Assembly: GCF_000186345.1 (NCBI RefSeq)
Contig: NC_014962.1
Span: 4,244,450 to 4,308,449 of the forward strand
DNA length: 64,000 nt
Reading direction: 5' to 3'
From: Isosphaera pallida ATCC 43644
GTDB lineage: Bacteria; Planctomycetota; Planctomycetia; Isosphaerales; Isosphaeraceae
The number at the start of each line of letters is the position of its first letter. Positions within the stretch are counted from its first letter, which is position 1. Of the stretch, positions 1 through 64,000 are shown piece after piece. The position numbers and the translations under genes are program-made. Under the pieces are notes generated by a model. It was not told where the DNA came from, did no database searches, and was given only the letters and a program-made list of their open reading frames with translations.

Positions 1-67
1 ACTCAGGAAGCGGCAAGGTGTAGCGATCCGAATGATAAACCCGCGCTTTGACCTTCTCGACGCTCAT
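1..67 (-). CDS. Histone deacetylase-family protein, N-terminal fragment (cut by window edge)
   Basis: Only the first 22 codons are in the window, read leftward from an ATG at 67-65. The peptide begins MSVEKVKARVYHSD and continues with a YTLPLPE stretch. This resembles the start of bacterial histone deacetylase/acetoin utilisation (AcuC-like) proteins, which open with a strand ending in Y-H/S-D followed by LPLP(E/P)GHRFP. A purine-rich AAGGAAGGAAG lies about 6 bases upstream of the ATG. These are zinc-dependent deacylases of lysine or polyamine substrates. The gene diverges from argG, so the roughly 240 bases between them should hold both promoters. The fragment is short, so the family call is tentative. 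Confidence 0.5.
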   Translation of the reverse strand, partial: MSVEKVKARVYHSDRYTLPLPE

Positions 68-304
68 CGACGCGCTTCCTTCCTTCGAATCTCCCACTGT
101 GATCGATCCTCGTACCAGCGTTGGAATGCCAGCCGCAATGATACAATCGTAGACAGCCTGGACCCTCCCGGCCCCAAAACATCCGCGGACCCCGGCCTGG
201 ACTTCGCCTCGCCGAATCCTTCCTTCCCTCCTTGCCTCGCCTCTGGTTAAACGGTTTTGGTTCGTGTTGCCCCTCATCTCGGCACGCTTCGGGACGCTTC
301 CTTG

Positions 305-1564
305 ATGAACACCAGTCAACTTCGCGGCCGCACCGTGGCCTTTGCTGCCTCGGGCGGTCTGGACAGCTGCACGATTACCCGTTGGCTCACCGATCAGGGA
401 GTGACCGTGGTGGCGATCACTGCCGATCTCGCCCAGCCTGACGAGCCGGACTTCGCCGCCATCGAGGCCCGCATGAGGGCCAGCGGAGCCAAGGAGTTCA
501 TCCGGGTGCCGCTGCACGACGCCATCGCCCAGGCGGGTCTGGAAGGCGTCCAGGCCCAGGCCCGCTACGAAGGACCGTACTGGAACACCACCGCGATCGG
601 CCGCCATGTGATCGTCGCGGGCATGATCCCGGTGATGCGCGAGTTGGGCGTCTCGATCCTCTCCCACGGCGCGACCGGACGCGGCAACGACCAGGTCCGT
701 TTCCAACTGGTCACCAACATGCTCGCCCCCGACTTCCAGGTGTACGCCCCCTGGCGCGATCCCGAGTTCCTCGGTCGGTTCCGAGGCCGCCGCGAGATGA
801 TTGACTATTGCAACTCCCACAACCTGCCGATCAAAGCGACCGTGGAGGCCCCTTACTCCACCGACGCCAACCTCTTGGGTCTGACCCACGAGGCCGGCAA
901 GCTCGAATCGCTGGAGGTCGCCCCCAGCTTCGTCGAACCCAAGATGGGCGTGACACCCCAATGCGCCCCGGACACTCCCCAGGTCGTCACCCTTCGCTTC
1001 GAGGCGGGCCGCCCGGTGATGATCAACGGTCAAAGCGTCAGTGGCTTCGAGGCATTGCGCTTGGCCAATCAACTTGGCGGCGCGCATGGGGTCGGTATCG
1101 CTGCCCACCTGGTTGAAAATCGCTTCGTGGGGATCAAGTCCCGAGGAGTTTACGAGGCCCCCGGCATGGAACTGCTGGGCACGGCGTATCGTTATCTGCT
1201 CGAATTAATTCTCGACCGTCGCGCCCGCGCCCACTTCGACAACCTCTCTGGCTTCATCGCGCAACAAGTCTATCAAGGTTACGGCTTCGACCTGGCCTCA
1301 CGGATGGCCCGCAAAGCGGTCGAGGAGGTGACCAAGCTCGCCACCGGCACGATCGCAGTGAGCCTCTACAAAGGTCAAGTTCGCTTTGAGTCCGCCCGCG
1401 ACGTGCCCCACTCGCTCTATTCCGAGGACAACGCCTCGATGGAGGCGGTCGGCGAGTTCGACCACGCCGACAGCGAAGGATTCCTCCGCGTCCTCTCCGT
1501 CGGAGCCCGCGCCTTGGGAGCCGCCGGACAGGTTCCCCCCGCCTCGCTCAACCAGAGGGGCTGA
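305..1564 (+). CDS. argG: Argininosuccinate synthase
   Basis: Cytoplasmic ligase that joins citrulline and aspartate with ATP to give argininosuccinate, the penultimate step of arginine synthesis. The 419-residue protein has the PP-loop ATP-binding motif SGGLDS near residues 16-21, in a slightly unusual SGGLDSC form (most enzymes have SGGLDTS). It also has the family motif GATGRGNDQVRF near residues 122-133, normally GATGKGNDQVRF. Length matches the 400-450 residue family norm. A TTG codon at 257 would add 16 residues that do not look like the family, so the ATG at 305 directly before the first beta strand is preferred. No other arginine genes are adjacent. Confidence 0.93.
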   Translation: MNTSQLRGRTVAFAASGGLDSCTITRWLTDQGVTVVAITADLAQPDEPDFAAIEARMRASGAKEFIRVPLHDAIAQAGLEGVQAQARYEGPYWNTTAIGRHVIVAGMIPVMRELGVSILSHGATGRGNDQVRFQLVTNMLAPDFQVYAPWRDPEFLGRFRGRREMIDYCNSHNLPIKATVEAPYSTDANLLGLTHEAGKLESLEVAPSFVEPKMGVTPQCAPDTPQVVTLRFEAGRPVMINGQSVSGFEALRLANQLGGAHGVGIAAHLVENRFVGIKSRGVYEAPGMELLGTAYRYLLELILDRRARAHFDNLSGFIAQQVYQGYGFDLASRMARKAVEEVTKLATGTIAVSLYKGQVRFESARDVPHSLYSEDNASMEAVGEFDHADSEGFLRVLSVGARALGAAGQVPPASLNQRG

Positions 1565-1942
1565 GCCGCTCACCGAACACGGTCATAACGATTTCCATCC
1601 AGATCCACTGGACCCACCTTTCGTCCCTGGTCCTTCGATTCCAGGTCTCAACCCTCGGTTGAAGCAGCGGACTTTGCTCGCCTCTTCCTTAAACCAAGAT
1701 GGTCCCAGTGATCTCCATGTGTCAATCTTAGCAGGGTCAGTTCGCGTTCACTTCGTCCCCACCGCGCGAACGGTCCCGGAACTCAGTGGCGCGATCTGGA
1801 TCTTGCCCAACAATCTGCACGACCGGCTCGATGATGAAATGTGGCCCTCGTTCGATGAATCTTATTTTATCTGAAAGACACGCTCGCTGCCCCGTCGTCC
1901 ACCCTGCATCGGAGCCACCAGTCGTTGTAAGGACTTCCGCCC
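1565..1942. other. Intergenic, no gene seen
   Basis: 378 bases after argG. Open frames here are short and lack recognisable protein character. No clear hairpin terminator or promoter was found. An AAGGA ribosome-binding site near the right end belongs to the next gene. Confidence 0.5.
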
Positions 1943-2605
1943 ATGTCGATTCATCCGCTCGATCGCACTGAAGAGGATGTCAACCCAAGCGAGCAGCCAG
2001 AATTCGTTTACCCCTGCCCGTGCGGACGAGTCCAGCTTCGGTCTAAACATCTGATGCCCGAAGATTGGGCGCGGTGCGGCTCGTGCGGTCAGGTTCACAT
2101 GATTCCCACCGTGATGCCCAAACCCAAGCCCCGGGTTCTCCAGACCGATCCCAACGGTTCCCCCAAGCGCGATCCGCTCAGTCACCTCCCTCTTCCTTTA
2201 CCGCATCGTCGGGCGGTCTCCCCGGCCACAACCAACACGCCGGCAAGCCGTTGGGATTCGCTAACCCAAGACGAGGCGTCCACCCATCTAGCCCACGCCT
2301 CGTCCAAAACTCCCCAAGAACCTTCGACCCTAGCGGCCGCGACCTGGTTGGTGGTGGGGGCGGTCGCACTCTTCCTCCTCCTCGATCGCTCGATCAACCT
2401 CACCACTCTTCCACGATTTTTCCTGACCCTTTTTTTTATCTATAGTGTCTACATGATGATGAGTCCGATACGAGCGCGTTCCCGGCGCAAACGCCTCCCC
2501 GCGCCCAAGCGTGGTGTTGCTCCGCTCCCCGGCGATCCCAGCTGGAGGGCGCGCCAATCCGAAGCGTCCTCCGAGGAGTCGGGCAATTCCTCTAAGCCCT
2601 GGTGA
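1943..2605 (+). CDS. Unknown protein with N-terminal zinc ribbon-like cysteines and C-terminal membrane segments
   Basis: 220 residues, not assigned to a family. Near residues 24-50 it has paired cysteines, CPCGR and CGSCGQ, spaced like a small zinc ribbon. A Pro/Ser/Thr-rich linker follows to about residue 125. Two hydrophobic stretches around residues 128-145 and 153-172 look like a membrane hairpin, followed by a basic tail (RARSRRKRLPAPKR). AAGGA lies about 9 bases before the ATG. Codons show the high third-position GC of neighbouring genes. The layout, zinc ribbon on one side and hairpin plus positive tail, suggests a small membrane-anchored protein. Function is unknown. Confidence 0.6.
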   Translation: MSIHPLDRTEEDVNPSEQPEFVYPCPCGRVQLRSKHLMPEDWARCGSCGQVHMIPTVMPKPKPRVLQTDPNGSPKRDPLSHLPLPLPHRRAVSPATTNTPASRWDSLTQDEASTHLAHASSKTPQEPSTLAAATWLVVGAVALFLLLDRSINLTTLPRFFLTLFFIYSVYMMMSPIRARSRRKRLPAPKRGVAPLPGDPSWRARQSEASSEESGNSSKPW

Positions 2606-2818
2606 AAATTAGGCACGATCCCCTGAGGATTGAAGCCGAATGGGGCGGGGGAACGGATCGTTGCGTCGCGTTTTGGCCGCGACGACGCGCCAGAGGCGTC
2701 AACGCGCTCCATGTTCCCGACGCGACCCGGCTTCGGTTTCTCGACGTCCGATTTGTCTCCATTTGGGAATGGGTTGACGAGGTCCTGAGACGAAAGTCGG
2801 TCGCGGACGGGCCATCCG

Positions 2819-3232
2819 ATGAACCGACTTCGACAGGACAGCGCGAGCGACTCCATCGCTTTCAGCAATCAGTTCAATCAGTTCACGACCTGGACCACGA
2901 CCCTCACAATCCAAACCGGAGATCGAGGCGTTTCCGGTTCGTGCACCGAACGTCTCGCCGCGCTCGATTGGATCTTGAGTCGAATCAAGCTGGAAACACC
3001 GTTCGAGTCAGCCTTGCGCTGGGTGGACGAGCAGGACGAACGGGAGCATCCCAGTCTTGAGCCGGCGCGGGGTTGGCAAGCGGCGATCCGCCATCGCAAC
3101 TTGCTTCGGCACCCCTGGCATACCCTGGAAGGCGAGGACACGGCGTTTCCCGACCGCGCGACCATCCTCACCTACCATCAGCGGCGTATCGGCATTCGAA
3201 CCCTCATGGAAACGGTCCACGGGTTTGGGTAA
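2819..3232 (+). CDS. Hypothetical protein, 137 aa
   Basis: No family recognised. The C-terminal two thirds (from about residue 48, DWILSRIKLETPFESALRWV onward) read like a folded, charged, cytoplasmic protein with many Trp, His and Arg residues. Third-position GC matches neighbouring genes, which favours this frame over an overlapping one at 2602-3060. No signal peptide or membrane segment. The first ~40 residues (polar, Thr/Gln-rich) are less convincing, so the true start may be later. No strong ribosome-binding site. Confidence 0.5.
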   Translation: MNRLRQDSASDSIAFSNQFNQFTTWTTTLTIQTGDRGVSGSCTERLAALDWILSRIKLETPFESALRWVDEQDEREHPSLEPARGWQAAIRHRNLLRHPWHTLEGEDTAFPDRATILTYHQRRIGIRTLMETVHGFG

Positions 3233-3508
3233 ACCGCGAGCGTCAGCCTTTCTCGAATGCTTCCGGGTTGCGTGGAGCGGGACGACCGCCGACAATCGGT
3301 TGACGCGGGGCGCGGCGAGCCAATTTCACCAACACCACCACCCCACCACTGTGAACCGGTGACTCATTCCAGTATGGTGCCGGCATGGTTGTTCGGGGTT
3401 TTGAAGGCTCGCCTCGCAGACGCCAGCACTTACCCGACTCGGTGGTCCTCAGCCCGCGTCGGCTTCCGACGGATCGTTCCTCCCTCCAACCCAGGAGGTT
3501 TTCGTTTT

Positions 3509-4201
3509 ATGAGTCGGTACGTCAAATTTTTGACCTTCCTCTGCTCAACCGTCGCGGTGACCTCAGCGCTGATCGCAGTTCCCGGTCTCTCCGACCGTGA
3601 ACCGGCATGGGCGGAATTGCAACCACCCGGCAAGAACAAGAGTGTCACCGACCCCAATCCAGCTCAACCGCCGGACGCTCCGCTGGTGGACACAGCCAAG
3701 GCCGCCGCGCCCACTCGCGACGAGCCGGCCGTGACCAAGGCCCGCTCCGAATCTCCCCGCGCTGGGCATGCGGACGTCGTCGCCGCGCCGCTCCCCCAGA
3801 ATTACGCCGCCGTGACGCCGCGTAAGGCGATCCCCCCTCAACCCAACCGCGATCTCGGCTTCGTCTCCAAGGTCGGCACCTTCCAGCGACGGGGCTACAC
3901 CATCGAGGCCGCCTACCGCTTCCGCGACCCCAGTGAAAGACGTTTCCGGTTCTACAACAGCCGCTTCGACCTGGTCTTCTCCGCGCCGATCCGGTTCGGT
4001 TCCGCCGGCTCGATCACCGGCTTCCAGCAAACCTTCCTGGCTTCAGTCTACAAGGATGAGATTTACGACTTCTGGATTGCGATCTCCGATCGTTCCAACC
4101 CCGACGGCACGTACAACCTTGCCTTCTCCTTCGACGTCAATCAGCCGTTCGGCTGGTATTGGTGGGACGACGACATGCGCGGCTTCCCCTACGGCGACTG
4201 A
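3509..4201 (+). CDS. Exported protein of unknown function
   Basis: 230 residues starting MSRYVKFLTFLCSTVAV, a signal peptide with likely cleavage after the AWA near residue 35. An alanine/proline-rich, probably disordered linker runs to about residue 115. A compact C-terminal domain follows, rich in aromatic residues and ending in a Trp/Asp cluster (FGWYWWDDDMRG). The start is well supported by AGGAGG at 3493-3498, 10 bases upstream. The reading frame stays open upstream to 3257, but that part is not protein-like. The domain is not one I recognise; it looks like a planctomycete-specific envelope or periplasmic protein. Confidence 0.72.
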   Translation: MSRYVKFLTFLCSTVAVTSALIAVPGLSDREPAWAELQPPGKNKSVTDPNPAQPPDAPLVDTAKAAAPTRDEPAVTKARSESPRAGHADVVAAPLPQNYAAVTPRKAIPPQPNRDLGFVSKVGTFQRRGYTIEAAYRFRDPSERRFRFYNSRFDLVFSAPIRFGSAGSITGFQQTFLASVYKDEIYDFWIAISDRSNPDGTYNLAFSFDVNQPFGWYWWDDDMRGFPYGD

Positions 4202-4625
4202 AGCCATCTGCGTCGCTCAATTCCAAGCAGTGCCGACCAACCGGATCGTTCAAGTCTCGAGAGCAGATCCGATCCCCCAGGGGTTAGTCGCCGGTGATCC
4301 TCGACCCCAACGGGGCCGCTCCCCAGGATGCACACCCTGGAGAACGGCCCTCGCGCCTCACCGATCCAACGATCATGGTGTGTCGCGCTGATGTTCCCGA
4401 CCCCGCCGGGGTTGGCAAACCCACATCATCAACCAGGGTGAGAGGAGGAGAGGTCGCGTGATGACCGGATCCCAAGCCCTGCCCTGTACTTTGGAACTGA
4501 TGCCGTCGAGGTCGAGAACCCCGCGGCATCAGTCAGGAACGAGTCGCGTCCACCCATCGGACCTTGGTTGAAACGACTCGGGTGATGGTCAGCCCAGCCG
4601 CGGAGAGAGCGGTGGTCATGTCGTT
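4202..4625. other. Intergenic between convergent genes
   Basis: 424 bases between the exported protein (plus) and the histidine kinase (minus), which converge. Apart from the hairpin at 4313-4350 no structure or gene was seen. Confidence 0.5.
4313..4350 (+). terminator. Imperfect hairpin downstream of exported protein gene
   Basis: Outer stem GGGCCG (4313-4318) with CGGCCC (4345-4350), and inner stem CCAGG (4323-4327) with CCTGG (4336-4340), separated by a partly mismatched internal loop. It lies about 110 bases past the stop of the exported protein. No T-run follows, so it may be an mRNA 3' end structure rather than a classic intrinsic terminator. Confidence 0.35.
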
Positions 4626-7600
4626 TCATGCCTGAGTCAACGATGGCATCACCCGCTGAATCGCCTCACGCAGGCGGGTCATGGTGATCGGCTTGGTAAG
4701 ATAATCGTCAAATCCCGCCTGGAGGCACTGCAAACGTTGTTCGTCGCGGGCGTTGGCGGTCAACGCGATCATGGCCAAATGAGCCGATCCATGATGGTCA
4801 GAGGTCGAATCCTCGAAACGGGCCTCCCAGCAGCGAACGTGGCGGGCCACCTCGTCGCCGTTCATCTCGGGCATCTGAAGATCCAGCAGCGCCAGGGCGA
4901 AGGTGGACGGACCATCCCGACCACGTTTGAGGAGCTCCCAGGCAGTTCGACCGTTTTCGGCAAAGGTGATCGTCACATTCGGCAGGATCCGACGAACATA
5001 GTATCCCAGAATTTCACGAACATCGTCGTTGTCCTCGGCAATTAGAATCCGGGGCGCGTCGGCTTGATCTTCCTCGCGTGACAAGGTCGCAGAGGGCGAT
5101 TTTAATGCATGATCATTTACAATGATGTTTGGACAATTCTCTTGGACGGGGGAATCGGTGTAGTGGCTTGACGTGGGGAGGACGATGGGATCGGTCGTGG
5201 GCGATGAGACGGCTTGCAACGAAGGAGACTGGTGGTGACAAGAAACCGGCAGCCAGAGTTCGAAGAGGCTGCCGCGACCCGGAGCGCTTCGCACTTGGAT
5301 GAAACCGTCGAGTTGGTGGGCCAGGGTTCGGGCGATGTGCAACCCCAGGCCATATCCGACGGGAGCCGTCCCCGAACCGCGCTCGGCGGCGACCTGGGAG
5401 AACGGCTCGAAGACGCGAGGCAGTTGGTCGGCGGCGATCCCCACCCCGGTATCGCGCACCTGAACGACCACCCAGCCCCGCTCGACGGTTGGTTCCGCGC
5501 CGGAGTCTTCGGAGGTCGTGGTCTCCCAACGACTCGACGGGATCGAAGTGGAGAACGAGGCGAAAACCGTCTCGGTCTCAGGCGGATGTCCAAGGTGTTC
5601 CGACTCGGTCGTGTCAGGGTCGCTCACGGCCACGCGATGGATCACGCGCAAGGTCACCTCGCCTCCGGGCGGAGTATACTTGATCGCGTTAGTGACCAAG
5701 TTTGTGACGATCTGTTGAACTCTTAAAGGATCGGTGCGAATCGTCTCCGGAACCGTTTCCTCCACCAGGTGAGCCAATCGAATCCCCTTCTCCATTGCGG
5801 CGTGGCTGGTGAGCATGACGACATCGGCCACAATGGCGTGGGGATTGGCGTCGCTCCAATGGATGTCCAACCCGCCCGCCTCGATTTTGGCAAAGTCCAG
5901 CACATTGGCCAACAAATGACTGAGATGCCGACCCGAGCGAATCAAGGTCTGTCGGGCCCGTTCCGCCTCGTCGCGTGGGATGTCGCTTTCGACCAGACGA
6001 TCGACATTGCCCAAAATCGCGGTCAACGGGGTGCGGATCTCATGGCTCAACTGGGCCAGATGGTCGGATCGGGCGCGCATTGCCTGTTCGCTGGCCCAAC
6101 GGCTACGTTCCAAGATGGCTTGGGTTCGCTTCAGTTCTGTCAGGTCGATCCCCACTCCACCTACCAAGTTGTCGGTGCGCCCCTGAGCGTCGGTGAGCGG
6201 GAACTTCAACACCAGCCCCTTGAATATCGTGCCGTCGGGTTGGCGGCCCCGCCCGACCTGTTGTATGACCCGCCCCTCCCGGCGCACCTGGTCGGAAACA
6301 ACTTTCCACTCGGCAGCGATCTCCAGCGGCGCGATGTCCGAGGTTCGCCGACCGACCAGCGACTCGGGATCCTCCACTCCGTAAAGCCGCGCAGTGTAAC
6401 GGTTGACGAAGACGAACCGCTCGTGGTCGTCGGTGATCCACGCCCCCATCGGCACCTGATCCATGAACTGGCGAAACCGTTGCTCAGTCTCAAGCCGAGC
6501 CTGGTTGGCCTCGATCTGCTCGGTGACATCCAGAATCAGGCCGTCACGCAACACCCGGTCACCCTCCCGGCGGGGCCGCGACCGCACTTGAATCCAACGC
6601 CATTGCCCCCAGGCAGCTCGCACTCGAACCGTTTCGTCCAGCGGTTCCCAGGCTTGGGCTGACCGCTGAATCGCCCGCCACATCTGCTCTTGATCGTCGG
6701 GATGGATCAGATTATTGAAAAGATGTGCTGAATTATTAATGAGGATTTGCGGATCATAACCCAGCACCCGCTGGAAGCCGGTGCCGATGTACTTGAAGTG
6801 GAGCTCTAACCCCGATGGTCCCTCGATCTGTTCACTCTGAATCAACGCCCCGCCCGGGATGTTTTCCTCCAACACCCGCAACATTGCCTCGCGACGCTTA
6901 AGGTTTGATTGAGCGTCGCGCAGCTCGGTGATGTCGGAGCGGATGCAAAAGAATTCCTCCTCGCCATCCTCCCAATCGTGTAAGGAGATGATCAACGCTC
7001 GGTGATAAGTCGGTTGGCCATTTTTGTCGAGGGCGCGGAACTCGATGACCGCCTGACCGGTTCGAGCCAGTTGGTCGCGGGCCTCCGCGATGATGTGCCG
7101 ATCCTCAGGGTGAATCGACTCGGCTGCGGCGGTGCCGACGAGTTGCTCGGGGGTTTTGTCCAGCAAGGCGGCGTAGGCGGCGTTGACCTTCAGGTACGTG
7201 CCGTCCCGACCAATGACCGCGCGGGCCTGGCACAGGTCGATGAGGCGTTTGAAGTGGCGTTGCTCGTCCCAGTCCCGCTCGCTCAGGATCAGGCGAAACC
7301 GGGTGCGGCGATGCTGGTCGATGATCGATGCCCCCACCAGCGCCAATCCTGTGCCGAAGACGAGATGGACCGCGTCGGCGGTCGTCGCTGCGCCGGCTTC
7401 GACCCGAGGAAGGAAAATCAAGATAAACATCGCGGTCATCAAAACCGCCGTGGTCACGATCGCCGGACCCAGACCGATTCGCCAGGCGCAAGCCCACACC
7501 AACGGCAGGAAGAAGACCACCCGGGTCTCGCCACCGTAACCCGGCCCCAGACTGGCCAGGATTGCCACGCCGGCCGCCCCCAGGATCAAAGGCGCAAGCA

Positions 7601-7661
7601 ACCAACGGGCGACTTGGACCACCCACCATCGGATCACGGGTTTCCCAATAATCCCCCACAC
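4626..7661 (-). CDS. Membrane-bound hybrid sensor histidine kinase with three PAS domains
   Basis: 1011 residues. The N-terminus has about four hydrophobic helices (residues 10-110) like the KdpD-type DUF4118 membrane module. Three PAS/PAC repeats follow (roughly 125-250, 262-385, 390-515). The dimerisation helix carries SHEIRTPL with phospho-acceptor His540. The ATPase domain has the N box NLVTNAIKYT (around 653) and G box DTGVGIA, and a C-terminal receiver domain carries the phospho-Asp at residue 927 in LLDLQMPEMNG. A polar insert of about 50 residues lies between the N and G boxes. Translation starts at GTG 7661, preceded by GAGGGG at good spacing. Ligand unknown; no cognate regulator is adjacent, so output may go through a phosphotransfer protein elsewhere. 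Confidence 0.92.
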   Translation of the reverse strand: MWGIIGKPVIRWWVVQVARWLLAPLILGAAGVAILASLGPGYGGETRVVFFLPLVWACAWRIGLGPAIVTTAVLMTAMFILIFLPRVEAGAATTADAVHLVFGTGLALVGASIIDQHRRTRFRLILSERDWDEQRHFKRLIDLCQARAVIGRDGTYLKVNAAYAALLDKTPEQLVGTAAAESIHPEDRHIIAEARDQLARTGQAVIEFRALDKNGQPTYHRALIISLHDWEDGEEEFFCIRSDITELRDAQSNLKRREAMLRVLEENIPGGALIQSEQIEGPSGLELHFKYIGTGFQRVLGYDPQILINNSAHLFNNLIHPDDQEQMWRAIQRSAQAWEPLDETVRVRAAWGQWRWIQVRSRPRREGDRVLRDGLILDVTEQIEANQARLETEQRFRQFMDQVPMGAWITDDHERFVFVNRYTARLYGVEDPESLVGRRTSDIAPLEIAAEWKVVSDQVRREGRVIQQVGRGRQPDGTIFKGLVLKFPLTDAQGRTDNLVGGVGIDLTELKRTQAILERSRWASEQAMRARSDHLAQLSHEIRTPLTAILGNVDRLVESDIPRDEAERARQTLIRSGRHLSHLLANVLDFAKIEAGGLDIHWSDANPHAIVADVVMLTSHAAMEKGIRLAHLVEETVPETIRTDPLRVQQIVTNLVTNAIKYTPPGGEVTLRVIHRVAVSDPDTTESEHLGHPPETETVFASFSTSIPSSRWETTTSEDSGAEPTVERGWVVVQVRDTGVGIAADQLPRVFEPFSQVAAERGSGTAPVGYGLGLHIARTLAHQLDGFIQVRSAPGRGSLFELWLPVSCHHQSPSLQAVSSPTTDPIVLPTSSHYTDSPVQENCPNIIVNDHALKSPSATLSREEDQADAPRILIAEDNDDVREILGYYVRRILPNVTITFAENGRTAWELLKRGRDGPSTFALALLDLQMPEMNGDEVARHVRCWEARFEDSTSDHHGSAHLAMIALTANARDEQRLQCLQAGFDDYLTKPITMTRLREAIQRVMPSLTQA

Positions 7662-8034
7662 GACGAACGCCCCTCGTGTCCCACGGTCCGATAGGCTCCA
7701 CCACGCTCAACGACCCTGAAGCTCACCTTGGATCATAACGCAGTTTGCTCGTCTCTGCTGGGGCCATATCGAACGGGAACACTTAGGACGGCATCGAGCC
7801 CGCCCCGCTGGGCATGTCCATCGGGAGTCTTCAACCCACGCCAAACAAGTCTCTGACATTTCCCAACGAACCGGATTAGAATGACCGTATCAAGGATTGC
7901 GGCTGGACCACTCGAGGCGGCCGACGCCTCGTGGTCACCTGCCGTCCGCCCTCACCACGTTCTCGGCTTTGGGCCGAACGTCGGTCCCGCCCCACCTCCC
8001 GCCTTGATCTCGCCTCCGACGGAGCGCCCCGCCC
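7662..8034. other. Divergent intergenic region
   Basis: 373 bases between the start of the histidine kinase (minus) and the PPC-domain protein (plus). It must hold both promoters, but no convincing -35/-10 pair or operator could be picked out by eye. Confidence 0.45.
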
Positions 8035-10719
8035 ATGACGCCGCCCCCACGCGACCCGCCAAGCGGTCGCGGTTGCCTGCTTCGATTGGCCGCCGTCGCG
8101 TTGACTGTGGCCGCGATCCTCGCAACTCCAAGTCCCCCCGCTGCCGCCCAAAGCCAATGGCCCCAGGCGCGGCTCACGGGCGTGCATCCGCCGTCAGCCA
8201 CCCGCGGTAGCTCGGTTGTCGTCACCTTGACCGGCTCCGACTTGGAGGGGGTCGATTCCCTGCGTTTCAGTCATCCGGGATTCCAGGTCGAGAAGACCGC
8301 CGACTTGACCTTCAAAATCACCGTGGGGACCGACGTACCCCTTGGACGTCACGACCTTCGCGCAGTGGGGACCTACGGCGTCACCAATCCCCGGGTTTTC
8401 ACCGTTGGCGCGCGGCCCGAACTCGTTGAACGGGAACCCAACGACACGGTTGAATTGGCCACCCCCGTTCCCATGAACGCGGTGGCGCTGGGCACGATCG
8501 GTCAGCCAACCGACCTCGATCACTACGTCTTCGAGGCGACCAAGAAACGCCGGGTCACCCTCACCCTGGAAGCCGACCGGATCGACTCGCCGCTGGACGC
8601 CTCGCTGCGGCTGTTTGGTCCCGACGGGCAACCCTTGGCCGAAGTCCACGACACCATCGGACCCGACCCAGTGCTGCATGTCGTTCCACCTCATGATGGT
8701 CTTTACATTGTTCAAGTGCGCGATGTGACCTTCGCCGGTTCCCCCGGCCACTACTACCGCCTGGTCCTGCACGACGGCCCCGTCATCGACGCAGCGCTGC
8801 CCGCTTCGGCCCGACCGGGCGAAACGGTCGAACTGACCCTCTTTGGTCTGGGTCTGGGCGAGGGGTCCCGTCCTCTGAACGATCCGAACCCCGCCGATTT
8901 TCATAGCCCCCCCCTTGAAGCGCGTTCCCTCAAACTCATCCTCCCTCCCGAAACGGCCCGCGACGCCACCCAATTGGCCATCCCCACCCTGACGGCTGTG
9001 GGAGACCGCTCGGGGTTCCTCGTGGATCTCGACGGCGAAACCACCGCCCCCAAACCCGCCACGCCCGGCCATCCGCTCGTTCGAACCCGGCCTCACGACC
9101 CCCTCTTCCTCGCCCTGGCTGATCCCGAACTCCTCCCCATCGCTGAGGTCGAGCCCAACGACGGCGGTCCCAAAGCCAGCGACCCCGTTCAAACCGCCAC
9201 ACTCCCCCTCGATCTCAGCGGTGCATTCCAGACTCCCGGCGATCGGGACGTGATTCGCTTCGACGCTCGCAAGGATCAAGTGTGGTGGATCGAATGCCAG
9301 GCCGAGCGGATCGACTCCCCCGCGCTGCCCAGCTGGGTCTTGCAGCGGATCGACCCCGCCCAGCCCGACCAGCCAGCCCGCGATCTCGCCGTCCCACCCG
9401 ACTCACTCGACCTCGGAGCCGGCGCGCGTTGGCCCTCGGCGACCGTCGATACGACCTTGCGTTGGGTTGTCCCCGAAGACGGCGTTTATCAAATCGCCCT
9501 GACCGATCAAATGGGTTCGACCCGCGGCGATCCCCGGCTTCGCTGGCGTTTAGTCATCCGTCCCGAGACCGGCCGCCACGAGTTCGCCGCCTTCGTCGCC
9601 CCTGCCTCCCCTACCATTCACGACGCCGTGACCATCCCCGCTGGTGGCAAGGAAATTGCATATGTGCATGTACAACGTCGAATGGGTTTCGCGGGGGCAG
9701 TACGGATCGAGGCGGTCGAACTGCCCGCCGGGGTGACCTGTCGCCCGGTGGTGGCGGGACCGACTCAAAGCCTCGTTCCCCTGGTCTTTGAGGCGGCCGC
9801 CGACGCACCCCGCGCGGTCGGGCCGATTCGTCTGAACGCCTCCAGTCGCTGGCCCAACGACGAGACGACCCATCCCGGACGGCTCGCTGCCGGCGAGGGC
9901 GTGACCCGTCGGGTCATTCCTGGCGGACTGATCCGACCCACCCCCAACCCGCCCTTCGGCGCGGCTCGGGTGAGCCGCGAGTTCCCCGCGGCGGTACGCG
10001 ATCCCAAACCGGCTGTCGTCAGCGCGCGCCCGAGACGGCCTGGCGGCGGACCTGAGGACGGTCCCCCACTGGCCATCGCGGTCGGCTCGATCCTACCTTA
10101 TCGCATTGAAACCCGACGTGCCGAGGGGATCGCCGCGCCTATTGTTGTGGCCTCCGAATCGTTCGCCCCCAACCTACCGGCAGCCAATGTCACCGTGCCT
10201 CCCGACCAAACCCAGGGGGTTTTGGCCCTGCCAATCCCCTCCAACGTCACCCCCGGACTGTATAGCTTCGCGTTCAACGCCACCCTCACGATTCCCTTCA
10301 GCAAAGACACCAACGCTGCCCAGAAACCCAACATCAATGTGATCGTTCCCACCGAGACCTTGGAACTCGATCTGAGACCCGCTGTCGTCACGCTGGCCTT
10401 GGAACCGGCTGGCGCGCTCGAACTCAAAAGGGGGGGGACGCTCCAGATCAAGGCCAACTTAACCCGCCAGAACAACTTCGCGGGCCCGGTGACGCTCGAA
10501 CCGATGCCCGACGCCACCGCCGACCCCGCTGCGGTCGCTCAAACCTTGACCGGTTCGGTAATGATCCCCGGCGACGCCTCGCAAGGCGTGTTGACCCTGA
10601 GCGCTGCGGCCGAGGCCCCCGAGGGACCGCTTCCCGGCCTGGCGCTCCGTGCCGTCGCCGAGGTCGATGGGGTCAAGGTCGCCTTCGTGTTGCCGGTCGA
10701 TCTCAAGATCGTTCCTTGA
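8035..10719 (+). CDS. Exported PPC (pre-peptidase C-terminal) domain protein
   Basis: 894 residues with a signal peptide ending near AAAQS (residue 40). After an IPT/Ig-like opening (GVHPPSATRGSSVVVTLTG), two copies of a pre-peptidase C-terminal-like beta-sandwich are visible. They are marked by EREPNDTVELATPV followed by DLDHYVFEA (around 134-180), and again by EVEPNDGGPKASDPV followed by DRDVIRFDA (around 370-410). The C-terminal half is more beta-rich repeats. No catalytic domain was seen, so this is probably a secreted or surface structural/binding protein. It sits just before the cytochrome/WD40 gene on the same strand, 105 bases apart, an association I believe recurs in planctomycetes. 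No close gene name known. Confidence 0.78.
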   Translation: MTPPPRDPPSGRGCLLRLAAVALTVAAILATPSPPAAAQSQWPQARLTGVHPPSATRGSSVVVTLTGSDLEGVDSLRFSHPGFQVEKTADLTFKITVGTDVPLGRHDLRAVGTYGVTNPRVFTVGARPELVEREPNDTVELATPVPMNAVALGTIGQPTDLDHYVFEATKKRRVTLTLEADRIDSPLDASLRLFGPDGQPLAEVHDTIGPDPVLHVVPPHDGLYIVQVRDVTFAGSPGHYYRLVLHDGPVIDAALPASARPGETVELTLFGLGLGEGSRPLNDPNPADFHSPPLEARSLKLILPPETARDATQLAIPTLTAVGDRSGFLVDLDGETTAPKPATPGHPLVRTRPHDPLFLALADPELLPIAEVEPNDGGPKASDPVQTATLPLDLSGAFQTPGDRDVIRFDARKDQVWWIECQAERIDSPALPSWVLQRIDPAQPDQPARDLAVPPDSLDLGAGARWPSATVDTTLRWVVPEDGVYQIALTDQMGSTRGDPRLRWRLVIRPETGRHEFAAFVAPASPTIHDAVTIPAGGKEIAYVHVQRRMGFAGAVRIEAVELPAGVTCRPVVAGPTQSLVPLVFEAAADAPRAVGPIRLNASSRWPNDETTHPGRLAAGEGVTRRVIPGGLIRPTPNPPFGAARVSREFPAAVRDPKPAVVSARPRRPGGGPEDGPPLAIAVGSILPYRIETRRAEGIAAPIVVASESFAPNLPAANVTVPPDQTQGVLALPIPSNVTPGLYSFAFNATLTIPFSKDTNAAQKPNINVIVPTETLELDLRPAVVTLALEPAGALELKRGGTLQIKANLTRQNNFAGPVTLEPMPDATADPAAVAQTLTGSVMIPGDASQGVLTLSAAAEAPEGPLPGLALRAVAEVDGVKVAFVLPVDLKIVP

Positions 10720-10824
10720 CTGCCCCCAACATGCCCACGCACATGGACGTGCTTGTCATCTTGCTTTCGATTTCTCTCGTCCCCATGTCGGATTGTCCGT
10801 GGGGAATGTCATGGAGTGATCCAT

Positions 10825-13332
10825 ATGCGTTTTATGAACGGAGCGAAAGCGATTTCGGCCTGGGTCTTCTGGATGATGATGAGCCTGGGCATGGGAGTCG
10901 CTGCTGTGGCGGGGTTCGACGACCCACCCAACGCCATCGCCATCGAACCGCCTCCCGCGGGCCAAACGGTCGGTTACGCCGAAACCATCGCCGACCTGCT
11001 CGACGGCAAATGCGTTGCCTGCCATAACTCATTGGTGGCCGAAGGCCGGCTCAACCTGGAAACCTACGCCGGTTTGCTCAAGGGCGGCAAACGCGGTCCC
11101 TCGATCGTCCCCGGCAAGGCCGACCAATCACCCCTATTCCTGATGGGGTCGCATCGCATGGAGCCGGTCATGCCGCCTAAGGAGAAGGCCAAGGATTACC
11201 CCGCGCTGACGCCCGCCGAGGTTGGTCTGCTCAAAGCTTGGATCGACGCCGGAGCGATCGACGATTCCGACCCCGACGGCGAAACGACCAAACCGGCAAT
11301 CGAACTGGGCACGCTGCCGCCTGGTCTCAATCCAGTCCTGGCCCTCGATTTTGCGCCGGGGCACGATCTGCTGGCGATCGGACGGGCCAACGTGGTCACG
11401 ATCGTCGAACCACGCTCCGGGGTCGAAGCCCTGACTTTGGGCGGCCACCTCGACTATGTGGGGGCGATTCGGTTCTCGCCCGACGGCAGCCTGCTGGCCT
11501 CAGGAAGCTATCGCACGGCGTTGCTGCATCGCACCCCACGTTTGTTCCGCGGCCCGACGCTCGACGGCGCGGCCAACCCGCCGTCTCGTTTGATCGCCCT
11601 GCCCGGCAACGGCCAAGCCAACCCCAACGTCGTGGCAGCGGTCGAACCGGGAGGCGCGATCCGGGTCTGGAGCGGCGACGGCCAATCGCGGACGCTCGAC
11701 CCTGGAGGCCCGCCGCTTGATCTGGCCGCGGCGGTCTGGACCACCCCCGCGGGACGCCTCCAAACCTTGGTTCTGGTCGGCAACGAGAATGGCGTGATCC
11801 GCCTGCTCGACCTCGCCGAGGGTAACGTGTGGGCCACTCTCAAGGGACACAACGGCCCTGCGCGGGCCGTGGCGATCCTCCACGACGACCAGGGACAACC
11901 CCGCGGCTTCGTGGCGGGAGGCGATGATGGGACGCTCCGTTTCTGGAACGCGCCGGCGTTCGACTTCGCCGCACCGCCTGCCGAACCAATCGCGGTCGAA
12001 CCCTCGGCCAGCCTCGCCGGCGAGCAAGGGGCGATCCGCGTGTTGGCCAGCGCGCCTGGAAGTCGCTGGCTGATCTCGGGCGGAGCCGACGGCACAATCC
12101 GGCTGCGCGACCCGCTCGACGGCCAGCCCCAGGGTGAACGGATCCGCCCCTTCGACGGTCAACCGATCCGCGCCTTGAGCCTGGTCGCAACCAAGGCCGG
12201 CGCATTAGCCGTCGCGCTGGGGGATGCAGGGGAGTTCGCCGCGTTGCTGGCGTTGCCGACTCCCCATTCCCCCACGCCTTGTGTTCCGATCGTTCATCGT
12301 CTCGACGGCCACCTTGTGAAAGTCACGGCGGCAGCCCTGGCCGAGGATGGGCGGCGACTAGTGACGACTGACGAGGCCGGCGGGGTCAAACTCTGGTCGC
12401 TCGACCCCGAACGCCTGCTCCAAGACGCGCGTCTGACCACGACCAACAACGCTCCCGCCTCCTCCGCGGCCAGCTTGGGCGAGGTTCCGGCGATTCGCGG
12501 CGAGATGGTCTGGTCGCACCGGGCCGTCTCGCCCGAAGGACGGCCCACGGGTCCACCCTCGGCGACGACCGCCGCGACCTTCTTGAGCGATGGGCGGGTC
12601 GCGGTGGCCGGTACCGACAACGCAGTGCGTCTCACCGAGGTTCAAGGCGATTGGGAACAGTTCCGAGTCTTCGAGGATCACGCTGGGCGCGTGTTGGCAC
12701 TCGACTTCGACCCCACCGGCGGCCTGCTGGCGGTTGGCGGCGGCGATCCATCGCGGTCAGGCGAACTGGTGGTCTGGGAGGTCGGCAAGGGAATGGTGGT
12801 CTTGAGGAGTGAGGAGACCCACTCCGACACCGTCTTTGCGGTTCGCTTCAGCCCCGATGGCCGGTTGCTGGCCTCGGGCGGGGCCGACAAGTTCCTCAAA
12901 GTGACCCGCCTGGAGGACGGCAAGATCATCCGCTCTTACGAGGGACACACCCACCACGTCCTGGGCGTGGATTGGAAAAGCGACGGCCGCCAACTCGCCA
13001 GCTCGGGAGGCGATTCGGTGGTGAAGGTCTGGAGCTTCGATACCGGCGAACAGATTCGCACCTGTCAAGCCGCGGGCAAACAGATCACCGCATTGGATTG
13101 GTTGCCGGGGGGGCCGCTGATCGCTGGTGCTTCGGGGGATCGTCAAGCACGGTTGTGGAACGCCGACAACGGCCAGGTGACGCGGGGCTTCGGCGGGTCG
13201 AGTGAGTACCTGCATTGCCTGGCGGTCGGCGAGGAGGGCGGCCTGATCGCAGCGGGGGCTGACGATGGAACCGTCATGGTTTGGAAGACCGACGACGCGG
13301 CGGTTTTGCGAAGGCTGGGCGATCGTCGATAA
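10825..13332 (+). CDS. Exported planctomycete c-type cytochrome fused to WD40 repeats
   Basis: 835 residues. A hydrophobic signal segment (residues 10-30) is followed by a cytochrome-like head with one haem-binding motif CVACH (63-67) and a downstream RMEPVMPP that could supply the axial Met, as in planctomycete cytochrome C (PSCyt1-type) domains. From about residue 165 onward come many WD40 blades, for example LLASGSY, FVAGGDDGTLRFWN, ISGGADGTIRLRD, LASGGADKFLKV and LASSGGDSVVKVW, enough for one or two beta propellers. The ATG at 10825 has GGAG 9 bases upstream and starts the signal sequence; a more upstream start at 10753 adds non-typical residues. Probable periplasmic electron carrier or redox scaffold; partner unknown. 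Confidence 0.85.
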   Translation: MRFMNGAKAISAWVFWMMMSLGMGVAAVAGFDDPPNAIAIEPPPAGQTVGYAETIADLLDGKCVACHNSLVAEGRLNLETYAGLLKGGKRGPSIVPGKADQSPLFLMGSHRMEPVMPPKEKAKDYPALTPAEVGLLKAWIDAGAIDDSDPDGETTKPAIELGTLPPGLNPVLALDFAPGHDLLAIGRANVVTIVEPRSGVEALTLGGHLDYVGAIRFSPDGSLLASGSYRTALLHRTPRLFRGPTLDGAANPPSRLIALPGNGQANPNVVAAVEPGGAIRVWSGDGQSRTLDPGGPPLDLAAAVWTTPAGRLQTLVLVGNENGVIRLLDLAEGNVWATLKGHNGPARAVAILHDDQGQPRGFVAGGDDGTLRFWNAPAFDFAAPPAEPIAVEPSASLAGEQGAIRVLASAPGSRWLISGGADGTIRLRDPLDGQPQGERIRPFDGQPIRALSLVATKAGALAVALGDAGEFAALLALPTPHSPTPCVPIVHRLDGHLVKVTAAALAEDGRRLVTTDEAGGVKLWSLDPERLLQDARLTTTNNAPASSAASLGEVPAIRGEMVWSHRAVSPEGRPTGPPSATTAATFLSDGRVAVAGTDNAVRLTEVQGDWEQFRVFEDHAGRVLALDFDPTGGLLAVGGGDPSRSGELVVWEVGKGMVVLRSEETHSDTVFAVRFSPDGRLLASGGADKFLKVTRLEDGKIIRSYEGHTHHVLGVDWKSDGRQLASSGGDSVVKVWSFDTGEQIRTCQAAGKQITALDWLPGGPLIAGASGDRQARLWNADNGQVTRGFGGSSEYLHCLAVGEEGGLIAAGADDGTVMVWKTDDAAVLRRLGDRR

Positions 13333-13505
13333 TGCCGGAGCCGTTCCTTCGCCCTCCCGCTCCTCTCAAGCTGCGAAGGGCGGGGGGGAAGCAACGGTCA
13401 TTGGCTCAGCCAAACCAACCGCCCGTCCCGTCCCGTCCCGCCCGAACGCGACCCGCTGGTGGGCGTTGGCTTCCCTTCCTGCATTAAGAACCGAGTCCCG
13501 CCACC

Positions 13506-14831
13506 ATGAGCCTCAGCACCCCCGCGGTTTCGATGCCTGAGTTCGTGTTGCCCCTCAGCCACGAGGCGTTTCTCCGGGCCAACCGGGTCATCCCCGGCGG
13601 CGTCAACAGCCCAGCCCGCGCCTTTGGGGCGGTGGGCGGCGAACCGCCGTTCATCACTAAGGCCGAAGGGCCATATCTCTACGACCTCGACGGCCACCAG
13701 TATCTCGATTACATCGGCTCCTGGGGACCCATGATCCTCGGCCACGGCCGCCCCGAAGTCAAACGGGCTTTGGCCGAGGCAGTCGAGACCGGCACCAGCT
13801 ACGGCGCGCCGACGTTGCGCGAGGTCGAAATCGCCGAACTCGTGGCCCAAGTGGTCCCCTCGATCGAAAAGGTCCGCTTCGTCTCCTCGGGCACCGAGGC
13901 AGCCATGTCGGCGGCCCGTCTGGCCCGTGGCGCGACCGGACGACCTAAATTGATCAAAATGATCGGTTGCTATCATGGCCATGTGGACGCCCTCTTGGTC
14001 CAGGCCGGGTCGGCAGCAACCACCTTGGGCACGCCCAACAGCCCGGGAGTAACCCAGGGGGCGGTGGCCGACACCATCCTTTGCCCGTTCAACTCGATCG
14101 AGGCGGTGCGGGAGATTTTCGCGGCTTACCCCGGCGAGATCGCGGCGCTGTTGATGGAGCCGATCGCGGGCAACATGGGGTTGGTTCCTCCTCGTCCCGG
14201 CTACCTTGAAGCGTTACGCGAGATCACCGAACGCGAGGGAACCCTCCTCATGTTCGACGAGGTCATGACCGGCTTCCGCGTTGCCCTGGGCGGGGCTCAG
14301 GAACTCTATGGCGTCACCCCCGATCTGACCGCGCTGGGCAAGATCATCGGCGGCGGTTTGCCAGCGGCCGCCTACGGCGCACGGGCCGAGATCATGGACC
14401 ACGTCTCGCCGGTGGGACCGGTCTATCAAGCGGGAACCCTCGCGGGTAATCCGCTGGCGACCGCCGCGGGCCTGACCACCCTGCGTCTGCTCCGCGACGA
14501 AAACCCCTATCCCAAGCTCGAAGCGCTCTCGGCTCGTTTGGAGGAGGGACTCCACCGCGCCGCTTCCGACGCCAAGGTGCCGCACGTGGTGCAACGGGTC
14601 GGCTCGATGTTGACCCTCTTCTTCCACGATGGGCCGGTTTACGACTACGACGACGCCAAACGCAGCGACTTGAAACTCTTCGCCCGGTTCTTCTGGGAAA
14701 TGATGGCCCGCGGCGTGTATCTGCCATGCAGTCAATTCGAGGCAATGTTCGTCTCAGCCGCCCACACCGAAGCCGACATCGACTTCACCATCCGCGCGGC
14801 CGAGGAGGCCTTCAAAGCGATTCGAGGTTGA
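13506..14831 (+). CDS. hemL: Glutamate-1-semialdehyde 2,1-aminomutase
   Basis: PLP enzyme that converts glutamate-1-semialdehyde to 5-aminolevulinate, the entry point to haem and other tetrapyrroles by the C5 pathway. 441 residues, the family length. Visible motifs are RVIPGGVNSPARAF near the N-terminus, VRFVSSGTEAAMSAARLARG for the PLP phosphate site, CYHGHVD, MFDEVMTGFRV with the PLP-binding Asp, and LGKIIGGGLP with the Schiff-base Lys279. It lies between two WD40 protein genes on the same strand, only 34 bases before the second, so co-transcription is likely. Confidence 0.96.
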   Translation: MSLSTPAVSMPEFVLPLSHEAFLRANRVIPGGVNSPARAFGAVGGEPPFITKAEGPYLYDLDGHQYLDYIGSWGPMILGHGRPEVKRALAEAVETGTSYGAPTLREVEIAELVAQVVPSIEKVRFVSSGTEAAMSAARLARGATGRPKLIKMIGCYHGHVDALLVQAGSAATTLGTPNSPGVTQGAVADTILCPFNSIEAVREIFAAYPGEIAALLMEPIAGNMGLVPPRPGYLEALREITEREGTLLMFDEVMTGFRVALGGAQELYGVTPDLTALGKIIGGGLPAAAYGARAEIMDHVSPVGPVYQAGTLAGNPLATAAGLTTLRLLRDENPYPKLEALSARLEEGLHRAASDAKVPHVVQRVGSMLTLFFHDGPVYDYDDAKRSDLKLFARFFWEMMARGVYLPCSQFEAMFVSAAHTEADIDFTIRAAEEAFKAIRG

Positions 14832-14865
14832 GGAGTTCGGTTTGGTTCTTAGATGAGGATACGTC

Positions 14866-17829
14866 ATGATGTCGAGCCGTCGTTGGCAACGCCTTGGGAG
14901 GGGACGTCGCGGCTTGCTCCTGGGACCGGCGTTCCAGATCGTCGGGCTGGGGCTGGCGGTGGGGATTGGATCGGGCGCGTCGATCCCTTGGCGGGACGAT
15001 CCGCCCGCGCCCGCCGGTGCCCCCGAAGTCGTTGGTCAACTTGAAGGTCACCGCGCGGCGGTCTACGGAGTCTCCTGGAACGCCGAGGGCACCCTGGCGG
15101 TCACCGCCGGTTTCGACAACACCGCTCGGGTTTGGGACCACGCCACCGGCAAGGAACGACACGTCTTCACGGGTCACACCGGGCTGGTGCTGGCTGCGCG
15201 GTTTAGCCCCGACGGAACCCGCCTTGCGACCGCGAGCCTCGATCGCACTGTCAAGCTTTGGACCTTGCCCAACCTCGCTCCTAGGGTAGACGCGGTTGCG
15301 CCCGGACCTGTTTCGGCCTTTGCCACCCATCGCGCTGGTCAACGCGGCCTGGCCGCGATCCAAGGCCGCGCTGTGACGATCGATCTCACCACCGGCAGCT
15401 TTGGTCCCGTCTGGGAGCAGCACGAGAATCCAGCTTCGGCGATCGAAACCGTCGCGCTGGCTCCCGCGGAAGACCGCGCTGCGCTAGGTGCTTGGGATGG
15501 TCGTCTGACCCTTTGGGCCGTCGCCGCGGATCCCACGACCCCACCGACGCTTCAAGGAAGCGTGATGACCCCCTCGACGATCCGAGCGATCGCCTTTCTA
15601 GGCGACGGCCAAACCGTTGCGACCGCCGGAGCCGACGGGGTGGCACGGCTCATCCCGGTCGCCTCGCTGGTCGAACCGACCGCCACGACCTCGTGGGCTA
15701 GGTTCGATGGTCCCGCCGTGGTCGCCCGCGACGGCTCCCGCGCGCTGATCGTCACCCAAGCGGTCGCTGCTGAGGGGGACGCCCCGGCCCGCCCCGCCGT
15801 GGCTCGGGTTATTCAACTCGACGACGCCGCGGTGATCCGAGAGTTCGACCTCACCGCCGCGGGAATCACGGGAACAATCGCTCTGGCGGCCGCCCACGCC
15901 GATCTTAGCCGCTGGGCCATTGTGACCTCCCACCCCAACGCGGTCCATCTAGCCGACGCCACGGGCGAGACCGTGGCCCTCAAGCCGGTCAATCTAGGCG
16001 AAGCCGCGCCGAGTGTAACGGCTGCGGCCTTCCGCGCCGACGGCGAGGCGGTCGCGCTCGGGCTGGGTGATGGGCGGGTCCGGGTCGTCTCCTTCGGCGA
16101 CGCCGCCCTGGTCAAGGAATGGGCCGGCCACAACGGTGCGGTTTCCTGTCTGGCGTTCCACCCCGGCGACGGCAATCAACTGCTCAGCGGCGGTCCCGAC
16201 CCCTCGGCCAAACTCTGGAACGTGGCCGAAGGTCAAGCGGTTCGGGAGTTTCCCGTCGGTGGAGCGGTCCACGCTGTTGCCTTCAGCCGCGACGGGGCGA
16301 TCGTCGCTGCCGCCAGCGGACGCGATGTTCCTACCTTCCAGACCGGCGACGCCAAGGCGATCGCCACCCTGACGCTCAGTCCACCCATCCCGATCACTTC
16401 CAACGCCAACGCCGAGACCAGCCGGATCGTCGAATTGGCGTATGGTCCCGACAACACCCATCTGGCGGCGCGAACCGCCGACGGCGGAGCGACGGTGGTG
16501 AATGTCGCCGCGCGGGTCGAGCTCCAACGTCTCGGCGAGGGAGACGCAGTGGCCCTCGGCTGGAAGGGTGACGGGGCGGGCCGCCCAATCGTGGCCGGCC
16601 GCACCCGTGCCATAAGCGAACCGTTGCGGGTCGCCCGCGTCTTGCTGGGAACCGGGGTGACGCCAGGGAGGTCTCAGACTCCCCAAGCTGTCGCGCTGGC
16701 GGTTAAAGTCAACGATCCGCCTCGGGTCTTCCTGGGGCTGTCGGACGGCTCGGCGCGGGAGTTCGATCCGGCCAACGGCCAGCAAACTCGTTCTTACGAC
16801 GCCCAATCGGGACCGATTCAGGGCTTGGCGGTCTCGCCCGACGGCGCGGTCCTGGCCACGATCTCCCAAGGCAAGTCGTTGCGGTTTTGGAAGGCGGGCG
16901 ATGGGGGGCTGCTGTTGGCGGTCCCTCTGGAGACGATCCCCACCACGTTGACGATTGACCCCGACGGCAAGAAGGCGGCGGTGGGGGACGACCAGGGAAG
17001 CGTTCGTCTGGTCGCGCTCGACGCCACTGAACCGGATCGGGCTGTCCTCAAGACGATCGACTCGGCCCACCAGGGTGCGGTGGTCGCGTCGCGGTTTGAC
17101 GGGGGAACCGACGGAGTGGAATTGACCCTCTGGACCCTAGGGACCGACGCCCGCTTGCGACGCTGGAGCGTGGTCGATCCGGCTCCGTTGACGCTCCAGG
17201 GACACAACGGGCAGGTCTACGACCTCGCCTGGTCGCCCGACGGTAGCACGCTTTACAGCGTCGGTTCGGACAACGCGCTGCGGGTCTGGAATGCAGGCGA
17301 TGGGTCGGCTCAAGCGGTCCAGTCGCAAGCTCATCGCGTGATCGCCTACGCGGTGGCGATCGACCCCAAGGGATCGTGGTTGGCAACCGGTGGCGACGAT
17401 GCGACGATCGCGTTGTGGAACCCAGCCAACCCAGGCGCGGGAGCAACTCGCCGTCTCCAGGGTCACAACGGTTCGGTGCTGGCGCTGTCAGCCCATCCCA
17501 ACGGCGGCTTGCTGGCCTCAGCCTCGGCGGACGGCACGATTCGTCTTTGGGAGGTGGGCGAACCAACCCGCGAGGTTGCCGTGCTAGCAGGCCATCCCGA
17601 CGAGGTTTACGGTTTGGCCTGGTCCCACGACGGCGCGCGTCTCGCGTCAATTGGATACGGGGGGTCGATCCGGATCTGGAATCTCAGCGACTTGACTCAA
17701 CCCCGCCTGGTACGCTCTTGGAACCTCGAACGCGGACTCCAAGGGTTCGGCGTGGCATTCCACCCCCGCGAGGGTCTCCTCGGCGTGGCCGCCTCCCATC
17801 GCAAGGTCACGCTGTACGCGGTGCCTTAA
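14866..17829 (+). CDS. Exported giant WD40 repeat protein
   Basis: 987 residues starting MMSSRRWQRLGRGRRG and a hydrophobic stretch (about 17-42), probably a signal peptide or anchor. Almost the whole remainder is WD40 repeats. Clear blades are TAGFDNTARVWD and TASLDRTVKLW near the start, LLSGGPDPSAKLWN in the middle, and YSVGSDNALRVWN, ATGGDDATIALWN, ASASADGTIRLWE and ASIGYGGSIRIWN at the end. Spacing suggests two or more beta propellers. Unlike the protein encoded at 10825-13332 it has no CxxCH haem head, though the repeats are similar, so the pair may be paralogues. A GAGGA lies 7 bases before the ATG, 34 bases after hemL. Role unknown, probably protein-protein scaffolding outside the cytoplasm. 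Confidence 0.85.
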   Translation: MMSSRRWQRLGRGRRGLLLGPAFQIVGLGLAVGIGSGASIPWRDDPPAPAGAPEVVGQLEGHRAAVYGVSWNAEGTLAVTAGFDNTARVWDHATGKERHVFTGHTGLVLAARFSPDGTRLATASLDRTVKLWTLPNLAPRVDAVAPGPVSAFATHRAGQRGLAAIQGRAVTIDLTTGSFGPVWEQHENPASAIETVALAPAEDRAALGAWDGRLTLWAVAADPTTPPTLQGSVMTPSTIRAIAFLGDGQTVATAGADGVARLIPVASLVEPTATTSWARFDGPAVVARDGSRALIVTQAVAAEGDAPARPAVARVIQLDDAAVIREFDLTAAGITGTIALAAAHADLSRWAIVTSHPNAVHLADATGETVALKPVNLGEAAPSVTAAAFRADGEAVALGLGDGRVRVVSFGDAALVKEWAGHNGAVSCLAFHPGDGNQLLSGGPDPSAKLWNVAEGQAVREFPVGGAVHAVAFSRDGAIVAAASGRDVPTFQTGDAKAIATLTLSPPIPITSNANAETSRIVELAYGPDNTHLAARTADGGATVVNVAARVELQRLGEGDAVALGWKGDGAGRPIVAGRTRAISEPLRVARVLLGTGVTPGRSQTPQAVALAVKVNDPPRVFLGLSDGSAREFDPANGQQTRSYDAQSGPIQGLAVSPDGAVLATISQGKSLRFWKAGDGGLLLAVPLETIPTTLTIDPDGKKAAVGDDQGSVRLVALDATEPDRAVLKTIDSAHQGAVVASRFDGGTDGVELTLWTLGTDARLRRWSVVDPAPLTLQGHNGQVYDLAWSPDGSTLYSVGSDNALRVWNAGDGSAQAVQSQAHRVIAYAVAIDPKGSWLATGGDDATIALWNPANPGAGATRRLQGHNGSVLALSAHPNGGLLASASADGTIRLWEVGEPTREVAVLAGHPDEVYGLAWSHDGARLASIGYGGSIRIWNLSDLTQPRLVRSWNLERGLQGFGVAFHPREGLLGVAASHRKVTLYAVP

Positions 17830-18194
17830 TTCCCCATCTCCCTCATTCATTCATAGATCGTTTTATGATCAGCCATCTTTCACCGCTTGAATGGCTCTCA
17901 TTTCCATTCTTGAGATGAGCGCGTGGTGAAATGGAGTGGGGTTGTGTGAAGTTTGAGGCAACCCATTGGAATTTGCCCCTGACGACTTTATGATCGTTTC
18001 GCCGATTTGGATTTGTGGAGCGGGAAGAGACGTTGTTGGATCCTACCCAGGTTCCCACTCTTCGAAAGTAACCGGGCGTGGTTGAACCTGGGCGAGAGCC
18101 GAATCTCGACCTTTCCGAAACGGCGAGCCGCTCGGGCTACGCAATCCGTACCGCCAGACGACTCGCCGTACGTCCGTCGATGCGAGCCTTCGCC
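17830..18194. other. Intergenic, no gene seen
   Basis: 365 bases with lower GC than the flanking genes, which would suit a promoter region for the receiver gene. No specific boxes or RNA structure identified. The frame of the receiver gene is open back to 18078, but those residues do not resemble a receiver domain. Confidence 0.4.
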
Positions 18195-18659
18195 ATGTCG
18201 TCACCTTCACCGAATCTTCTGGTGATCGAACCCAACGAAGCCGAGTTTCAGATCATCGAAGAGGTGATCGAAAGCCTTTGTCCGGAAGCTCGGGTGCTGC
18301 GTTGCCCCACGCCTGACGACGCGCTGGGGCTGCTGTTCAACGCCAACGAGGAAGGCTTGGGTATCCACGAACAGCCCGTGTCGTTCATCTTGCTGGACAT
18401 CGACGGTCCCGGCATGTTCGGCCTGACCTTCCTGCAAAAGATCAAGGCCGACGAACGGACGATGATGGTGCCGGTGGTGATTCTGACCGGAGTGGCGATC
18501 CCGGTCATCATCCAACGCACCTACAGCTTGGGAGGAGCCGGATTCATTATCAAGCAGATGGATGATCCGGAGCAGTTCCGCGAGACGATTCGTTCGATGC
18601 TGGATTATTGGCTCAACGTGGTGAGCCTGCCGCCTCGGGGCGACGTCAAGTTCAACTGA
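18195..18659 (+). CDS. Single-domain response regulator (receiver protein)
   Basis: 154 residues from the ATG at 18195 (an in-frame ATG at 18180 is also possible). The fold is a CheY-like receiver: LLVIEPNEAEF replaces the usual acidic pocket VDDN/D, ILLDIDGPG holds the likely phospho-Asp, VVILTG gives the conserved Thr, and FIIKQ gives the conserved Lys. The acidic pocket has Glu/Pro rather than two Asp residues, so magnesium binding and phosphorylation may be altered. There is no output domain; it would act by binding a partner or as a phosphorelay carrier. It has its own terminator at 18833. The hybrid kinases in this window are possible donors, which is speculation. Confidence 0.8.
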   Translation: MSSPSPNLLVIEPNEAEFQIIEEVIESLCPEARVLRCPTPDDALGLLFNANEEGLGIHEQPVSFILLDIDGPGMFGLTFLQKIKADERTMMVPVVILTGVAIPVIIQRTYSLGGAGFIIKQMDDPEQFRETIRSMLDYWLNVVSLPPRGDVKFN

Positions 18660-18832
18660 GGTCAACTCGGCTCCTGCTGCGCGATTTTGGTTGGGACCCT
18701 GGAATGGAACCGAAAAGGCCACTACGCGGAACCCCCATCGAATCCAGGCGGATCGATCGATCGAGGTTGGCGTGTGGCCAAGAGCGTTCGAGGGTGTTTT
18801 TGTTTTTGTTGGTGTTGGATTAGGCGAAACGA

Positions 18833-18869
18833 GGACGCCCTGGACGCGCAGGGTCGCGTCGCGGCGTCC
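18833..18869 (+). terminator. Two-tier intrinsic terminator
   Basis: Nested perfect stems: GGACGCC (18833-18839) with GGCGTCC (18863-18869), and inside it GACGCG (18843-18848) with CGCGTC (18855-18860) around a 6-base loop. TTTT follows at 18872-18875. It lies about 175 bases past the receiver gene and points in its direction. Confidence 0.65.
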
Positions 18870-18880
18870 AGTTTTGGCAC

Positions 18881-18900
18881 TTGAGTTGAGTTGAGGTGAG
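18881..18900. repeat. Short pentanucleotide tandem repeat
   Basis: TTGAG three times followed by GTGAG, between the terminator and the end of the convergent DUF1559 gene. Probably a slippage product with no obvious function. Confidence 0.5.
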
Positions 18901-18913
18901 GTGGCTGGATTGT

Positions 18914-19921
18914 TTAGAGATCGTTGGCGGAGACCACCTCGCCGAAGTTGCGGCTCCCCAGCGCCCACCAGGCGACCGGGTTGATCGTCTCTTTGACGAA
19001 CCGCACGCTGCCGTCGGCCATTAAGACGTTGACGCCGCCGGCGTGACGGCTGGAGGCGGTGTGAGCTCCGTTGCCGTTGTTGCCACCCGCGTTGGTGCAG
19101 GACCAGGTGTTGGGAGTCATGACGTGGTTGTAACGGCTGGATTGGGGGTTGCCCATGTGCCAGGCGGTGCCAGGGGCGCGGCCGTTGCCGAGAAGCTGGC
19201 CGGGATTGGCCGGGTTGGCGTTGCGGCAAGCTGTGGCGAAGGGGCGGGGGTCGTTCATCGGCGGCTGGTCGGGAATGCGCGAGATCGTGGTGATGGGCCG
19301 GGCTGGGTCGATGATCGCGTTGTTGTTGAAGCCGATCCCTTTGACCTTTTCGCTGATCGCCGCAGTGTTGCTAGTGCCGTCGGTGATGCCAGCAATATCG
19401 ATGACCGGCGACTCGGGAACGGCGTTGAAGAGGCCGTTGGGCAACGCTCCGGTGGCCGAGTCGCGGAAGAAGATCGGCAGCGAGCCGGAGTTGCCCGCGT
19501 AGTTGTTCTTACCCTCGGCGTTGGTCAACCGGTTGGCGTCAGAGGGGCAAAGCGTGTAGGCCAGCTGCTGGCGGGTGGCCGTGGAGTTGACGGCGTTGCC
19601 CATACAAGCGAGACCGAAGCTGAAGTTGATCGAGTCGTAGATCGGCTTCTGCTCCATGTACGGCAGGAGGAAGGTGATGAAGTTCCAGTCGTTGCAACCA
19701 AGCGGGCCCTGACCCCAAGGAAAAGCTCCCACGGCCGAGTGGTAGTTGTGCAGACCCAGGCCGAACTGCTTGAGGTTGTTGACGCACTGGGCGCGCCGAG
19801 CCGCTTCGCGGGCGGCCTGCACCGCCGGCAGGAGCAGCGCGATGAGAACGGCAATGATGGCAATCACCACCAACAGTTCGATCAAGGTGAACCCCGACCG
19901 ACGCGCGCGGAAGATCAACAT
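18914..19921 (-). CDS. DUF1559 prepilin-like secreted protein
   Basis: 335 residues. After a short basic leader (MLIFRARRSG) comes the type IV pilin-like signal GFTLIELLVVIAIIAVL, to be cut before the Phe by a prepilin peptidase. The following LLLPAVQAAREAARRAQC then NNLKQ is the hallmark of the planctomycete DUF1559 family (formerly SBP_bac_10). The C-terminus has the family sequence LMADGSVRFVKETIN. The ATG at 19921 has GGAG about 10 bases upstream and directly starts the leader; the open frame upstream to 20062 is discarded. Planctomycetes carry dozens of such pseudopilins, thought to be pseudopilus or surface components, roles mostly unproven. Confidence 0.95.
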   Translation of the reverse strand: MLIFRARRSGFTLIELLVVIAIIAVLIALLLPAVQAAREAARRAQCVNNLKQFGLGLHNYHSAVGAFPWGQGPLGCNDWNFITFLLPYMEQKPIYDSINFSFGLACMGNAVNSTATRQQLAYTLCPSDANRLTNAEGKNNYAGNSGSLPIFFRDSATGALPNGLFNAVPESPVIDIAGITDGTSNTAAISEKVKGIGFNNNAIIDPARPITTISRIPDQPPMNDPRPFATACRNANPANPGQLLGNGRAPGTAWHMGNPQSSRYNHVMTPNTWSCTNAGGNNGNGAHTASSRHAGGVNVLMADGSVRFVKETINPVAWWALGSRNFGEVVSANDL

Positions 19922-20291
19922 GACGGATAGACTCCGATTGGATTCACCGAATCGGCGGGATGGGAAATGCAAACTCGCCCCGAGGTGGTTGTGACCTGAT
20001 GTGCCTCGTGGACGGACGCACGAACCTCTCAAAGAAAAAGAAGGGCTATTGTTTTTTACCAACTTCCCACCACCGAATCAATAGCGGCGAGTTTGTTTTC
20101 TTCAGATCGAGGTCGGGTGGCGCACCCTCTCGACAGCCGACCCGCCAGACTTGACAATCGGCAGATCCTGCCCAACGCACGCCGGAGCTTGCCGTGGGCT
20201 TGCTGTAAAGGACCACGGATGCCTCTACAACGGCCGGCGCGCATGGATGGAGATTGTCCAAACCGGATCGACCGTGAGGGAGTGTTCCACG
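19922..20291. other. Divergent intergenic region
   Basis: 370 bases between the DUF1559 gene (minus) and the oxidoreductase gene (plus). An A/T-rich stretch around 20030-20060 is a candidate promoter area for the minus gene. A TTGACA at 20151-20156 could be a -35 for the plus gene, but no good -10 follows at the right distance. Confidence 0.4.
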
Positions 20292-21188
20292 ATGATTCGC
20301 CTCGGGTTAGTTGATTTCGACACCAGTCATGTCGTTGAATTCACTAAGCGTCTCAATCATATCAACATTGACCCTTCACAATGGGTGGAAGGGGCGCGGG
20401 TGGTGGCGGGTGTACCGGGCGAATCGCGGCTTTCGCCCGAACGGATTCCCGGCTACACGGCCGAGATGAGGGCGATGGGGGTTGCTTTGTTCGACGATCC
20501 CGCCGACCTGATCGGCAAGGTAGACGCGGTCATGATTGAATCGGTGGATGGCTCGGTCCACCGCGCCCGCGCCATGCCGTTGCTGGAGAAGGGGATTCCG
20601 CTCTTTGTAGACAAGCCGTTCGCCTGCTCGTTGGAGGATGCCAAGGCGATGATGGACTTGGCCACCCGCAAGCATGTCCCGCTCATGTCCAGTTCGAGCC
20701 TGCGTTATGCTCCTGAAGTGGTCGAGGCGCGGGGCGACGGCTCGCCAGTCGGCACGCTCCAGGGGGTCGCCACCTATGGACCCGGCCCTACCCATCCTCG
20801 CAACCCTGGCCTATTTCATTACGGCATTCACGCCGTTGAAATCCTGTTTACCTTGATGGGTCCGGGCGTGGCTAAGGTTAGCGCGTTGTCCCATCCCGAC
20901 GGCGAGACGGCCACCGGACTGTGGGCCGACGGCCGGATTGGCACGGTGCGTGCCATTCGCAAAGGCAAGGCCGATTATGGCTTCACCCTCTTTGGCGAAA
21001 CTGGCGTGGTCTCGCGTTCGGTCGGCACCGGCGTCATCTATCGAGAACTGCTCAAGGCGGTCGTCGCTATGTTCCAAACCGGCGAACTGCCAATCGACCC
21101 CCGCGAAACCCTCGAAGTCGTCGCCTTCATCGAGGCCGCCCTCAAGAGTGCTAAGGCCGACGGCGCGGCGGTCGAAATCGCCATTTGA
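20292..21188 (+). CDS. Gfo/Idh/MocA-family oxidoreductase
   Basis: 298 residues. Predicted NAD(P)-dependent dehydrogenase of the glucose-fructose oxidoreductase/inositol dehydrogenase family. The family signature is the strand-loop PLLEKGIPLFVDKPF (Lys-Pro of the active site) after VDAVMIES, then a C-terminal alpha/beta domain with HYGIHAVEILFTLMGPG. The N-terminal strand reads IRLGLVDFDTSHVVEF instead of the usual GxGxxG dinucleotide loop, so cofactor binding may differ or the protein may be a specialised subgroup. Start at ATG 20292, preceded by GAGGGAG. The frame is open to 20151 but without homologous character. Substrate unknown. Confidence 0.85.
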   Translation: MIRLGLVDFDTSHVVEFTKRLNHINIDPSQWVEGARVVAGVPGESRLSPERIPGYTAEMRAMGVALFDDPADLIGKVDAVMIESVDGSVHRARAMPLLEKGIPLFVDKPFACSLEDAKAMMDLATRKHVPLMSSSSLRYAPEVVEARGDGSPVGTLQGVATYGPGPTHPRNPGLFHYGIHAVEILFTLMGPGVAKVSALSHPDGETATGLWADGRIGTVRAIRKGKADYGFTLFGETGVVSRSVGTGVIYRELLKAVVAMFQTGELPIDPRETLEVVAFIEAALKSAKADGAAVEIAI

Positions 21189-21333
21189 ACCGGGGCGATT
21201 CTCTCCAGCGCGGGTTAGATTGGATTGAGTGAACCAGCCAAAGGGCCGGTCTACCAGGCCGGACCAATAGCCCGACGCCGGCTCGCGGGCCGAGGGATGC
21301 GGGCAATACGAGGGATGGCCAAACGACCCGCGT

Positions 21334-22323
21334 CTAGCCCCGTCCTTGGCGGCGACGCCACCCCCACCCCAGCGCCAATCCCAGACCCAACAGCAGGAGG
21401 TTGGTCGGTTCGGGGATCGGCACGACCTGGCCGACGAAATCCAGGCGGGCCGCCACACGGGTGGAGAACGATTCGCCGGGGACAGGTTGTCCCTCGCCGA
21501 GGACCAGGCTGTATTCGCCCAACTCATTGAGGACGTACAACCCGGTCGCGTCGTAGATCGCTGCCGAGAAGGGAAGCGCGTCGGGGTCGAGCGACTCGCG
21601 GTAGGGTCCGGTGATCGCCCAGTGGACGCCGGCCAGTTCCAGGCGTTGATCGGTCGGGTCGAAGATGAACAGACCGCCTCCCGAATCGCCGGGGGCCAGG
21701 TGGCTTTCGTCGGGACCAGCGTTGAAAGTGAACGCCGTGACCAACTGAGGGCCGCCGTCGGGATCGAAGTCGATGGCCTCGACTATGTTCAAACCCCAGG
21801 AGCGTTGACCATCGGCCACGCCGAACTCCCAGCCGCGGGGGGTGCCGTTGAAGACGAATTCCGGCCCCCGGTCCCGACCTCGTCCATATAAATAGGCGGT
21901 CGCGCCGACTTCCAGCCCCTCCGTGTGAACATGAGCGAACTCGGGCAAGGGACGATCGACTCGTGCCAACCTCAAGTCAGAATGATCGTCGTCCCGAATC
22001 TCCACGACGTTGTAGGTTGACCCCTGGAACACGAACGGATCACCCACCGAACCGCCTAGGTGCTGGGCGGTGAGGAACCACTCGGTGGCGATCGCGGTTC
22101 CCGAGCCACCGCTCCAGTCGCCCTGGGTGCGCCAACCCACGTCAATCAGGGTGTTGGGGGGCGGCACGGTGTTGCGGCCTTGTGGACCTAACACGATCAC
22201 CGCTCGGCAGGGGGTCCCCAGCTGGGTCAACATCAACCCCAAGGCCAGCCACGCCACGATCCAACTCCGACGCCCACCTTGAGTTGGACGATCCTTCTGC
22301 CGCGACGATTGCTTCGACGACAT
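21334..22323 (-). CDS. PEP-CTERM-anchored trypsin-like serine protease
   Basis: 329 residues. A basic N-terminus and hydrophobic segment (20-36) form a signal peptide. The trypsin-fold triad is visible: TAQH with His88, HSDLRLARV with Asp116, and GDSGGG with Ser214. The tail PIPEPTNLLLLGLGLALGWGWRRR (303-325, with a short basic end) is a PEP-CTERM sorting signal, recognised by an exosortase and its partner. Such proteins are exported, trimmed at the Pro-Glu-Pro and anchored or released. ATG at 22323 with GGAG 6 bases upstream. The gene converges with the upstream oxidoreductase. Substrate unknown; no exosortase or other PEP-CTERM gene is in the window. Confidence 0.86.
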   Translation of the reverse strand: MSSKQSSRQKDRPTQGGRRSWIVAWLALGLMLTQLGTPCRAVIVLGPQGRNTVPPPNTLIDVGWRTQGDWSGGSGTAIATEWFLTAQHLGGSVGDPFVFQGSTYNVVEIRDDDHSDLRLARVDRPLPEFAHVHTEGLEVGATAYLYGRGRDRGPEFVFNGTPRGWEFGVADGQRSWGLNIVEAIDFDPDGGPQLVTAFTFNAGPDESHLAPGDSGGGLFIFDPTDQRLELAGVHWAITGPYRESLDPDALPFSAAIYDATGLYVLNELGEYSLVLGEGQPVPGESFSTRVAARLDFVGQVVPIPEPTNLLLLGLGLALGWGWRRRQGRG

Positions 22324-22631
22324 GGAAGACTCCGTGACAACCGATCACGCCCGGACACACAATCACAACACTTGTAACCCGGGAATAACGATGAATCTCT
22401 CAGTCGGCGGTGGATGCTAACCGGCCACCCACGCCAGCTCAAGGGAGTCGCTCCCGATGGGTTCGTCTTGCCAACCGACCGGGGATCGAAACAATAGTCC
22501 CGAGCGGATCACACGCCACTCTCGCAGACTCGGACCACGACGGCCACGCTGTTGCACGTCGCCGACCGATGCCAACTCCCCACTGAACTCCCCCGGACGT
22601 AGACCCTTGAGGCTTTAGGTTAGGGCCGGAC
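22324..22631. other. Divergent intergenic region
   Basis: 308 bases between the protease gene (minus) and the transporter gene (plus). Nothing specific seen beyond the expected ribosome-binding regions. Confidence 0.4.
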
Positions 22632-23921
22632 ATGACCGCCACCCCCGAGCCCCGTTCCTCCGACGCCAACAGCGTGACGCCCAACGGATCTCTTCCCGCG
22701 GGCGCTCGGCGCACCTCGGTGGCTTTGATCGTCTTGGCGGTGCTGGCCTCGCTTTACGCGATCCATTGGCTCAAGCCGATTTTGGTGCCGATCGCCCTGG
22801 CGCTGATTTTGGCCTGCCTGTTTTCGCCGATCACCACCTACTTCCGCACCCGCTGGTCGTTGGGACCAATCACCTCGGCAGTGACCCTCTTCGTTCTCTC
22901 GACCGTCCTTGGGGTGTTTGTGTTCATCATCACGGCCAACAGTCTGTTTCAGGCGATCACCAGTCTGCCGATGCAGTTCGAGTTCATCATCGGCAAGATT
23001 TCCTCGCGATTGACCGAAACCTACCGCGACTACCCAGCGCTCCGAGGCGTTTTGCCCGACCCCGACGCGGTGGACTTGCTGGGACGAACCAATGCGTTGC
23101 TCGTGGAGGGTCTGAAGTCGTCTTATCAGGAACTGACCGTGCGCGTGGGCGAAGGGGTGGTGGTCATGACGCTCGTGCTGTTCCTGCTGGCCGAGACCGA
23201 GATTCTAGCTCCGCGGGTCATTCGTTTCTTTCGCCCCCTTCAACGCGACGCTCAAGAGGCTGAAGCCCTGTTACGCGGCCTGGTTCATCAGGTGCGGGCC
23301 TTTCTGGTCGCCCGAACCATGCTGAACTTGATGCTGGGCATGGCGATGGCCGGGGTCTACTGGGCCTTCGGGCTGCCATTCGCGTTGTTGATGGGCCTGG
23401 CCCTGGCGATTCTCAACTACATCCCCTACCTCGGGCCGATCTTGGGCGGCTTCCCACCGGTCCTCATGCTCTTCGCCTCTGAGGGCACCCTAAGCGACGC
23501 CCTGTTGCTGCTCGCGGTCTATATCGGCATCATTACGATGGAAGGTTACGTGTTGACCCCCTGGTTGATGGGCCGCTCGCTGGACCTCAATGGGACCACG
23601 GTCCTGATCGCCTGCTTGGTCTGGTGGTTCCTTTGGGGCGACATCGGCCTCATTCTGGCCATGCCGATCACCGCGGCCATCAACTTGGTCTTTCAGAATG
23701 TCCCCTCGCTGCATCCCTGGGCCGAACTCATGAGCCGCGAGTGGGTCGCGCCCCCAGAGGAAACCCACGAACCCTCGCCTGTGCGACTGTCGCTCGACCA
23801 GAACGACGAGACCCCGGTGGACCAACCCCATCATCACAATCACACCGTTCACGGTCAAACGTGGATTAACGGCAGCCCTTCCCTCGCGGACCCAATCCCC
23901 GCCGGAGAGTCCCCACCATGA
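22632..23921 (+). CDS. AI-2E family transporter (PerM-like membrane protein)
   Basis: 429 residues, an inner-membrane protein of the AI-2 exporter (TqsA/PerM) superfamily with the usual eight hydrophobic segments. The N-terminal pair is LIVLAVLASLYAIHWL and PILVPIALALILACLFSPI, and the C-terminal group includes the family-typical NYIPYLGPILGGFPPVLM and MEGYVLTPWLMGRSLDLNG. A soluble helical region (about 110-170) lies between. The family includes exporters of autoinducer-2 and sodium/lithium antiporters, so the substrate is not known. The polar His-rich tail (HHHNHTVHG) is unusual. The stop overlaps the selD start (ATGA), implying translational coupling. Confidence 0.9.
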   Translation: MTATPEPRSSDANSVTPNGSLPAGARRTSVALIVLAVLASLYAIHWLKPILVPIALALILACLFSPITTYFRTRWSLGPITSAVTLFVLSTVLGVFVFIITANSLFQAITSLPMQFEFIIGKISSRLTETYRDYPALRGVLPDPDAVDLLGRTNALLVEGLKSSYQELTVRVGEGVVVMTLVLFLLAETEILAPRVIRFFRPLQRDAQEAEALLRGLVHQVRAFLVARTMLNLMLGMAMAGVYWAFGLPFALLMGLALAILNYIPYLGPILGGFPPVLMLFASEGTLSDALLLLAVYIGIITMEGYVLTPWLMGRSLDLNGTTVLIACLVWWFLWGDIGLILAMPITAAINLVFQNVPSLHPWAELMSREWVAPPEETHEPSPVRLSLDQNDETPVDQPHHHNHTVHGQTWINGSPSLADPIPAGESPP

Positions 23922-25081
23922 GCAGCCCCCTCGCTCCCCCCGCCGAGTCCTCCGCCGTCTCGAACCATCCTCGACGCCTCACCGATTACGCCAACTGCGC
24001 CGGCTGCGCGGGCAAACTCGCCTCGCTGGGAATCACCCAGCTGCTGAGCGATCTGCCACCTCGACCAAACGACCCCAACCTGCTGGTGGCCACCGAGACT
24101 CGCGACGACGCCGGAGTCTATCAGCTCAACGACGGCTTGGCGCTGGTTCAGACCGTCGATTTCTTCCCGCCGCTGGTGGACGATCCCCGCGACTTCGGGC
24201 GGATCGCCGCCGCCAACGCCCTGTCCGACGTGTACGCCATGAATGGACGGCCCCTGACCGTCCTCAACTTGGTTGGCTTCCCCGACGACGAACTTCCCCT
24301 TAGTCTCCTGGGAGCCATCCTGCGCGGAGCCGGCGAGATCGTGACCGAAGCCGGCGCGGTAACCGTGGGCGGGCACTCGATCCGCGATCGGGAAATCAAG
24401 TTCGGTCTAAGCGTCACTGGCTTGGCCGACCCCGCCGCCGTTTGGACCAACGCCGCAGCCCGGCCAGGCGACCTGCTGATCCTCACTAAACCGCTGGGAA
24501 CCGGCTTCATCACCACCGCCGCCAAACGGCGCTCCGCTCCCGAGACGCCCAACGGCCCTCCCCGTCCCCTCGACCCCACCATCGCCGACCTGTTGACTCG
24601 GGCGGTCGCCTCAATGACCCAACTCAACCGGATTGGCCAGACCGCTGCCCACGCCGCGCCGGTCGGCACAGTCCACGCCGTCACCGATGTGACCGGCTAC
24701 GGCCTGGCCGGTCACGGCTTCGAGATGGCGCACGCCGCCGGGGTCCACTTCGAGTTCCGCGCGACCGACCTGCCCCGCTTTCCAGGAGTCGAGTCCCTAG
24801 CCACCCCCGAGTTCCGCACGAGGGCCGCCGCTACCAACCGCGCCTTCGTCGCGGATCATCTCGTCATCGCCCAGGACGCCGACCCTATTGGGGTCGAACT
24901 GGCCTTCGACCCCCAAACCTCCGGCGGCCTGCTCATGGCCGTCGCCCCCGAGGCGGTCGAACCAATCCTCGCCGAGCTTCAACGCCTCGGCGCGCTCGCC
25001 GCCGCCGTGGTGGGCCGGGTTGTGGCCCTCGATCGATCCTCCAACTCGTCCCAGCCCCCAGTCTACCTCAGCTTGGTCTGA
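23918..25081 (+). CDS. selD: Selenide, water dikinase (selenophosphate synthetase)
   Basis: 387 residues. It uses ATP and selenide to make selenophosphate, the selenium donor for selenocysteine and 2-selenouridine. The catalytic pair is in YANCAGCAGK, with Cys30 and Lys33 at the spacing of E. coli Cys17/Lys20, here Cys rather than selenocysteine. The PurM-like core is clear: VQTVDFFPPLVDDP, ANALSDVYAMNG, TVGGHSIRD, TKPLGTGF, TDVTGYGLAGHGFEMA and LAFDPQTSGGLLMA. Start ATG overlaps the transporter stop by 4 bases. Selenocysteine (SelA/B) or tRNA selenouridine (MnmH) genes are not in the window. I saw no in-frame UGA selenoprotein. Confidence 0.95.
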   Translation: MSSPLAPPAESSAVSNHPRRLTDYANCAGCAGKLASLGITQLLSDLPPRPNDPNLLVATETRDDAGVYQLNDGLALVQTVDFFPPLVDDPRDFGRIAAANALSDVYAMNGRPLTVLNLVGFPDDELPLSLLGAILRGAGEIVTEAGAVTVGGHSIRDREIKFGLSVTGLADPAAVWTNAAARPGDLLILTKPLGTGFITTAAKRRSAPETPNGPPRPLDPTIADLLTRAVASMTQLNRIGQTAAHAAPVGTVHAVTDVTGYGLAGHGFEMAHAAGVHFEFRATDLPRFPGVESLATPEFRTRAAATNRAFVADHLVIAQDADPIGVELAFDPQTSGGLLMAVAPEAVEPILAELQRLGALAAAVVGRVVALDRSSNSSQPPVYLSLV

Positions 25082-25368
25082 TCGATCCAAACCGGACTGG
25101 TCCAATCCAGTCGCGTTCGCTCCAAACTCCCCCACCCACGCCACCATCAGGTGCGAGTGGGTACGATCGACCCGCCCTTCCAACTTTCAGACGGGGACAA
25201 CCAAGCCGCGTCGCGGGTAACCTCTTTACGCTGTCCCCAATCCTCTCCTTGCAAGAAGCCACGTCCTCGTTGCCGACTTGAAGATCCGGCAGTGGTTTTG
25301 CGACACTAAGTTATCCCCACGCCCCACGCATAAGACTTGATTCGCCCCCACGGAGGCCGACCGATCCG

Positions 25369-25662
25369 ATGCGCTTAACTCCCGAACAGGTCCGTGACGT
25401 GGCCCTGCTGGCCCGCTTGCGTTTGAGCGAAACGGAGTTGGAACGCTTCACCACCCAACTCGGAGCGATCCTCGACTACATCGATCAACTCGCCACGCTC
25501 GACACCGAGGGAGTCGAGCCGCTGGCCCACGGAATCGAGGTGGTCAACGTCTTCCGCGAGGATCGCGTCGAACCCCCGCTCAAACGGGACGACGCGCTGG
25601 CCAACGCCCCCAAGCGCAACGCCGAGGCGTTCCTGGTGCCCGCCGTGCTGGATCGTGACTGA
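25369..25662 (+). CDS. gatC: Asp/Glu-tRNA amidotransferase subunit C
   Basis: 97 residues. Small stabilising subunit of the GatCAB amidotransferase, which converts misacylated Glu-tRNA(Gln) and/or Asp-tRNA(Asn) into the correctly charged tRNAs. Family features include the start LTPEQVRDVALLARLRLSE, ILDYIDQLATLDTEGVEPL and the C-terminal tail EAFLVPAVLD. ATG at 25369 preceded by GGAGG. First gene of gatC-gatA-gatB, with the 108-base gap to gatA and 129 bases gatA to gatB consistent with one operon. Confidence 0.95.
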   Translation: MRLTPEQVRDVALLARLRLSETELERFTTQLGAILDYIDQLATLDTEGVEPLAHGIEVVNVFREDRVEPPLKRDDALANAPKRNAEAFLVPAVLDRD

Positions 25663-25770
25663 GTCGAAGTCGAACCCAACCTCATCGGCCCGTTCCTTCC
25701 CTTCGATCAAACTCACCTCATCGACTTGACTCGACCTCTTCCCCGCATTTGGAAAGACTTTTTCAAGGCC

Positions 25771-27288
25771 ATGTCGAACGACAGCGAGTTGACCCGCGCT
25801 GGCGCATTGGAATTGAGGGATCGTATCGCCCGAGGCGACGTGTCGGCGGTCGAAGTGGCACGCGCGCATCTGGACCGCATCGAACGGTTCGAGCCGTCAA
25901 TCCACGCCTTCCTGCACCGCGACCCCGAGGCGACGCTGGCCCAAGCCCGCGCCATCGACCAAGCCCGCGCCGCCGGAGAACCGTTGGGACGACTGGCCGG
26001 CGTGCCGATCGCCCTCAAAGACGTGCTCTGCACCCGAGGCGTGCCCACCACCTGCGGTAGTCGGATGCTGGCCAACTATCGACCGCCGTTCGACGCCACT
26101 GTGGTCCGCAAGCTCAACGAGGCTGGCGCAGTGATTGTGGGCAAGGTGAATATGGACGAGTTCGCTATGGGCTCCTCCACCGAGAATAGCCACTTTGGCC
26201 CCACTCACAACCCCTGGGACTTGGAACGGACCCCCGGAGGCTCCTCGGGAGGCTCGGCCGCAGCGGTCGCCGCCGGGTTCGCCCCCCTGGCGCTAGGGAC
26301 CGACACCGGCGGCTCGATCCGCCAACCGGCCGCCTTCTGCGGTATCGTGGGCCTCAAACCGTCCTATGGCCGGGTCTCGCGGTTCGGCCTCGTGGCCTTC
26401 GCGAGCTCGCTGGATCAGATCGGCCCGATGAGCCGGAGCGTGGCCGACGCGGCCCTGCTGCTCAACGTCATCGCCGGCGCGGACCCCCGCGACGCCACCT
26501 GCGTTGATCGCCCAGTGCCCGACTACCTCGCCGGTCTGAACGACCCTATCGGACCCGACCGCCCCTTGAAAGTGGGCTACGTCCCCGAATTCCTCACCGA
26601 CGGCCTCGACGACCGCATCAAAACGGCCGTCGATCAGGCTCTGCAAACCTACCGGGAACTCGGGGCCGAGATTCGGGAAGTCCACCTGCCCCATACCCGA
26701 ATCGGAATCGCCGCTTATTACATCGTGGCCCCGTGCGAAGCCTCCAGCAACCTGGCACGCTACGACGGCACAATCTTCGGCCACCGCGCCGCCGACTGGT
26801 CGCCAGCCTCACCTGGAGAGGAAGAACTGTCCCCCACGGTTCGCATGATGATGGCCAGCCGCGCCGAGGGGTTCGGCGCGGAGGTCAAACGGCGGATCAT
26901 GCTGGGTACCTTCGCGCTGTCGGCCGGTTACGCCGATCAATACTACAACAAGGCGCTCAAGGTCCGTCGCCTGATCCGTCAGGACTTTGACCAGGCCTTC
27001 GAACAGGTTGATGTGATCGTCGGCCCCACGACCCCAACGCCGGCGTTCCGCCTCGGCGAGAAGACCGACGATCCCCTGGCAATGTACCTCTCCGACGTCT
27101 ACACCATCACCGCCAACCTCGCAGGCATCCCCGGTCTGAGCCTTCCGTTTGGCCTCACCACGGAGCGTCTGCCTATTGGCGTGCAACTGCTGGCCAAACC
27201 ATTCGATGAGCCTACCCTGCTCCGCGCCGCGGCGCTCTTGGAGGCGGCAGTGGGTTCGCCCGGCGTGGCGCCACTCCAACCGTCTTGA
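25771..27288 (+). CDS. gatA: Asp/Glu-tRNA amidotransferase subunit A (amidase)
   Basis: 505 residues, family length. Amidase-signature subunit that hydrolyses glutamine to feed ammonia to GatB. The Ser-cisSer-Lys triad is Lys83 (ALKDVLC), Ser158 ([10 protein letters not shown]) and Ser182 ([12 protein letters not shown]). Other family sequences include [22 protein letters not shown] and [15 protein letters not shown]. The ATG at 25771 is chosen. A TTG at 25726 would add 15 residues with no family support. Second gene of the gatCAB set. Confidence 0.96.
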
Positions 27289-27417
27289 CCCCCCCCACGT
27301 GCCGCCCTCGTTGGTGGACCAGACCACCTAACCCCGTCCCGTCCAATCGGCGCTTTTCGCATCCACCTTGGCTTTCCCGATTTGATCCAATCCGATCGTC
27401 TCGAAAGGTATTCGTCG

Positions 27418-28938
27418 ATGTCGGACCCGTATGGTCTGTCGCTGCCACCCGACACGAAAGTCGAAGTGATCATCGGCTTGGAGGTGCATGTTCAACTCCA
27501 AACCGAAAGCAAGATGTTTTCGGCCTGCGGTACCGAGTTCGGCCTGCCGCCCAACACTCAAACCGACCCGGTCAGCCTCGGTCTGCCCGGCACCCTGCCG
27601 GTCATGAACGCCAAGGCGTTCGAGCTGGCGCTCAAGACCGCCCTGGCCTTCCAAGCCGACATCGCCCGGTTTACCAAGTGGGACCGCAAAAACTATTACT
27701 ACCCCGACCTTCCCAAAAATTATCAAATCAGCCAGTACGACCTTCCCTTCTCCACCGGTGGCGCGTTGCCGATCCCGCCGGGCAAGAACGGCGGCGAGCC
27801 CCGCCACCTGCGCTTAACCCGCATCCACCTGGAGGAAGACACCGGCAAACTGACCCACGCCGCCGGCGGCTTCACCGAAGTCGATCTCAACCGCGCCGGC
27901 GTCCCGTTGCTGGAAATCGTCACCGAACCAGACCTGCGCTCCCCCGAGGAGGCGAAAGCCTGCTTGGAAGAACTCCGGCTCACGCTACGCTGCCTGGGAG
28001 TCTCCGACTGCGAAATGCAGGAGGGTAGCCTGCGTTGCGACGCCAACGTGAATCTTCATATTCATCGAGATGGACAGATTTTCAAAACACCGATTGTCGA
28101 AGTTAAGAATTTGAACAGCTTCCGATCGGTTGAGCGGGCATTGCGTTACGAGGTCAAACGCCAATATCAGGCTTGGCTTGAGACGGGCGAGGTCAAGACC
28201 GACACCAACAAGACCACGCGGGGTTGGGTCGAGGAGGAGGGGGTGACCCGCCTTCAGAGGTCCAAGGAGACCGCGGCCGACTATCGTTACTTTCCGGAGC
28301 CGGACCTAGTGCCGGTTCAGGTGGACGATGCTTGGTTGGAGCGGATCCGGCGTGGCATCGGCGAGTTGCCCACGGCGCGTCGGTTGCGGTTCGAGCGGGA
28401 GTATGGTTTGTCGGCCTACGACGCCAATGTGCTAGTGGAGCAGGGTCAGGCGGTGGGCGACTACTTCGACACGGTGGCCAAACTCACCGGCGACCCCAAG
28501 CTCGCGGGCAACTGGGTGCAGCAGGACGTGCTGCGGGTCGTCAAGGAGCAGGGCCGCGACCTAAGCGACTTTCCGGTGGCCCCCGAGGTGCTGGCCGATC
28601 TGATCAACCGCATCAAAGCTGGCCAGCTTAACACCAATCAAGGCCGCGAAGTGTTCGCCCAACTGGTCGAAGGCGGCCACGGTGACCTGGACGCGGTGAT
28701 CCAGGCCGGCGGTTACGTCATGGTCTCCGACCGCGACGCTATCGTTGAGGCGGCCAAGGCGGCGCTGGAGTCCAACGCCAAGGCTCTGGCCGACCTGAAA
28801 AACGGCAAGAAGAAGCCGGACGCGGTCAAGGGCTTCCTACGTGGCCAGATTATGAAGCAGACCGGCGGCAAGGCCAACCCCGCCCTGGTGGGCGAGGTTC
28901 TGGATGAACTGCTTGCTCGGATCGAATCGGCCTCGTAA
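27418..28938 (+). CDS. gatB: Asp/Glu-tRNA amidotransferase subunit B
   Basis: 506 residues, slightly longer than the usual 475-490. tRNA-binding subunit that activates the carboxylate with ATP and amidates it. Visible family sequences are EVIIGLEVHVQLQT, MFSACGTEFG, LGLPGTLPVMN, YPDLPKNYQISQYD, LTRIHLEEDTGKL, DLNRAGVPLLEIVTEPD, QEGSLRCDANVN and VEVKNLNSFRSVERAL, followed by the C-terminal YqeY-like domain. ATG at 27418 preceded by GAAAGG; an upstream in-frame start at 27382 is less likely. A markedly AT-rich patch inside the gene at about 28045-28110 encodes the catalytic NVNLHIHRDG region. Confidence 0.96.
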   Translation: MSDPYGLSLPPDTKVEVIIGLEVHVQLQTESKMFSACGTEFGLPPNTQTDPVSLGLPGTLPVMNAKAFELALKTALAFQADIARFTKWDRKNYYYPDLPKNYQISQYDLPFSTGGALPIPPGKNGGEPRHLRLTRIHLEEDTGKLTHAAGGFTEVDLNRAGVPLLEIVTEPDLRSPEEAKACLEELRLTLRCLGVSDCEMQEGSLRCDANVNLHIHRDGQIFKTPIVEVKNLNSFRSVERALRYEVKRQYQAWLETGEVKTDTNKTTRGWVEEEGVTRLQRSKETAADYRYFPEPDLVPVQVDDAWLERIRRGIGELPTARRLRFEREYGLSAYDANVLVEQGQAVGDYFDTVAKLTGDPKLAGNWVQQDVLRVVKEQGRDLSDFPVAPEVLADLINRIKAGQLNTNQGREVFAQLVEGGHGDLDAVIQAGGYVMVSDRDAIVEAAKAALESNAKALADLKNGKKKPDAVKGFLRGQIMKQTGGKANPALVGEVLDELLARIESAS

Positions 28939-29011
28939 CCCCCATGTTTGTCCAACTTGGCCGCATGGAACCCGATCGGAATGATCCGACCCGTTTCGTC
29001 AGGATGCGACA

Positions 29012-29260
29012 ATGCTTCGCCAACCCGAACTGGTCGATTATCTGGTGATCTTGGTCATTTTGGGGATCGCGGTGATCTCCTCGGTGATCCACCGCTACCT
29101 CACCTTCGTTAAACCCACCAAGATGGGTTCGCCATCAGTCCCCGCCAACTCCGACCCACCCGCCGACGTGTCTGGTGGGGAGGCGTCTCCCTCGTTGGAG
29201 ACGTCCGCGTCCCCATCCGATTGCGCCTCTGCTTCTTCACAGTCTCAGCCCCGGGGATGA
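29012..29260 (+). CDS. Small single-pass membrane protein
   Basis: 82 residues. One hydrophobic helix at residues 9-26 (DYLVILVILGIAVISSVIH), then a short basic loop and a Ser/Pro-rich polar tail, probably disordered. AGGA is about 8 bases before the ATG, and codon use is GC-rich like the neighbours. It starts 73 bases after gatB and its tail overlaps the end of the convergent recombinase gene by 16 bases. Function unknown. Confidence 0.55.
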   Translation: MLRQPELVDYLVILVILGIAVISSVIHRYLTFVKPTKMGSPSVPANSDPPADVSGGEASPSLETSASPSDCASASSQSQPRG

Positions 29261-30222
29261 AACTTGGCGTGGACCTCAAGCAGGCGGGAAACTTCGACAC
29301 GGGTGTAAATCTGCGTGGTCGAGATGGAGGCATGGCCTAGGAGTTCCTGAACGGCCCGCAGGTCGGCCCCGCCGGCTAAAAGGTGGGTGGCGAATGAGTG
29401 CCGCAGGGTGTGCGGCGACACCGTGGCGGACAAACCCGCCAACCGCGCCGAGGCTTTCACGATCCGCCAAATCGACCCCCGGTCCAACGGACGCCCGGTG
29501 CGCGAGACGAACACAGCGACGACCTGGGGCCGACGTTGGACCCGACGCGGACGTTCCTCCAACCAGCGTCTCAAAGCCCTCTGAGCCGGTTGTCCCAGTG
29601 GCACGATCCGCTCCCGATCCCCCTTGCCCACCACCCGGGCCGATGCGCTGTCTAGATCGAGGTCGCGGATGGTCAAGCCGGCCACTTCGGAGACCCGGCA
29701 GCCGGTGGCGTAAAGCGTCTCCAAAATCGCCCGGTCCCGTCGCCCCTTCCACCCCCACTCCGCGGGTGCCTCGAGCAACTGTGAGACCGCCTGGGGTCCG
29801 ATCACCGTCGGCAACCGCTCCCACAACGAGGGGGCCGTCACCAGTTCGACCCGATTTTCGGAGAGTCGCCCCTCGATCGCCAGATAACGAAAGAAGGAGG
29901 AAAGGCTGGAAAGATGGCGGCAGACGGTCGCGGGAGCCAAACCCAGACCGTGCAAATAATCCACGTATGCCTCCAAGTCGCCGACCTGAAGGGCTGCAAT
30001 CGGCCGGGGCACGGCCTCGCGAGCAGCCCTCCAGCGGGTGAACTTGACCAGATCGCCGCGGTAGGCCGCCAGGGTGCCGGGCGAAAGCCGGCATTCGGTC
30101 ATCAAGTAATGAAGAAACCCACCAATCCATTGAGTTCCATCGGGAGCCCGCCGCGCGGGCAGCGACCGGGCCGGAGGGATGGGCGGGTTGGAGCGAAGAG
30201 GGGGTGGGGTGGTTGGGTTCAT
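29245..30222 (-). CDS. Tyrosine recombinase, XerC/XerD type
   Basis: 325 residues with an N-terminal SAM-like DNA-binding domain and a catalytic domain. Active-site residues are Arg176 (TGCRVSEV), Lys200 (VVGKGDRERI), His271-x-x-Arg274 (HTLRHSFATHL), His297 (LGHASI) and the nucleophile Tyr306 (TQIYTRV). This is the pattern of XerC/XerD, which resolve chromosome dimers at dif sites. Whether it is XerC, XerD or a stand-alone Xer cannot be told here. It starts inside the stop of the upstream CNNM-type gene (ATGA overlap), so the two are translationally coupled. No integrase partner, att site or mobile cargo was seen, which favours a housekeeping role. Confidence 0.93.
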   Translation of the reverse strand: MNPTTPPPLRSNPPIPPARSLPARRAPDGTQWIGGFLHYLMTECRLSPGTLAAYRGDLVKFTRWRAAREAVPRPIAALQVGDLEAYVDYLHGLGLAPATVCRHLSSLSSFFRYLAIEGRLSENRVELVTAPSLWERLPTVIGPQAVSQLLEAPAEWGWKGRRDRAILETLYATGCRVSEVAGLTIRDLDLDSASARVVGKGDRERIVPLGQPAQRALRRWLEERPRRVQRRPQVVAVFVSRTGRPLDRGSIWRIVKASARLAGLSATVSPHTLRHSFATHLLAGGADLRAVQELLGHASISTTQIYTRVEVSRLLEVHAKFHPRG

Positions 30223-31640
30223 GGCGACGAGCCTGGATCGGTGGAGAGCGGAGGGTTCGGCGCGGGTGGTGCGGAGGAGTCCTCGTTGGAAATCGGCGTG
30301 GGTGGGCGGGAAATCGACTGGACCAGGATGCGGTCCAACCGCGCGCCGTCGGTGTCGACCACCTCGAAGCGGAAGCCCCGCCAGACGAACGATTCGCCAA
30401 TCTTGGGGATGTAGCCAAATCGAGTGATGACGAAGCCGGCCAGGGTCTGATACTCGCCCCGGTCCTCGTCGGGCAGTGAGCCGACCTCCAGCACCTCTTT
30501 GAGTTCGTCGATGGAGAGCATAGCGTCCAGCAACAGGGAACCATCCTCGCGGCGGACCACATCCTCTTCAAAGGACTCCCCCTCGTCGGGCAGGTCGCCG
30601 ACGATCGCCTCCAGCACGTCGGTCAGGGTTGCCAAGCCACGCACCCCGCCGAACTCGTCGATGACGATAGCCAGATGGTTACCCGGCTCGCGGAACCGAT
30701 CTAAAAGCTGGCGGGTGGTCAGCGTGTCGGGCACCAACATGGGAATTTGAACCAATCCGCGTAGGTCAACCCGTTCACCCCGAAGGCTGCGCACCAGCAG
30801 CGATTTGACATGAACCACCCCCACCAGGTTGTCCAAAAAATCCTCGCAAACCGGGAACCGCGAGTGCGGCGAGGACTGGAGTTTGTTGGCCAGTTCCTCA
30901 GGCGAGTCGTTGACGTCCAGCCAAACCACGTCCACCCGCGGCGTCATCACCACGCTGACGCGACGATCGCCCAGTTTGAGCAATCGTTCCAACATATCTT
31001 GATCGGAGGGATCGAGCAGACCAGCCTTGACGCCACTTTCCAGCACGTCAGCGATCTCCTCGTGGGTGACGGCGGGCGAGGGGGCTATTGGCAACGACAG
31101 GCGGTTGAGCAAGGCAACGCCCAGTTGGTCGAGCCAAAACGGCAGCCAGCCCAGCAGGGGACGCAACGGACGAAGCGCCCAGGCCAGCGCCACGATGACT
31201 CGTTCCGGGCAGCGTTCGGCCAAACGACCAGGCAACAGGTGGCCCAGCCAGAAGATCAGCAGGCCAAGGGTCACCGCCACCGAGACTCCGGCCAGCCACG
31301 CGGTCGTAGGGTCGTCGATCCAGGAAGGAGGGTTGAGGGCCACCCACACGCCCAGGGTCAACAGAACCGCTACCTCCAAGACCGTCACCAGCAGACGGGC
31401 GGTCAGCAGGGTCGGCTCCGAGTTGTCAATCAGGTCCAAGATGAACCGGATCGACCCTTCGGAACGCGCCGGGGTGAGGGAGGGCGTCGCACTCGAGCCG
31501 CCTGGATCGACCTCATCACGCGTCTCCAGATGATGCTGCATCCGGGCGCGGGTGACCGACACCAACGCCACCTCGACGGCGGTGAAACCAGCATGAAGCA
31601 GAATCACCAACCCCACCAGACCAACGGCCAGGATCGTCAC
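30219..31640 (-). CDS. CNNM/CorC-family membrane protein with CBS domains (hemolysin-related)
   Basis: 473 residues from the GTG at 31640. A TTG at 31649 would sit too close to the GGGGAG site, while the GTG lies about 11 bases downstream of it. An N-terminal DUF21-type membrane domain has several hydrophobic helices (residues 1-190). Two CBS domains follow (VVMTPRVDVVWLDV through ATLTDVLEAIVG). The C-terminal CorC/HlyC domain contains LAGFVITRFGYIPKIGESF. The family is tied to magnesium or cobalt efflux and to membrane repair; the old name hemolysin is misleading. It overlaps xer by 4 bases and lies 126 bases after the DUF3365 gene, probably the same transcription unit. Confidence 0.9.
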   Translation of the reverse strand: MTILAVGLVGLVILLHAGFTAVEVALVSVTRARMQHHLETRDEVDPGGSSATPSLTPARSEGSIRFILDLIDNSEPTLLTARLLVTVLEVAVLLTLGVWVALNPPSWIDDPTTAWLAGVSVAVTLGLLIFWLGHLLPGRLAERCPERVIVALAWALRPLRPLLGWLPFWLDQLGVALLNRLSLPIAPSPAVTHEEIADVLESGVKAGLLDPSDQDMLERLLKLGDRRVSVVMTPRVDVVWLDVNDSPEELANKLQSSPHSRFPVCEDFLDNLVGVVHVKSLLVRSLRGERVDLRGLVQIPMLVPDTLTTRQLLDRFREPGNHLAIVIDEFGGVRGLATLTDVLEAIVGDLPDEGESFEEDVVRREDGSLLLDAMLSIDELKEVLEVGSLPDEDRGEYQTLAGFVITRFGYIPKIGESFVWRGFRFEVVDTDGARLDRILVQSISRPPTPISNEDSSAPPAPNPPLSTDPGSSP

Positions 31641-31766
31641 GCTCGCCAAGGCTCCCCGGACGCTCTCGCTCCCCGCGACCGATGGAACCGTGGGCGGATC
31701 CCCCTTCGCTTTCCGGCGGCGCGGTCTCCCTTCACACCACGGATTCCCCTCTTAAGTCTAGCAGAT

Positions 31767-32543
31767 TCATCCCTTATCGGTCGCCGCCGTGCCCCGCTTT
31801 GGCGCGGACGAACCAGGTGGCGCAGAGCCGGGTGGGGTCGCCTCGACCCAAAACCAACCCCGCAGATCCCCTTCCGCGAACCCAACCGCCCGATCGGCGG
31901 GATAGCTCCGGCCCAGAGCGGAACGGACCTCCTCGCCCAGCGACTCGACGGGGCCGTGACAGGTCAGGCAAGTGGCTTGCAGACGGATCGGCCACAGACC
32001 CCGGATCGTCCCGACGTTGTTGACCGACACCCAAGGGGTTTCAGGGGGAGTGGTGGCCAGCACCGTCTTGGCCCAGTGTGGCGGCGCGTTGGCAGGGTTG
32101 CGCAGTTTCAACGCGGTGCGGCCAATCAAAACGCCGGTCTCGTCGGCCACTTGGCGGGCAATCGTCGGTGCGTCGGTCTGACACACAGCGATCGCCCCAG
32201 CAGGACCTTCCTGGGCAATGGCTTCCTGAACGCGGCTCAACAGCCGACCCGCCAATTGGTCGCGGGCCGCGGCCGCCCGTTCCCAAGAGGCCAGCGCCGG
32301 TCCAGCCAACTCCTGAACCGGCACGGTTTTCCACGACTCCTCCTCCTTGCCCTGGACGGCCGCCTGGGAAGCGGACAAAAAGGAGGGGTCCGACGAACGA
32401 GAGATGGTCGAGTCGCCGCAGCCCGCCAACGCCAGCCCAACCGCCACCAGAGCCGGGAACCAACCCGACCGCTGGGATGGAGAAAGGTCCAATCCCCTAG
32501 CGTGGTGGCGGGTCGTCACGAGGTGGTCGAAGTCACCGCGCAT
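31767..32543 (-). CDS. DUF3365 (Tll0287-like) haem-binding lipoprotein
   Basis: 258 residues. Signal segment with lipobox LALAGC (Cys42), so likely a lipoprotein. The mature part matches the DUF3365/Tll0287-like sensor fold: AVCQTDAPTIARQVADETG, LKLRNPANAPPHWA, then a CLTCH haem c-type motif near residue 203 (QATCLTCHGP), and GDLRGWFWVEA at the end. Tll0287 from a cyanobacterium is a haem protein, and this domain is common in sensor kinases and as free periplasmic proteins. ATG at 32543 with GGAG upstream. It overlaps the upstream rhodanese gene by 28 bases, so the two are probably translated together. Likely a periplasmic haem-based redox or gas sensor. Confidence 0.82.
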   Translation of the reverse strand: MRGDFDHLVTTRHHARGLDLSPSQRSGWFPALVAVGLALAGCGDSTISRSSDPSFLSASQAAVQGKEEESWKTVPVQELAGPALASWERAAAARDQLAGRLLSRVQEAIAQEGPAGAIAVCQTDAPTIARQVADETGVLIGRTALKLRNPANAPPHWAKTVLATTPPETPWVSVNNVGTIRGLWPIRLQATCLTCHGPVESLGEEVRSALGRSYPADRAVGFAEGDLRGWFWVEATPPGSAPPGSSAPKRGTAATDKG

Positions 32544-33100
32544 GAAGAGGACTCCAGGTTGGAGGTGGTTCGGGTTTGGTTCCAAGGCATTCGGGACAAC
32601 GTCATCGCCAGCGGACAAATATTCGTGACGCCCGCGAAGACCAAACCGGCCCCCCCCGCGGCCGCCAACCAAGCAAATACCGGATTCACCAACGCGCCCA
32701 GAGCGCCGCACACCGCGATGAATCCTCCAATCACGATGCGAACCTGGCGATCCAGCGGGAGAACCTTGGAGCCTCCACGAACCACGGGCAACCCCGCAGC
32801 CTCCCAGGCTAGCGTGCCACCCGTTACGTTGACGACCGGCCCCAACCCCGCCGCCTCGAACTGGCTACACGCCTTAGCCGATCGTCCACCCGACTGGCAA
32901 ATGATGTAAAGCGGATCGTCCGGACCGCCCTGACGCTCCCCCCAAACCCGAGCCGGATCCAGGGTCGCCAGCGGCACCAACCGCGCTCCCTCGGCGTGGA
33001 CCGACTCATACTCGCCGGGAGTCCTCACGTCAATCAGGTCGATGATCCGGCCCGATCGCTTCAAACCTATCAACTCGTCCGGTGTGATTGTTCCGGGCAT
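32516..33100 (-). CDS. Rhodanese-like protein with DUF2892 membrane tail
   Basis: 194 residues. Residues 1-115 form a rhodanese domain with LIDVRTPGEYES and the active-site loop CQSGGRS (Cys68), able to carry sulfane sulfur. Two helices follow (VRIVIGGFIAVCGALGALV and VFAWLAAAGGAGLVFAGV) ending in the DUF2892 motif NICPLAMTLSRMPWN. The pair resembles YgaP of E. coli, an inner-membrane rhodanese. A strong GGAAGGAG lies before the ATG at 33100; an upstream ATG gives an untypical N-terminus. It is followed, with a 28-base overlap, by the haem lipoprotein gene, suggesting linked sulfur and redox functions. That link is inference. Confidence 0.88.
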   Translation of the reverse strand: MPGTITPDELIGLKRSGRIIDLIDVRTPGEYESVHAEGARLVPLATLDPARVWGERQGGPDDPLYIICQSGGRSAKACSQFEAAGLGPVVNVTGGTLAWEAAGLPVVRGGSKVLPLDRQVRIVIGGFIAVCGALGALVNPVFAWLAAAGGAGLVFAGVTNICPLAMTLSRMPWNQTRTTSNLESSSCAVTSTTS

Positions 33101-33458
33101 GATTGCGACTCCTTCCATCCAAGTTTCAGCCACCACCCCGCCGAAGGAAAACAGGCATGTGTCGGGTCGTCATCTCGCGTCCACCAGAACCTGCCCGCCA
33201 AGTATCCAAACGCCCGCGATTGAGGTCAAGCCGACCCAACCCGATTCCCAATTGCCATGTGGGAAGTCCTCCCACCATCCTCATCAAGACAGCTTGCGCA
33301 ATTCGCAAAATCCACGCAACCTGTTGCGGTCGCATGATGGCAGGTTATTCTTGAGGGAGGCTGAGCTGGTGGGTTGGTCGTCTCCACACGGCATCTTGGG
33401 ATCACCTCGCATCGCCTCGTCAACATCGAGCTTGCCCGACCAAATCAGGAGCCGCGCT
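33101..33458. other. Divergent intergenic region with small inverted repeats
   Basis: 358 bases between the rhodanese gene (minus) and the unknown gene (plus). It contains GTGGGA/TCCCAC (33259-33264 and 33270-33275, 5-base loop) and TTGCG/CGCAA (33294-33298 and 33304-33308). These could be operator-like, but they are short enough to arise by chance. Confidence 0.4.
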
Positions 33459-34160
33459 GTGAATGATTTTAGAGTCAGGGCCGTGGGTGCCAAACCGCTT
33501 GCGGATCGGTCCCACGACGAGGAGTTGGACCCACGAGCCATCGACCATCTTGGGTTGGACGCGATCACTCGGGAGCTGACCGGGGGGGTGGAGCCTCCCG
33601 ATCTGGCCAAGGTGGGAACACCCGACTTCATTTTAGACGAATCGGGGGCCAGCCGTCCGATTAAGCATGTGCCCAAGGCGGTGCTGAAGCGAATCGACGA
33701 TTCGGGTCCGGCGCTGAACGTGGTGATGGAACTGACCGCGCCGGCAGAACCAGGCTGGGTTTACTTCAAGTTGCCCGACCCGTTCGAGAATCGCCTGGAA
33801 CTGGTCGAAGTCACCGCCGCGGACGGCCGGGTGATCCCCAGAGGCGCGCGGGTTTGGACCAGCCGGGAGCGAATCGGCCAAAGTCCCCCCCGCTGGTTGA
33901 TTCACCTGCTGGACGAAAACGGACCAGGATGTTACCGGATCACCATGAGGCCGCGGCCCCCAGCTTCCCCCTCCGAGCCTCGGACTCGAACCACTCGGGT
34001 TCCACTTTGCCGAACCGTTCCCACCACCGCCACCGAAATGGCCCACCCGCTCACCCAAGGCCAAGGCTGGGAGACTCCCAGACGCCCCTCGGCCCAACCC
34101 CGAACCGAACTGGGATCGGGGCTGTTCCGCCTCTGGCACACCCAGGGGGAGGAGGATTGA
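33459..34160 (+). CDS. Hypothetical protein, 233 aa
   Basis: Starts at GTG 33459, preceded by AGGAG 8 bases upstream. The frame is open to 33042 but the upstream part is not protein-like and overlaps the divergent rhodanese gene. Residues 1-70 are acidic and polar. Residues about 75-160 read as a beta-rich domain (LNVVMELTAPAEPGWVYF, then RLELVEVTAADGRVIPRG and RWLIHLLDENGPGCYRITM), plausibly a carbohydrate-binding or Ig-like sandwich. The tail is Pro/Thr-rich. No signal peptide. No family recognised. It converges with the next gene. Confidence 0.5.
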   Translation: MNDFRVRAVGAKPLADRSHDEELDPRAIDHLGLDAITRELTGGVEPPDLAKVGTPDFILDESGASRPIKHVPKAVLKRIDDSGPALNVVMELTAPAEPGWVYFKLPDPFENRLELVEVTAADGRVIPRGARVWTSRERIGQSPPRWLIHLLDENGPGCYRITMRPRPPASPSEPRTRTTRVPLCRTVPTTATEMAHPLTQGQGWETPRRPSAQPRTELGSGLFRLWHTQGEED

Positions 34161-34237
34161 AGCCCCCCGGCTGGCCCAGCTTCTCCGCCGCCTTGCCCGC
34201 CGTCGCCGTCGGCCTCCTTGGCGAGGCGTGAAATCAA

Positions 34238-34774
34238 TCAAGCCACCAGCAGAGGCGGCGTGGGTCCCTGGGGGTCGCGGCGCTCCCACTCTCGGCGCAC
34301 CCGGGACAACCCCACCACGCACAGGTCAAACTCTTCGGACAGACGTCGGAGAATCGGGGCCTCCTCGGAAGGGAAGGTGCTGGCCATTTCATAGGACCGT
34401 TTGCCGTGAATTCGGTAATCGAGCAGGGCGTCGGCGCGGCGGGCATTTTGGAGGGCGGTAAGGGCTTCAGGAAACACCCCGGTCCAGAACAGGGTGAAGT
34501 CACCGACGTGACGCCAGCCGTCCCGCTTGTGTTCATCGGCAGGCGCAGCCTCGATTTCGGCGAGCATGGCGGCCACGCCGTCCAGACGTCGGCCCTGACG
34601 ATCCCGCATCCGCCATACCTCGCTAGAGGGGACGAACCGGATCAGCAGGTTGGAAAGGTAATCCACCAAGCCAGGGTCGGCCACTCCCAGATCGACCGCA
34701 AAGGTCTGCTCGGTCAGGCCGCGGAACAGCTTAGAAAGGGAATGGGTCTCGGCCAAGACGGGACGTGTCGTCAT
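34238..34774 (-). CDS. Conserved-looking hypothetical protein, 178 aa
   Basis: The ATG at 34774 has GGAGG 9 bases upstream; another ATG 9 bases earlier (34783) sits too near that site. The protein reads as an all-helical cytoplasmic domain: LFRGLTEQTFAVDLGVADPGLVDYLSNLLIRFV, then GVAAMLAEIEA, VGDFTLFWTGVFPEALTAL and a C-terminal LRRLSEEFDLCVVGLSRVRREW. It looks globular and well conserved in composition, but I do not recognise a family. No membrane segment, metal motif or signal peptide. Confidence 0.6.
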   Translation of the reverse strand: MTTRPVLAETHSLSKLFRGLTEQTFAVDLGVADPGLVDYLSNLLIRFVPSSEVWRMRDRQGRRLDGVAAMLAEIEAAPADEHKRDGWRHVGDFTLFWTGVFPEALTALQNARRADALLDYRIHGKRSYEMASTFPSEEAPILRRLSEEFDLCVVGLSRVRREWERRDPQGPTPPLLVA

Positions 34775-35245
34775 CGGAAACATCCTCCGGACCTGGTTCG
34801 ACAAAGAAATGGGTCGGTTGGGATGGGGACGAATCACGGTGAGCCAACCGGATCCACCGCCGACTTGAACCCAGGAAGCTGGGGGGTGGGAACAAGAACA
34901 ACCGGCTTGGATCCTCCGGACGCCGAGGTGAGGACGGCGCAACCTGGCTCATCAAACCTTCATGCAAACCTTAGACCACCACGCCGGGTCGGGCAATCCC
35001 AACTCTCGGATCGCGGGGGGATGACGACTCCCCCGCCGTTTTGAGGTTGGGGAAAGGAGAGTCCCGCTTGAGCCGGAGGCGGGCTTGAATTTGGAGCCAT
35101 TTGGGGAGATGATGAAGCAGAACGACCTCTTCAACCAAGCACCGCGACTCCAGCCGCGGAACGATTCCGCCCGATCCGCCTCGCCTCTCCACCCTGGCCC
35201 TGGCGCGGTTCGAGAACCGGCTCGGGCGCTGAAAGGATCAACTCG
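34775..35245. other. Divergent intergenic region
   Basis: 471 bases between the 178-aa gene (minus) and the metallo-beta-lactamase gene (plus). No gene or strong structure seen. GAAAGGA near 35231 is the ribosome-binding site of the right-hand gene. Confidence 0.4.
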
Positions 35246-36658
35246 GTGCGGATCACTTTCCACGGAGCGACGCGACAAGTCACCGGCAGCTCCCACCTGC
35301 TGGACATCGGCGACCACCGGATCCTTCTGGACTGTGGGCTTTACGACTCCAACCGATTCGACCTGGATAGCCCCAACCGTCGGATGCCGTTCAACCCGCG
35401 GTCGCTCGACGCCGTGATTGTCTCGCACGCCCACAACGACCACATCGGCCGCCTGCCCTGCCTGATCCGCGACGGCTACACCGGCCCGGTCTACTGCACG
35501 CCCGCCACTGCGGAAATCATGGGCATCATGCTGCGCGATTCGGCGCGGATTCAACGCGAGGATCTGCGGCATGCCTTCAAACGTCGCCCCAACCCCAAGG
35601 ACGACCCCAACCGCGAAATCCGTCTGGCCGACACCCCCCTGTTCGACTTCGCCGACGTCGAACTGCTCCTGGAGGCACTGCGCCCCCTGGACTACGGCGA
35701 GACCATCGACCTGCTCCCTGACATCCAACTCACCCTGCGCAACGCCGGCCACATCCTGGGCTCGGCGATGGTCCAACTCGACTTCCGCGAACACCAGCGG
35801 CGACGCCGCTTCCTCTTCACCGGCGACCTGGGACGACGCAACAGCGGCCTGCTGCCCGACCCAGAGATTGTTCAAGATATTGATATCCTTGTAACCGAGA
35901 GCACTTACGGTCATAAAACCCTTGACCCGACTCACCGCCTCCTCAAGCAGCTCCACGCCATTTTGTTGCGTGCCCACCGCGAGGCAGGCAAGATCATCAT
36001 CCCCGCCTTCAGCCTGGGACGCACCCAACGGATGATCCTGGTCTTCCAGGAACTCTTCCAACGCTACAAGGTCAAACCGATGCCGGTCTTCGTGGACAGC
36101 CCGCTTGGCCTCAAACTCACCGACATCCATCGCCAATTCCCCGATGCCTATGTCCCCTCCGCGCGCCAACTTATGGACGGCGACCCAGACTATTTCAATA
36201 ATCAATATGTTCACTTCTGCTATTCCTTTGAGGACTCGCGACGGATCAATTTTCTACCTGGGCCGATGGTGATTGTGGCTGGCAGCGGGATGTGCGAAGC
36301 CGGGCGGGTTCGCCACCATCTGCGGCACGCCATTCAGCACGACAACAACGCGATTGTGATCGTCAGTTATCAGGCTGAGGGGACGTTGGGCCGTCAGATC
36401 GCCGAGGGAGCCGAGCAGGTTTTGATCGACGATCGTTGGTTCGACTTGAACGCGGCCGTCTACGTGCTAGATGGGTTCTCCGGTCATGCCGACCGCGACG
36501 ATCTAGCATGGTGGTACAGTCAGATCGGCGGCTCGATCGAACACGCCTTTGTGGTTCACGGCGAACCTGAGGCAATGCAAGGTGCGGTCGAACTGCTCCA
36601 ACCTTACGTCCGCAACCCGGTGCGGATGCCTGAGTTGGATGAATCGTTCGAGGTCTGA
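35246..36658 (+). CDS. Metallo-beta-lactamase/beta-CASP family nuclease
   Basis: 470 residues, GTG start at 35246 with AAAGGA 8 bases upstream. The metal site HAHNDHIG near residue 60 gives the HxHxDH pattern, with more ligands in AGHILGSAM and FTGDLGRR. It continues into the beta-CASP domain (STYGHKT, IPAFSLGRTQRMILVF, PVFVDSPLGLK) and the RNA-specificity motif near the C-terminus (IVAGSGMCEAGRVRHHL, SYQAEGTLGRQI, LDGFSGHADRDDL). This is the CPSF-73/RNase J-like group, likely an RNA 3'-end or decay nuclease (bacterial YSH1-type). AT-rich patches occur at about 35870-35935 and 36185-36235. The aldehyde ferredoxin oxidoreductase gene follows 159 bases later. Confidence 0.93.
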   Translation: MRITFHGATRQVTGSSHLLDIGDHRILLDCGLYDSNRFDLDSPNRRMPFNPRSLDAVIVSHAHNDHIGRLPCLIRDGYTGPVYCTPATAEIMGIMLRDSARIQREDLRHAFKRRPNPKDDPNREIRLADTPLFDFADVELLLEALRPLDYGETIDLLPDIQLTLRNAGHILGSAMVQLDFREHQRRRRFLFTGDLGRRNSGLLPDPEIVQDIDILVTESTYGHKTLDPTHRLLKQLHAILLRAHREAGKIIIPAFSLGRTQRMILVFQELFQRYKVKPMPVFVDSPLGLKLTDIHRQFPDAYVPSARQLMDGDPDYFNNQYVHFCYSFEDSRRINFLPGPMVIVAGSGMCEAGRVRHHLRHAIQHDNNAIVIVSYQAEGTLGRQIAEGAEQVLIDDRWFDLNAAVYVLDGFSGHADRDDLAWWYSQIGGSIEHAFVVHGEPEAMQGAVELLQPYVRNPVRMPELDESFEV

Positions 36659-36817
36659 GTCCGGAGCCGGATTGGTGAGCCGCTTTCGTGGCAAGCACCA
36701 ATCCTCCCCCTCGCGTGGGACCCCGACCAGATGCGGACCCGCTCTCCTCGGCTTGCCGGTACCCCTGCATGAACTCGACGGTTTGGGTGCCGGGCCTCCA
36801 ACCAACGAGGTGATAAC

Positions 36818-38899
36818 ATGAGCGCCTCTCGACAGCATCATGTTGGCGTGGGGGTTCATGGGCGGGGTCTGGTGATCGACGCCGCCACCGCAACGGCGCG
36901 CTGGCTGCCAATCCCGCCGGAGGTCGCGCGCAGTTTTTTGGGAGGCGTCGGCCTGTCTTGCTGGGCGTTGGCTCATCTGGCGCGGCAGGCGAACGCCTGG
37001 GACATCCTGGCGCGCGATCCGCTCGATCCCTGCGCCCCGTTGATTTTCGCCTTCAGCCCGCTGGTGGGCAGTCCGTTGACCACTTCGGCGAAGTTCGCGG
37101 TGGCTGCTGTTTCGCCTTTGACCGGGCGATTCTGCGACGCGCTGTGTTCCAGCGGCTTCGCCCTGGCGGGCAAGAAAACTGGAGCCGACTTGCTGGCGAT
37201 CGTGGGACAACACCCCCACCCCGCGGTCCTCTGGATCGACGGTTTGGATCCCTCCCACGACGATCCCGACGCGCTGCCAGCGATCCGCTTCGAGCCGGCT
37301 GGGGACGTTTGGGGGTTGCCCGCGGCCGTGGCGGAGCGTCGTTTGCTGGAGCGCGCCGGTCCCGGCTGGGAACTGGCCGCGATCGGCCCGGCGGGCGAAC
37401 GTCTGATCCCCTTTGCCACCCTCAGCCACGATGGGCGTCACGCCGGGCGCGGCGGTCTGGGCGCGGTGCTGGGCTCCAAGCGTCTCAAGGCGGTCGCGGT
37501 TCGCGGTCGGCGTCGGGTTGCCTGGGCCGACCCCGCCCGCGCCGTCCAGTTGGCCCGCGACCTGTCGGCCCGCTCGTTCGGGCCGGCCACCGCCAAGTAC
37601 CGCGAACTCGGCACCTTGGCCAACCTGCTGGTCTTCAACCGCTTCCAAGCGTTGCCCACCCGCAACTTCGAGTCCGGCTCGTTCGAACAAGTCGAACGCC
37701 TGGCCTTCGACGCCCCTGGCTTCGACCTGGCCCCCGCCAAGCGGGTCGCCCGACGCTCCTGCGTGGCCTGCACCATCGGTTGCGAGCACCTCGTTGCTGC
37801 CCCCGATCGTCGCTCTGCGTCCCGCCTTGCCACCTATTCCAATACCAACACCCGTATTGATACCAATGCTCATGTCAATCCCGACGCCAACAGTTCGCCA
37901 GCCGGGGTGCGGTTGGAGTATGAATCGCTCTTCGCGCTGGGACCGCTTTGCGGTCTGTCCGACCCCGAGGCGGTCGTCGAGGCGGCCCGCTTGTGCGACC
38001 AGGCCGGTCTCGACACCATCACCACCGGCGCGACCTTGGCATTTCTGGCCGAATGCGCTGGCAACGGTTGGATCGACGACCGAGTCGATCCCCAACGCCC
38101 CGATTCTCCCCGACTCCGATTCGGTGATCCCGAAGGATTTCTGGCCGCCCTCGACCAACTGACCCGCTTCCCCGCTCTTTCCCGCTCCTCCGACTCCCCA
38201 TCGCCCCGCGACGCCTGCGAACCCAACCTGGTGGACCTGCTGGCCCTGGGCAGCCGTCGCGCGGCTCAACGGATCGCCCGACTCCACCCTGAAGCCCTCC
38301 GTCTGGCCCCTCACGTCAAAGGTCTGGAATTGCCTGGTTACGACCCCCGCGCCCTGCACGCTTTGGCCGTTGGACTGGCCGTTGGGACCCGTGGAGCCGA
38401 CCACAACCGCTCCTCCGCCTACGACGCCGACTTCTCCGGTCACATCGACCGCTTGGGGGCCAACGACGCAATCGTCGACGCCGTCATCCAGGCCGAAGAT
38501 CGCGCCGCTTGGATCGACTCGCTGATTCTCTGCAAATTCCTCCGCAAACTCTTCACCGATCCCATCGAAGAGACCCTCCCGTTTCTGGAGGCGCTCTGCG
38601 GCTGGAGTATCCCTTTGGACCAAGCCCGCCTCACCGCGCGACGCATCGTCGAATCCCGCCGCCTGGTCAATCGTCGCCTTGGCTGGACCCCCGCCGAAGA
38701 CACCCTGCCGCCACGTCTCTTCGACCCCCCTGCCCTGCCTCAGTCCCCCTTCCTGGACTTCGACTCGTTCCATCGCATGGTTCGCCGGTATCATCAGCAA
38801 CGAGGACTCGACGCCACTGGAGAATTGACTCCCCCCACCCGCGCTCTGCTGGGTTTGGAAGGATTCCCCACCGCTGAGATTCCTCAACCTCAGGCATGA
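36818..38899 (+). CDS. Aldehyde ferredoxin oxidoreductase family protein (tungsten/molybdenum-pterin enzyme)
   Basis: 693 residues. The family oxidises aldehydes to acids with a tungsten-pterin and one 4Fe-4S cluster. Pterin-binding N-terminal motifs are SFLGGVGLSCWALAHL, then SPLTTSAKFAVAAVSPLTGRFCDALCSSGF, and GRGGLGAVLGSKRLKAVAV. The cluster ligands are Cys315, Cys318, Cys322 (CVACTIGC) and Cys572 (LILCKFL). EYESLFALGPLCGL, KGLELPGYDPR and TRGADHNRS are also typical, though GADH has Asp where most have Cys. A Thr/Asn-rich insert of about 25-35 residues follows the cysteine cluster (around 330-362). ATG with GAGG upstream. No ferredoxin subunit or W/Mo transport gene is adjacent. Cytoplasmic. 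Confidence 0.88.
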   Translation: MSASRQHHVGVGVHGRGLVIDAATATARWLPIPPEVARSFLGGVGLSCWALAHLARQANAWDILARDPLDPCAPLIFAFSPLVGSPLTTSAKFAVAAVSPLTGRFCDALCSSGFALAGKKTGADLLAIVGQHPHPAVLWIDGLDPSHDDPDALPAIRFEPAGDVWGLPAAVAERRLLERAGPGWELAAIGPAGERLIPFATLSHDGRHAGRGGLGAVLGSKRLKAVAVRGRRRVAWADPARAVQLARDLSARSFGPATAKYRELGTLANLLVFNRFQALPTRNFESGSFEQVERLAFDAPGFDLAPAKRVARRSCVACTIGCEHLVAAPDRRSASRLATYSNTNTRIDTNAHVNPDANSSPAGVRLEYESLFALGPLCGLSDPEAVVEAARLCDQAGLDTITTGATLAFLAECAGNGWIDDRVDPQRPDSPRLRFGDPEGFLAALDQLTRFPALSRSSDSPSPRDACEPNLVDLLALGSRRAAQRIARLHPEALRLAPHVKGLELPGYDPRALHALAVGLAVGTRGADHNRSSAYDADFSGHIDRLGANDAIVDAVIQAEDRAAWIDSLILCKFLRKLFTDPIEETLPFLEALCGWSIPLDQARLTARRIVESRRLVNRRLGWTPAEDTLPPRLFDPPALPQSPFLDFDSFHRMVRRYHQQRGLDATGELTPPTRALLGLEGFPTAEIPQPQA

Positions 38900-39109
38900 T
38901 CGATCAACAGGTGGAATTTCCATTCGGTTTCATTAGCTGGGGTTTCCATCTCATTTTCACGCTCTTGCCGTTCGATGAAGCGGGGTCTAAGTTTTGTCAA
39001 CGTTCCTTGTCGATATTGACGTGACCCCACCGTTTCGATCGAATTCACGAAGTATTCTCTCCCTCGACTTGCCCACCGTTTCCACCCCCCCCCGCTTGGA
39101 GCTGCTCAC

Positions 39110-42040
39110 GTGTCTCAGACCCCCGCGAACCGTTTGGGCGTTCCCGTGGGAGCCGAAGAAGACTGCGAAGCAATCCCGTTCGAGTCGCCCGGCTCGGTTC
39201 AACCTCACGGCGTCCTGCTGGGGTTGGACCCCGAAACCGATGAAATCCTCGTGGTCAGTGAATCCTGCGAACTATTGCTTGGCCGCCCGGTCGATGCGTT
39301 GCGGGGCCGTCTGGTCGGCGAAGTGTTTGGCGATGTGGAAGGGGAGTTGCTCAGACGGGTCAATGAGGAGGCGCTCGTTCAGGGTCCGCGGTTTTTCCGA
39401 ATCGGTCTGGGGTTGGAGCGGGGCTGCGAAGCACGGGCGCATCACCACGACGGACTGTTTCTGGTCGAGATCGAGCCAATCCCAGAATCGGCTGCGGAGC
39501 CATTCGACCCGGCCCTCAAAGGGTTGCTCGGTCCCTTCGGCTCGTCGTCCGAGTCCGACACAGGATGGTTGATCAACCTGTTGGACGAATCCCGGCGGGT
39601 CGAGAACAGCGGGGAATTTCTGGAGCGGGTGACGCATCAGGTCAAAGTCTTTCTGGGCTACGATCGCGTCTTGATGTTCAAATTCGCTGACGATGAACAC
39701 GGGGAGGTGATCGCCGAGGCGGTGTCTCAAGGGATGGAGCCGTTTTTGGGGTTGCGGTTTCCTTCCTTCGACGTGCCCAAACGGGTCCGGGAGATGTTCC
39801 TGGTCAACCCAGTGCGCTACGTCATGGACATGAAGGCCCCCCCCTCGCCACTGGTGCCTGATCGTCACCCCCGCACCGGACGCCCGATCGACCTGAGCCG
39901 AACCCACCTGCGAAGCATCTCGGACCACTGCCGCGAGTATCGCAACAACATGGGTACCCGCGCCTCACTGGTGGTACCGGTGATCGTCGGCGGGGAGTTG
40001 TGGGGATTGTTGTCTTGTCACCATCGCACTCCGAAACGAGCCTCGGTGGGGTTGCGCATCGCGGCCGCTCAGATCGGTGGCATCGTGGGCAACGCCCTCC
40101 AAACCCTCCAAACCCGCGAACGCCTCCAGGCCCAAAACGAGGTTCAGGAACTCTTCGAGTCACTGCTGTCGGTCAAAGGCGACTCCTTGAGCGGTGAATT
40201 TAGTGAAAGCGCCGAGAAGGTCATGAAGGCGATGAGGGCCAGCGGCGTGGCCCTGGTGGTGGACAGGTCGGTCATGACGGTCGGCCAAACCCCCTCCAAG
40301 GAACAATGCCTCGACCTGGCCCAGCGGGTGGGCGGCGGCGAGTCCCCCTGGCTGTTTTGGACTCAGACGCTGGCTCAAGAGTTTCCCGACCTGGCGGCGA
40401 CCCTTCGTCCCGAGCGCTGTGCGGGGATGCTGGCGACCCGATTGTTCCACGACCGCAACGACTACATGATGTGGTTCCGCCCCGAACAGGCCCGCGAAGT
40501 GATCTGGGCCGGTAACCCGACCCAAGGAGTCCGCACCGTCGGCAACCGCTACGCCCTCTCCCCCCGCGAATCGTTTGAACAATGGCGTCAGGCGGTCGCA
40601 GGCACCTCAGCGGCCTGGGAGAATCGCGACCTCTCGCTGGCCGAGACCTGCCGCACCTGGATCTCCCAACGCATCGCCTCGCTTCGCGCCGACGAGGCCA
40701 ACCGCTCCAAATCCTCCTTCCTCGCCAGCATGAGCCACGAGATCCGCACTCCCCTGACCCTCATTTTGGGTTACACCGAAATGTTGATGGATCAGGAAAC
40801 CGAGCCGTGGAAGACGGAGGCGTTGCGGGTCGTTCGGCACAACGGCGAATATCTGCTGGCGTTGCTCAACGACATTTTGGACCTCTCCAAGATCGAGGCG
40901 GGCAAGTTAGAGACCCGTTTCGAGCCGGTCGATCCGTTCGACCTATTACGCGACGTGGTGGATCCGTTCCAACCACGGGCGCGGGCCAAGGGCTTGCGTC
41001 TGGAATTGACTTGCGCTACGCCGTTGCCCCGCCGCGTCGTGACCGACCCAGTGCGGGTCCGTCAGGTGCTCGTGAACTTGATTGGCAACGCCCTGAAATT
41101 CACCGACCAGGGTTCGGTCCGAGTGGTGGCCTCTGCCGAGTGGGAGCCGACGACGGGTTCGGCCCGCTGGATCGAGATCGCCGTTCACGACACTGGCATC
41201 GGTATGACCCCCGAGCAAATGAGTCGGTTGTTCCGTCCCTTCGAGCAGGTCGATCCGTCGTTAACCCGTCGTCACGAAGGGACCGGCCTCGGTCTGGCAA
41301 TCTCGCGGCGTCTGGCCCGAATGCTGGGCGGCAACATCACGGTGGAGTCAGTCGCAGGCCAGGGAAGCGTCTTCCGCTTCCGCTTCACGCCCGAACCAGA
41401 GTCGGATTTGGCCCTCCCCAACCCCGCCAACCAACCCCAAAGCGGCGAACCGGCCGCGGGGAAACCGACCGCGGGGATCTCGGCCACCGTTTCCAGCAAC
41501 GACGTGTCCTCCCCACCCCCCCAGCCGATGGCTGCGACCGATCCACCGTCCTCCTCGGGATTCCAACTCGTTGCCCGCCACGAACAAACCCCGCCCCCCA
41601 ACCGTCCGCCCGCCCGACTGGCCTCCCGCTCGGTGTTGGTGGTGGAGGACAACCCCGACAACCAGTCGTTGCTCAAGAATTTGCTCATCCGTGAAGGAGC
41701 CACCGTCTTTATCGCCTCCAACGGACGCGAGGCGGTCGAGTTCTTTTTGGAACGCGCCTCCGCCGACCATGACATTGATTTGATCCTCATGGATATGCGC
41801 ATGCCCATCATAGACGGCTACGACGCCACCCGCAAACTCCGTTCGATGGGTCTCAAGACTCCGATCATCGCCTTGACCGCCCAGGCAATGCCAGGGGATC
41901 TGCTGCGTTGCCTGGAAGTCGGCTGCAACGACTACATCTCCAAGCCATTCGCCGCCGCCAGTCTGATCCACACCCTGGTCAAGTGGCTTCAGGTCCAACC
42001 ACCCAATCCGCTTCGCGCGATGCCCGACCATCATCTTTGA
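39110..42040 (+). CDS. Bacteriophytochrome hybrid histidine kinase (PAS-GAF-PHY-HisKA-HATPase-REC)
   Basis: 976 residues, GTG start with GGAG 9 bases upstream. Red/far-red bilin photoreceptor by domain order. The N-terminal PAS has the bilin-attachment Cys19 in [17 protein letters not shown] (the DrBphP Cys24 region). The GAF has SFDVP with the conserved Asp221, [11 protein letters not shown] (272-282), and SCHH with the chromophore His pair. PHY has MWFRPE and the tongue motif SPRESF. The kinase has SHEIRTPL with His543, [16 protein letters not shown] and [14 protein letters not shown]-terminal receiver has phospho-Asp895 in MDMRMP. The GAF Cys/Met-His pair is replaced by His273-Cys274 in DHCREY, which is unusual. 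No haem oxygenase is adjacent. Confidence 0.95.
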
Positions 42041-42164
42041 CATATTGACATGATCGGCTCGGAGGCTTCGATCGTCGCCAGGGCCGGTCGAGTTTGGCCT
42101 GCCCGATCCGGTCGGGGCGATTCAATACATATCAGTCTATTTGAACAATTCAACCTAACTCAAA

Positions 42165-43541
42165 TCAATGGTGACCCGCACTGGCATAAGCGTGCGCGGT
42201 TCGCCTGCGACGCCCGCGGACGCTCTCGGGGAACATCCCGGCCTGGTCGAGTGTCCCAGAGTCGTCGAAGGGGATCTCTTGGAAGGGGCCGTCGAATGCC
42301 CAGTCGGGAGAGGCTTCGACTTCGGCCTTTAGCGCCGGCGAGACCCACTGGCGGGCCAACTCCAAGGTGTTGGGAATCACCACCAACCGACACTCGGCGG
42401 GATCGAGTCGCCAACAGGTTTTGACTGCTTCTTCGAACACCGCCCGGTCGCTGGCCAGGGTGATCGGCACCCGCGCGCGCTCCAAAAAGCAGGAGGTCAA
42501 CACATTGATCCGCGTGGCCACCGGGTCCATCTTGGCCACCAGCCTCTCGGTGGTCAGGTCGGCAAATCCGACCCCCACAATGTTGCCGTGACTCTCATCT
42601 GACACGTCCAGGACCACCAACCGCGTCACCTTGGGACGGTCGAAATCAGCTTGAGTCTCCACCATCAAACGCCCCAACACATTGGGGTCCATTCCCGCGC
42701 CTGAGTAGTTCTTGCCCAATTCGCCCACCACCAGTACGTCGATTTGGTCGAACGGCAGACGCCCCATCAACGCCCGTGCCCGTTCCAGAAGCGCTGGTTC
42801 ACGGTCCAACACCTCCTCCTTCTCCAGCGCCACGATCTCCGCCGGCAGGTCGTCGGCGTTCTCGATCACCGCCAACCCCAGCGCAAACGGCGTGCGCTCG
42901 ATCAGAAATGCTCCAACCTCGGGTAAAAGCTCCTTCATCCCTCGCAATCCGAGTTTATGAATCTGTTCGGCCCCCTGACGTTTGCCCAGGCCGATGGTGA
43001 GCATCTTAAGGATGCCTGACTCGTAGCGTCCCACGAAATCGGTGTGCGGCTTGATCCGGTTGAGCAGCACGATTCCGTCGGCTCCTAGCGCGTTGCGGTC
43101 GAAGAAGATGGGCAGGCCAAAGCGGTTGGTCCCTAGACGTTCGGTTTCCATGTCGGTTCGAATTTCGACCCCCATCGCCTGCTCGGTGATCCCGTAGTCG
43201 GCTAGCAGACGCCGCTGGCCTTCGGGAGTGGCCCCGCCGTGGCTGCCCATCGCCGCAACGATGAATACCCGATACCCCATCTCTTTGAGCGTGGTCACCG
43301 CAGCCCGGGCCAATCGGGGAATCGTGGTGATGCCTCGGCTGCCAATGCCCAGCGCGATCGTGCCGCCAGGGGCGACCCGTTGGCTCAGGCGGCTGCCTCG
43401 AATCAATCGGGCGAGTTCCGCCTCGGGATCAGCGACGGTCGGCGGGATCGAAACCCGGCGGATCGGCGCGAGGGGGGGCAACGTCAATCCGACAGAAGCG
43501 GTCGCAATGGATGTCGAGGTCAAGGGCGGAGTGGCGGACAT
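42165..43541 (-). CDS. LarA-like protein (DUF2088 domain)
   Basis: 458 residues. The DUF2088/LarA N-terminal fold is visible: TIALGIGSRGITTIPRLARA, then VFIVAAMGSHGGATPEGQRRLL and IVLLNRIKPHTDF, then ESGILKMLTIGLGKRQGAEQIHK. LarA is a nickel-pincer lactate racemase, but most DUF2088 proteins are not proven to bind that cofactor, and the key LarA ligands cannot be assigned from sequence here. The C-terminal half (DQIDVLVVGELGKNYSGAGMDPN and VLDVSDESHGNIVGVGFAD) is the part most LarA relatives share. ATG start is clear. No LarB/C/E maturation genes in the window, so the activity is unassigned. Confidence 0.8.
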   Translation of the reverse strand: MSATPPLTSTSIATASVGLTLPPLAPIRRVSIPPTVADPEAELARLIRGSRLSQRVAPGGTIALGIGSRGITTIPRLARAAVTTLKEMGYRVFIVAAMGSHGGATPEGQRRLLADYGITEQAMGVEIRTDMETERLGTNRFGLPIFFDRNALGADGIVLLNRIKPHTDFVGRYESGILKMLTIGLGKRQGAEQIHKLGLRGMKELLPEVGAFLIERTPFALGLAVIENADDLPAEIVALEKEEVLDREPALLERARALMGRLPFDQIDVLVVGELGKNYSGAGMDPNVLGRLMVETQADFDRPKVTRLVVLDVSDESHGNIVGVGFADLTTERLVAKMDPVATRINVLTSCFLERARVPITLASDRAVFEEAVKTCWRLDPAECRLVVIPNTLELARQWVSPALKAEVEASPDWAFDGPFQEIPFDDSGTLDQAGMFPESVRGRRRRTAHAYASAGHH

Positions 43542-43797
43542 GAGATTCTCTTCTCAAATCAAAGATGAATGACAGCGAATCCGACCCAGCTCGGCTCGGC
43601 TCGATTTGTTGACGTGAGGTTTGGCAAACCAGCGAGGAGGTCGCGGGAGGGAGGTCCCCGTGGAACGAATACAATCGGGTGAGGTCGCTTGCCTGCCCTC
43701 CGTTGGATTTCTTGGGGAGGGTAACGGGAACGCGACCTGGTTCCGTTGGGTTCCATCCAACACCAGCCCCGTCGTTTCGACAAGGGAGAGACGCCTT

Positions 43798-44682
43798 GTG
43801 ACCACGCCTGTCTCAGATTCGCCCGACCAAATTCGTCAACGTCAGGAACGCAGTTGGAGTCGCTCGGCCCACGGCTGGGCAGGACGTCGCGCCACCTTCG
43901 AGGCCGGCGCACGGGTGGTCTCGCATCGTCTCGCCGACGCCGTCGGCCTGACTCTGGGACTCAACCTCGATCTCGCCGACTTGGCCTGCGGCGCAGGGGA
44001 GCCGACCCTGACCCTGGCGCGTCGTTTAGGACCGCTGGGAACCCTCGTGGGTCTCGACCTGGCCCACGGCATGATTGTGGAAGCTCGCCGCGCCGCCGTT
44101 CAAGAGCGGGTCGAAGATCGGGTCCGTTTCGAGATCGGCGACCTTGAGGCTTTACCGCTGGCCGATGGCTCGCAGGACGCGGCCACCTGCCGTTGGGGGC
44201 TCATGTTCGCGGTGGATCCCAGCTTGGCGTTGCGCGAGGTGGTCCGCATCCTCAAGCCGGGTGGACGATTCGCCGCCTCGGTTTGGGACCACGCGCGACA
44301 CGTCCCGATGATCGCTTTGGCCCGCGACGCCGCCCAAGCCACCCTGAATGCTCCCGCCCCAACCCCCGACGCCCCCGAACCGTTTCGCTTGGCCGACCGC
44401 GACGCCCTCCGCGCTCGTTTCCTCGACGCCGGCTTCGAACCCGATTCGATCAACGTGGAGGAGCAAATGGTCACCTGGGAATTCCTCGACGCCGAAGAGT
44501 ATTGCGCCTTCCATCTGGAAGTTTCCGCCGCCCTCGCCGACCTCTACCACCAACGCCCCTATGAGGCACAAGCCGCGTTCCGCCAGGTCATGAGCGAATC
44601 AGCCCATCAGTTCGCGGACCCCCACGGCATCGTAAGGATGCCCTGTCGCGCCTTGATCTGGCAGGCGCGGACTCTCAATTAA
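43798..44682 (+). CDS. SAM-dependent methyltransferase (class I)
   Basis: 294 residues, GTG start at 43798 preceded by AAGGGAGAG. Rossmann-type methyltransferase. Motif I is LADLACGAGEPTLTLARRLG, with the variant DLACGAGE for DxGxGxG. VGLDLAHGMIVEARRAA binds the SAM ribose. Motif post I FEIGDLEALPLADGS and CRWGLMF follow, and LREVVRILKPGGRFAASVW is the UbiE/COQ5-like motif. A C-terminal region of about 100 residues with FHLEVSAALADLYHQRP forms the substrate side. Resembles UbiE/menaquinone-type or small-molecule C- or O-methyltransferases; substrate unknown. The frame upstream to 43621 is not protein-like. It converges with the sulfatase gene across a large inverted repeat. Confidence 0.85.
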   Translation: MTTPVSDSPDQIRQRQERSWSRSAHGWAGRRATFEAGARVVSHRLADAVGLTLGLNLDLADLACGAGEPTLTLARRLGPLGTLVGLDLAHGMIVEARRAAVQERVEDRVRFEIGDLEALPLADGSQDAATCRWGLMFAVDPSLALREVVRILKPGGRFAASVWDHARHVPMIALARDAAQATLNAPAPTPDAPEPFRLADRDALRARFLDAGFEPDSINVEEQMVTWEFLDAEEYCAFHLEVSAALADLYHQRPYEAQAAFRQVMSESAHQFADPHGIVRMPCRALIWQARTLN

Positions 44683-44684
44683 CC

Positions 44685-44990
44685 GTGTGGGGAGTGGGGG
44701 GTGGGGGGTGGCGGGTTTGGAATAGATTGTGGGGTAGTTGGAGGCGCAACGGCGGAGTTGGGGATAATGGAACGCGGCGAAATGCGATCTTTGGATCGGT
44801 TTTGGATCACACGGGATCAGGTCAACACCTTCCCAGAGCATGAGGAGCAACCCCGTTGGGGTCGAGAATCGGGAACGTGACGCGTCTTGGCTTCCCCTTC
44901 AACCCATCATCCCCAACTCCCCCACTTCACCTCCAAGTTCCCCCACAACCAATTCCAAACCCGCCACTTCCCACTCCTCACTTCCCACAC
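44685..44990. repeat. Large imperfect inverted repeat with heptad arms
   Basis: Left arm 44685-44763 and right arm 44911-44990 align in inverted orientation at about 65 of 80 positions. The best core is the 25-base segment around 44711-44736 versus 44941-44966, with 23 or more matches. A 147-base spacer separates the arms. Both arms end in C/G-rich heptads. The element occupies the space between the convergent methyltransferase and sulfatase genes. It has no coding capacity and no obvious target-site duplication. It could be a non-autonomous repeat, a very large bidirectional terminator or a recombination product. Confidence 0.7.
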
Positions 44991-45035
44991 CCCACACCCC
45001 ACCCCCCACACCCCACTCCCCACACCTCATTCCCG
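44966..45035. repeat. Degenerate heptanucleotide tandem array (consensus ACACCCC)
   Basis: Ten consecutive 7-base units from 44966: ACTTCCC, ACTCCTC, ACTTCCC, ACACCCC twice, ACCCCCC, ACACCCC, ACTCCCC, ACACCTC and ATTCCCG. The array runs into the last three codons and stop of the sulfatase gene (its stop is at 45027-45029). Similar short tandem heptads are known from cyanobacteria; here they also form the outer part of the inverted repeat. Confidence 0.75.
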
Positions 45036-46481
45036 TTCCCACTTGAGAATCCACGGGTCGTTGGTCCGCTTTTGGAAAGCGCGCAGCTTGTCCTGAAGGC
45101 GTTTCAACTCTTGCTGATACGCGGGATCGTCGGCCAGGTTGCGTTGTTCCAGGGGATCGGTCTGGAGGTCGTACAACTCGAATGAGGGGCGAGGGCCCAT
45201 TGTCTGGGCCACGGTTCGCACGCCATAGGGGGAATCCGGTCCAGCCTTGAGGGCGGCTTGCCAGGTGGCCGAGTTGTATAAGTCAGAGGCAAACGGGAAG
45301 GGAAGCGGGGCGGCCAGGTTCCAGATCAGTTTGAAGCGCGGCTCGCGGACCGCCCTCATGGGGAAATACATGGTCACCTCGTGGAAGGTGTGCGACCCGT
45401 AAACCACGTCGCGGCCTTGAGGATCGTCACAACCGACCAAAGACAAAAACGAACGGCCGTGAAATCCCTTGGCCCGTTCTTCGGTCAATCCCCCCATCGC
45501 TTCCAGCACGGTGGGAGCCAGATCGACCCAGGAGATCAAGCCCTCGTTGACCACGCCCGTGGATTTGGCCGCCGGATCCCGAACGATGCAGGGCAGCTTC
45601 ATCCCCGGCTCGTAAAGCGTCGTTTTCGCGCCCGGGAACGCTGGCCCGTTGTCGGACAAGTAAATGACAAGCGTGTTGTCCCAGGCCCCGGTCTGGCGCA
45701 GGATCTCAATGAGACGTCCGACTCCTTGATCGACCCGGCTGACCGACTGAGCGTACTCGGCCCACTCGGCCCGGCTTTCGGGCGTGTTGGGCAACCAGGG
45801 TGGCACCACCATCTTGTCCGGGTCGTATCCTGTTTCCACGACCCCCTTGTGTCCTCCCTCAATATTCCCAAATCGGTTAGGTCGTTCGGGTAGCGATTCA
45901 TTCACATCCCCGGATCGGTGAGGGTCGATGGTGCAGAAGTAGAGGAAGAATGGCGTTTGCGACTCGACGCATTCGGCGAGGAACTTGCGGCAGGCGTCGG
46001 CCATCGCCACGGGGTTGCGGGCGTTGCCAGGGAGCGTCTCGAAGGGATACATCTCCTCGGGCAGGACGTGGAACTTGCCGATGATCGCCGTGCGGACGCC
46101 ATCCTCGTTGAGCAGCTTGGGCAACGAGGTTTGCTTGGGCATGGCGCGGAAGTTGTGGTACGAGTGGGCCAGACCGTATTGCCCGGTGGCGTGGCCGAAG
46201 CGTCCGGTCAGAATGGTGGAACGGCTAGGGGAACAACTGGCGGTCACGCAGAAGGCGTTGGCAAACCGGGTGCCCTCGGCCGCCAGGGCGTCGAGGTGGG
46301 GCGTTTTGATGATCGTCTCGCCATAGCAACCTAATTGCAGGCCGTGGTCGTCCGACACGATCATCACCACGTTGCGTCTGGAACCGTGACCGTGTTCTAC
46401 GGTACCCGAAGCGGCTGAACTCGAGCCCGTCCAGCAGGCGGTCAGGACCAGACCGATCGCGCCAATGACGAAATCACGCAT
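45027..46481 (-). CDS. Exported sulfatase (type I, formylglycine-dependent)
   Basis: 484 residues. A hydrophobic N-terminus with lipobox-like VLTAC (Cys16) suggests a lipoprotein. Sulfatase signatures are VVMIVSDDHG (Asp44, Asp45 metal ligands), TPHLDALAAEGTRFANAFCV, the formylglycine precursor CSPSR (Cys83-Arg87) within SCSPSRSTILTGR, GKFH and YLSDNGPAFPGAKTTLYEPG. It resembles N-sulfoglucosamine or heparan/iduronate-type sulfatases of planctomycetes, which degrade sulfated polysaccharides; exact substrate unknown. Needs a formylglycine-generating or anaerobic maturase, not in the window. ATG with GGAG upstream. The C-terminal codons overlap the heptad array. Confidence 0.92.
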   Translation of the reverse strand: MRDFVIGAIGLVLTACWTGSSSAASGTVEHGHGSRRNVVMIVSDDHGLQLGCYGETIIKTPHLDALAAEGTRFANAFCVTASCSPSRSTILTGRFGHATGQYGLAHSYHNFRAMPKQTSLPKLLNEDGVRTAIIGKFHVLPEEMYPFETLPGNARNPVAMADACRKFLAECVESQTPFFLYFCTIDPHRSGDVNESLPERPNRFGNIEGGHKGVVETGYDPDKMVVPPWLPNTPESRAEWAEYAQSVSRVDQGVGRLIEILRQTGAWDNTLVIYLSDNGPAFPGAKTTLYEPGMKLPCIVRDPAAKSTGVVNEGLISWVDLAPTVLEAMGGLTEERAKGFHGRSFLSLVGCDDPQGRDVVYGSHTFHEVTMYFPMRAVREPRFKLIWNLAAPLPFPFASDLYNSATWQAALKAGPDSPYGVRTVAQTMGPRPSFELYDLQTDPLEQRNLADDPAYQQELKRLQDKLRAFQKRTNDPWILKWERE

Positions 46482-46532
46482 CGGACAATCTCCATGTGGA
46501 GGGACGAGACGTCCGCTCCGGGTTGGGCTAGT

Positions 46533-48005
46533 CTAGCGGAGCAGGTCGAACGAGCCAGTCAGCCAGGCCATGAGTGTGGTAAAGGTGGTCACCGCGGCGA
46601 TCCAACGACCCCGGCGTCGCAACCGCCTCAGAAAAATCAGCTCGGTCTCCGGATGATCCCGCACCCGCTCCAGAAACGCAATCCGGTCGGCCATCCGTCC
46701 ATGACGCCAGGTCCAGCGACGCACTGAGAGGTGGTTGATCGCGGCAACTTGTCTCAAGGTGGCGATGAAGACCTCCAGGCCGTACCGGTCGGGAGGGTCG
46801 TCGGGACCGGCAAGCGGTGGGGCGTGCGCGGGGTCGGTGGAATCAGCGGCAGACCGCGTTTGGCTCAACGCCCGCGCGCCGTCGAGATCGGCCTGACGCT
46901 CGAAGGACCGCGACATCGCGCCGAAGACGAAAAAGACGACCCCGCCCAAGACCAACGCCGCCGGAGCTTGGCGGACCGCTTCGCCCCAGAAGAGCGAGGC
47001 CACGTCCAATCCTCCCGAGCGATCAATGAGCCAGTTGACCAGGGCGGCCAGACCGACCGCGCCCAGCAGAGCGACTCCGAACCAGCGGATGTGACGGCGG
47101 TGCAGATGGGACAATTCATGACCGAACACCGCGACAATCCGCTCGTCGTCCAGGTGTTCCAGCAGCGCGTCGGTTAAGAAGACGTAGCGTGGGCCGAAAC
47201 CGAAGCCCGTGACCGCGGCGGTCGCCAAGGTGTGGTCGGTTTGCCAGACATGAATTTCACTGATCCGCACCCTGCGTCGTCGCGCCAGGTCGAGCAAACG
47301 GTTCCTCAAGGGTCCCGGTTCCAGCGGATGGTAGGGCCACATTCGCTTCACCAGCAGCGGCAAGGCCGTCAAGCTCCCCAGCCCCACCAATCCCATTGCC
47401 GCTAGGTGAACCGAGCCTCCCTGGAAACCTTCCGGCAGCAACCGCTCGAAGAGTTGTTGCATCAGGGCGATCGCCGCCACCAAAGGCAACACGATCGCCA
47501 GCGATCGCCGCGCTTTGGCGATCAGATAGGCTCGGACGCTCTCCAAGCGACGGGGACGCCAGCGTGGCGGACAGACCGCCCGCTCGCCCAGATACAACCC
47601 CCACCAAATCAGCCCTAGACCGATTATATAAGGGGCCAACACGAGGGTCTCGTTCAAAAGAGGCACGACCACGCCGATCCGGCCGGTGAGCCAGGCGACG
47701 GTTGCCGGCCAGTTCAAGCCGTGGATCGTCCAAGCAAACACCCCCAGGAGTGCCACTTCAGCCCCCAACGAGGCATGGGTCAGGTAGGCTCGTCCCAGAA
47801 CCCCCAGGCGGTCGGGATGTGCCCGCGAACTCAGCGACACCAGGCGGCCCGCCGCCGCCACCAAAAGCGCGACGAGAACCGGCAGCCCCAAAGCGGCCAC
47901 CCCTCGAATCATCCCCTCCCAGCCATTGACCGGTGGCGCTCCGATCGTCCCAGCGGAGAGTCCAAAGGCCAGAATCAACGCGATCAGCAGGGTGGGCGGC
48001 GGCAT
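46533..48005 (-). CDS. M48 family membrane metalloprotease
   Basis: 490 residues. Several N-terminal hydrophobic segments (about 1-22, 36-55, 75-140 and 168-220) precede the zinc site HELSH (His296, Glu297, His300) in AVFGHELSHLHRRH. The third ligand Glu is likely in FERQADLDGARAL, the M48 ExxxD pattern. The upstream domain RVRISEIHVWQTDHTLATAAVTGF is typical of STE24/HtpX relatives. Probably an inner-membrane protease for membrane protein quality control. ATG at 48005. The 51-base gap to the sulfatase start may mean the two minus-strand genes are co-transcribed. Confidence 0.9.
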   Translation of the reverse strand: MPPPTLLIALILAFGLSAGTIGAPPVNGWEGMIRGVAALGLPVLVALLVAAAGRLVSLSSRAHPDRLGVLGRAYLTHASLGAEVALLGVFAWTIHGLNWPATVAWLTGRIGVVVPLLNETLVLAPYIIGLGLIWWGLYLGERAVCPPRWRPRRLESVRAYLIAKARRSLAIVLPLVAAIALMQQLFERLLPEGFQGGSVHLAAMGLVGLGSLTALPLLVKRMWPYHPLEPGPLRNRLLDLARRRRVRISEIHVWQTDHTLATAAVTGFGFGPRYVFLTDALLEHLDDERIVAVFGHELSHLHRRHIRWFGVALLGAVGLAALVNWLIDRSGGLDVASLFWGEAVRQAPAALVLGGVVFFVFGAMSRSFERQADLDGARALSQTRSAADSTDPAHAPPLAGPDDPPDRYGLEVFIATLRQVAAINHLSVRRWTWRHGRMADRIAFLERVRDHPETELIFLRRLRRRGRWIAAVTTFTTLMAWLTGSFDLLR

Positions 48006-48464
48006 CGCGCGGGTTCCGTACCATACCGTGTCAGACCGGCCTCGAACTCGATCAACCGATAGGATCGTGTTCCAGAAAGCGACGGGCGGCCTTCTAGGCA
48101 GAGTCGATCACAAGGTCGAACCGGTTGACCCAGCCTTTGGGAAATCCTCCGCCCCACCCTCCGCGCCGCGAGATGAGACGAAACGAGATAACCCAAGCGA
48201 CCTCAACCGAATCTTCGAAGCGACTCCACCCCTCGTTCTCGTTAACCCTCGAATCTGGAAAAGGCTTCCGAGTCGTCGGAAGCCCTCCCCAATCGATTCT
48301 CACTCGGAGAGCAGATCATCAAGTCACCGAGTTGATGTCCACACATCATTAGGTGCGAACCATCTCATGAAATTCCATTGGTTCCTGTGACGGTTGATCC
48401 GACCTTGCGGCCAAGGCGACGGGGTTGGATCCATCACGGTCCACGGTCGGAGGGTTTTGTTGGG
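48006..48464. other. Intergenic, no gene
   Basis: 459 bases between the M48 gene and the next minus-strand gene. Besides the terminator hairpin at 48263-48284 nothing was seen. It should carry the promoter of the M48 gene. Confidence 0.5.
48263..48284 (-). terminator. Intrinsic terminator hairpin
   Basis: Perfect 9-bp stem GGCTTCCGA with TCGGAAGCC around a 4-base GTCG loop, followed on the minus strand by TTTTCC. It lies about 180 bases downstream of the exported unknown gene at 48465-49175 and points in its direction. Confidence 0.7.
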
Positions 48465-49175
48465 TTAGTGGCCCACCCCAAAAATGATGAATCGGATCGG
48501 GATGGTGGTCGGGGTTTTGGCCTGGCCCGCCACTGCGGGCAAACCCAAGGTCAAGCTCCAGGTGGCGTGAGTGGCGTCTTCGAGGGTAGTCGGTTGCGGA
48601 ACCGGATCGCCCGCCGGCACCAGGGGCAAAACGCTGGGGTGCGAGGAGCCGGTCGATTCGGCACTTTTCTTGTTGAGGTCGTCAAGTCCGAACGGCTCAG
48701 TGGTTTGATCCAGCTTGGCGGGGACCAGCAATAGGAAGTCGCGGTAGGGGCTGACGTCTTGATGGTTGCCATCGACCGGGTGATGGGCGTAACGGATGGT
48801 GTAGGTGCCCGGCTCGATGAGTTGATCGCGGTAGTCGATCCATTCCTCGGGGAAGTGGACCGCGCCGATGAGTTCGCCAATGGTCACGCCGGGCAGCAGG
48901 ATGTTGCCCTGAGGGCCGTCGAACGCTTCGACCAGCGGCAGACTCTTGCGGAACCACAGGCTCAGGTAGGGCTTGCCCGCGCCGTCGAGGATTTGAGTCC
49001 CTTGGTCAGCCAAGCTAGCGCGAATGGGGGCGGCGAGCTCGTCAGGGGCGGCTTGGGCCAGTGGCTTGGCCGTGAACGGACCGGTCGGTTCTGAGGCCCG
49101 GGAGGGGTTGGAAGCGATCACACAAGCGACCACCGCCAGCCAGGCGGCGCGACGGAAAAGTTCAAGCGAGTTCAT
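48465..49175 (-). CDS. Exported protein of unknown function, 236 aa
   Basis: Signal peptide at residues 5-27 (FRRAAWLAVVACVIASNPSRAS). The mature part has a short helix-like opening and a beta-rich centre (AVHFPEEWIDYRDQLIEPGTYTIRY, SPYRDFLLLVPAK). It ends in a strand-like LPAVAGQAKTPTTIPIRFIIFGVGH. It could be a cupredoxin-like or Ig-like sandwich, but I do not recognise a family. ATG at 49175; the open frame upstream to 49352 is not protein-like. It is 197 bases downstream of the DUF1326 gene and may share its unit. A clear terminator follows. Confidence 0.62.
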   Translation of the reverse strand: MNSLELFRRAAWLAVVACVIASNPSRASEPTGPFTAKPLAQAAPDELAAPIRASLADQGTQILDGAGKPYLSLWFRKSLPLVEAFDGPQGNILLPGVTIGELIGAVHFPEEWIDYRDQLIEPGTYTIRYAHHPVDGNHQDVSPYRDFLLLVPAKLDQTTEPFGLDDLNKKSAESTGSSHPSVLPLVPAGDPVPQPTTLEDATHATWSLTLGLPAVAGQAKTPTTIPIRFIIFGVGH

Positions 49176-49372
49176 CAGGTCATCGAGGGGTTGAGGGACG
49201 ATCGTGGGCGGGGCGATTGGGCGGGAGAAACACAGCGTTTCGCTCGCGCGACCCAATCCGCCCCTCAACAGACGCCGCGCAAGGGCGGGTCGGGTCGTTC
49301 CAACAAAGCCCCAAGCGATCAGGCGGACCACTCGGGGATCTGTCGGGTCCAACTGGGTGGGAGCGATTCCGT

Positions 49373-50161
49373 TCAGCGGGAGGCAGCAATCTCAGCGGTG
49401 GGAGCGGAGGTCGTGAACTGGCCGGCGAAGGTACCACGACAGTCTGGACTGCTCCAGGTTTCGTTGAGGCCCTTACCTTTGAAGGCGTAGCGCAACGTGA
49501 AGGCTGGCTGGACTTCAACATCGCGCGACAATGGATCATAGGCGACCTCCTCGTTGCCGCACAGATGGTCGCAGTGTCCCAGAGGACGGGCTAGAATCTC
49601 CGCCTCACCAGCGGCCCAGAAGGCGGACATCGGCGCTTGGGGCATGCCGTGCGACCCGGCGTCGTCGTGCGCGGGGTCGTGTCCCACCATTTCCTCGGGG
49701 CGCTCCAGATTCAGGGTCATCAAGGTGGAACGGACCTCCACCACGTTGTCCAGACGTCCTTGGGCCATGTGACGGGCGAAGGCGACCAGAGCCTCGCGTT
49801 GTGACGCGGTGGCGTGACGATCGACCAGGATCACCGACTTGCCGCCGGCGCGGTCATCATGCGGAAAAGTCTCGGTGCCCAGCAGCGCGGCTCCGACGAT
49901 CATTCCGGAGAGATCCACTCCATTCCAAGTTCCCTCGCCAATCTTCCAGGCCATGACGGCGCGATGTCCCGAAATAAACGCCTCGGCGTTAGAGAAGCAG
50001 GGGCCGGTGTAAACGTCGGCGTCGCGCGACTCGACATAGGTGCCTTTAATCACCGAAACCTGACACGTGCAGGGGCGCTCACAGGCCGGAGCCTGGGTCG
50101 CGGGGGGATTGGTCGGCGTGGTCAACAGCACCAGGGTGGTGGTCGTCAGCGAGATCCACAT
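49373..50161 (-). CDS. Exported DUF1326 domain protein
   Basis: 262 residues with a signal segment (ISLTTTTLVLLTTPTNPPATQA) and the family pattern: cysteine cluster ERPCTCQV near residue 30, then DADVYTGPCFSNAEAFISGHRAVMAWKIGEGTWNGVDLSGMIVGAA. This Cys-Pro-Cys-rich start and the GxxxAWxI GxxNGVDLSG sequence are the DUF1326 hallmark. The family is common in planctomycetes and proteobacteria and often stands near DoxX or copper genes, but its function is unproven. ATG at 50161 with AAGGAGA 10 bases upstream; the frame upstream to 50515 is low-complexity and not used. Confidence 0.86.
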   Translation of the reverse strand: MWISLTTTTLVLLTTPTNPPATQAPACERPCTCQVSVIKGTYVESRDADVYTGPCFSNAEAFISGHRAVMAWKIGEGTWNGVDLSGMIVGAALLGTETFPHDDRAGGKSVILVDRHATASQREALVAFARHMAQGRLDNVVEVRSTLMTLNLERPEEMVGHDPAHDDAGSHGMPQAPMSAFWAAGEAEILARPLGHCDHLCGNEEVAYDPLSRDVEVQPAFTLRYAFKGKGLNETWSSPDCRGTFAGQFTTSAPTAEIAASR

Positions 50162-50663
50162 AAGCCGGGGTCTCCTTCGAGGAAAGGGCGGGACCGTTTG
50201 GACACAATCCAAAGCGTCATGGAGGAGGGACCAAACGCACGGGGTGAGCAAGCGTGGTCGCCCCGACAGGGCGAACGGCGGGAGATTCCCTGAACGGCCA
50301 TCCGCTGGGAATCTGGAACCACGAGGCGGTGGAAGTCCAGTTGTTGGTGGTCTTGGAGGCGCAGGGAGTCCACGCCGGTGACCAACCGCCTCCCTTTTGT
50401 TGTATCGAGGCAGTCCCCGTTTTGACAAGGGGCGGCGTGGTCGATTCCCGACTCGCCACCTTAATCTGAGGCGTGTCGATCGATTGCGAGCGACACGATC
50501 GGAGGGGACATTCAACGGGAAGCGATTCTTAAGAACTCATCTATGAGTCATGATTGTTAACGTTACCCGATTTTTTGAGCTTCTTATATGACCCATCAAT
50601 TTGGAGTGATGCACCCCCGCATTTCACCTTCCTCGCTTTCGATTCGAAGTGGTTCTTGGTCAT
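50162..50663. other. Intergenic, no gene
   Basis: 502 bases, mostly high GC. It contains an inverted repeat CGTGTCG/CGACACG (50472-50478 and 50491-50497) and an AT-rich stretch at about 50530-50590. These could be part of the DUF1326 promoter or the end of the lipoprotein gene's transcript. Confidence 0.4.
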
Positions 50664-51545
50664 TCATTTTTTCAAATCCATCCCATCACCCAGAATGCGG
50701 GGCGGCAGTCCCAGAGGGGCAGCCATTGGGTCGGGTTCGGGGGCCGCTTCGAGTGGGAGCGGTGGAGGCGGGAGGGGAGGCGGCGGCACCGCTGGAACAA
50801 TCAACGCGGGGGGTTCGTCGAAGTGGACGCCGCCCTGGGTGGTTAGACCGGGCATGGCAGGCAAGTAGCCGCTTTCGTCGCGGCGGTGGAGCGTGCCGGA
50901 CTGGATCGGCCCAATCGCGCCGAGGTGGGTGTTGCGGTTGTCGGCGTCGGCGGTCACGGTGCCGGAGGTCCAAACCACTTGGCCGCTCTGACGGTCGTAG
51001 GCGAACAGGGCCAGTCGCGCCACGCCGCGTTGGTGGCTTTTCTTGTAAATTGGCACCTCGGGAATCGTGCCCATCGGGAGACCGGGGATCGTGATGGGGA
51101 TGGTTAATTGGGGGAGGCCGATCATCCAGTCGGAGGAGTCGGTTCCGTAAACACCCACCCGCGGCTCAACGATCCAGCGAGCTTCCTCGGGCTTGGTTCG
51201 CAGCAGAGCGCCGTGAGTCAGCAAGGCTTGACGCAGGCTGGAGGCGATCCACCCCTCGTCGCTGTGGCCCTTGAGGTTGGTGGTGTCGAGGTGGACCGGC
51301 ACCCCGCTCAACGGCGAGAAATCGATCCGTTTGACTGCGTCGTCCCAGGCGCTGGTGAGCAAGAGTTGCTCCGTGGCGGTCCGGGGGGTGTGGGTCATGC
51401 GGGTCGAGCCGCAACCGGAGGCAGCCAGTCCGCCCGCGATCGTCATCCATGCGATGACGAGCGATCGACCCGCATGCCTCCACGTCGGGTTGCGTTGAGA
51501 ATGCGGACGCCGGGGTACCGTAGTCAACGGGTGGGCGGCCTCCAT
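50664..51545 (-). CDS. Predicted lipoprotein (possibly DUF6655-like)
   Basis: 293 residues. Signal segment with a lipobox near LAASGC (Cys45), followed by CGSTRMTHTPRTATEQLLLTSAWDDAVKRIDF. The sequence RTATEQLLLT with the SPLSGVPVHLDTTNL continuation is reminiscent of a planctomycete lipoprotein family annotated DUF6655. That is from memory, so moderate confidence. The middle is beta-rich (LARFALFAYDRQSGQVVWTSGTV-like pattern at about 210-235). The C-terminus is strongly Pro-rich (VPPPPLPPPPLPLEAAPEPDP). ATG with GAGGAC upstream; the upstream open frame to 51638 is not used. Function unknown. Confidence 0.65.
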   Translation of the reverse strand: MEAAHPLTTVPRRPHSQRNPTWRHAGRSLVIAWMTIAGGLAASGCGSTRMTHTPRTATEQLLLTSAWDDAVKRIDFSPLSGVPVHLDTTNLKGHSDEGWIASSLRQALLTHGALLRTKPEEARWIVEPRVGVYGTDSSDWMIGLPQLTIPITIPGLPMGTIPEVPIYKKSHQRGVARLALFAYDRQSGQVVWTSGTVTADADNRNTHLGAIGPIQSGTLHRRDESGYLPAMPGLTTQGGVHFDEPPALIVPAVPPPPLPPPPLPLEAAPEPDPMAAPLGLPPRILGDGMDLKK

Positions 51546-51838
51546 GCCTGTCCTCGCCTTCCTGATCAGTCCCACCTCGGATGGTGCGCGTTCCAGGTCG
51601 ATCACGGGTTGAGGGACGCTGGAGAGGCGGGGCGTCACCTCGAGCGATCGCGGCTTCGACCAGATTCGGCGTCGCGTTTGCGCGTCATGTCAGGGGGGAC
51701 TCCACCCCAGAACTTGTTGGCTCTCAACGCGAGCCGACCCGACGGGGTGAGACGCTAACCCATCCTCCCCATCGGGTCAATCGGAATGAACCAGGTTCCA
51801 CAACGATCCGTCAAACTCGGCCACTGAGGCGTGTTGGG

Positions 51839-53533
51839 TTACCGACGCAGGACAACAAGACGATCCTTACCGTCGGGCGACCGCGCTTTGAAGACCACTT
51901 CCTTGGCGTCACCAATCGCTTGAACCACTTGGTCGAGCGACTCCACCTCGGTGGCTTGTCCGCCGACGGTGACGGCCACGATCAAATCGCCGAGTTCCAG
52001 GCCGGCGCGGGCGGCCGGGCCTTCGCCTCGCAGTTCAACCACCACGACCCCTTTGGTGCCGGCGTCGTAACCCATCGCCCGGGCTAGGCCGGGGCTGAGG
52101 TTCTGGAGCCGCAATCCGAAGTCGGCCAGGGGGTTAGAGGCGTCGGAGTTGCGGTTGCGGTTGCCGCGACGCTCGGGATTAGCGAAGGGACGCGGGGCGT
52201 TGCCCTGAGCTGCGGCCTCCTCGGTAAGTTTGGCGACCTCCTCGGCGGAGGCGAGTTCCAGTTCCACCACCATTGGCTTGCCCTCGCGGATCACGTCAAG
52301 CTTGACCTTTGAGCCCACCGGGCTGTCGGCCACTTTCTTGCGGAAGGCGGTGGTATCGTCGATCGGTTCGCCTTGGAAGCCGGTGACCACGTCCTCGGGC
52401 TTCAAACCAGCCTTGTCAGCCGGGCTGCCTGGCAGAACCCGACCAATCACAATTCCCTTAGTGCCCTCAGGTAGGTTGAGTTCACGAGCGATCTGGTCAT
52501 TGAGTTCACCGAAGAGGATGCCGATTTGAGCACGGGTGATCTTCCCATCCTTGATCAGCTTTTGGCCGATCTCGGCTGCGAGATTGATCGGGATGGCAAA
52601 GCCAACGCCCGAGTTGGATCCCGCTCCGGCGAAGGTCCGGTTTTGGGTAGCGATCGCCGAGTTGACCGCCACCACTCGCCCGTTGAGGTCAATCAGCGGA
52701 CCACCCGAGTTGCCCGGATTGATGGCACAATCGGTCTGGATGAAGTCACCAAAGCCGTCGGCCCCGAGAATCCCCAGGCTGCCTCGCTTGGTGGCCGAGA
52801 TGATCCCCGCGGTGACGGATTGCTGCAGGCCAAACGGCGAACCAATCGCCAACACCCATTGACCAACCCTCAAGGCGTCGCTGTCGCCCAAAGGCAGCGG
52901 ACGGTACGCCGTGGTCTCCACCTTGATCACCGCCACGTCAGTCTTGGGATCGCCGGCAACGAGCTTGGCGTCGAAGGTTTTGCCATCGTGGAAGGTCACT
53001 CGAATCGTGTCCGAGTCGGCCACCACGTGGTTGTTGGTCAAAATATGGCCGGCGTCGTCGAACACGAAGCCCGAACCGGCTCCCTGAATCCCCGGCCCCT
53101 GCAGCTGTTGGGGACGAATCTCGAAATCGAAATCAAAGTCGAAGGGTGGACGACCGCCAGGGAACGGTAGGTTCTCGAACAACCGCCGCATCTCCTCCCG
53201 AAACTTCTTGATCTCCTCGGGAGTCATCGGACGACCTTTGATTTCGCCCTGCCCCGGACCATCGGGGAAGGGGAAGCCGGGAAGCAGTTCTCGAGCGTTG
53301 CCGAGGAATCGCTTCGTGGTGGCGATCTGAACCACTGAGGGCCGCGCGAAGTCAGCCACCGCCTCGAACGCCGCGGAGAGTTCCCGCGCGATCTTTTGTC
53401 CTTCGGCGGGAATCTCCTGATGGGCCACGGCCGGACGAACCCACGAGGGGTTCGAGCGGGTCGTCAACGTTATGACCAGGGCGGTTAGCGACAAGCCAAT
53501 GGCCGCCCAGGAAAGCCAGGAACCTCGTCTCAT
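51839..53533 (-). CDS. HtrA/DegP-type periplasmic serine protease with two PDZ domains
   Basis: 564 residues. A signal anchor (SWAAIGLSLTALVITL) then the trypsin-like domain: His169 (TNNHVV), Asp199 (KTDVAVIKV) and Ser276 (NPGNSGGPL). Other landmarks are GAGSGFVFDD and AIGSPFGLQQSVTAGIIS. Two PDZ domains follow (around 315-410 and 455-560), with GIVIGRVLPGSPADKAGLK and GVVVVELRGEGPAARAGLE. An acidic insert FDFDFDFE (131-138) and a Gln/Pro-rich segment precede the triad. The ATG at 53533 with GGAAAGGA upstream is preferred; an in-frame ATG at 53569 is possible. Probable envelope quality-control protease. Confidence 0.94.
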   Translation of the reverse strand: MRRGSWLSWAAIGLSLTALVITLTTRSNPSWVRPAVAHQEIPAEGQKIARELSAAFEAVADFARPSVVQIATTKRFLGNARELLPGFPFPDGPGQGEIKGRPMTPEEIKKFREEMRRLFENLPFPGGRPPFDFDFDFEIRPQQLQGPGIQGAGSGFVFDDAGHILTNNHVVADSDTIRVTFHDGKTFDAKLVAGDPKTDVAVIKVETTAYRPLPLGDSDALRVGQWVLAIGSPFGLQQSVTAGIISATKRGSLGILGADGFGDFIQTDCAINPGNSGGPLIDLNGRVVAVNSAIATQNRTFAGAGSNSGVGFAIPINLAAEIGQKLIKDGKITRAQIGILFGELNDQIARELNLPEGTKGIVIGRVLPGSPADKAGLKPEDVVTGFQGEPIDDTTAFRKKVADSPVGSKVKLDVIREGKPMVVELELASAEEVAKLTEEAAAQGNAPRPFANPERRGNRNRNSDASNPLADFGLRLQNLSPGLARAMGYDAGTKGVVVVELRGEGPAARAGLELGDLIVAVTVGGQATEVESLDQVVQAIGDAKEVVFKARSPDGKDRLVVLRR

Positions 53534-53985
53534 GGTGGGAAAGTCCTTTCCGCAAAGTGGATTCTTCACTCGTCTGAGGTGATGCGCCGCAATAGGAGTC
53601 GGTCCCCCACATCAAAGGTGACAATGGGTCGATCGATGTCGGCGACGGCACGCTCCCGTTGTTCGGTTAGACGCCGCCGACTCTCGACTCCACGTCAAAC
53701 GACTTCAGCTCCCCTGTTGCGAAGCGATCGTTTCGAGTCGTCACCTTTCATTACGATTCCTCTCTCACGGCGTTCCGACACAGAACCTGGTTTTTTCGCG
53801 GTTCCATCTTGCATTTTCTCCAGTGGTCGATCCCATCGCAGCGCGCGTGGGAATCCTCCTGGAGCGTCTGGTTGCCACACCTCGACCCATCACCGGCGGC
53901 GCGCGATGATGGAGCCGCCCCGCTGCGGCGCGCCCCTGCTTACAAGCTGACCCCATGGCCGCCTGCTCGCCCGTCGGAGCTGCCT
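53534..53985. other. Divergent intergenic region
   Basis: 452 bases between the HtrA gene (minus) and the radical SAM gene (plus). No clear promoter boxes or structure picked out. The right part is open in the frame of the radical SAM gene but does not look like protein. Confidence 0.4.
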
Positions 53986-55107
53986 ATGACCCCCCCGTTC
54001 GACCCCCGCGACCATCACCCCGAGGCGACCGTGGCCCACTTCGTCGCTCAAGGGATCGACCCCGGCGCGGTTCGGCGGTTTCTAGCCGCCTGGTTCCCCC
54101 GCGCCAGCGACGCCAACTTGTTGGATCCCCGCGCTCCCCGCGAGCCGGACGACCCGTTCCTGCCCGGCGGCTGGGCTTCTCGACGACGCTTCCCTCGCCG
54201 TCTGCTGGAGGGTCTGGACCAATTGCCGCGTCTGAAGCTGGAATCGATTCAGGTCTCGCCCCGCGACCGCTTCGAGAAACTGTTGTTCCGTACCAACGAC
54301 GGCCTGCCGGTCGAAACCGTCCTGATTCCCCTCCACAAAGAAAACGCTGTCAGTCTCTGCGTCTCCTCCCAATCCGGCTGCCCGATGGCCTGCGCCTTCT
54401 GCGCCACGGCCCGCCTGAGCCGTCGCCGCAACCTCGCCGCCTGGGAAATTGTCGATCAGATTCTTCAGGCCCGCGCGCGGGTCGAACTCCAGGGGCGGCG
54501 GGTCACTGGGTGCGTGTTCATGGGGATGGGCGAACCGTTTTTGAACTATGACCGGGTTATGACCGCTGCCGAGATCCTGCGCTCCCCGATTGGCCTGGCG
54601 GTCAACGCCAAGGCAATCACCATCTCGACCGTCGGCCTCGTCGCCGAGATCGACCGTTTCACCCGCGAACAACGCCCCTACCGGCTCTCGATTAGTCTGG
54701 GAGCCGCTGACGACGCCACCCGAGCCCAACTGGTTCCAGTCGCCGCCCGCACCCCGCTGCGCGAGTTAATCGCCGCCGCCCGTCGCCACCAACACCAACG
54801 GGGAGGACGGATCAACCTCTCCTACGTCTGCATCGCCAACCTCAACACCTCCGAAACCGATGCACGCAACCTAGGACGCTTGTTAGAGGGTCTGCCGGTC
54901 CGCTTCAACCTCATTGACGTCACCGACCCCACCGGACGCTTCCACCCCCCCTCTCCCGCTCAGTGGAACACCTTTCGGGACGCCCTCCGCCGCCACCTGC
55001 CCGGTCAGCCTATCGTCCGACGCTACTCCGGAGGAGCCGACATTCAGGCCGCTTGCGGCACCCTCGCCGGCACCTCGTCGCCACCCCAACCGCTTGACTC
55101 GGATTGA
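53986..55107 (+). CDS. RlmN/Cfr-like radical SAM RNA methyltransferase
   Basis: 373 residues. The 4Fe-4S radical SAM motif CxxxCxxC is Cys132, Cys136 and Cys139 in SGCPMACAFCAT. The methyl-carrying cysteine is probably Cys357 in DIQAACGTLAG, the RlmN Cys355 region. GMGEPFLNYDRV and NLAAWEIVDQI are also shared. RlmN methylates C2 of A2503 in 23S rRNA and A37 of some tRNAs; Cfr relatives methylate C8. This copy is divergent: the usual NLIPxN near the C-terminus reads NLIDVTDP, and the segment after CAT reads ARLSRRRN instead of TGxxG-x-x-RN. A paralogous RlmN probably exists elsewhere. ATG at 53986 with CGGAG upstream. Confidence 0.85.
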   Translation: MTPPFDPRDHHPEATVAHFVAQGIDPGAVRRFLAAWFPRASDANLLDPRAPREPDDPFLPGGWASRRRFPRRLLEGLDQLPRLKLESIQVSPRDRFEKLLFRTNDGLPVETVLIPLHKENAVSLCVSSQSGCPMACAFCATARLSRRRNLAAWEIVDQILQARARVELQGRRVTGCVFMGMGEPFLNYDRVMTAAEILRSPIGLAVNAKAITISTVGLVAEIDRFTREQRPYRLSISLGAADDATRAQLVPVAARTPLRELIAAARRHQHQRGGRINLSYVCIANLNTSETDARNLGRLLEGLPVRFNLIDVTDPTGRFHPPSPAQWNTFRDALRRHLPGQPIVRRYSGGADIQAACGTLAGTSSPPQPLDSD

Positions 55108-55279
55108 CGACTCCACCCTTTTTGTCCAATCTCTTTTCAAGTGTCACCATTGCGCTGTGACCAGACCGCGCCGACCACTCGCTTGACCTTGGACGGCCCT
55201 CACGGTTATCGTATCGTTTGTTCAGTATCCCATCGGGCCGGGCGACGGGGGAAACGAGACTTGGGGAGGGGAGGGTCGG

Positions 55280-58200
55280 ATGGAGCCTCAGACGCCACGA
55301 TCGGGACGGGACAAGCCGCCGGATTCGGCCTCCACTGGGGGGTTCCGGGAGCGAATTGGCATTGAGACCCCGCCACGGCCTTGGTGTCCGGCATCCAGCC
55401 CGATCGACCTGACCGAGACGGCGGCGTGGAGCCCGGTCGGTGGGACCAGCGGGAGTTTGGGGTCGGGGTCGGGGAGTGGTTCGCAAGCTGGCGATTCGGG
55501 CGGCTGGGACCCTCCGCAACCCGGAATTGGTTCCCCTCGCGGCGGCATGGCGATCGCCCGCTTCGAACTGATTGAGCGCCGGGCGCGGGGCGGCCTGGGC
55601 GAAATTTATCTCGCCAACGATGTGGAACTGGGTCGGTACGTGGCGGTCAAGGTGTTGCGATCGAAACACGCCGACGACCCCATGCTACAACGACGGTTCC
55701 GCCGCGAGGCCGAGATCACCGGGCGTTTAGAACATCCTGGCATTGTGCCGGTCTATGGCCTGGGTCTTCAGGAGGCGGGGCGGCTGTCCTATGCGATGCG
55801 CTACATCCACGGCCGCAGTTTGAGGGAGGCGATCCGGGCCTTCCACGCCTTGCCCCGCCGCGCGCCTGGACGCGATCTGGAATTGCGTCGTCTGCTGGGC
55901 CATTTCGTCGAGGTCTGCAACGCGATCGCTTACGCGCACGCGCAGGGGATCATCCATCGGGATCTCAAACCATCCAACGTGATGCTTGGCGACTTCGGCG
56001 AGACCCTGGTGGTCGATTGGGGCCTGGCCAAGCCCTGGACCACGTCCCAAACCGGAACCACCCCGCCAGCAACGACTCCTCATCCTCAAGAGCGGAAGCA
56101 CGATCCCAACCCGGCTCACGAGGACGCTCCCCCGCCCCATCCCAACCAAGCCGGGCCGCTCCCCATCGCCTGGGACGAAGAGTCTTGGGAGCAAACCCAA
56201 GCTGGAACCACGCTGGGCACCCCTGAAACGATGAGTCCCGAACAGGCCGGCGCGGTGGAGTTGGGACCAGTGGGCCCCGCCTCCGACATCTACGGCCTGG
56301 GAGCGACCCTGGCGATCCTGCTGACCGACCGGCCCCCCGTCCAAGGTGAAACGGTCCAGGCCATTCTGGAGAACGTCAAACGGGGCCGAATCCTTCCCCC
56401 GCGCGCAGTCGATCCCACCATCCCCCGCGCGCTGGAGGCGATCGTCCTCAAGGCGATGGCCCGGCGGCCCGAGGATCGCCACCCCACCGCCCGCGCGTTG
56501 GCCGAGGACGTGGAACGCTGGCTGGCCGATCTGCCCCCGTCCTGGTGGCGCGAACCGCTGCCGGATCGCCTCAAGCGTTCAGTCCGCCGCCACCGCGCTG
56601 CCGCCTTGGCCGCGGCGCTGATTCTGGCGGTCCTCACCGCCTCGCTAGCCGCGCTGGCCTGGATTCAATCCCGCGCGCGTGAGCGACTAGAAACCACCAA
56701 TCAGGCGCTCAGACTGGCACGAGCCGACGAGGAACTCGCCCGACGCCGCGCCACTGAACGATTCCGCAAAGCCATTGAGGCGCTCGATGCCCTCAACCAG
56801 CGCGTCGCCGAAGAACCCCGCTTGGACACCGCCCAACTCGCCGACCTGCGCGGTGAACTCCTGAAAATGACTTTGGATTTTCATGACCGCATCCGCGAAC
56901 AATTGCGACGCGAAACCGAGTTGGGCACCGCCGAGACCAACCGCGACCGTCTGGACGTCTGGCGAACCCGCGGCCTGGATCCGGTCGATCGTGAGGCGTT
57001 GGAATTGCTGGCCGACTCGCTGACCCGCATTGGCAGCCTGCGGACCAACCTTGGTCTCACCAACGAGGCGGCCGAGGCGTTCGATCAAGCCATCGAGCTG
57101 CGCGAGTGCCTCTGCGCTCTACGTCCCCTCAGCGACCTGGGCAATCCCACGCCTGTTTTGAAACTGGCTCAAGCCCATCTGGCGCGGGGCTATGTGTTTC
57201 GGGACGTGACTAGCCAACGCGACCGCGCCCGTAGCGATTTCGAGCGGGTCGTCGAATTGGTCGAACCGCTGACTCGTTCGGGAGCCACCTTGGAGGAGGC
57301 TCTCCATTTGGAAGCCAACGCCCTGAAAGAATTGGGCAATGTTCATCAACTCAACGGCGTGGTTGACCAGGCCGAAGCTCTGCTGAGCCGCGCCGTCGCC
57401 GCGGCTGTTCGCCTGGTCGAGCAATTTCCGGGCACGCCGCGGCATCGAGAAACCCTGGCCACCGCCCGCCATGACCTAGCACTACTGTTGCTCAAGGATG
57501 GCCGCGACGAGGAGGCGGTCGAGCAACTCGCCGAGGCCACCCGGCTGATCGACGATCTAGCCCAAAGCCAACCCCGACGTCTAGACGGCTATCGGATCAT
57601 CATCCACTTCGAACTCGCCCGCGCTTTGATGGAACTGGGCGACTTTAAGGCCGCCGAGGCCCAGGCCGAGGGATTCGCCCCCCAACTGGACGCCTTCACC
57701 GATCGACGCGAACGAAGCGTGCCCCTGCTGCTGGGTCTCAGCGAATCCTGGGCCACCCTGGCCGACCTGCGCGGTCTGAGAGGCCACCACGCCGGAGCCT
57801 CGTTGGCCTGGGAGCGCTGCAATCAGGCCGCCCGCCAACTGCGCGAACGCGCTCCGACCAGCCCGCTTTACGCCACCTGGCTGGTCCGCTGCCTGTTGGC
57901 TCAAGCCGACCAGGAACGTCGCGGCCATCGCCCCGAGCGTCGTGCCCAACTGGCCAACGAAGCGCGGAGCTTGCTGGAGAGTCCCTTGGGCCGCCTCGTG
58001 ACCGACGCCGAGCGTCAACGCCTGCGGGCGGTCCTGCTAAGCGACCAGCCCGCTTCGGTCAAGGCCGACGCGCTGAACGACCCACTCTGGAAGCGTCTCC
58101 AACCACCCGACGACCACCGAACCACCGTGGACCTGATCATCCAACTCGCCGGCCTAGCCAACCAGTTGGCCGAGGACCCAGATCTGCCCCCCGAGCTGAT

Positions 58201-58393
58201 CCACCATCTCAACGACCAAGCCGCCGGCCTGATCCGCCTGTTGCGCCAACGCGGCCAACTCGCCCGGCCCTCCCAGTGGATCAATCTCCTGGTCCACCCC
58301 GACCTCGTCGCCCTTCGACGACGACCCGACCTCGCCGACGTCCTTTGGGACCATGTTTTGCCCCCCTCGGTTTGGACCTTTCCCCAACCCTGA
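55280..58393 (+). CDS. Membrane-anchored Hanks-type Ser/Thr protein kinase with C-terminal helical repeats
   Basis: 1037 residues. A Gly/Ser-rich N-terminus (GSLGSGSGSGS) comes first. The kinase domain runs from about 95 to 415: RARGGLGEIYLAND glycine loop, VAVKVL with Lys124, EAEITGRLEHP, IIHRDLKPSNVML with Asp228, DWGLA (DFG equivalent, Asp246) and GTPETMSPEQ. A Pro/His-rich insert of about 55 residues sits in the activation segment (255-310). A transmembrane helix (about 439-463) separates it from a long Arg/Glu/Leu-rich extracytoplasmic region, mostly helical with TPR-like pairs (LGLTNEAAEAFDQAIELRE, LNGVVDQAEALLSRAVAAA). It is 172 bases past the radical SAM gene and just before the efflux operon. 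Confidence 0.92.
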   Translation: MEPQTPRSGRDKPPDSASTGGFRERIGIETPPRPWCPASSPIDLTETAAWSPVGGTSGSLGSGSGSGSQAGDSGGWDPPQPGIGSPRGGMAIARFELIERRARGGLGEIYLANDVELGRYVAVKVLRSKHADDPMLQRRFRREAEITGRLEHPGIVPVYGLGLQEAGRLSYAMRYIHGRSLREAIRAFHALPRRAPGRDLELRRLLGHFVEVCNAIAYAHAQGIIHRDLKPSNVMLGDFGETLVVDWGLAKPWTTSQTGTTPPATTPHPQERKHDPNPAHEDAPPPHPNQAGPLPIAWDEESWEQTQAGTTLGTPETMSPEQAGAVELGPVGPASDIYGLGATLAILLTDRPPVQGETVQAILENVKRGRILPPRAVDPTIPRALEAIVLKAMARRPEDRHPTARALAEDVERWLADLPPSWWREPLPDRLKRSVRRHRAAALAAALILAVLTASLAALAWIQSRARERLETTNQALRLARADEELARRRATERFRKAIEALDALNQRVAEEPRLDTAQLADLRGELLKMTLDFHDRIREQLRRETELGTAETNRDRLDVWRTRGLDPVDREALELLADSLTRIGSLRTNLGLTNEAAEAFDQAIELRECLCALRPLSDLGNPTPVLKLAQAHLARGYVFRDVTSQRDRARSDFERVVELVEPLTRSGATLEEALHLEANALKELGNVHQLNGVVDQAEALLSRAVAAAVRLVEQFPGTPRHRETLATARHDLALLLLKDGRDEEAVEQLAEATRLIDDLAQSQPRRLDGYRIIIHFELARALMELGDFKAAEAQAEGFAPQLDAFTDRRERSVPLLLGLSESWATLADLRGLRGHHAGASLAWERCNQAARQLRERAPTSPLYATWLVRCLLAQADQERRGHRPERRAQLANEARSLLESPLGRLVTDAERQRLRAVLLSDQPASVKADALNDPLWKRLQPPDDHRTTVDLIIQLAGLANQLAEDPDLPPELIHHLNDQAAGLIRLLRQRGQLARPSQWINLLVHPDLVALRRRPDLADVLWDHVLPPSVWTFPQP

Positions 58394-58434
58394 GTCAACT
58401 CTCCTGCGCCACCCCACCTGATCGTTTCCTCCCC

Positions 58435-58463
58435 TTGACGATTACCGAACGTTCGGTAAGCAT
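58435..58463 (+). promoter_or_regulatory. Promoter with TetR-type palindromic operator for the RND efflux operon
   Basis: TTGACG (58435-58440, five of six -35 matches), a 17-base spacer and AAGCAT (58458-58463, a weak -10). The perfect 18-base palindrome TTACCGAACGTTCGGTAA (58442-58459) fills the spacer, the classical position for repression. TetR-family repressors of efflux pumps often bind similar ACCGAnCGnTCGGT half-sites. The fusion protein gene starts 168 bases downstream. Confidence 0.7.
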
Positions 58464-58630
58464 GACGGGGTCGGAGTCGACGAGGCCCACGAATCGCGCT
58501 GCAACCTTGGCGGAATCGACCGACCATCCCAAACTAACGAAGACACGAGAGGATTCCGGATCGATTGCGGTCCGGCCACGAATTTGGCTCCCCCCCTCAA
58601 CCCGAGTTGTACCTAGGTAGGGAATCGCCG

Positions 58631-60229
58631 ATGGTCGCAAGTGAACCAAATGGCGTGGAGAAGCAACAAACCAAGGACGCGGCGAGCTCCACCAAAGGCT
58701 CCTGGGCGGTTGTTTGGTTGGGTCGCCTGATAAACTTGGCGATGCTCGCGGTGCTGGGCTACGGCGTCTTCGAATGGAGCCAAGGACGCTTGCACCCGGA
58801 GTCGTGGGTCGGGCAAACGCGCGAATGGCTAAGCACACGCTCCGAGGACAACCAAGAGCAAGACCGTGCCAAGACAAATCGAAACAACGACCAGGAGAAC
58901 AAGGGGTTAGCCTCCCAAGAGGATGCACTGGAGTTCCCAACTGACGAAAAGGAGGTCGGAGCCCGGGCGAAGGGACCACTCAAGGTGGAGGTCAAGCCGG
59001 TGGAACGGCTGGCATTGCGCCGGACGGTGGACATGGTCGGCTCGTTGCGCGGCTTCGAGGAAATCAATCTGGCCTCCAAACGCTCCGGGCGGGTCGTCAA
59101 GGTCCATCACGACATGGGCGACGCCGTCCCTCCCGGCGAATTGCTGGTCGAGTTAGAAACCCGGGACGCGGAACTCGCACTGCTGCAGGCCGAACGCCGT
59201 TTGGCGGCCGATCTGACCGAACTGGGACTCGCCGAGGTTCCCGGGGCCAATTTCGACGTGGGGATGGTTCCCTCAGTGGTCCGCGCCCGCCTGGCGTTGG
59301 AGCGGGCCGAACGCAACCTCAACCGGGCGCGGGAACTCAGCCGCAAACGGGCGATCAATCCTGAGGAATATGAAAATACGCTCAATGACTTCCAGACCGC
59401 CGAGGCAGCGCTAGCCGAAGCCACCCTGCGAGCGCAAACGACCCTGGCCAACGCGCGGGTCAGTCAGGCGGCCGTCGAGGTGGCGCGGCAGATGCTCGCC
59501 GACATGACGGTGACGGCTCCGAACCAAACCGCCCCCTCCGAACCCAACCTCCCGGCTAAACTGGAGTACCGGATTCGCAAGCGCTTGGTCGAGGAAGGGT
59601 CCTACATCCGCGAAGGGGAAACCATGTTCGAATTGGTGATCGTGGACCCTTTGAGGCTGATCGCCAACGTACCAGAACGCCACGCCTCGGAAATCCAAGT
59701 GGGCCAGCAGGCCGAAGTGGAGAACGCCGCCTACCCCGGCGAACGGTTCCCGGCCACGGTGGCGCGGGTGAACCCGGCGATCGATCCGGTCAGTCGCACC
59801 TTCGAGGTCGAGTTGCGGCTGCCCAACCCCGACCAACGACTCAAGCCCGGCGGCTTCGCCAAAGCGCGGGTGATCGTGGGCCAAACCGACAACGCGGTGG
59901 TGGTGCCGGCCGACGCGATCGTGAAGTTCGCGGGCAACTCCAAGCTGTTCCTCTACGACCCCGCGACCAGAACCGCCCGCGAATTCCTGGTCAGTCGGGA
60001 GCGTCCCCTGGAAGACGACCCCACCCGTGTGGAAATCGAACTCAAAGAGAACAAACCCATTCCGCCCCTAGCCCACGTCATCGTTACCGGTCGCGCCCAA
60101 CTCTACGACGGCAAGCCGGTCGAACCGCGGAACCTACCCGCCCGATCCACCGCCGTGCCCGACCCGGCGGCCACCCAGTCAACCATGCCCAGCCCCGACC
60201 AGGCGACTGATCTCCGCCCACCCACTTGA
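58631..60229 (+). CDS. RND efflux membrane fusion protein (HlyD/AcrA-type)
   Basis: 532 residues, longer than typical because of an N-terminal polar tail with a hydrophobic segment (VWLGRLINLAMLAVLGYGVF). Core features are the lipoyl/biotinyl half-motif EEINLASKRSGRVVKVHHDMGDAVPPGELLVELE, a long coiled hairpin rich in Ala, Arg and Glu, and beta-barrel sequences VDPLRLIANVPERHASEIQVGQQAEV, then RVNPAIDPVSRTFEVELRLPNPDQRLKPGGFAKARVIV. The adaptor links the inner-membrane pump encoded next to an outer-membrane channel not in the window. ATG at 58631 with GGTAGGGA upstream; an in-frame start at 58565 is less likely. First gene behind the TetR-type operator. Confidence 0.93.
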   Translation: MVASEPNGVEKQQTKDAASSTKGSWAVVWLGRLINLAMLAVLGYGVFEWSQGRLHPESWVGQTREWLSTRSEDNQEQDRAKTNRNNDQENKGLASQEDALEFPTDEKEVGARAKGPLKVEVKPVERLALRRTVDMVGSLRGFEEINLASKRSGRVVKVHHDMGDAVPPGELLVELETRDAELALLQAERRLAADLTELGLAEVPGANFDVGMVPSVVRARLALERAERNLNRARELSRKRAINPEEYENTLNDFQTAEAALAEATLRAQTTLANARVSQAAVEVARQMLADMTVTAPNQTAPSEPNLPAKLEYRIRKRLVEEGSYIREGETMFELVIVDPLRLIANVPERHASEIQVGQQAEVENAAYPGERFPATVARVNPAIDPVSRTFEVELRLPNPDQRLKPGGFAKARVIVGQTDNAVVVPADAIVKFAGNSKLFLYDPATRTAREFLVSRERPLEDDPTRVEIELKENKPIPPLAHVIVTGRAQLYDGKPVEPRNLPARSTAVPDPAATQSTMPSPDQATDLRPPT

Positions 60230-60404
60230 CCAACACGCCCGCCATCCTGAACACGGCCAACCCCCCACTCTCCCCTCAATCCGATCCACCCTCTCCTGCC
60301 GGTCGGCTCCCGATTTGTCTCGTCCGCGTCCTTGACCGATCCCCCCCTGATGCGTGGATTCCGCATTGCGCGACCACGACCTTCTCCCAACCCCGGTTCG
60401 ATCC

Positions 60405-63400
60405 ATGACCGTTTCGGACATTTGCATCAAGCGTCCAGTGTTCACCTGGGTGTTGATGATGATCCCTGTGGTACTGGGGTCGTTGTCCTACCTAGAATTG
60501 GGTGTCGATCTGTTTCCTAACGTGGATTTTCCGGTCTGCGCGGTGGTGACCACCCTGCCCAACGCCAGCGTCGAGGAGATCGAATCGACCGTCACCAAGC
60601 CGATCGAGGATGTGATCAACCAAATTTCGGGGATCGACGAGTTGCGGTCCCAGTCGTTAGAGGGAACCTCGATCGTCACCGTCCAATTCGACTTGTCCAA
60701 ACCTTTGGACGTGGGGGTCCAAGAGGTGAGGGACAAGGTGGGGATCGTCGTCAACCAATTGCCCGAGGGGACCGAAACGCCGGTGGTCAGTCGGTTCAGC
60801 ACCGATGAAATCCCAATTATGACCATCGCGGTCTCAGGCCGCCGCGACCTGCGCGAAGTCACCGAGATCGCCCGCCGCCAGATCAAGGAGCGGCTCGAGA
60901 CGGTCTCCGGGGTGGGCACAGTTGGTCTCTCCGGCGGCAAAGTGCGGGCGATGAACATCGTCATCGACGCCGACAAGCTGGACGCCTACGGTCTGTCGAT
61001 CGAGGAGGTGCGGCAAGCTCTGGCGCGTCAGAACGTCGAAACCCCCGGCGGACGTATCGACCAGGGGGAACGCGAACTGGTGTTGCGCACTCTCGGGCGG
61101 CTGGAGACCGAGCAGGAATTCAACGACCTCATCGTGGTCAATCGCGGTGGATATCCCGTCAAGATCCGCGACCTAGGCTACGCCGAGGACTCCAACGAGG
61201 AAGTCCGCACCCTGGCGCGGCTCGAGGTCTTCGAGAACGGAATCAGTCAAGGAGCCAAAAACGCGGTCAGCCTCACGATTCAGAAACAAGCCGGGTCCAA
61301 CGTGGTCGCCGTCGCCGACGAAATCTTCAAACGGCTCGAAAAGATCAAAGCAAGCCTGCCCGACGACATCGAGATCGCCATCACCCGCGACCAGTCGCGG
61401 TTCGTGCGCAAGTCGATCGAGGAGGTGCAGTTCCACATGCTCCTGGCGGCGATTCTCGTTTCCGGGACAATTTATTTGTTCATCCGTGACTGGCGGACCA
61501 CCGTGATCGCCTCGTTGGCGGTGCCCACCTCGATCATTCCCACCTTTGCTTTTATGTACGTGATGGGTTTTACGCTCAACAACATCACGATTCTCGGGTT
61601 GATCCTGGCGATTGGCATCGTGATCGACGACGCGATTGTCGTTCATGAGAATATCTTCCGTCACATGGAGGAGCATGGTCTGGACGGGTATGAGGCGGCC
61701 CGGATGGGTACCCGCGAAATCGCCCTGCCGGTCATGGCCACGAGCTTGTCGCTGATCGTGATCTTTCTGCCGATCGGCTTCATGGGCGGCATCATCGGCA
61801 AGTTCTTCTCCAGCTTTGGCCTGACCGTCGCCTTCGCGGTGGCGATGAGCCTGTTCGTCTCCTTCACCCTGACCCCAATGCTGTGCAGCCGGTTCCTCAA
61901 GCTCGACTCCTCACAAGGCGCGGGTGGTCCTCAAAAGGCCAAAAGCAAATCGGGACTGATTTATCGCCTGGTCGATGGAACCTACGGCTTGATCCTGCGG
62001 TTCGCGCTGCGGTTTAAGTTCCTCGTGGTGCTGATGACCCTGGTTGTGGTGATTGCGACCTACCCCCTGGCCCTTGGGGTCGGCTTCAATCTGATCCCCC
62101 GCGACGACCAGAGCGAGTTTGAGGTGGTCTTCACTACCCCCGAAGGGTACACCCTCAAACGCACCGACGAGGTCACCGCCGAAATCGAGGCCCGTCTGCG
62201 AGAGCAGATCCGCGACATGAAGTACATGTACACTTCGATTGGCAACGCCGTCTCCGGCGGCATTGCCTCTTCGGAGGGGGACGTCACGAAGTCGTCGATC
62301 TACATTCGTTTGAAGGACCTTGAGGAACGTTCGCCTGGGGTGACCCAATTCAACCAACAGGAGATCGCGCGGAAGATTCTGCTGGACTATCCCGAATTGC
62401 GTTCCAGCGTCAACGACGTCTCGCCGTTCCAGGGCGGTTCACGAGGCCAGACCTTCCAGGTCAATCTGGCCGGTCCCGACCTGGAGAAGTTGGAGGAGCT
62501 GGCCCGCCAACTGGCCGACAAGCTGGCGGCCACCGGCAACGTGACCGACCTGGATACCTCGTTGACCCTGCGCAAGCCAGAATTGCAAGTGCGGGTGGAC
62601 CGCGAGGCGGCCAGCGACCTTGGGGTGCAGGTTGGCGTGGTGGCCGACTCGCTGAGGGCACTGGTGGGTGGCATCAAAGTCTCCAAGTTCCGCGATGGTC
62701 CCGAACAGTACGACGTTTGGCTTCGCGCCACCAAGATCGATCGCCAGGATGAGCGCGCCTTGCTGAGATTGACCATCCCTTCGACCATGATGGGCCTGGT
62801 CCGCCTGGAGAGTCTGGCCGAACTTGAATTCGAACTGGGCCCTACCGAGATCGAACGGTACAACCGCGAGCGAATCGTCACCGTGCTGGCCAACCCCAAG
62901 CAAGGCATGGCGCTGGGCGAACTGGTCAAACTCACCACCAGCCTCCTCGATCCCAACTCAACCAATCCCGACCGCCTCGAACTGCCGCCGGGCTACTCGT
63001 TCCGGTTCACCGGTCAGGCCGAGACCCTGGCCGAACTGTTCAGATACTTTGCGATTGCCTTTTTCCTGTCAGTCACCTTCATGTATTTGATCCTGGCCGC
63101 CCAGTTCGAGAGCTGGTCGCAGCCGGTGGCCATCTTGATGTCGCTGCCGGTCACGGTCCCGTTCGGCTTACTGTCGATGATCCTGTTCCAAACCCCGATG
63201 GACCTGTACGCCATGTTCGGGCTGTTCATGCTGGTGGGGATCGTCAAGAAGAACGGCATTCTCCAAATCGATGCCACCAACCAATTCCGCGCTGCCGGTA
63301 TGAACCGTCATCAAGCGATCCTCGAAGCCAACCATACCCGTCTGCGGCCGATCTTGATGACCACCTTCATGCTAGTAGCCGCGATGATCCCCCTGGCGCT

Positions 63401-63770
63401 GGGCCAAGGACCGGGTTCGGGGTCGCGGGCGAGCATGGCTAAGGTCATTATTGGTGGCCAGGTGCTCTCGTTGGTTCTGGCCCTGGTGGTCACACCGGTG
63501 TTCTACGTCTATCTCGACCAACTGCGCAACCTCATGCGGAAGTCTCCCTTCCGGCTCACCGTGGAACGCCAAACTCATTCGCTGAACGCATCGGATCAAC
63601 CGGCTCGGCCAGTCCCGGTCATGGCGAGGGTATTCGAAAGTTCCCATTCTCTACCCCACGACAACGGCCACGGCTACGGGAATGGTCACGGGTTGCGAAG
63701 CCCTGTCGAACCGTCGGAACCTTACGAGCGTCCGGTCGGTTCCTCGGCGGCCAAAAGCTCGGCGGATTGA
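60405..63770 (+). CDS. RND multidrug efflux pump, HAE1 family
   Basis: 1121 residues. AcrB-like proton-driven transporter of the inner membrane. Twelve hydrophobic segments in two halves; TM4 has GIVIDDAIVVHENI with the proton-relay Asp pair, and TM10 has GIVKKNGILQID with the conserved Lys. The periplasmic loops are of normal size. The N-terminus ICIKRPVFTWVLMMIPVVLG and LFPNVDFPVCAVVTTLPNASVEEIES are typical of HAE1. The C-terminal tail is Ser/His/Gly-rich (NGHGYGNGHG). ATG at 60405; a GTG at 60354 has no family support. 175 bases after the adaptor gene and probably in its operon. Substrate unknown. Confidence 0.96.
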   Translation: MTVSDICIKRPVFTWVLMMIPVVLGSLSYLELGVDLFPNVDFPVCAVVTTLPNASVEEIESTVTKPIEDVINQISGIDELRSQSLEGTSIVTVQFDLSKPLDVGVQEVRDKVGIVVNQLPEGTETPVVSRFSTDEIPIMTIAVSGRRDLREVTEIARRQIKERLETVSGVGTVGLSGGKVRAMNIVIDADKLDAYGLSIEEVRQALARQNVETPGGRIDQGERELVLRTLGRLETEQEFNDLIVVNRGGYPVKIRDLGYAEDSNEEVRTLARLEVFENGISQGAKNAVSLTIQKQAGSNVVAVADEIFKRLEKIKASLPDDIEIAITRDQSRFVRKSIEEVQFHMLLAAILVSGTIYLFIRDWRTTVIASLAVPTSIIPTFAFMYVMGFTLNNITILGLILAIGIVIDDAIVVHENIFRHMEEHGLDGYEAARMGTREIALPVMATSLSLIVIFLPIGFMGGIIGKFFSSFGLTVAFAVAMSLFVSFTLTPMLCSRFLKLDSSQGAGGPQKAKSKSGLIYRLVDGTYGLILRFALRFKFLVVLMTLVVVIATYPLALGVGFNLIPRDDQSEFEVVFTTPEGYTLKRTDEVTAEIEARLREQIRDMKYMYTSIGNAVSGGIASSEGDVTKSSIYIRLKDLEERSPGVTQFNQQEIARKILLDYPELRSSVNDVSPFQGGSRGQTFQVNLAGPDLEKLEELARQLADKLAATGNVTDLDTSLTLRKPELQVRVDREAASDLGVQVGVVADSLRALVGGIKVSKFRDGPEQYDVWLRATKIDRQDERALLRLTIPSTMMGLVRLESLAELEFELGPTEIERYNRERIVTVLANPKQGMALGELVKLTTSLLDPNSTNPDRLELPPGYSFRFTGQAETLAELFRYFAIAFFLSVTFMYLILAAQFESWSQPVAILMSLPVTVPFGLLSMILFQTPMDLYAMFGLFMLVGIVKKNGILQIDATNQFRAAGMNRHQAILEANHTRLRPILMTTFMLVAAMIPLALGQGPGSGSRASMAKVIIGGQVLSLVLALVVTPVFYVYLDQLRNLMRKSPFRLTVERQTHSLNASDQPARPVPVMARVFESSHSLPHDNGHGYGNGHGLRSPVEPSEPYERPVGSSAAKSSAD

Positions 63771-63802
63771 CGTTGTTTCAACTTCAATTCACAACGACGT
63801 TT

Positions 63803-63852
63803 CCGCCACACCCGGCTTCGCTGGCTCTACCTGTCTGGTTCGGGTGTGGCGG
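63803..63852 (+). terminator. Long hairpin after the efflux pump gene
   Basis: Perfect 12-bp stem CCGCCACACCCG (63803-63814) with CGGGTGTGGCGG (63841-63852) around a 26-base loop, starting 33 bases past the pump gene. TTTTCTCTCTC follows 17 bases later, not immediately. Probable transcription end or mRNA-stabilising structure. Confidence 0.6.
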
Positions 63853-64000
63853 TCGCAACGCCTCTCGGTTTTCTCTCTCGTTGGTCATTGAGACCGAGGT
63901 GGAAGTCCCGGCTTCGGACGACAAGGAGGAGTCACCAATCGTTTCATCCTCCGCGTTTCCAGGAAAGCGGCTTGGGCTCGTCGGATTGCTCAGTTCCTCA

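Follow-up and report, generated by a model that had tools for sequence, protein, structure and literature searches.

A bacteriophytochrome of the planctomycete Isosphaera pallida with cysteine in place of a bilin-pocket histidine

Isosphaera pallida IS1B encodes a PAS-GAF-PHY-histidine kinase-receiver phytochrome in which Cys274 stands where other phytochromes usually have the bilin-pocket histidine His260 (DrBphP numbering is used for site numbers up to 290 unless a residue of the Isosphaera protein is named). Judged from its sequence, the substitution is genuine and unusual, and the photoreceptor is otherwise intact. We tentatively propose that the bilin is carried on Cys19 and that Cys274 serves as a reversible second ligand, at C10, giving a violet/blue-absorbing state; this photochemistry we regard as close to evenly balanced, tipping slightly toward doubt. 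Observations behind the proposal are the intact domain order, the PAS cysteine, the in-register Cys274, the presence of a heme oxygenase gene, and the fact that distant relatives with Cys260 are encoded next to heme oxygenase.

The gene and its surroundings

The features of the gene, located in the window (the whole analysed stretch of 64,000 nucleotides), are listed in Table 1. Six Pfam domains (PAS_2, GAF, PHY, HisKA, HATPase_c, and Response_reg) each exceeded the cut-off. The protein shares the PAS-GAF-PHY module with HisKA and HATPase domains, the PAS cysteine, and the residues at the Asp207, His290, and PRxSF positions with the DrBphP, Agp, and PsBphP bacteriophytochromes, while it differs from them in Cys at His260, Phe at Tyr176, and a fused receiver. 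Of these departures, that at His260 concerns a residue that is usual but does not define the architecture, and it was also not His in 12 others of 89 matches from Planctomycetia. Alignment bore out the earlier note in that Cys19, Asp221, and S302-C-H-H305 are all present; F190 at Tyr176 and V288 at Ser274 had been absent from it.

Table 1. Features of the phytochrome gene (window coordinates)
Feature	Coordinates	Strand	Details
Bacteriophytochrome histidine kinase gene	39110..42040	+	976 aa, GTG start; GGAG at 39098-39101, 8 bases 5' of start
PAS_2 domain, residues 19-123	39164..39478	+	PF08446, E 3.7e-12
Cys19 codon, predicted bilin-attachment Cys (DrBphP Cys24)	39164..39166	+	Alignment
GAF domain match, residues 169-308, bilin pocket	39614..40033	+	PF01590, E 1.6e-14
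Phe190 for near-invariant Tyr176	39677..39679	+	This protein alone in 50 aligned rows
Asp221 (DrBphP Asp207), kept	39770..39772	+	Alignment
His273 (DrBphP Met259 position)	39926..39928	+	Sequence, alignment
Cys274 in His260 place	39929..39931	+	Sequence, alignment
Val288 for Ser274 (C-ring propionate anchor in DrBphP)	39971..39973	+	Alignment; passage of PMC7164956
SCHH 302-305 with second pocket His (His290), kept	40013..40024	+	Alignment
PHY domain, residues 356-520, tongue motif PRESF 485-489	40175..40669	+	PF00360, E 3.3e-37
HisKA, residues 534-598; His543 of SHEIRTP at 40736-40738	40709..40903	+	PF00512, E 4.8e-19
HATPase_c, residues 646-760	41045..41389	+	PF02518, E 3.5e-27
Receiver domain, residues 842-955, C-terminal; candidate phospho-Asp895 at 41792-41794	41633..41974	+	PF00072, E 1.1e-26

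Upstream, the nearest neighboring genes encode an aldehyde ferredoxin oxidoreductase and a beta-CASP protein; downstream, the nearest encodes a LarA-like protein on the other strand. None of the seven neighboring ORFs scanned with Pfam matched a bilin-related family, and heme oxygenase does not adjoin the gene. A second Isosphaera phytochrome (L021; genome C2:1657693-1658721, minus strand) keeps His260, and its tongue motif is PCASF, with Cys replacing the conserved Arg of PRxSF.

Register of the His273-Cys274 pair

The codons CAC TGC encode His273-Cys274, and the earlier note had assigned Cys274 to the His260 site by counting back from the NMG motif. This count is valid because residues 271-282 and the DrBphP segment SPMHMQYLRNMG (S257-P-M-H-M-Q-Y-L-R-N-M-G; verified by exact PDB matches) are both 12 residues long. 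The flanking Arg (R268 = R254) and Tyr (Y277 = Y263) were invariant in a nine-row alignment and stood nine residues apart with no net gap. In an AlphaFold model of residues 1-522 (mean pLDDT, 77.5), residues 272-280 form a helix, and the model superposed on the DrBphP chromophore-binding domain 2o9c with a Z score of 35.6 and an rmsd of 2.3 over 298 residues. Model residues 16..336 corresponded to 2o9c chain residues 20..322, figures that are range ends and not residue pairs; the upper ends are offset by 14, so that residue 274 falls on residue 260. Back-count, spacing, and modeled offset thus agree, confirming at the level of sequence and predicted structure that Cys274 occupies the His260 position and His273 that of Met259.

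We consider it very improbable that His273 is the structural counterpart of His260, reached through two compensating one-residue indels, with Cys274 an ordinary residue 261. Such a local gap, raised in the earlier note, was indeed given once, by a phmmer alignment against the Agp2-derived chain u100053 (SPIHC-EY) that paired the HC with His260-Cys261; among the phytochrome-like matches from Pseudomonadota, 7 of 51 (counted by hand) have His-Cys at 260-261, a common combination there, and the model confidence for the block 271-280 is only 74. The unaltered Arg254-Tyr263 spacing and the model offset speak against it, however, as do two planctomycete relatives, L119 (genome G979; GSCQTYYNNMG) and L117/L118 (genome G1039; RMCTTYLKNMG), which have Cys and no His at 260. 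The related suspicion that the dipeptide is widespread among well-studied phytochromes holds for His260-Cys261, one place off, but not for 259-260. Residues were called from ungapped proteins and MAFFT alignments; in a pairwise BLAST comparison, a gap showed L013 as SPHC-EY where the protein reads SPIHCEY.

Cys260 among phytochromes

His260 is called strictly conserved in a passage of PMC7164956. We scanned genomes with a DNA pattern ([His/Cys/Tyr/Arg codon]260-Tyr263-Asn266-Met267-Trp-Gly) that sees four residues at 260 and one spacing, judged each row by translating the matched stretch, and counted by hand. In Planctomycetia, 78 of 397 genomes matched, with 95 rows, six of which were dropped as non-phytochromes (G902, G1018, G917, G865, G397, and G1105); in the 89 kept, residue 260 was His in 76, Tyr in 10, and Cys in 3. 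Pseudomonadota gave 52 rows from 41 of 299 genomes, and after one (G1229) was dropped, the count was 50 His, 1 Tyr, and no Cys. For Cyanobacteria (88 of 386 genomes), the 150 matches listed comprised 140 with His and 10 with Cys, and a separate search added one further Cys260 protein (G435). The reversed control pattern gave five, one, and two matches in the three groups, respectively.

The cyanobacterial Cys260 proteins, at least 11 in number (L098-L107 and L061), all have Cys-Cys at 259-260, and in the eight compared there was no PAS cysteine, residue 264 was His or Tyr, and residue 274 was Val. Cys260 itself is therefore not new, since this clade has it. We take these proteins to be the tandem-cysteine cyanobacterial phytochromes (Song et al. 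2020 JBC). The Isosphaera protein resembles them in Cys260, Val274, and a polar or aromatic residue 264, but has His273-Cys274 in place of adjacent Cys259-Cys260, possesses the PAS cysteine, and falls outside their clade when L119 is included. In the dual-Cys bacteriophytochromes (FiDCB), which have a PAS Cys, the second Cys is reportedly at 259; the Isosphaera residue there is His, although the PAS-GAF-PHY fold is shared (AlphaFold model against FiDCB 9jry; Z score, 36.1). Like the Isosphaera protein, SaBphP1 of Stigmatella aurantiaca has naturally lost one pocket His, but at His290 (Thr289) and not at His260, according to a passage of PMC6126659. Among the leading titles of the open-licence literature, we found no account of this protein, of planctomycete Cys260 phytochromes, or of Cys260 combined with a PAS cysteine there.

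Both L119 and L117 have the PAS cysteine, and the gene of each apparently shares an operon with heme oxygenase. The residue before Cys260 is Ser in L119 and Met in L117, so the preceding His in the Isosphaera protein looks incidental, and the reciprocal His-Cys swap of the earlier note found no support; nor did a conserved DHCREY subclade, since His259-Cys260 occurred in this protein alone in the 50-row alignment. Tyr260 was seen in the planctomycete phytochromes L044, L045, L046, L047, L109, L118:6197-8884, and L121; the five such rows in that alignment are likewise without Pro258 and group with L117 in a single clade.

L119, with the same six Pfam domains, was the best full-length relative found (33% identity and 489 bits over residues 1-961), and its kinase-receiver half was the top match among 111 phytochrome ORFs, some cut by locus ends (275 bits versus 221 for the next). 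A search for further relatives of L119 within its family matched 15 of 170 genomes, the 15 places listed besides L119 being at 27 to 33% identity. To the relatives found, the Isosphaera protein showed at most 36% identity over GAF-PHY and 33% over the photosensory module, and its branch is long (1.85 to 2.23).

Removal of 16 of 103 extracted proteins (2 copies of the Isosphaera protein, 7 partial or weak, and 7 duplicates of other loci) and addition of the Isosphaera protein gave 88 rows. These were reduced to 63 by taking out 25 (long, near-duplicate, and a few others, e.g., L023, L028, L064, and L067), then to 40 by taking out 23 for speed, and 10 new rows made 50. In the 50-row tree, with trait columns excluded, the Isosphaera protein joined L119 (support 93/70, flagged as a meeting of two long branches), L117 was sister to the planctomycete Tyr260 clade (100/99), and the cyanobacterial Cys-Cys rows formed their own clade (99/96); the tree requires three changes of the Cys260 state. 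Its place next to Tyr260 proteins suggests that L117 came to Cys from His by way of Tyr. Forcing the Isosphaera protein and L119 into the cyanobacterial clade was rejected (43.9 lnL worse; P = 0.0054). Forcing the Isosphaera protein alone, before L119 was included, was borderline (18.1 lnL worse; P = 0.062), and in an incomplete 88-row quick search with trait columns kept, the joined tree was 23.45 lnL better (p-AU, 0.837).

In the same 50 rows, the Isosphaera protein keeps the equivalents of Arg172, Phe203, Asp207, Pro209, Arg222, Arg254, Ser257, Tyr263, Asn266, Met267, Ser272, Cys289, His290, and PRxSF. Phe190 is unique to it, the other 49 rows having Tyr, and substitutions at this site can block photoisomerization in Cph1, as stated in part of PMC12420706. 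Pro258, kept in 33 of 34 His260 rows and five of eight Cys-Cys rows, is Asp in the Isosphaera protein and is lost in L119 and L117 as well. Residue 264 is Arg, Tyr, or His in the Isosphaera protein (Arg), L119, and all eight Cys-Cys rows versus Leu or Met in all 34 His260 rows, yet L117 combines Cys260 with Leu264. Val replaces Ser274 in the Isosphaera protein, L119, all eight Cys-Cys rows, and six of the 34 His rows; in DrBphP, the C-ring propionate is held in place by Ser272 and Ser274, and at 1 ps His260 retracts (a passage of PMC7164956). Departures at 174 (Leu), 206 (Phe), 208 (Val), 216 (Phe), and 256 (Ile) are less telling. A cyanobacterial His260 phytochrome-like match (G574:C234:11928-12004, minus strand; HIEYYHNMG) has Tyr264, so a polar or aromatic residue 264 does not require Cys260, and given this case, Leu264 of L117, and the retention of Pro258 in five of eight Cys-Cys rows, neither companion change is a rule. 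Tests of P258, S272, S274, 264, and 216 against residue 260 gave no significant association, with three independent pairs placing significance out of reach; at position 216, some pairs ran in the opposite direction.

Chromophore supply and a possible second bilin linkage

The genome holds one heme oxygenase match (PF01126, 64 bits) and one homologue of ferredoxin-dependent bilin reductases (PF05996, 38 bits against a cut-off of 31; L135:8405-9292, minus strand; genome C2:1327602-1328171), which is unexpected in a chemoheterotrophic planctomycete. Of 20 chosen planctomycete genomes, 19 had heme oxygenase and 2 had bilin reductase; neither G979 nor G1039 gave a reductase match, so the occurrence of Cys260 is not tied to that enzyme. 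The L119 gene of G979 is followed, 147 bases on, by heme oxygenase. In G1039 (L118:3946-9174), genes on a single strand encode, in this sequence, heme oxygenase, a Tyr260 phytochrome, and the Cys260 phytochrome, and the two phytochrome ORFs as listed share 11 bases. Bilin binding by Cys260 proteins of this class finds its strongest support in these gene arrangements. The chromophore of the Isosphaera protein is likely biliverdin, but this is not certain in view of the reductase homologue and the product of the pre-1 type: pre-1 type bilin reductases are reported from Planctomycetes, and the one tested apparently made small amounts of phytochromobilin (in the excerpted text of PMC10151467). In another genome (L120; G908 C23:123500-133500), a His260 phytochrome match whose GAF segment is similar to that of the Isosphaera protein has a heme oxygenase match about 2.1 kb and a bilin reductase match about 2.8 kb from its start.

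According to our proposal, heme oxygenase would supply biliverdin, which would attach via Cys19. The Cys274 thiol would add reversibly to the C10 methine of the bilin, breaking conjugation and giving a violet/blue-absorbing form, and light would isomerize the D ring and break or form the Cys274-C10 bond, giving a long-wavelength form. Switching would in turn toggle the autokinase and the passage of phosphate to the receiver fused to it. The mode would resemble that of the tandem-cysteine phytochromes of cyanobacteria, except that the bilin would have its first bond to the PAS cysteine. The second thioether put forward in the earlier note is a sound hypothesis.

The C10 proposal draws on position 260 as the second-Cys site of the tandem-cysteine family, whose second Cys reportedly (Song et al. 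in 2020) gives a violet-blue doubly linked dark state, on the general C10 route to blue absorption, and on an engineered biliverdin case. It is favored by the three Cys260 changes on the tree, the heme oxygenase context of L119 and L117, and the companion residues 258 and 264. Excerpts of PMC6628166 and PMC4469895 describe C10 ligation as shifting absorption to the blue in dual-Cys photosensors, and the dual-Cys cyanobacteriochromes (DXCF, insert-Cys, and AM1_1186g2), GAF photosensors whose second Cys is placed elsewhere, use the C10 thioether mechanism that we propose here. With biliverdin, an engineered AM1_1186g2 forms the second-Cys adduct and switches between far-red and blue, but the wild type gave no adduct (both in part of PMC6628166). 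Some cyanobacterial phytochromes respond to violet light, according to a passage of PMC12420706 that cites its references 5-8, the tandem-cysteine paper being number 7. The proposal is weakened by the result with wild-type AM1_1186g2, by companion changes that are no rule, by a reductase homologue that may supply a bilin other than biliverdin, by the flagged long-branch join with L119, and by a heme oxygenase gene that lies elsewhere in the genome; the long branch and Phe190 point to possible relaxed constraint and were also counted against it.

A passive substitution, in which Cys274 never bonds the bilin, red/far-red photochemistry proceeds on Cys19, and loss of the pyrrole-water His lowers the pKa of the chromophore and alters dark reversion, is a serious alternative, though a doubtful one. 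In passages of PMC12420706, Cph1 H260Q still forms a relatively normal Pfr with an apparent pKa shifted in both photostates, and for SaBphP1, the natural variant at the other pocket His (Thr289), a Pr-to-Pfr transition of the wild type is on record in part of PMC6126659. Because Tyr occupies the site in 10 of the 89 matches, it is not strictly His in Planctomycetia. By itself, however, passive substitution does not account for Cys having been gained separately at this very site, in one case by a lineage that reportedly senses violet. We lean slightly toward the C10 ligand.

The photosensory module might instead be degenerating, or bind bilin without useful photochemistry, the kinase answering another cue. 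The very long branch, the scarcity of close relatives (at the identities given above), and Phe190 are consistent with this, and other His260 substitutions can abolish chromophorylation (a passage of PMC12420706). We consider it improbable nonetheless, since the D207, P209, R222, R254, Y263, H290, and PRxSF positions, the reading frame, and the kinase are intact and the genome contains heme oxygenase.

Isosphaera pallida is described as a phototactic planctomycete in part of PMC3072084, as the earlier note had surmised. The fullest form of our proposal, a phototaxis sensor using biliverdin or another bilin that is not phycocyanobilin, bound twice, to the PAS cysteine and to a convergent Cys260, able to switch between violet/blue and red/far-red, and acquired in Planctomycetia independently of cyanobacteria, we hold to be unlikely as a whole.

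If the C10 adduct is real, this would be a natural biliverdin-type phytochrome addressable by violet/blue and red light without phycocyanobilin, and cyanobacteria and planctomycetes would each have put the same site to use on their own. Should there be no adduct, the Cys260 and Tyr260 proteins found in nature still probe the real need for the pyrrole-water His. For Isosphaera pallida, Cys274 may let the sensor of a light-seeking bacterium of hot springs see violet/blue and not red alone.
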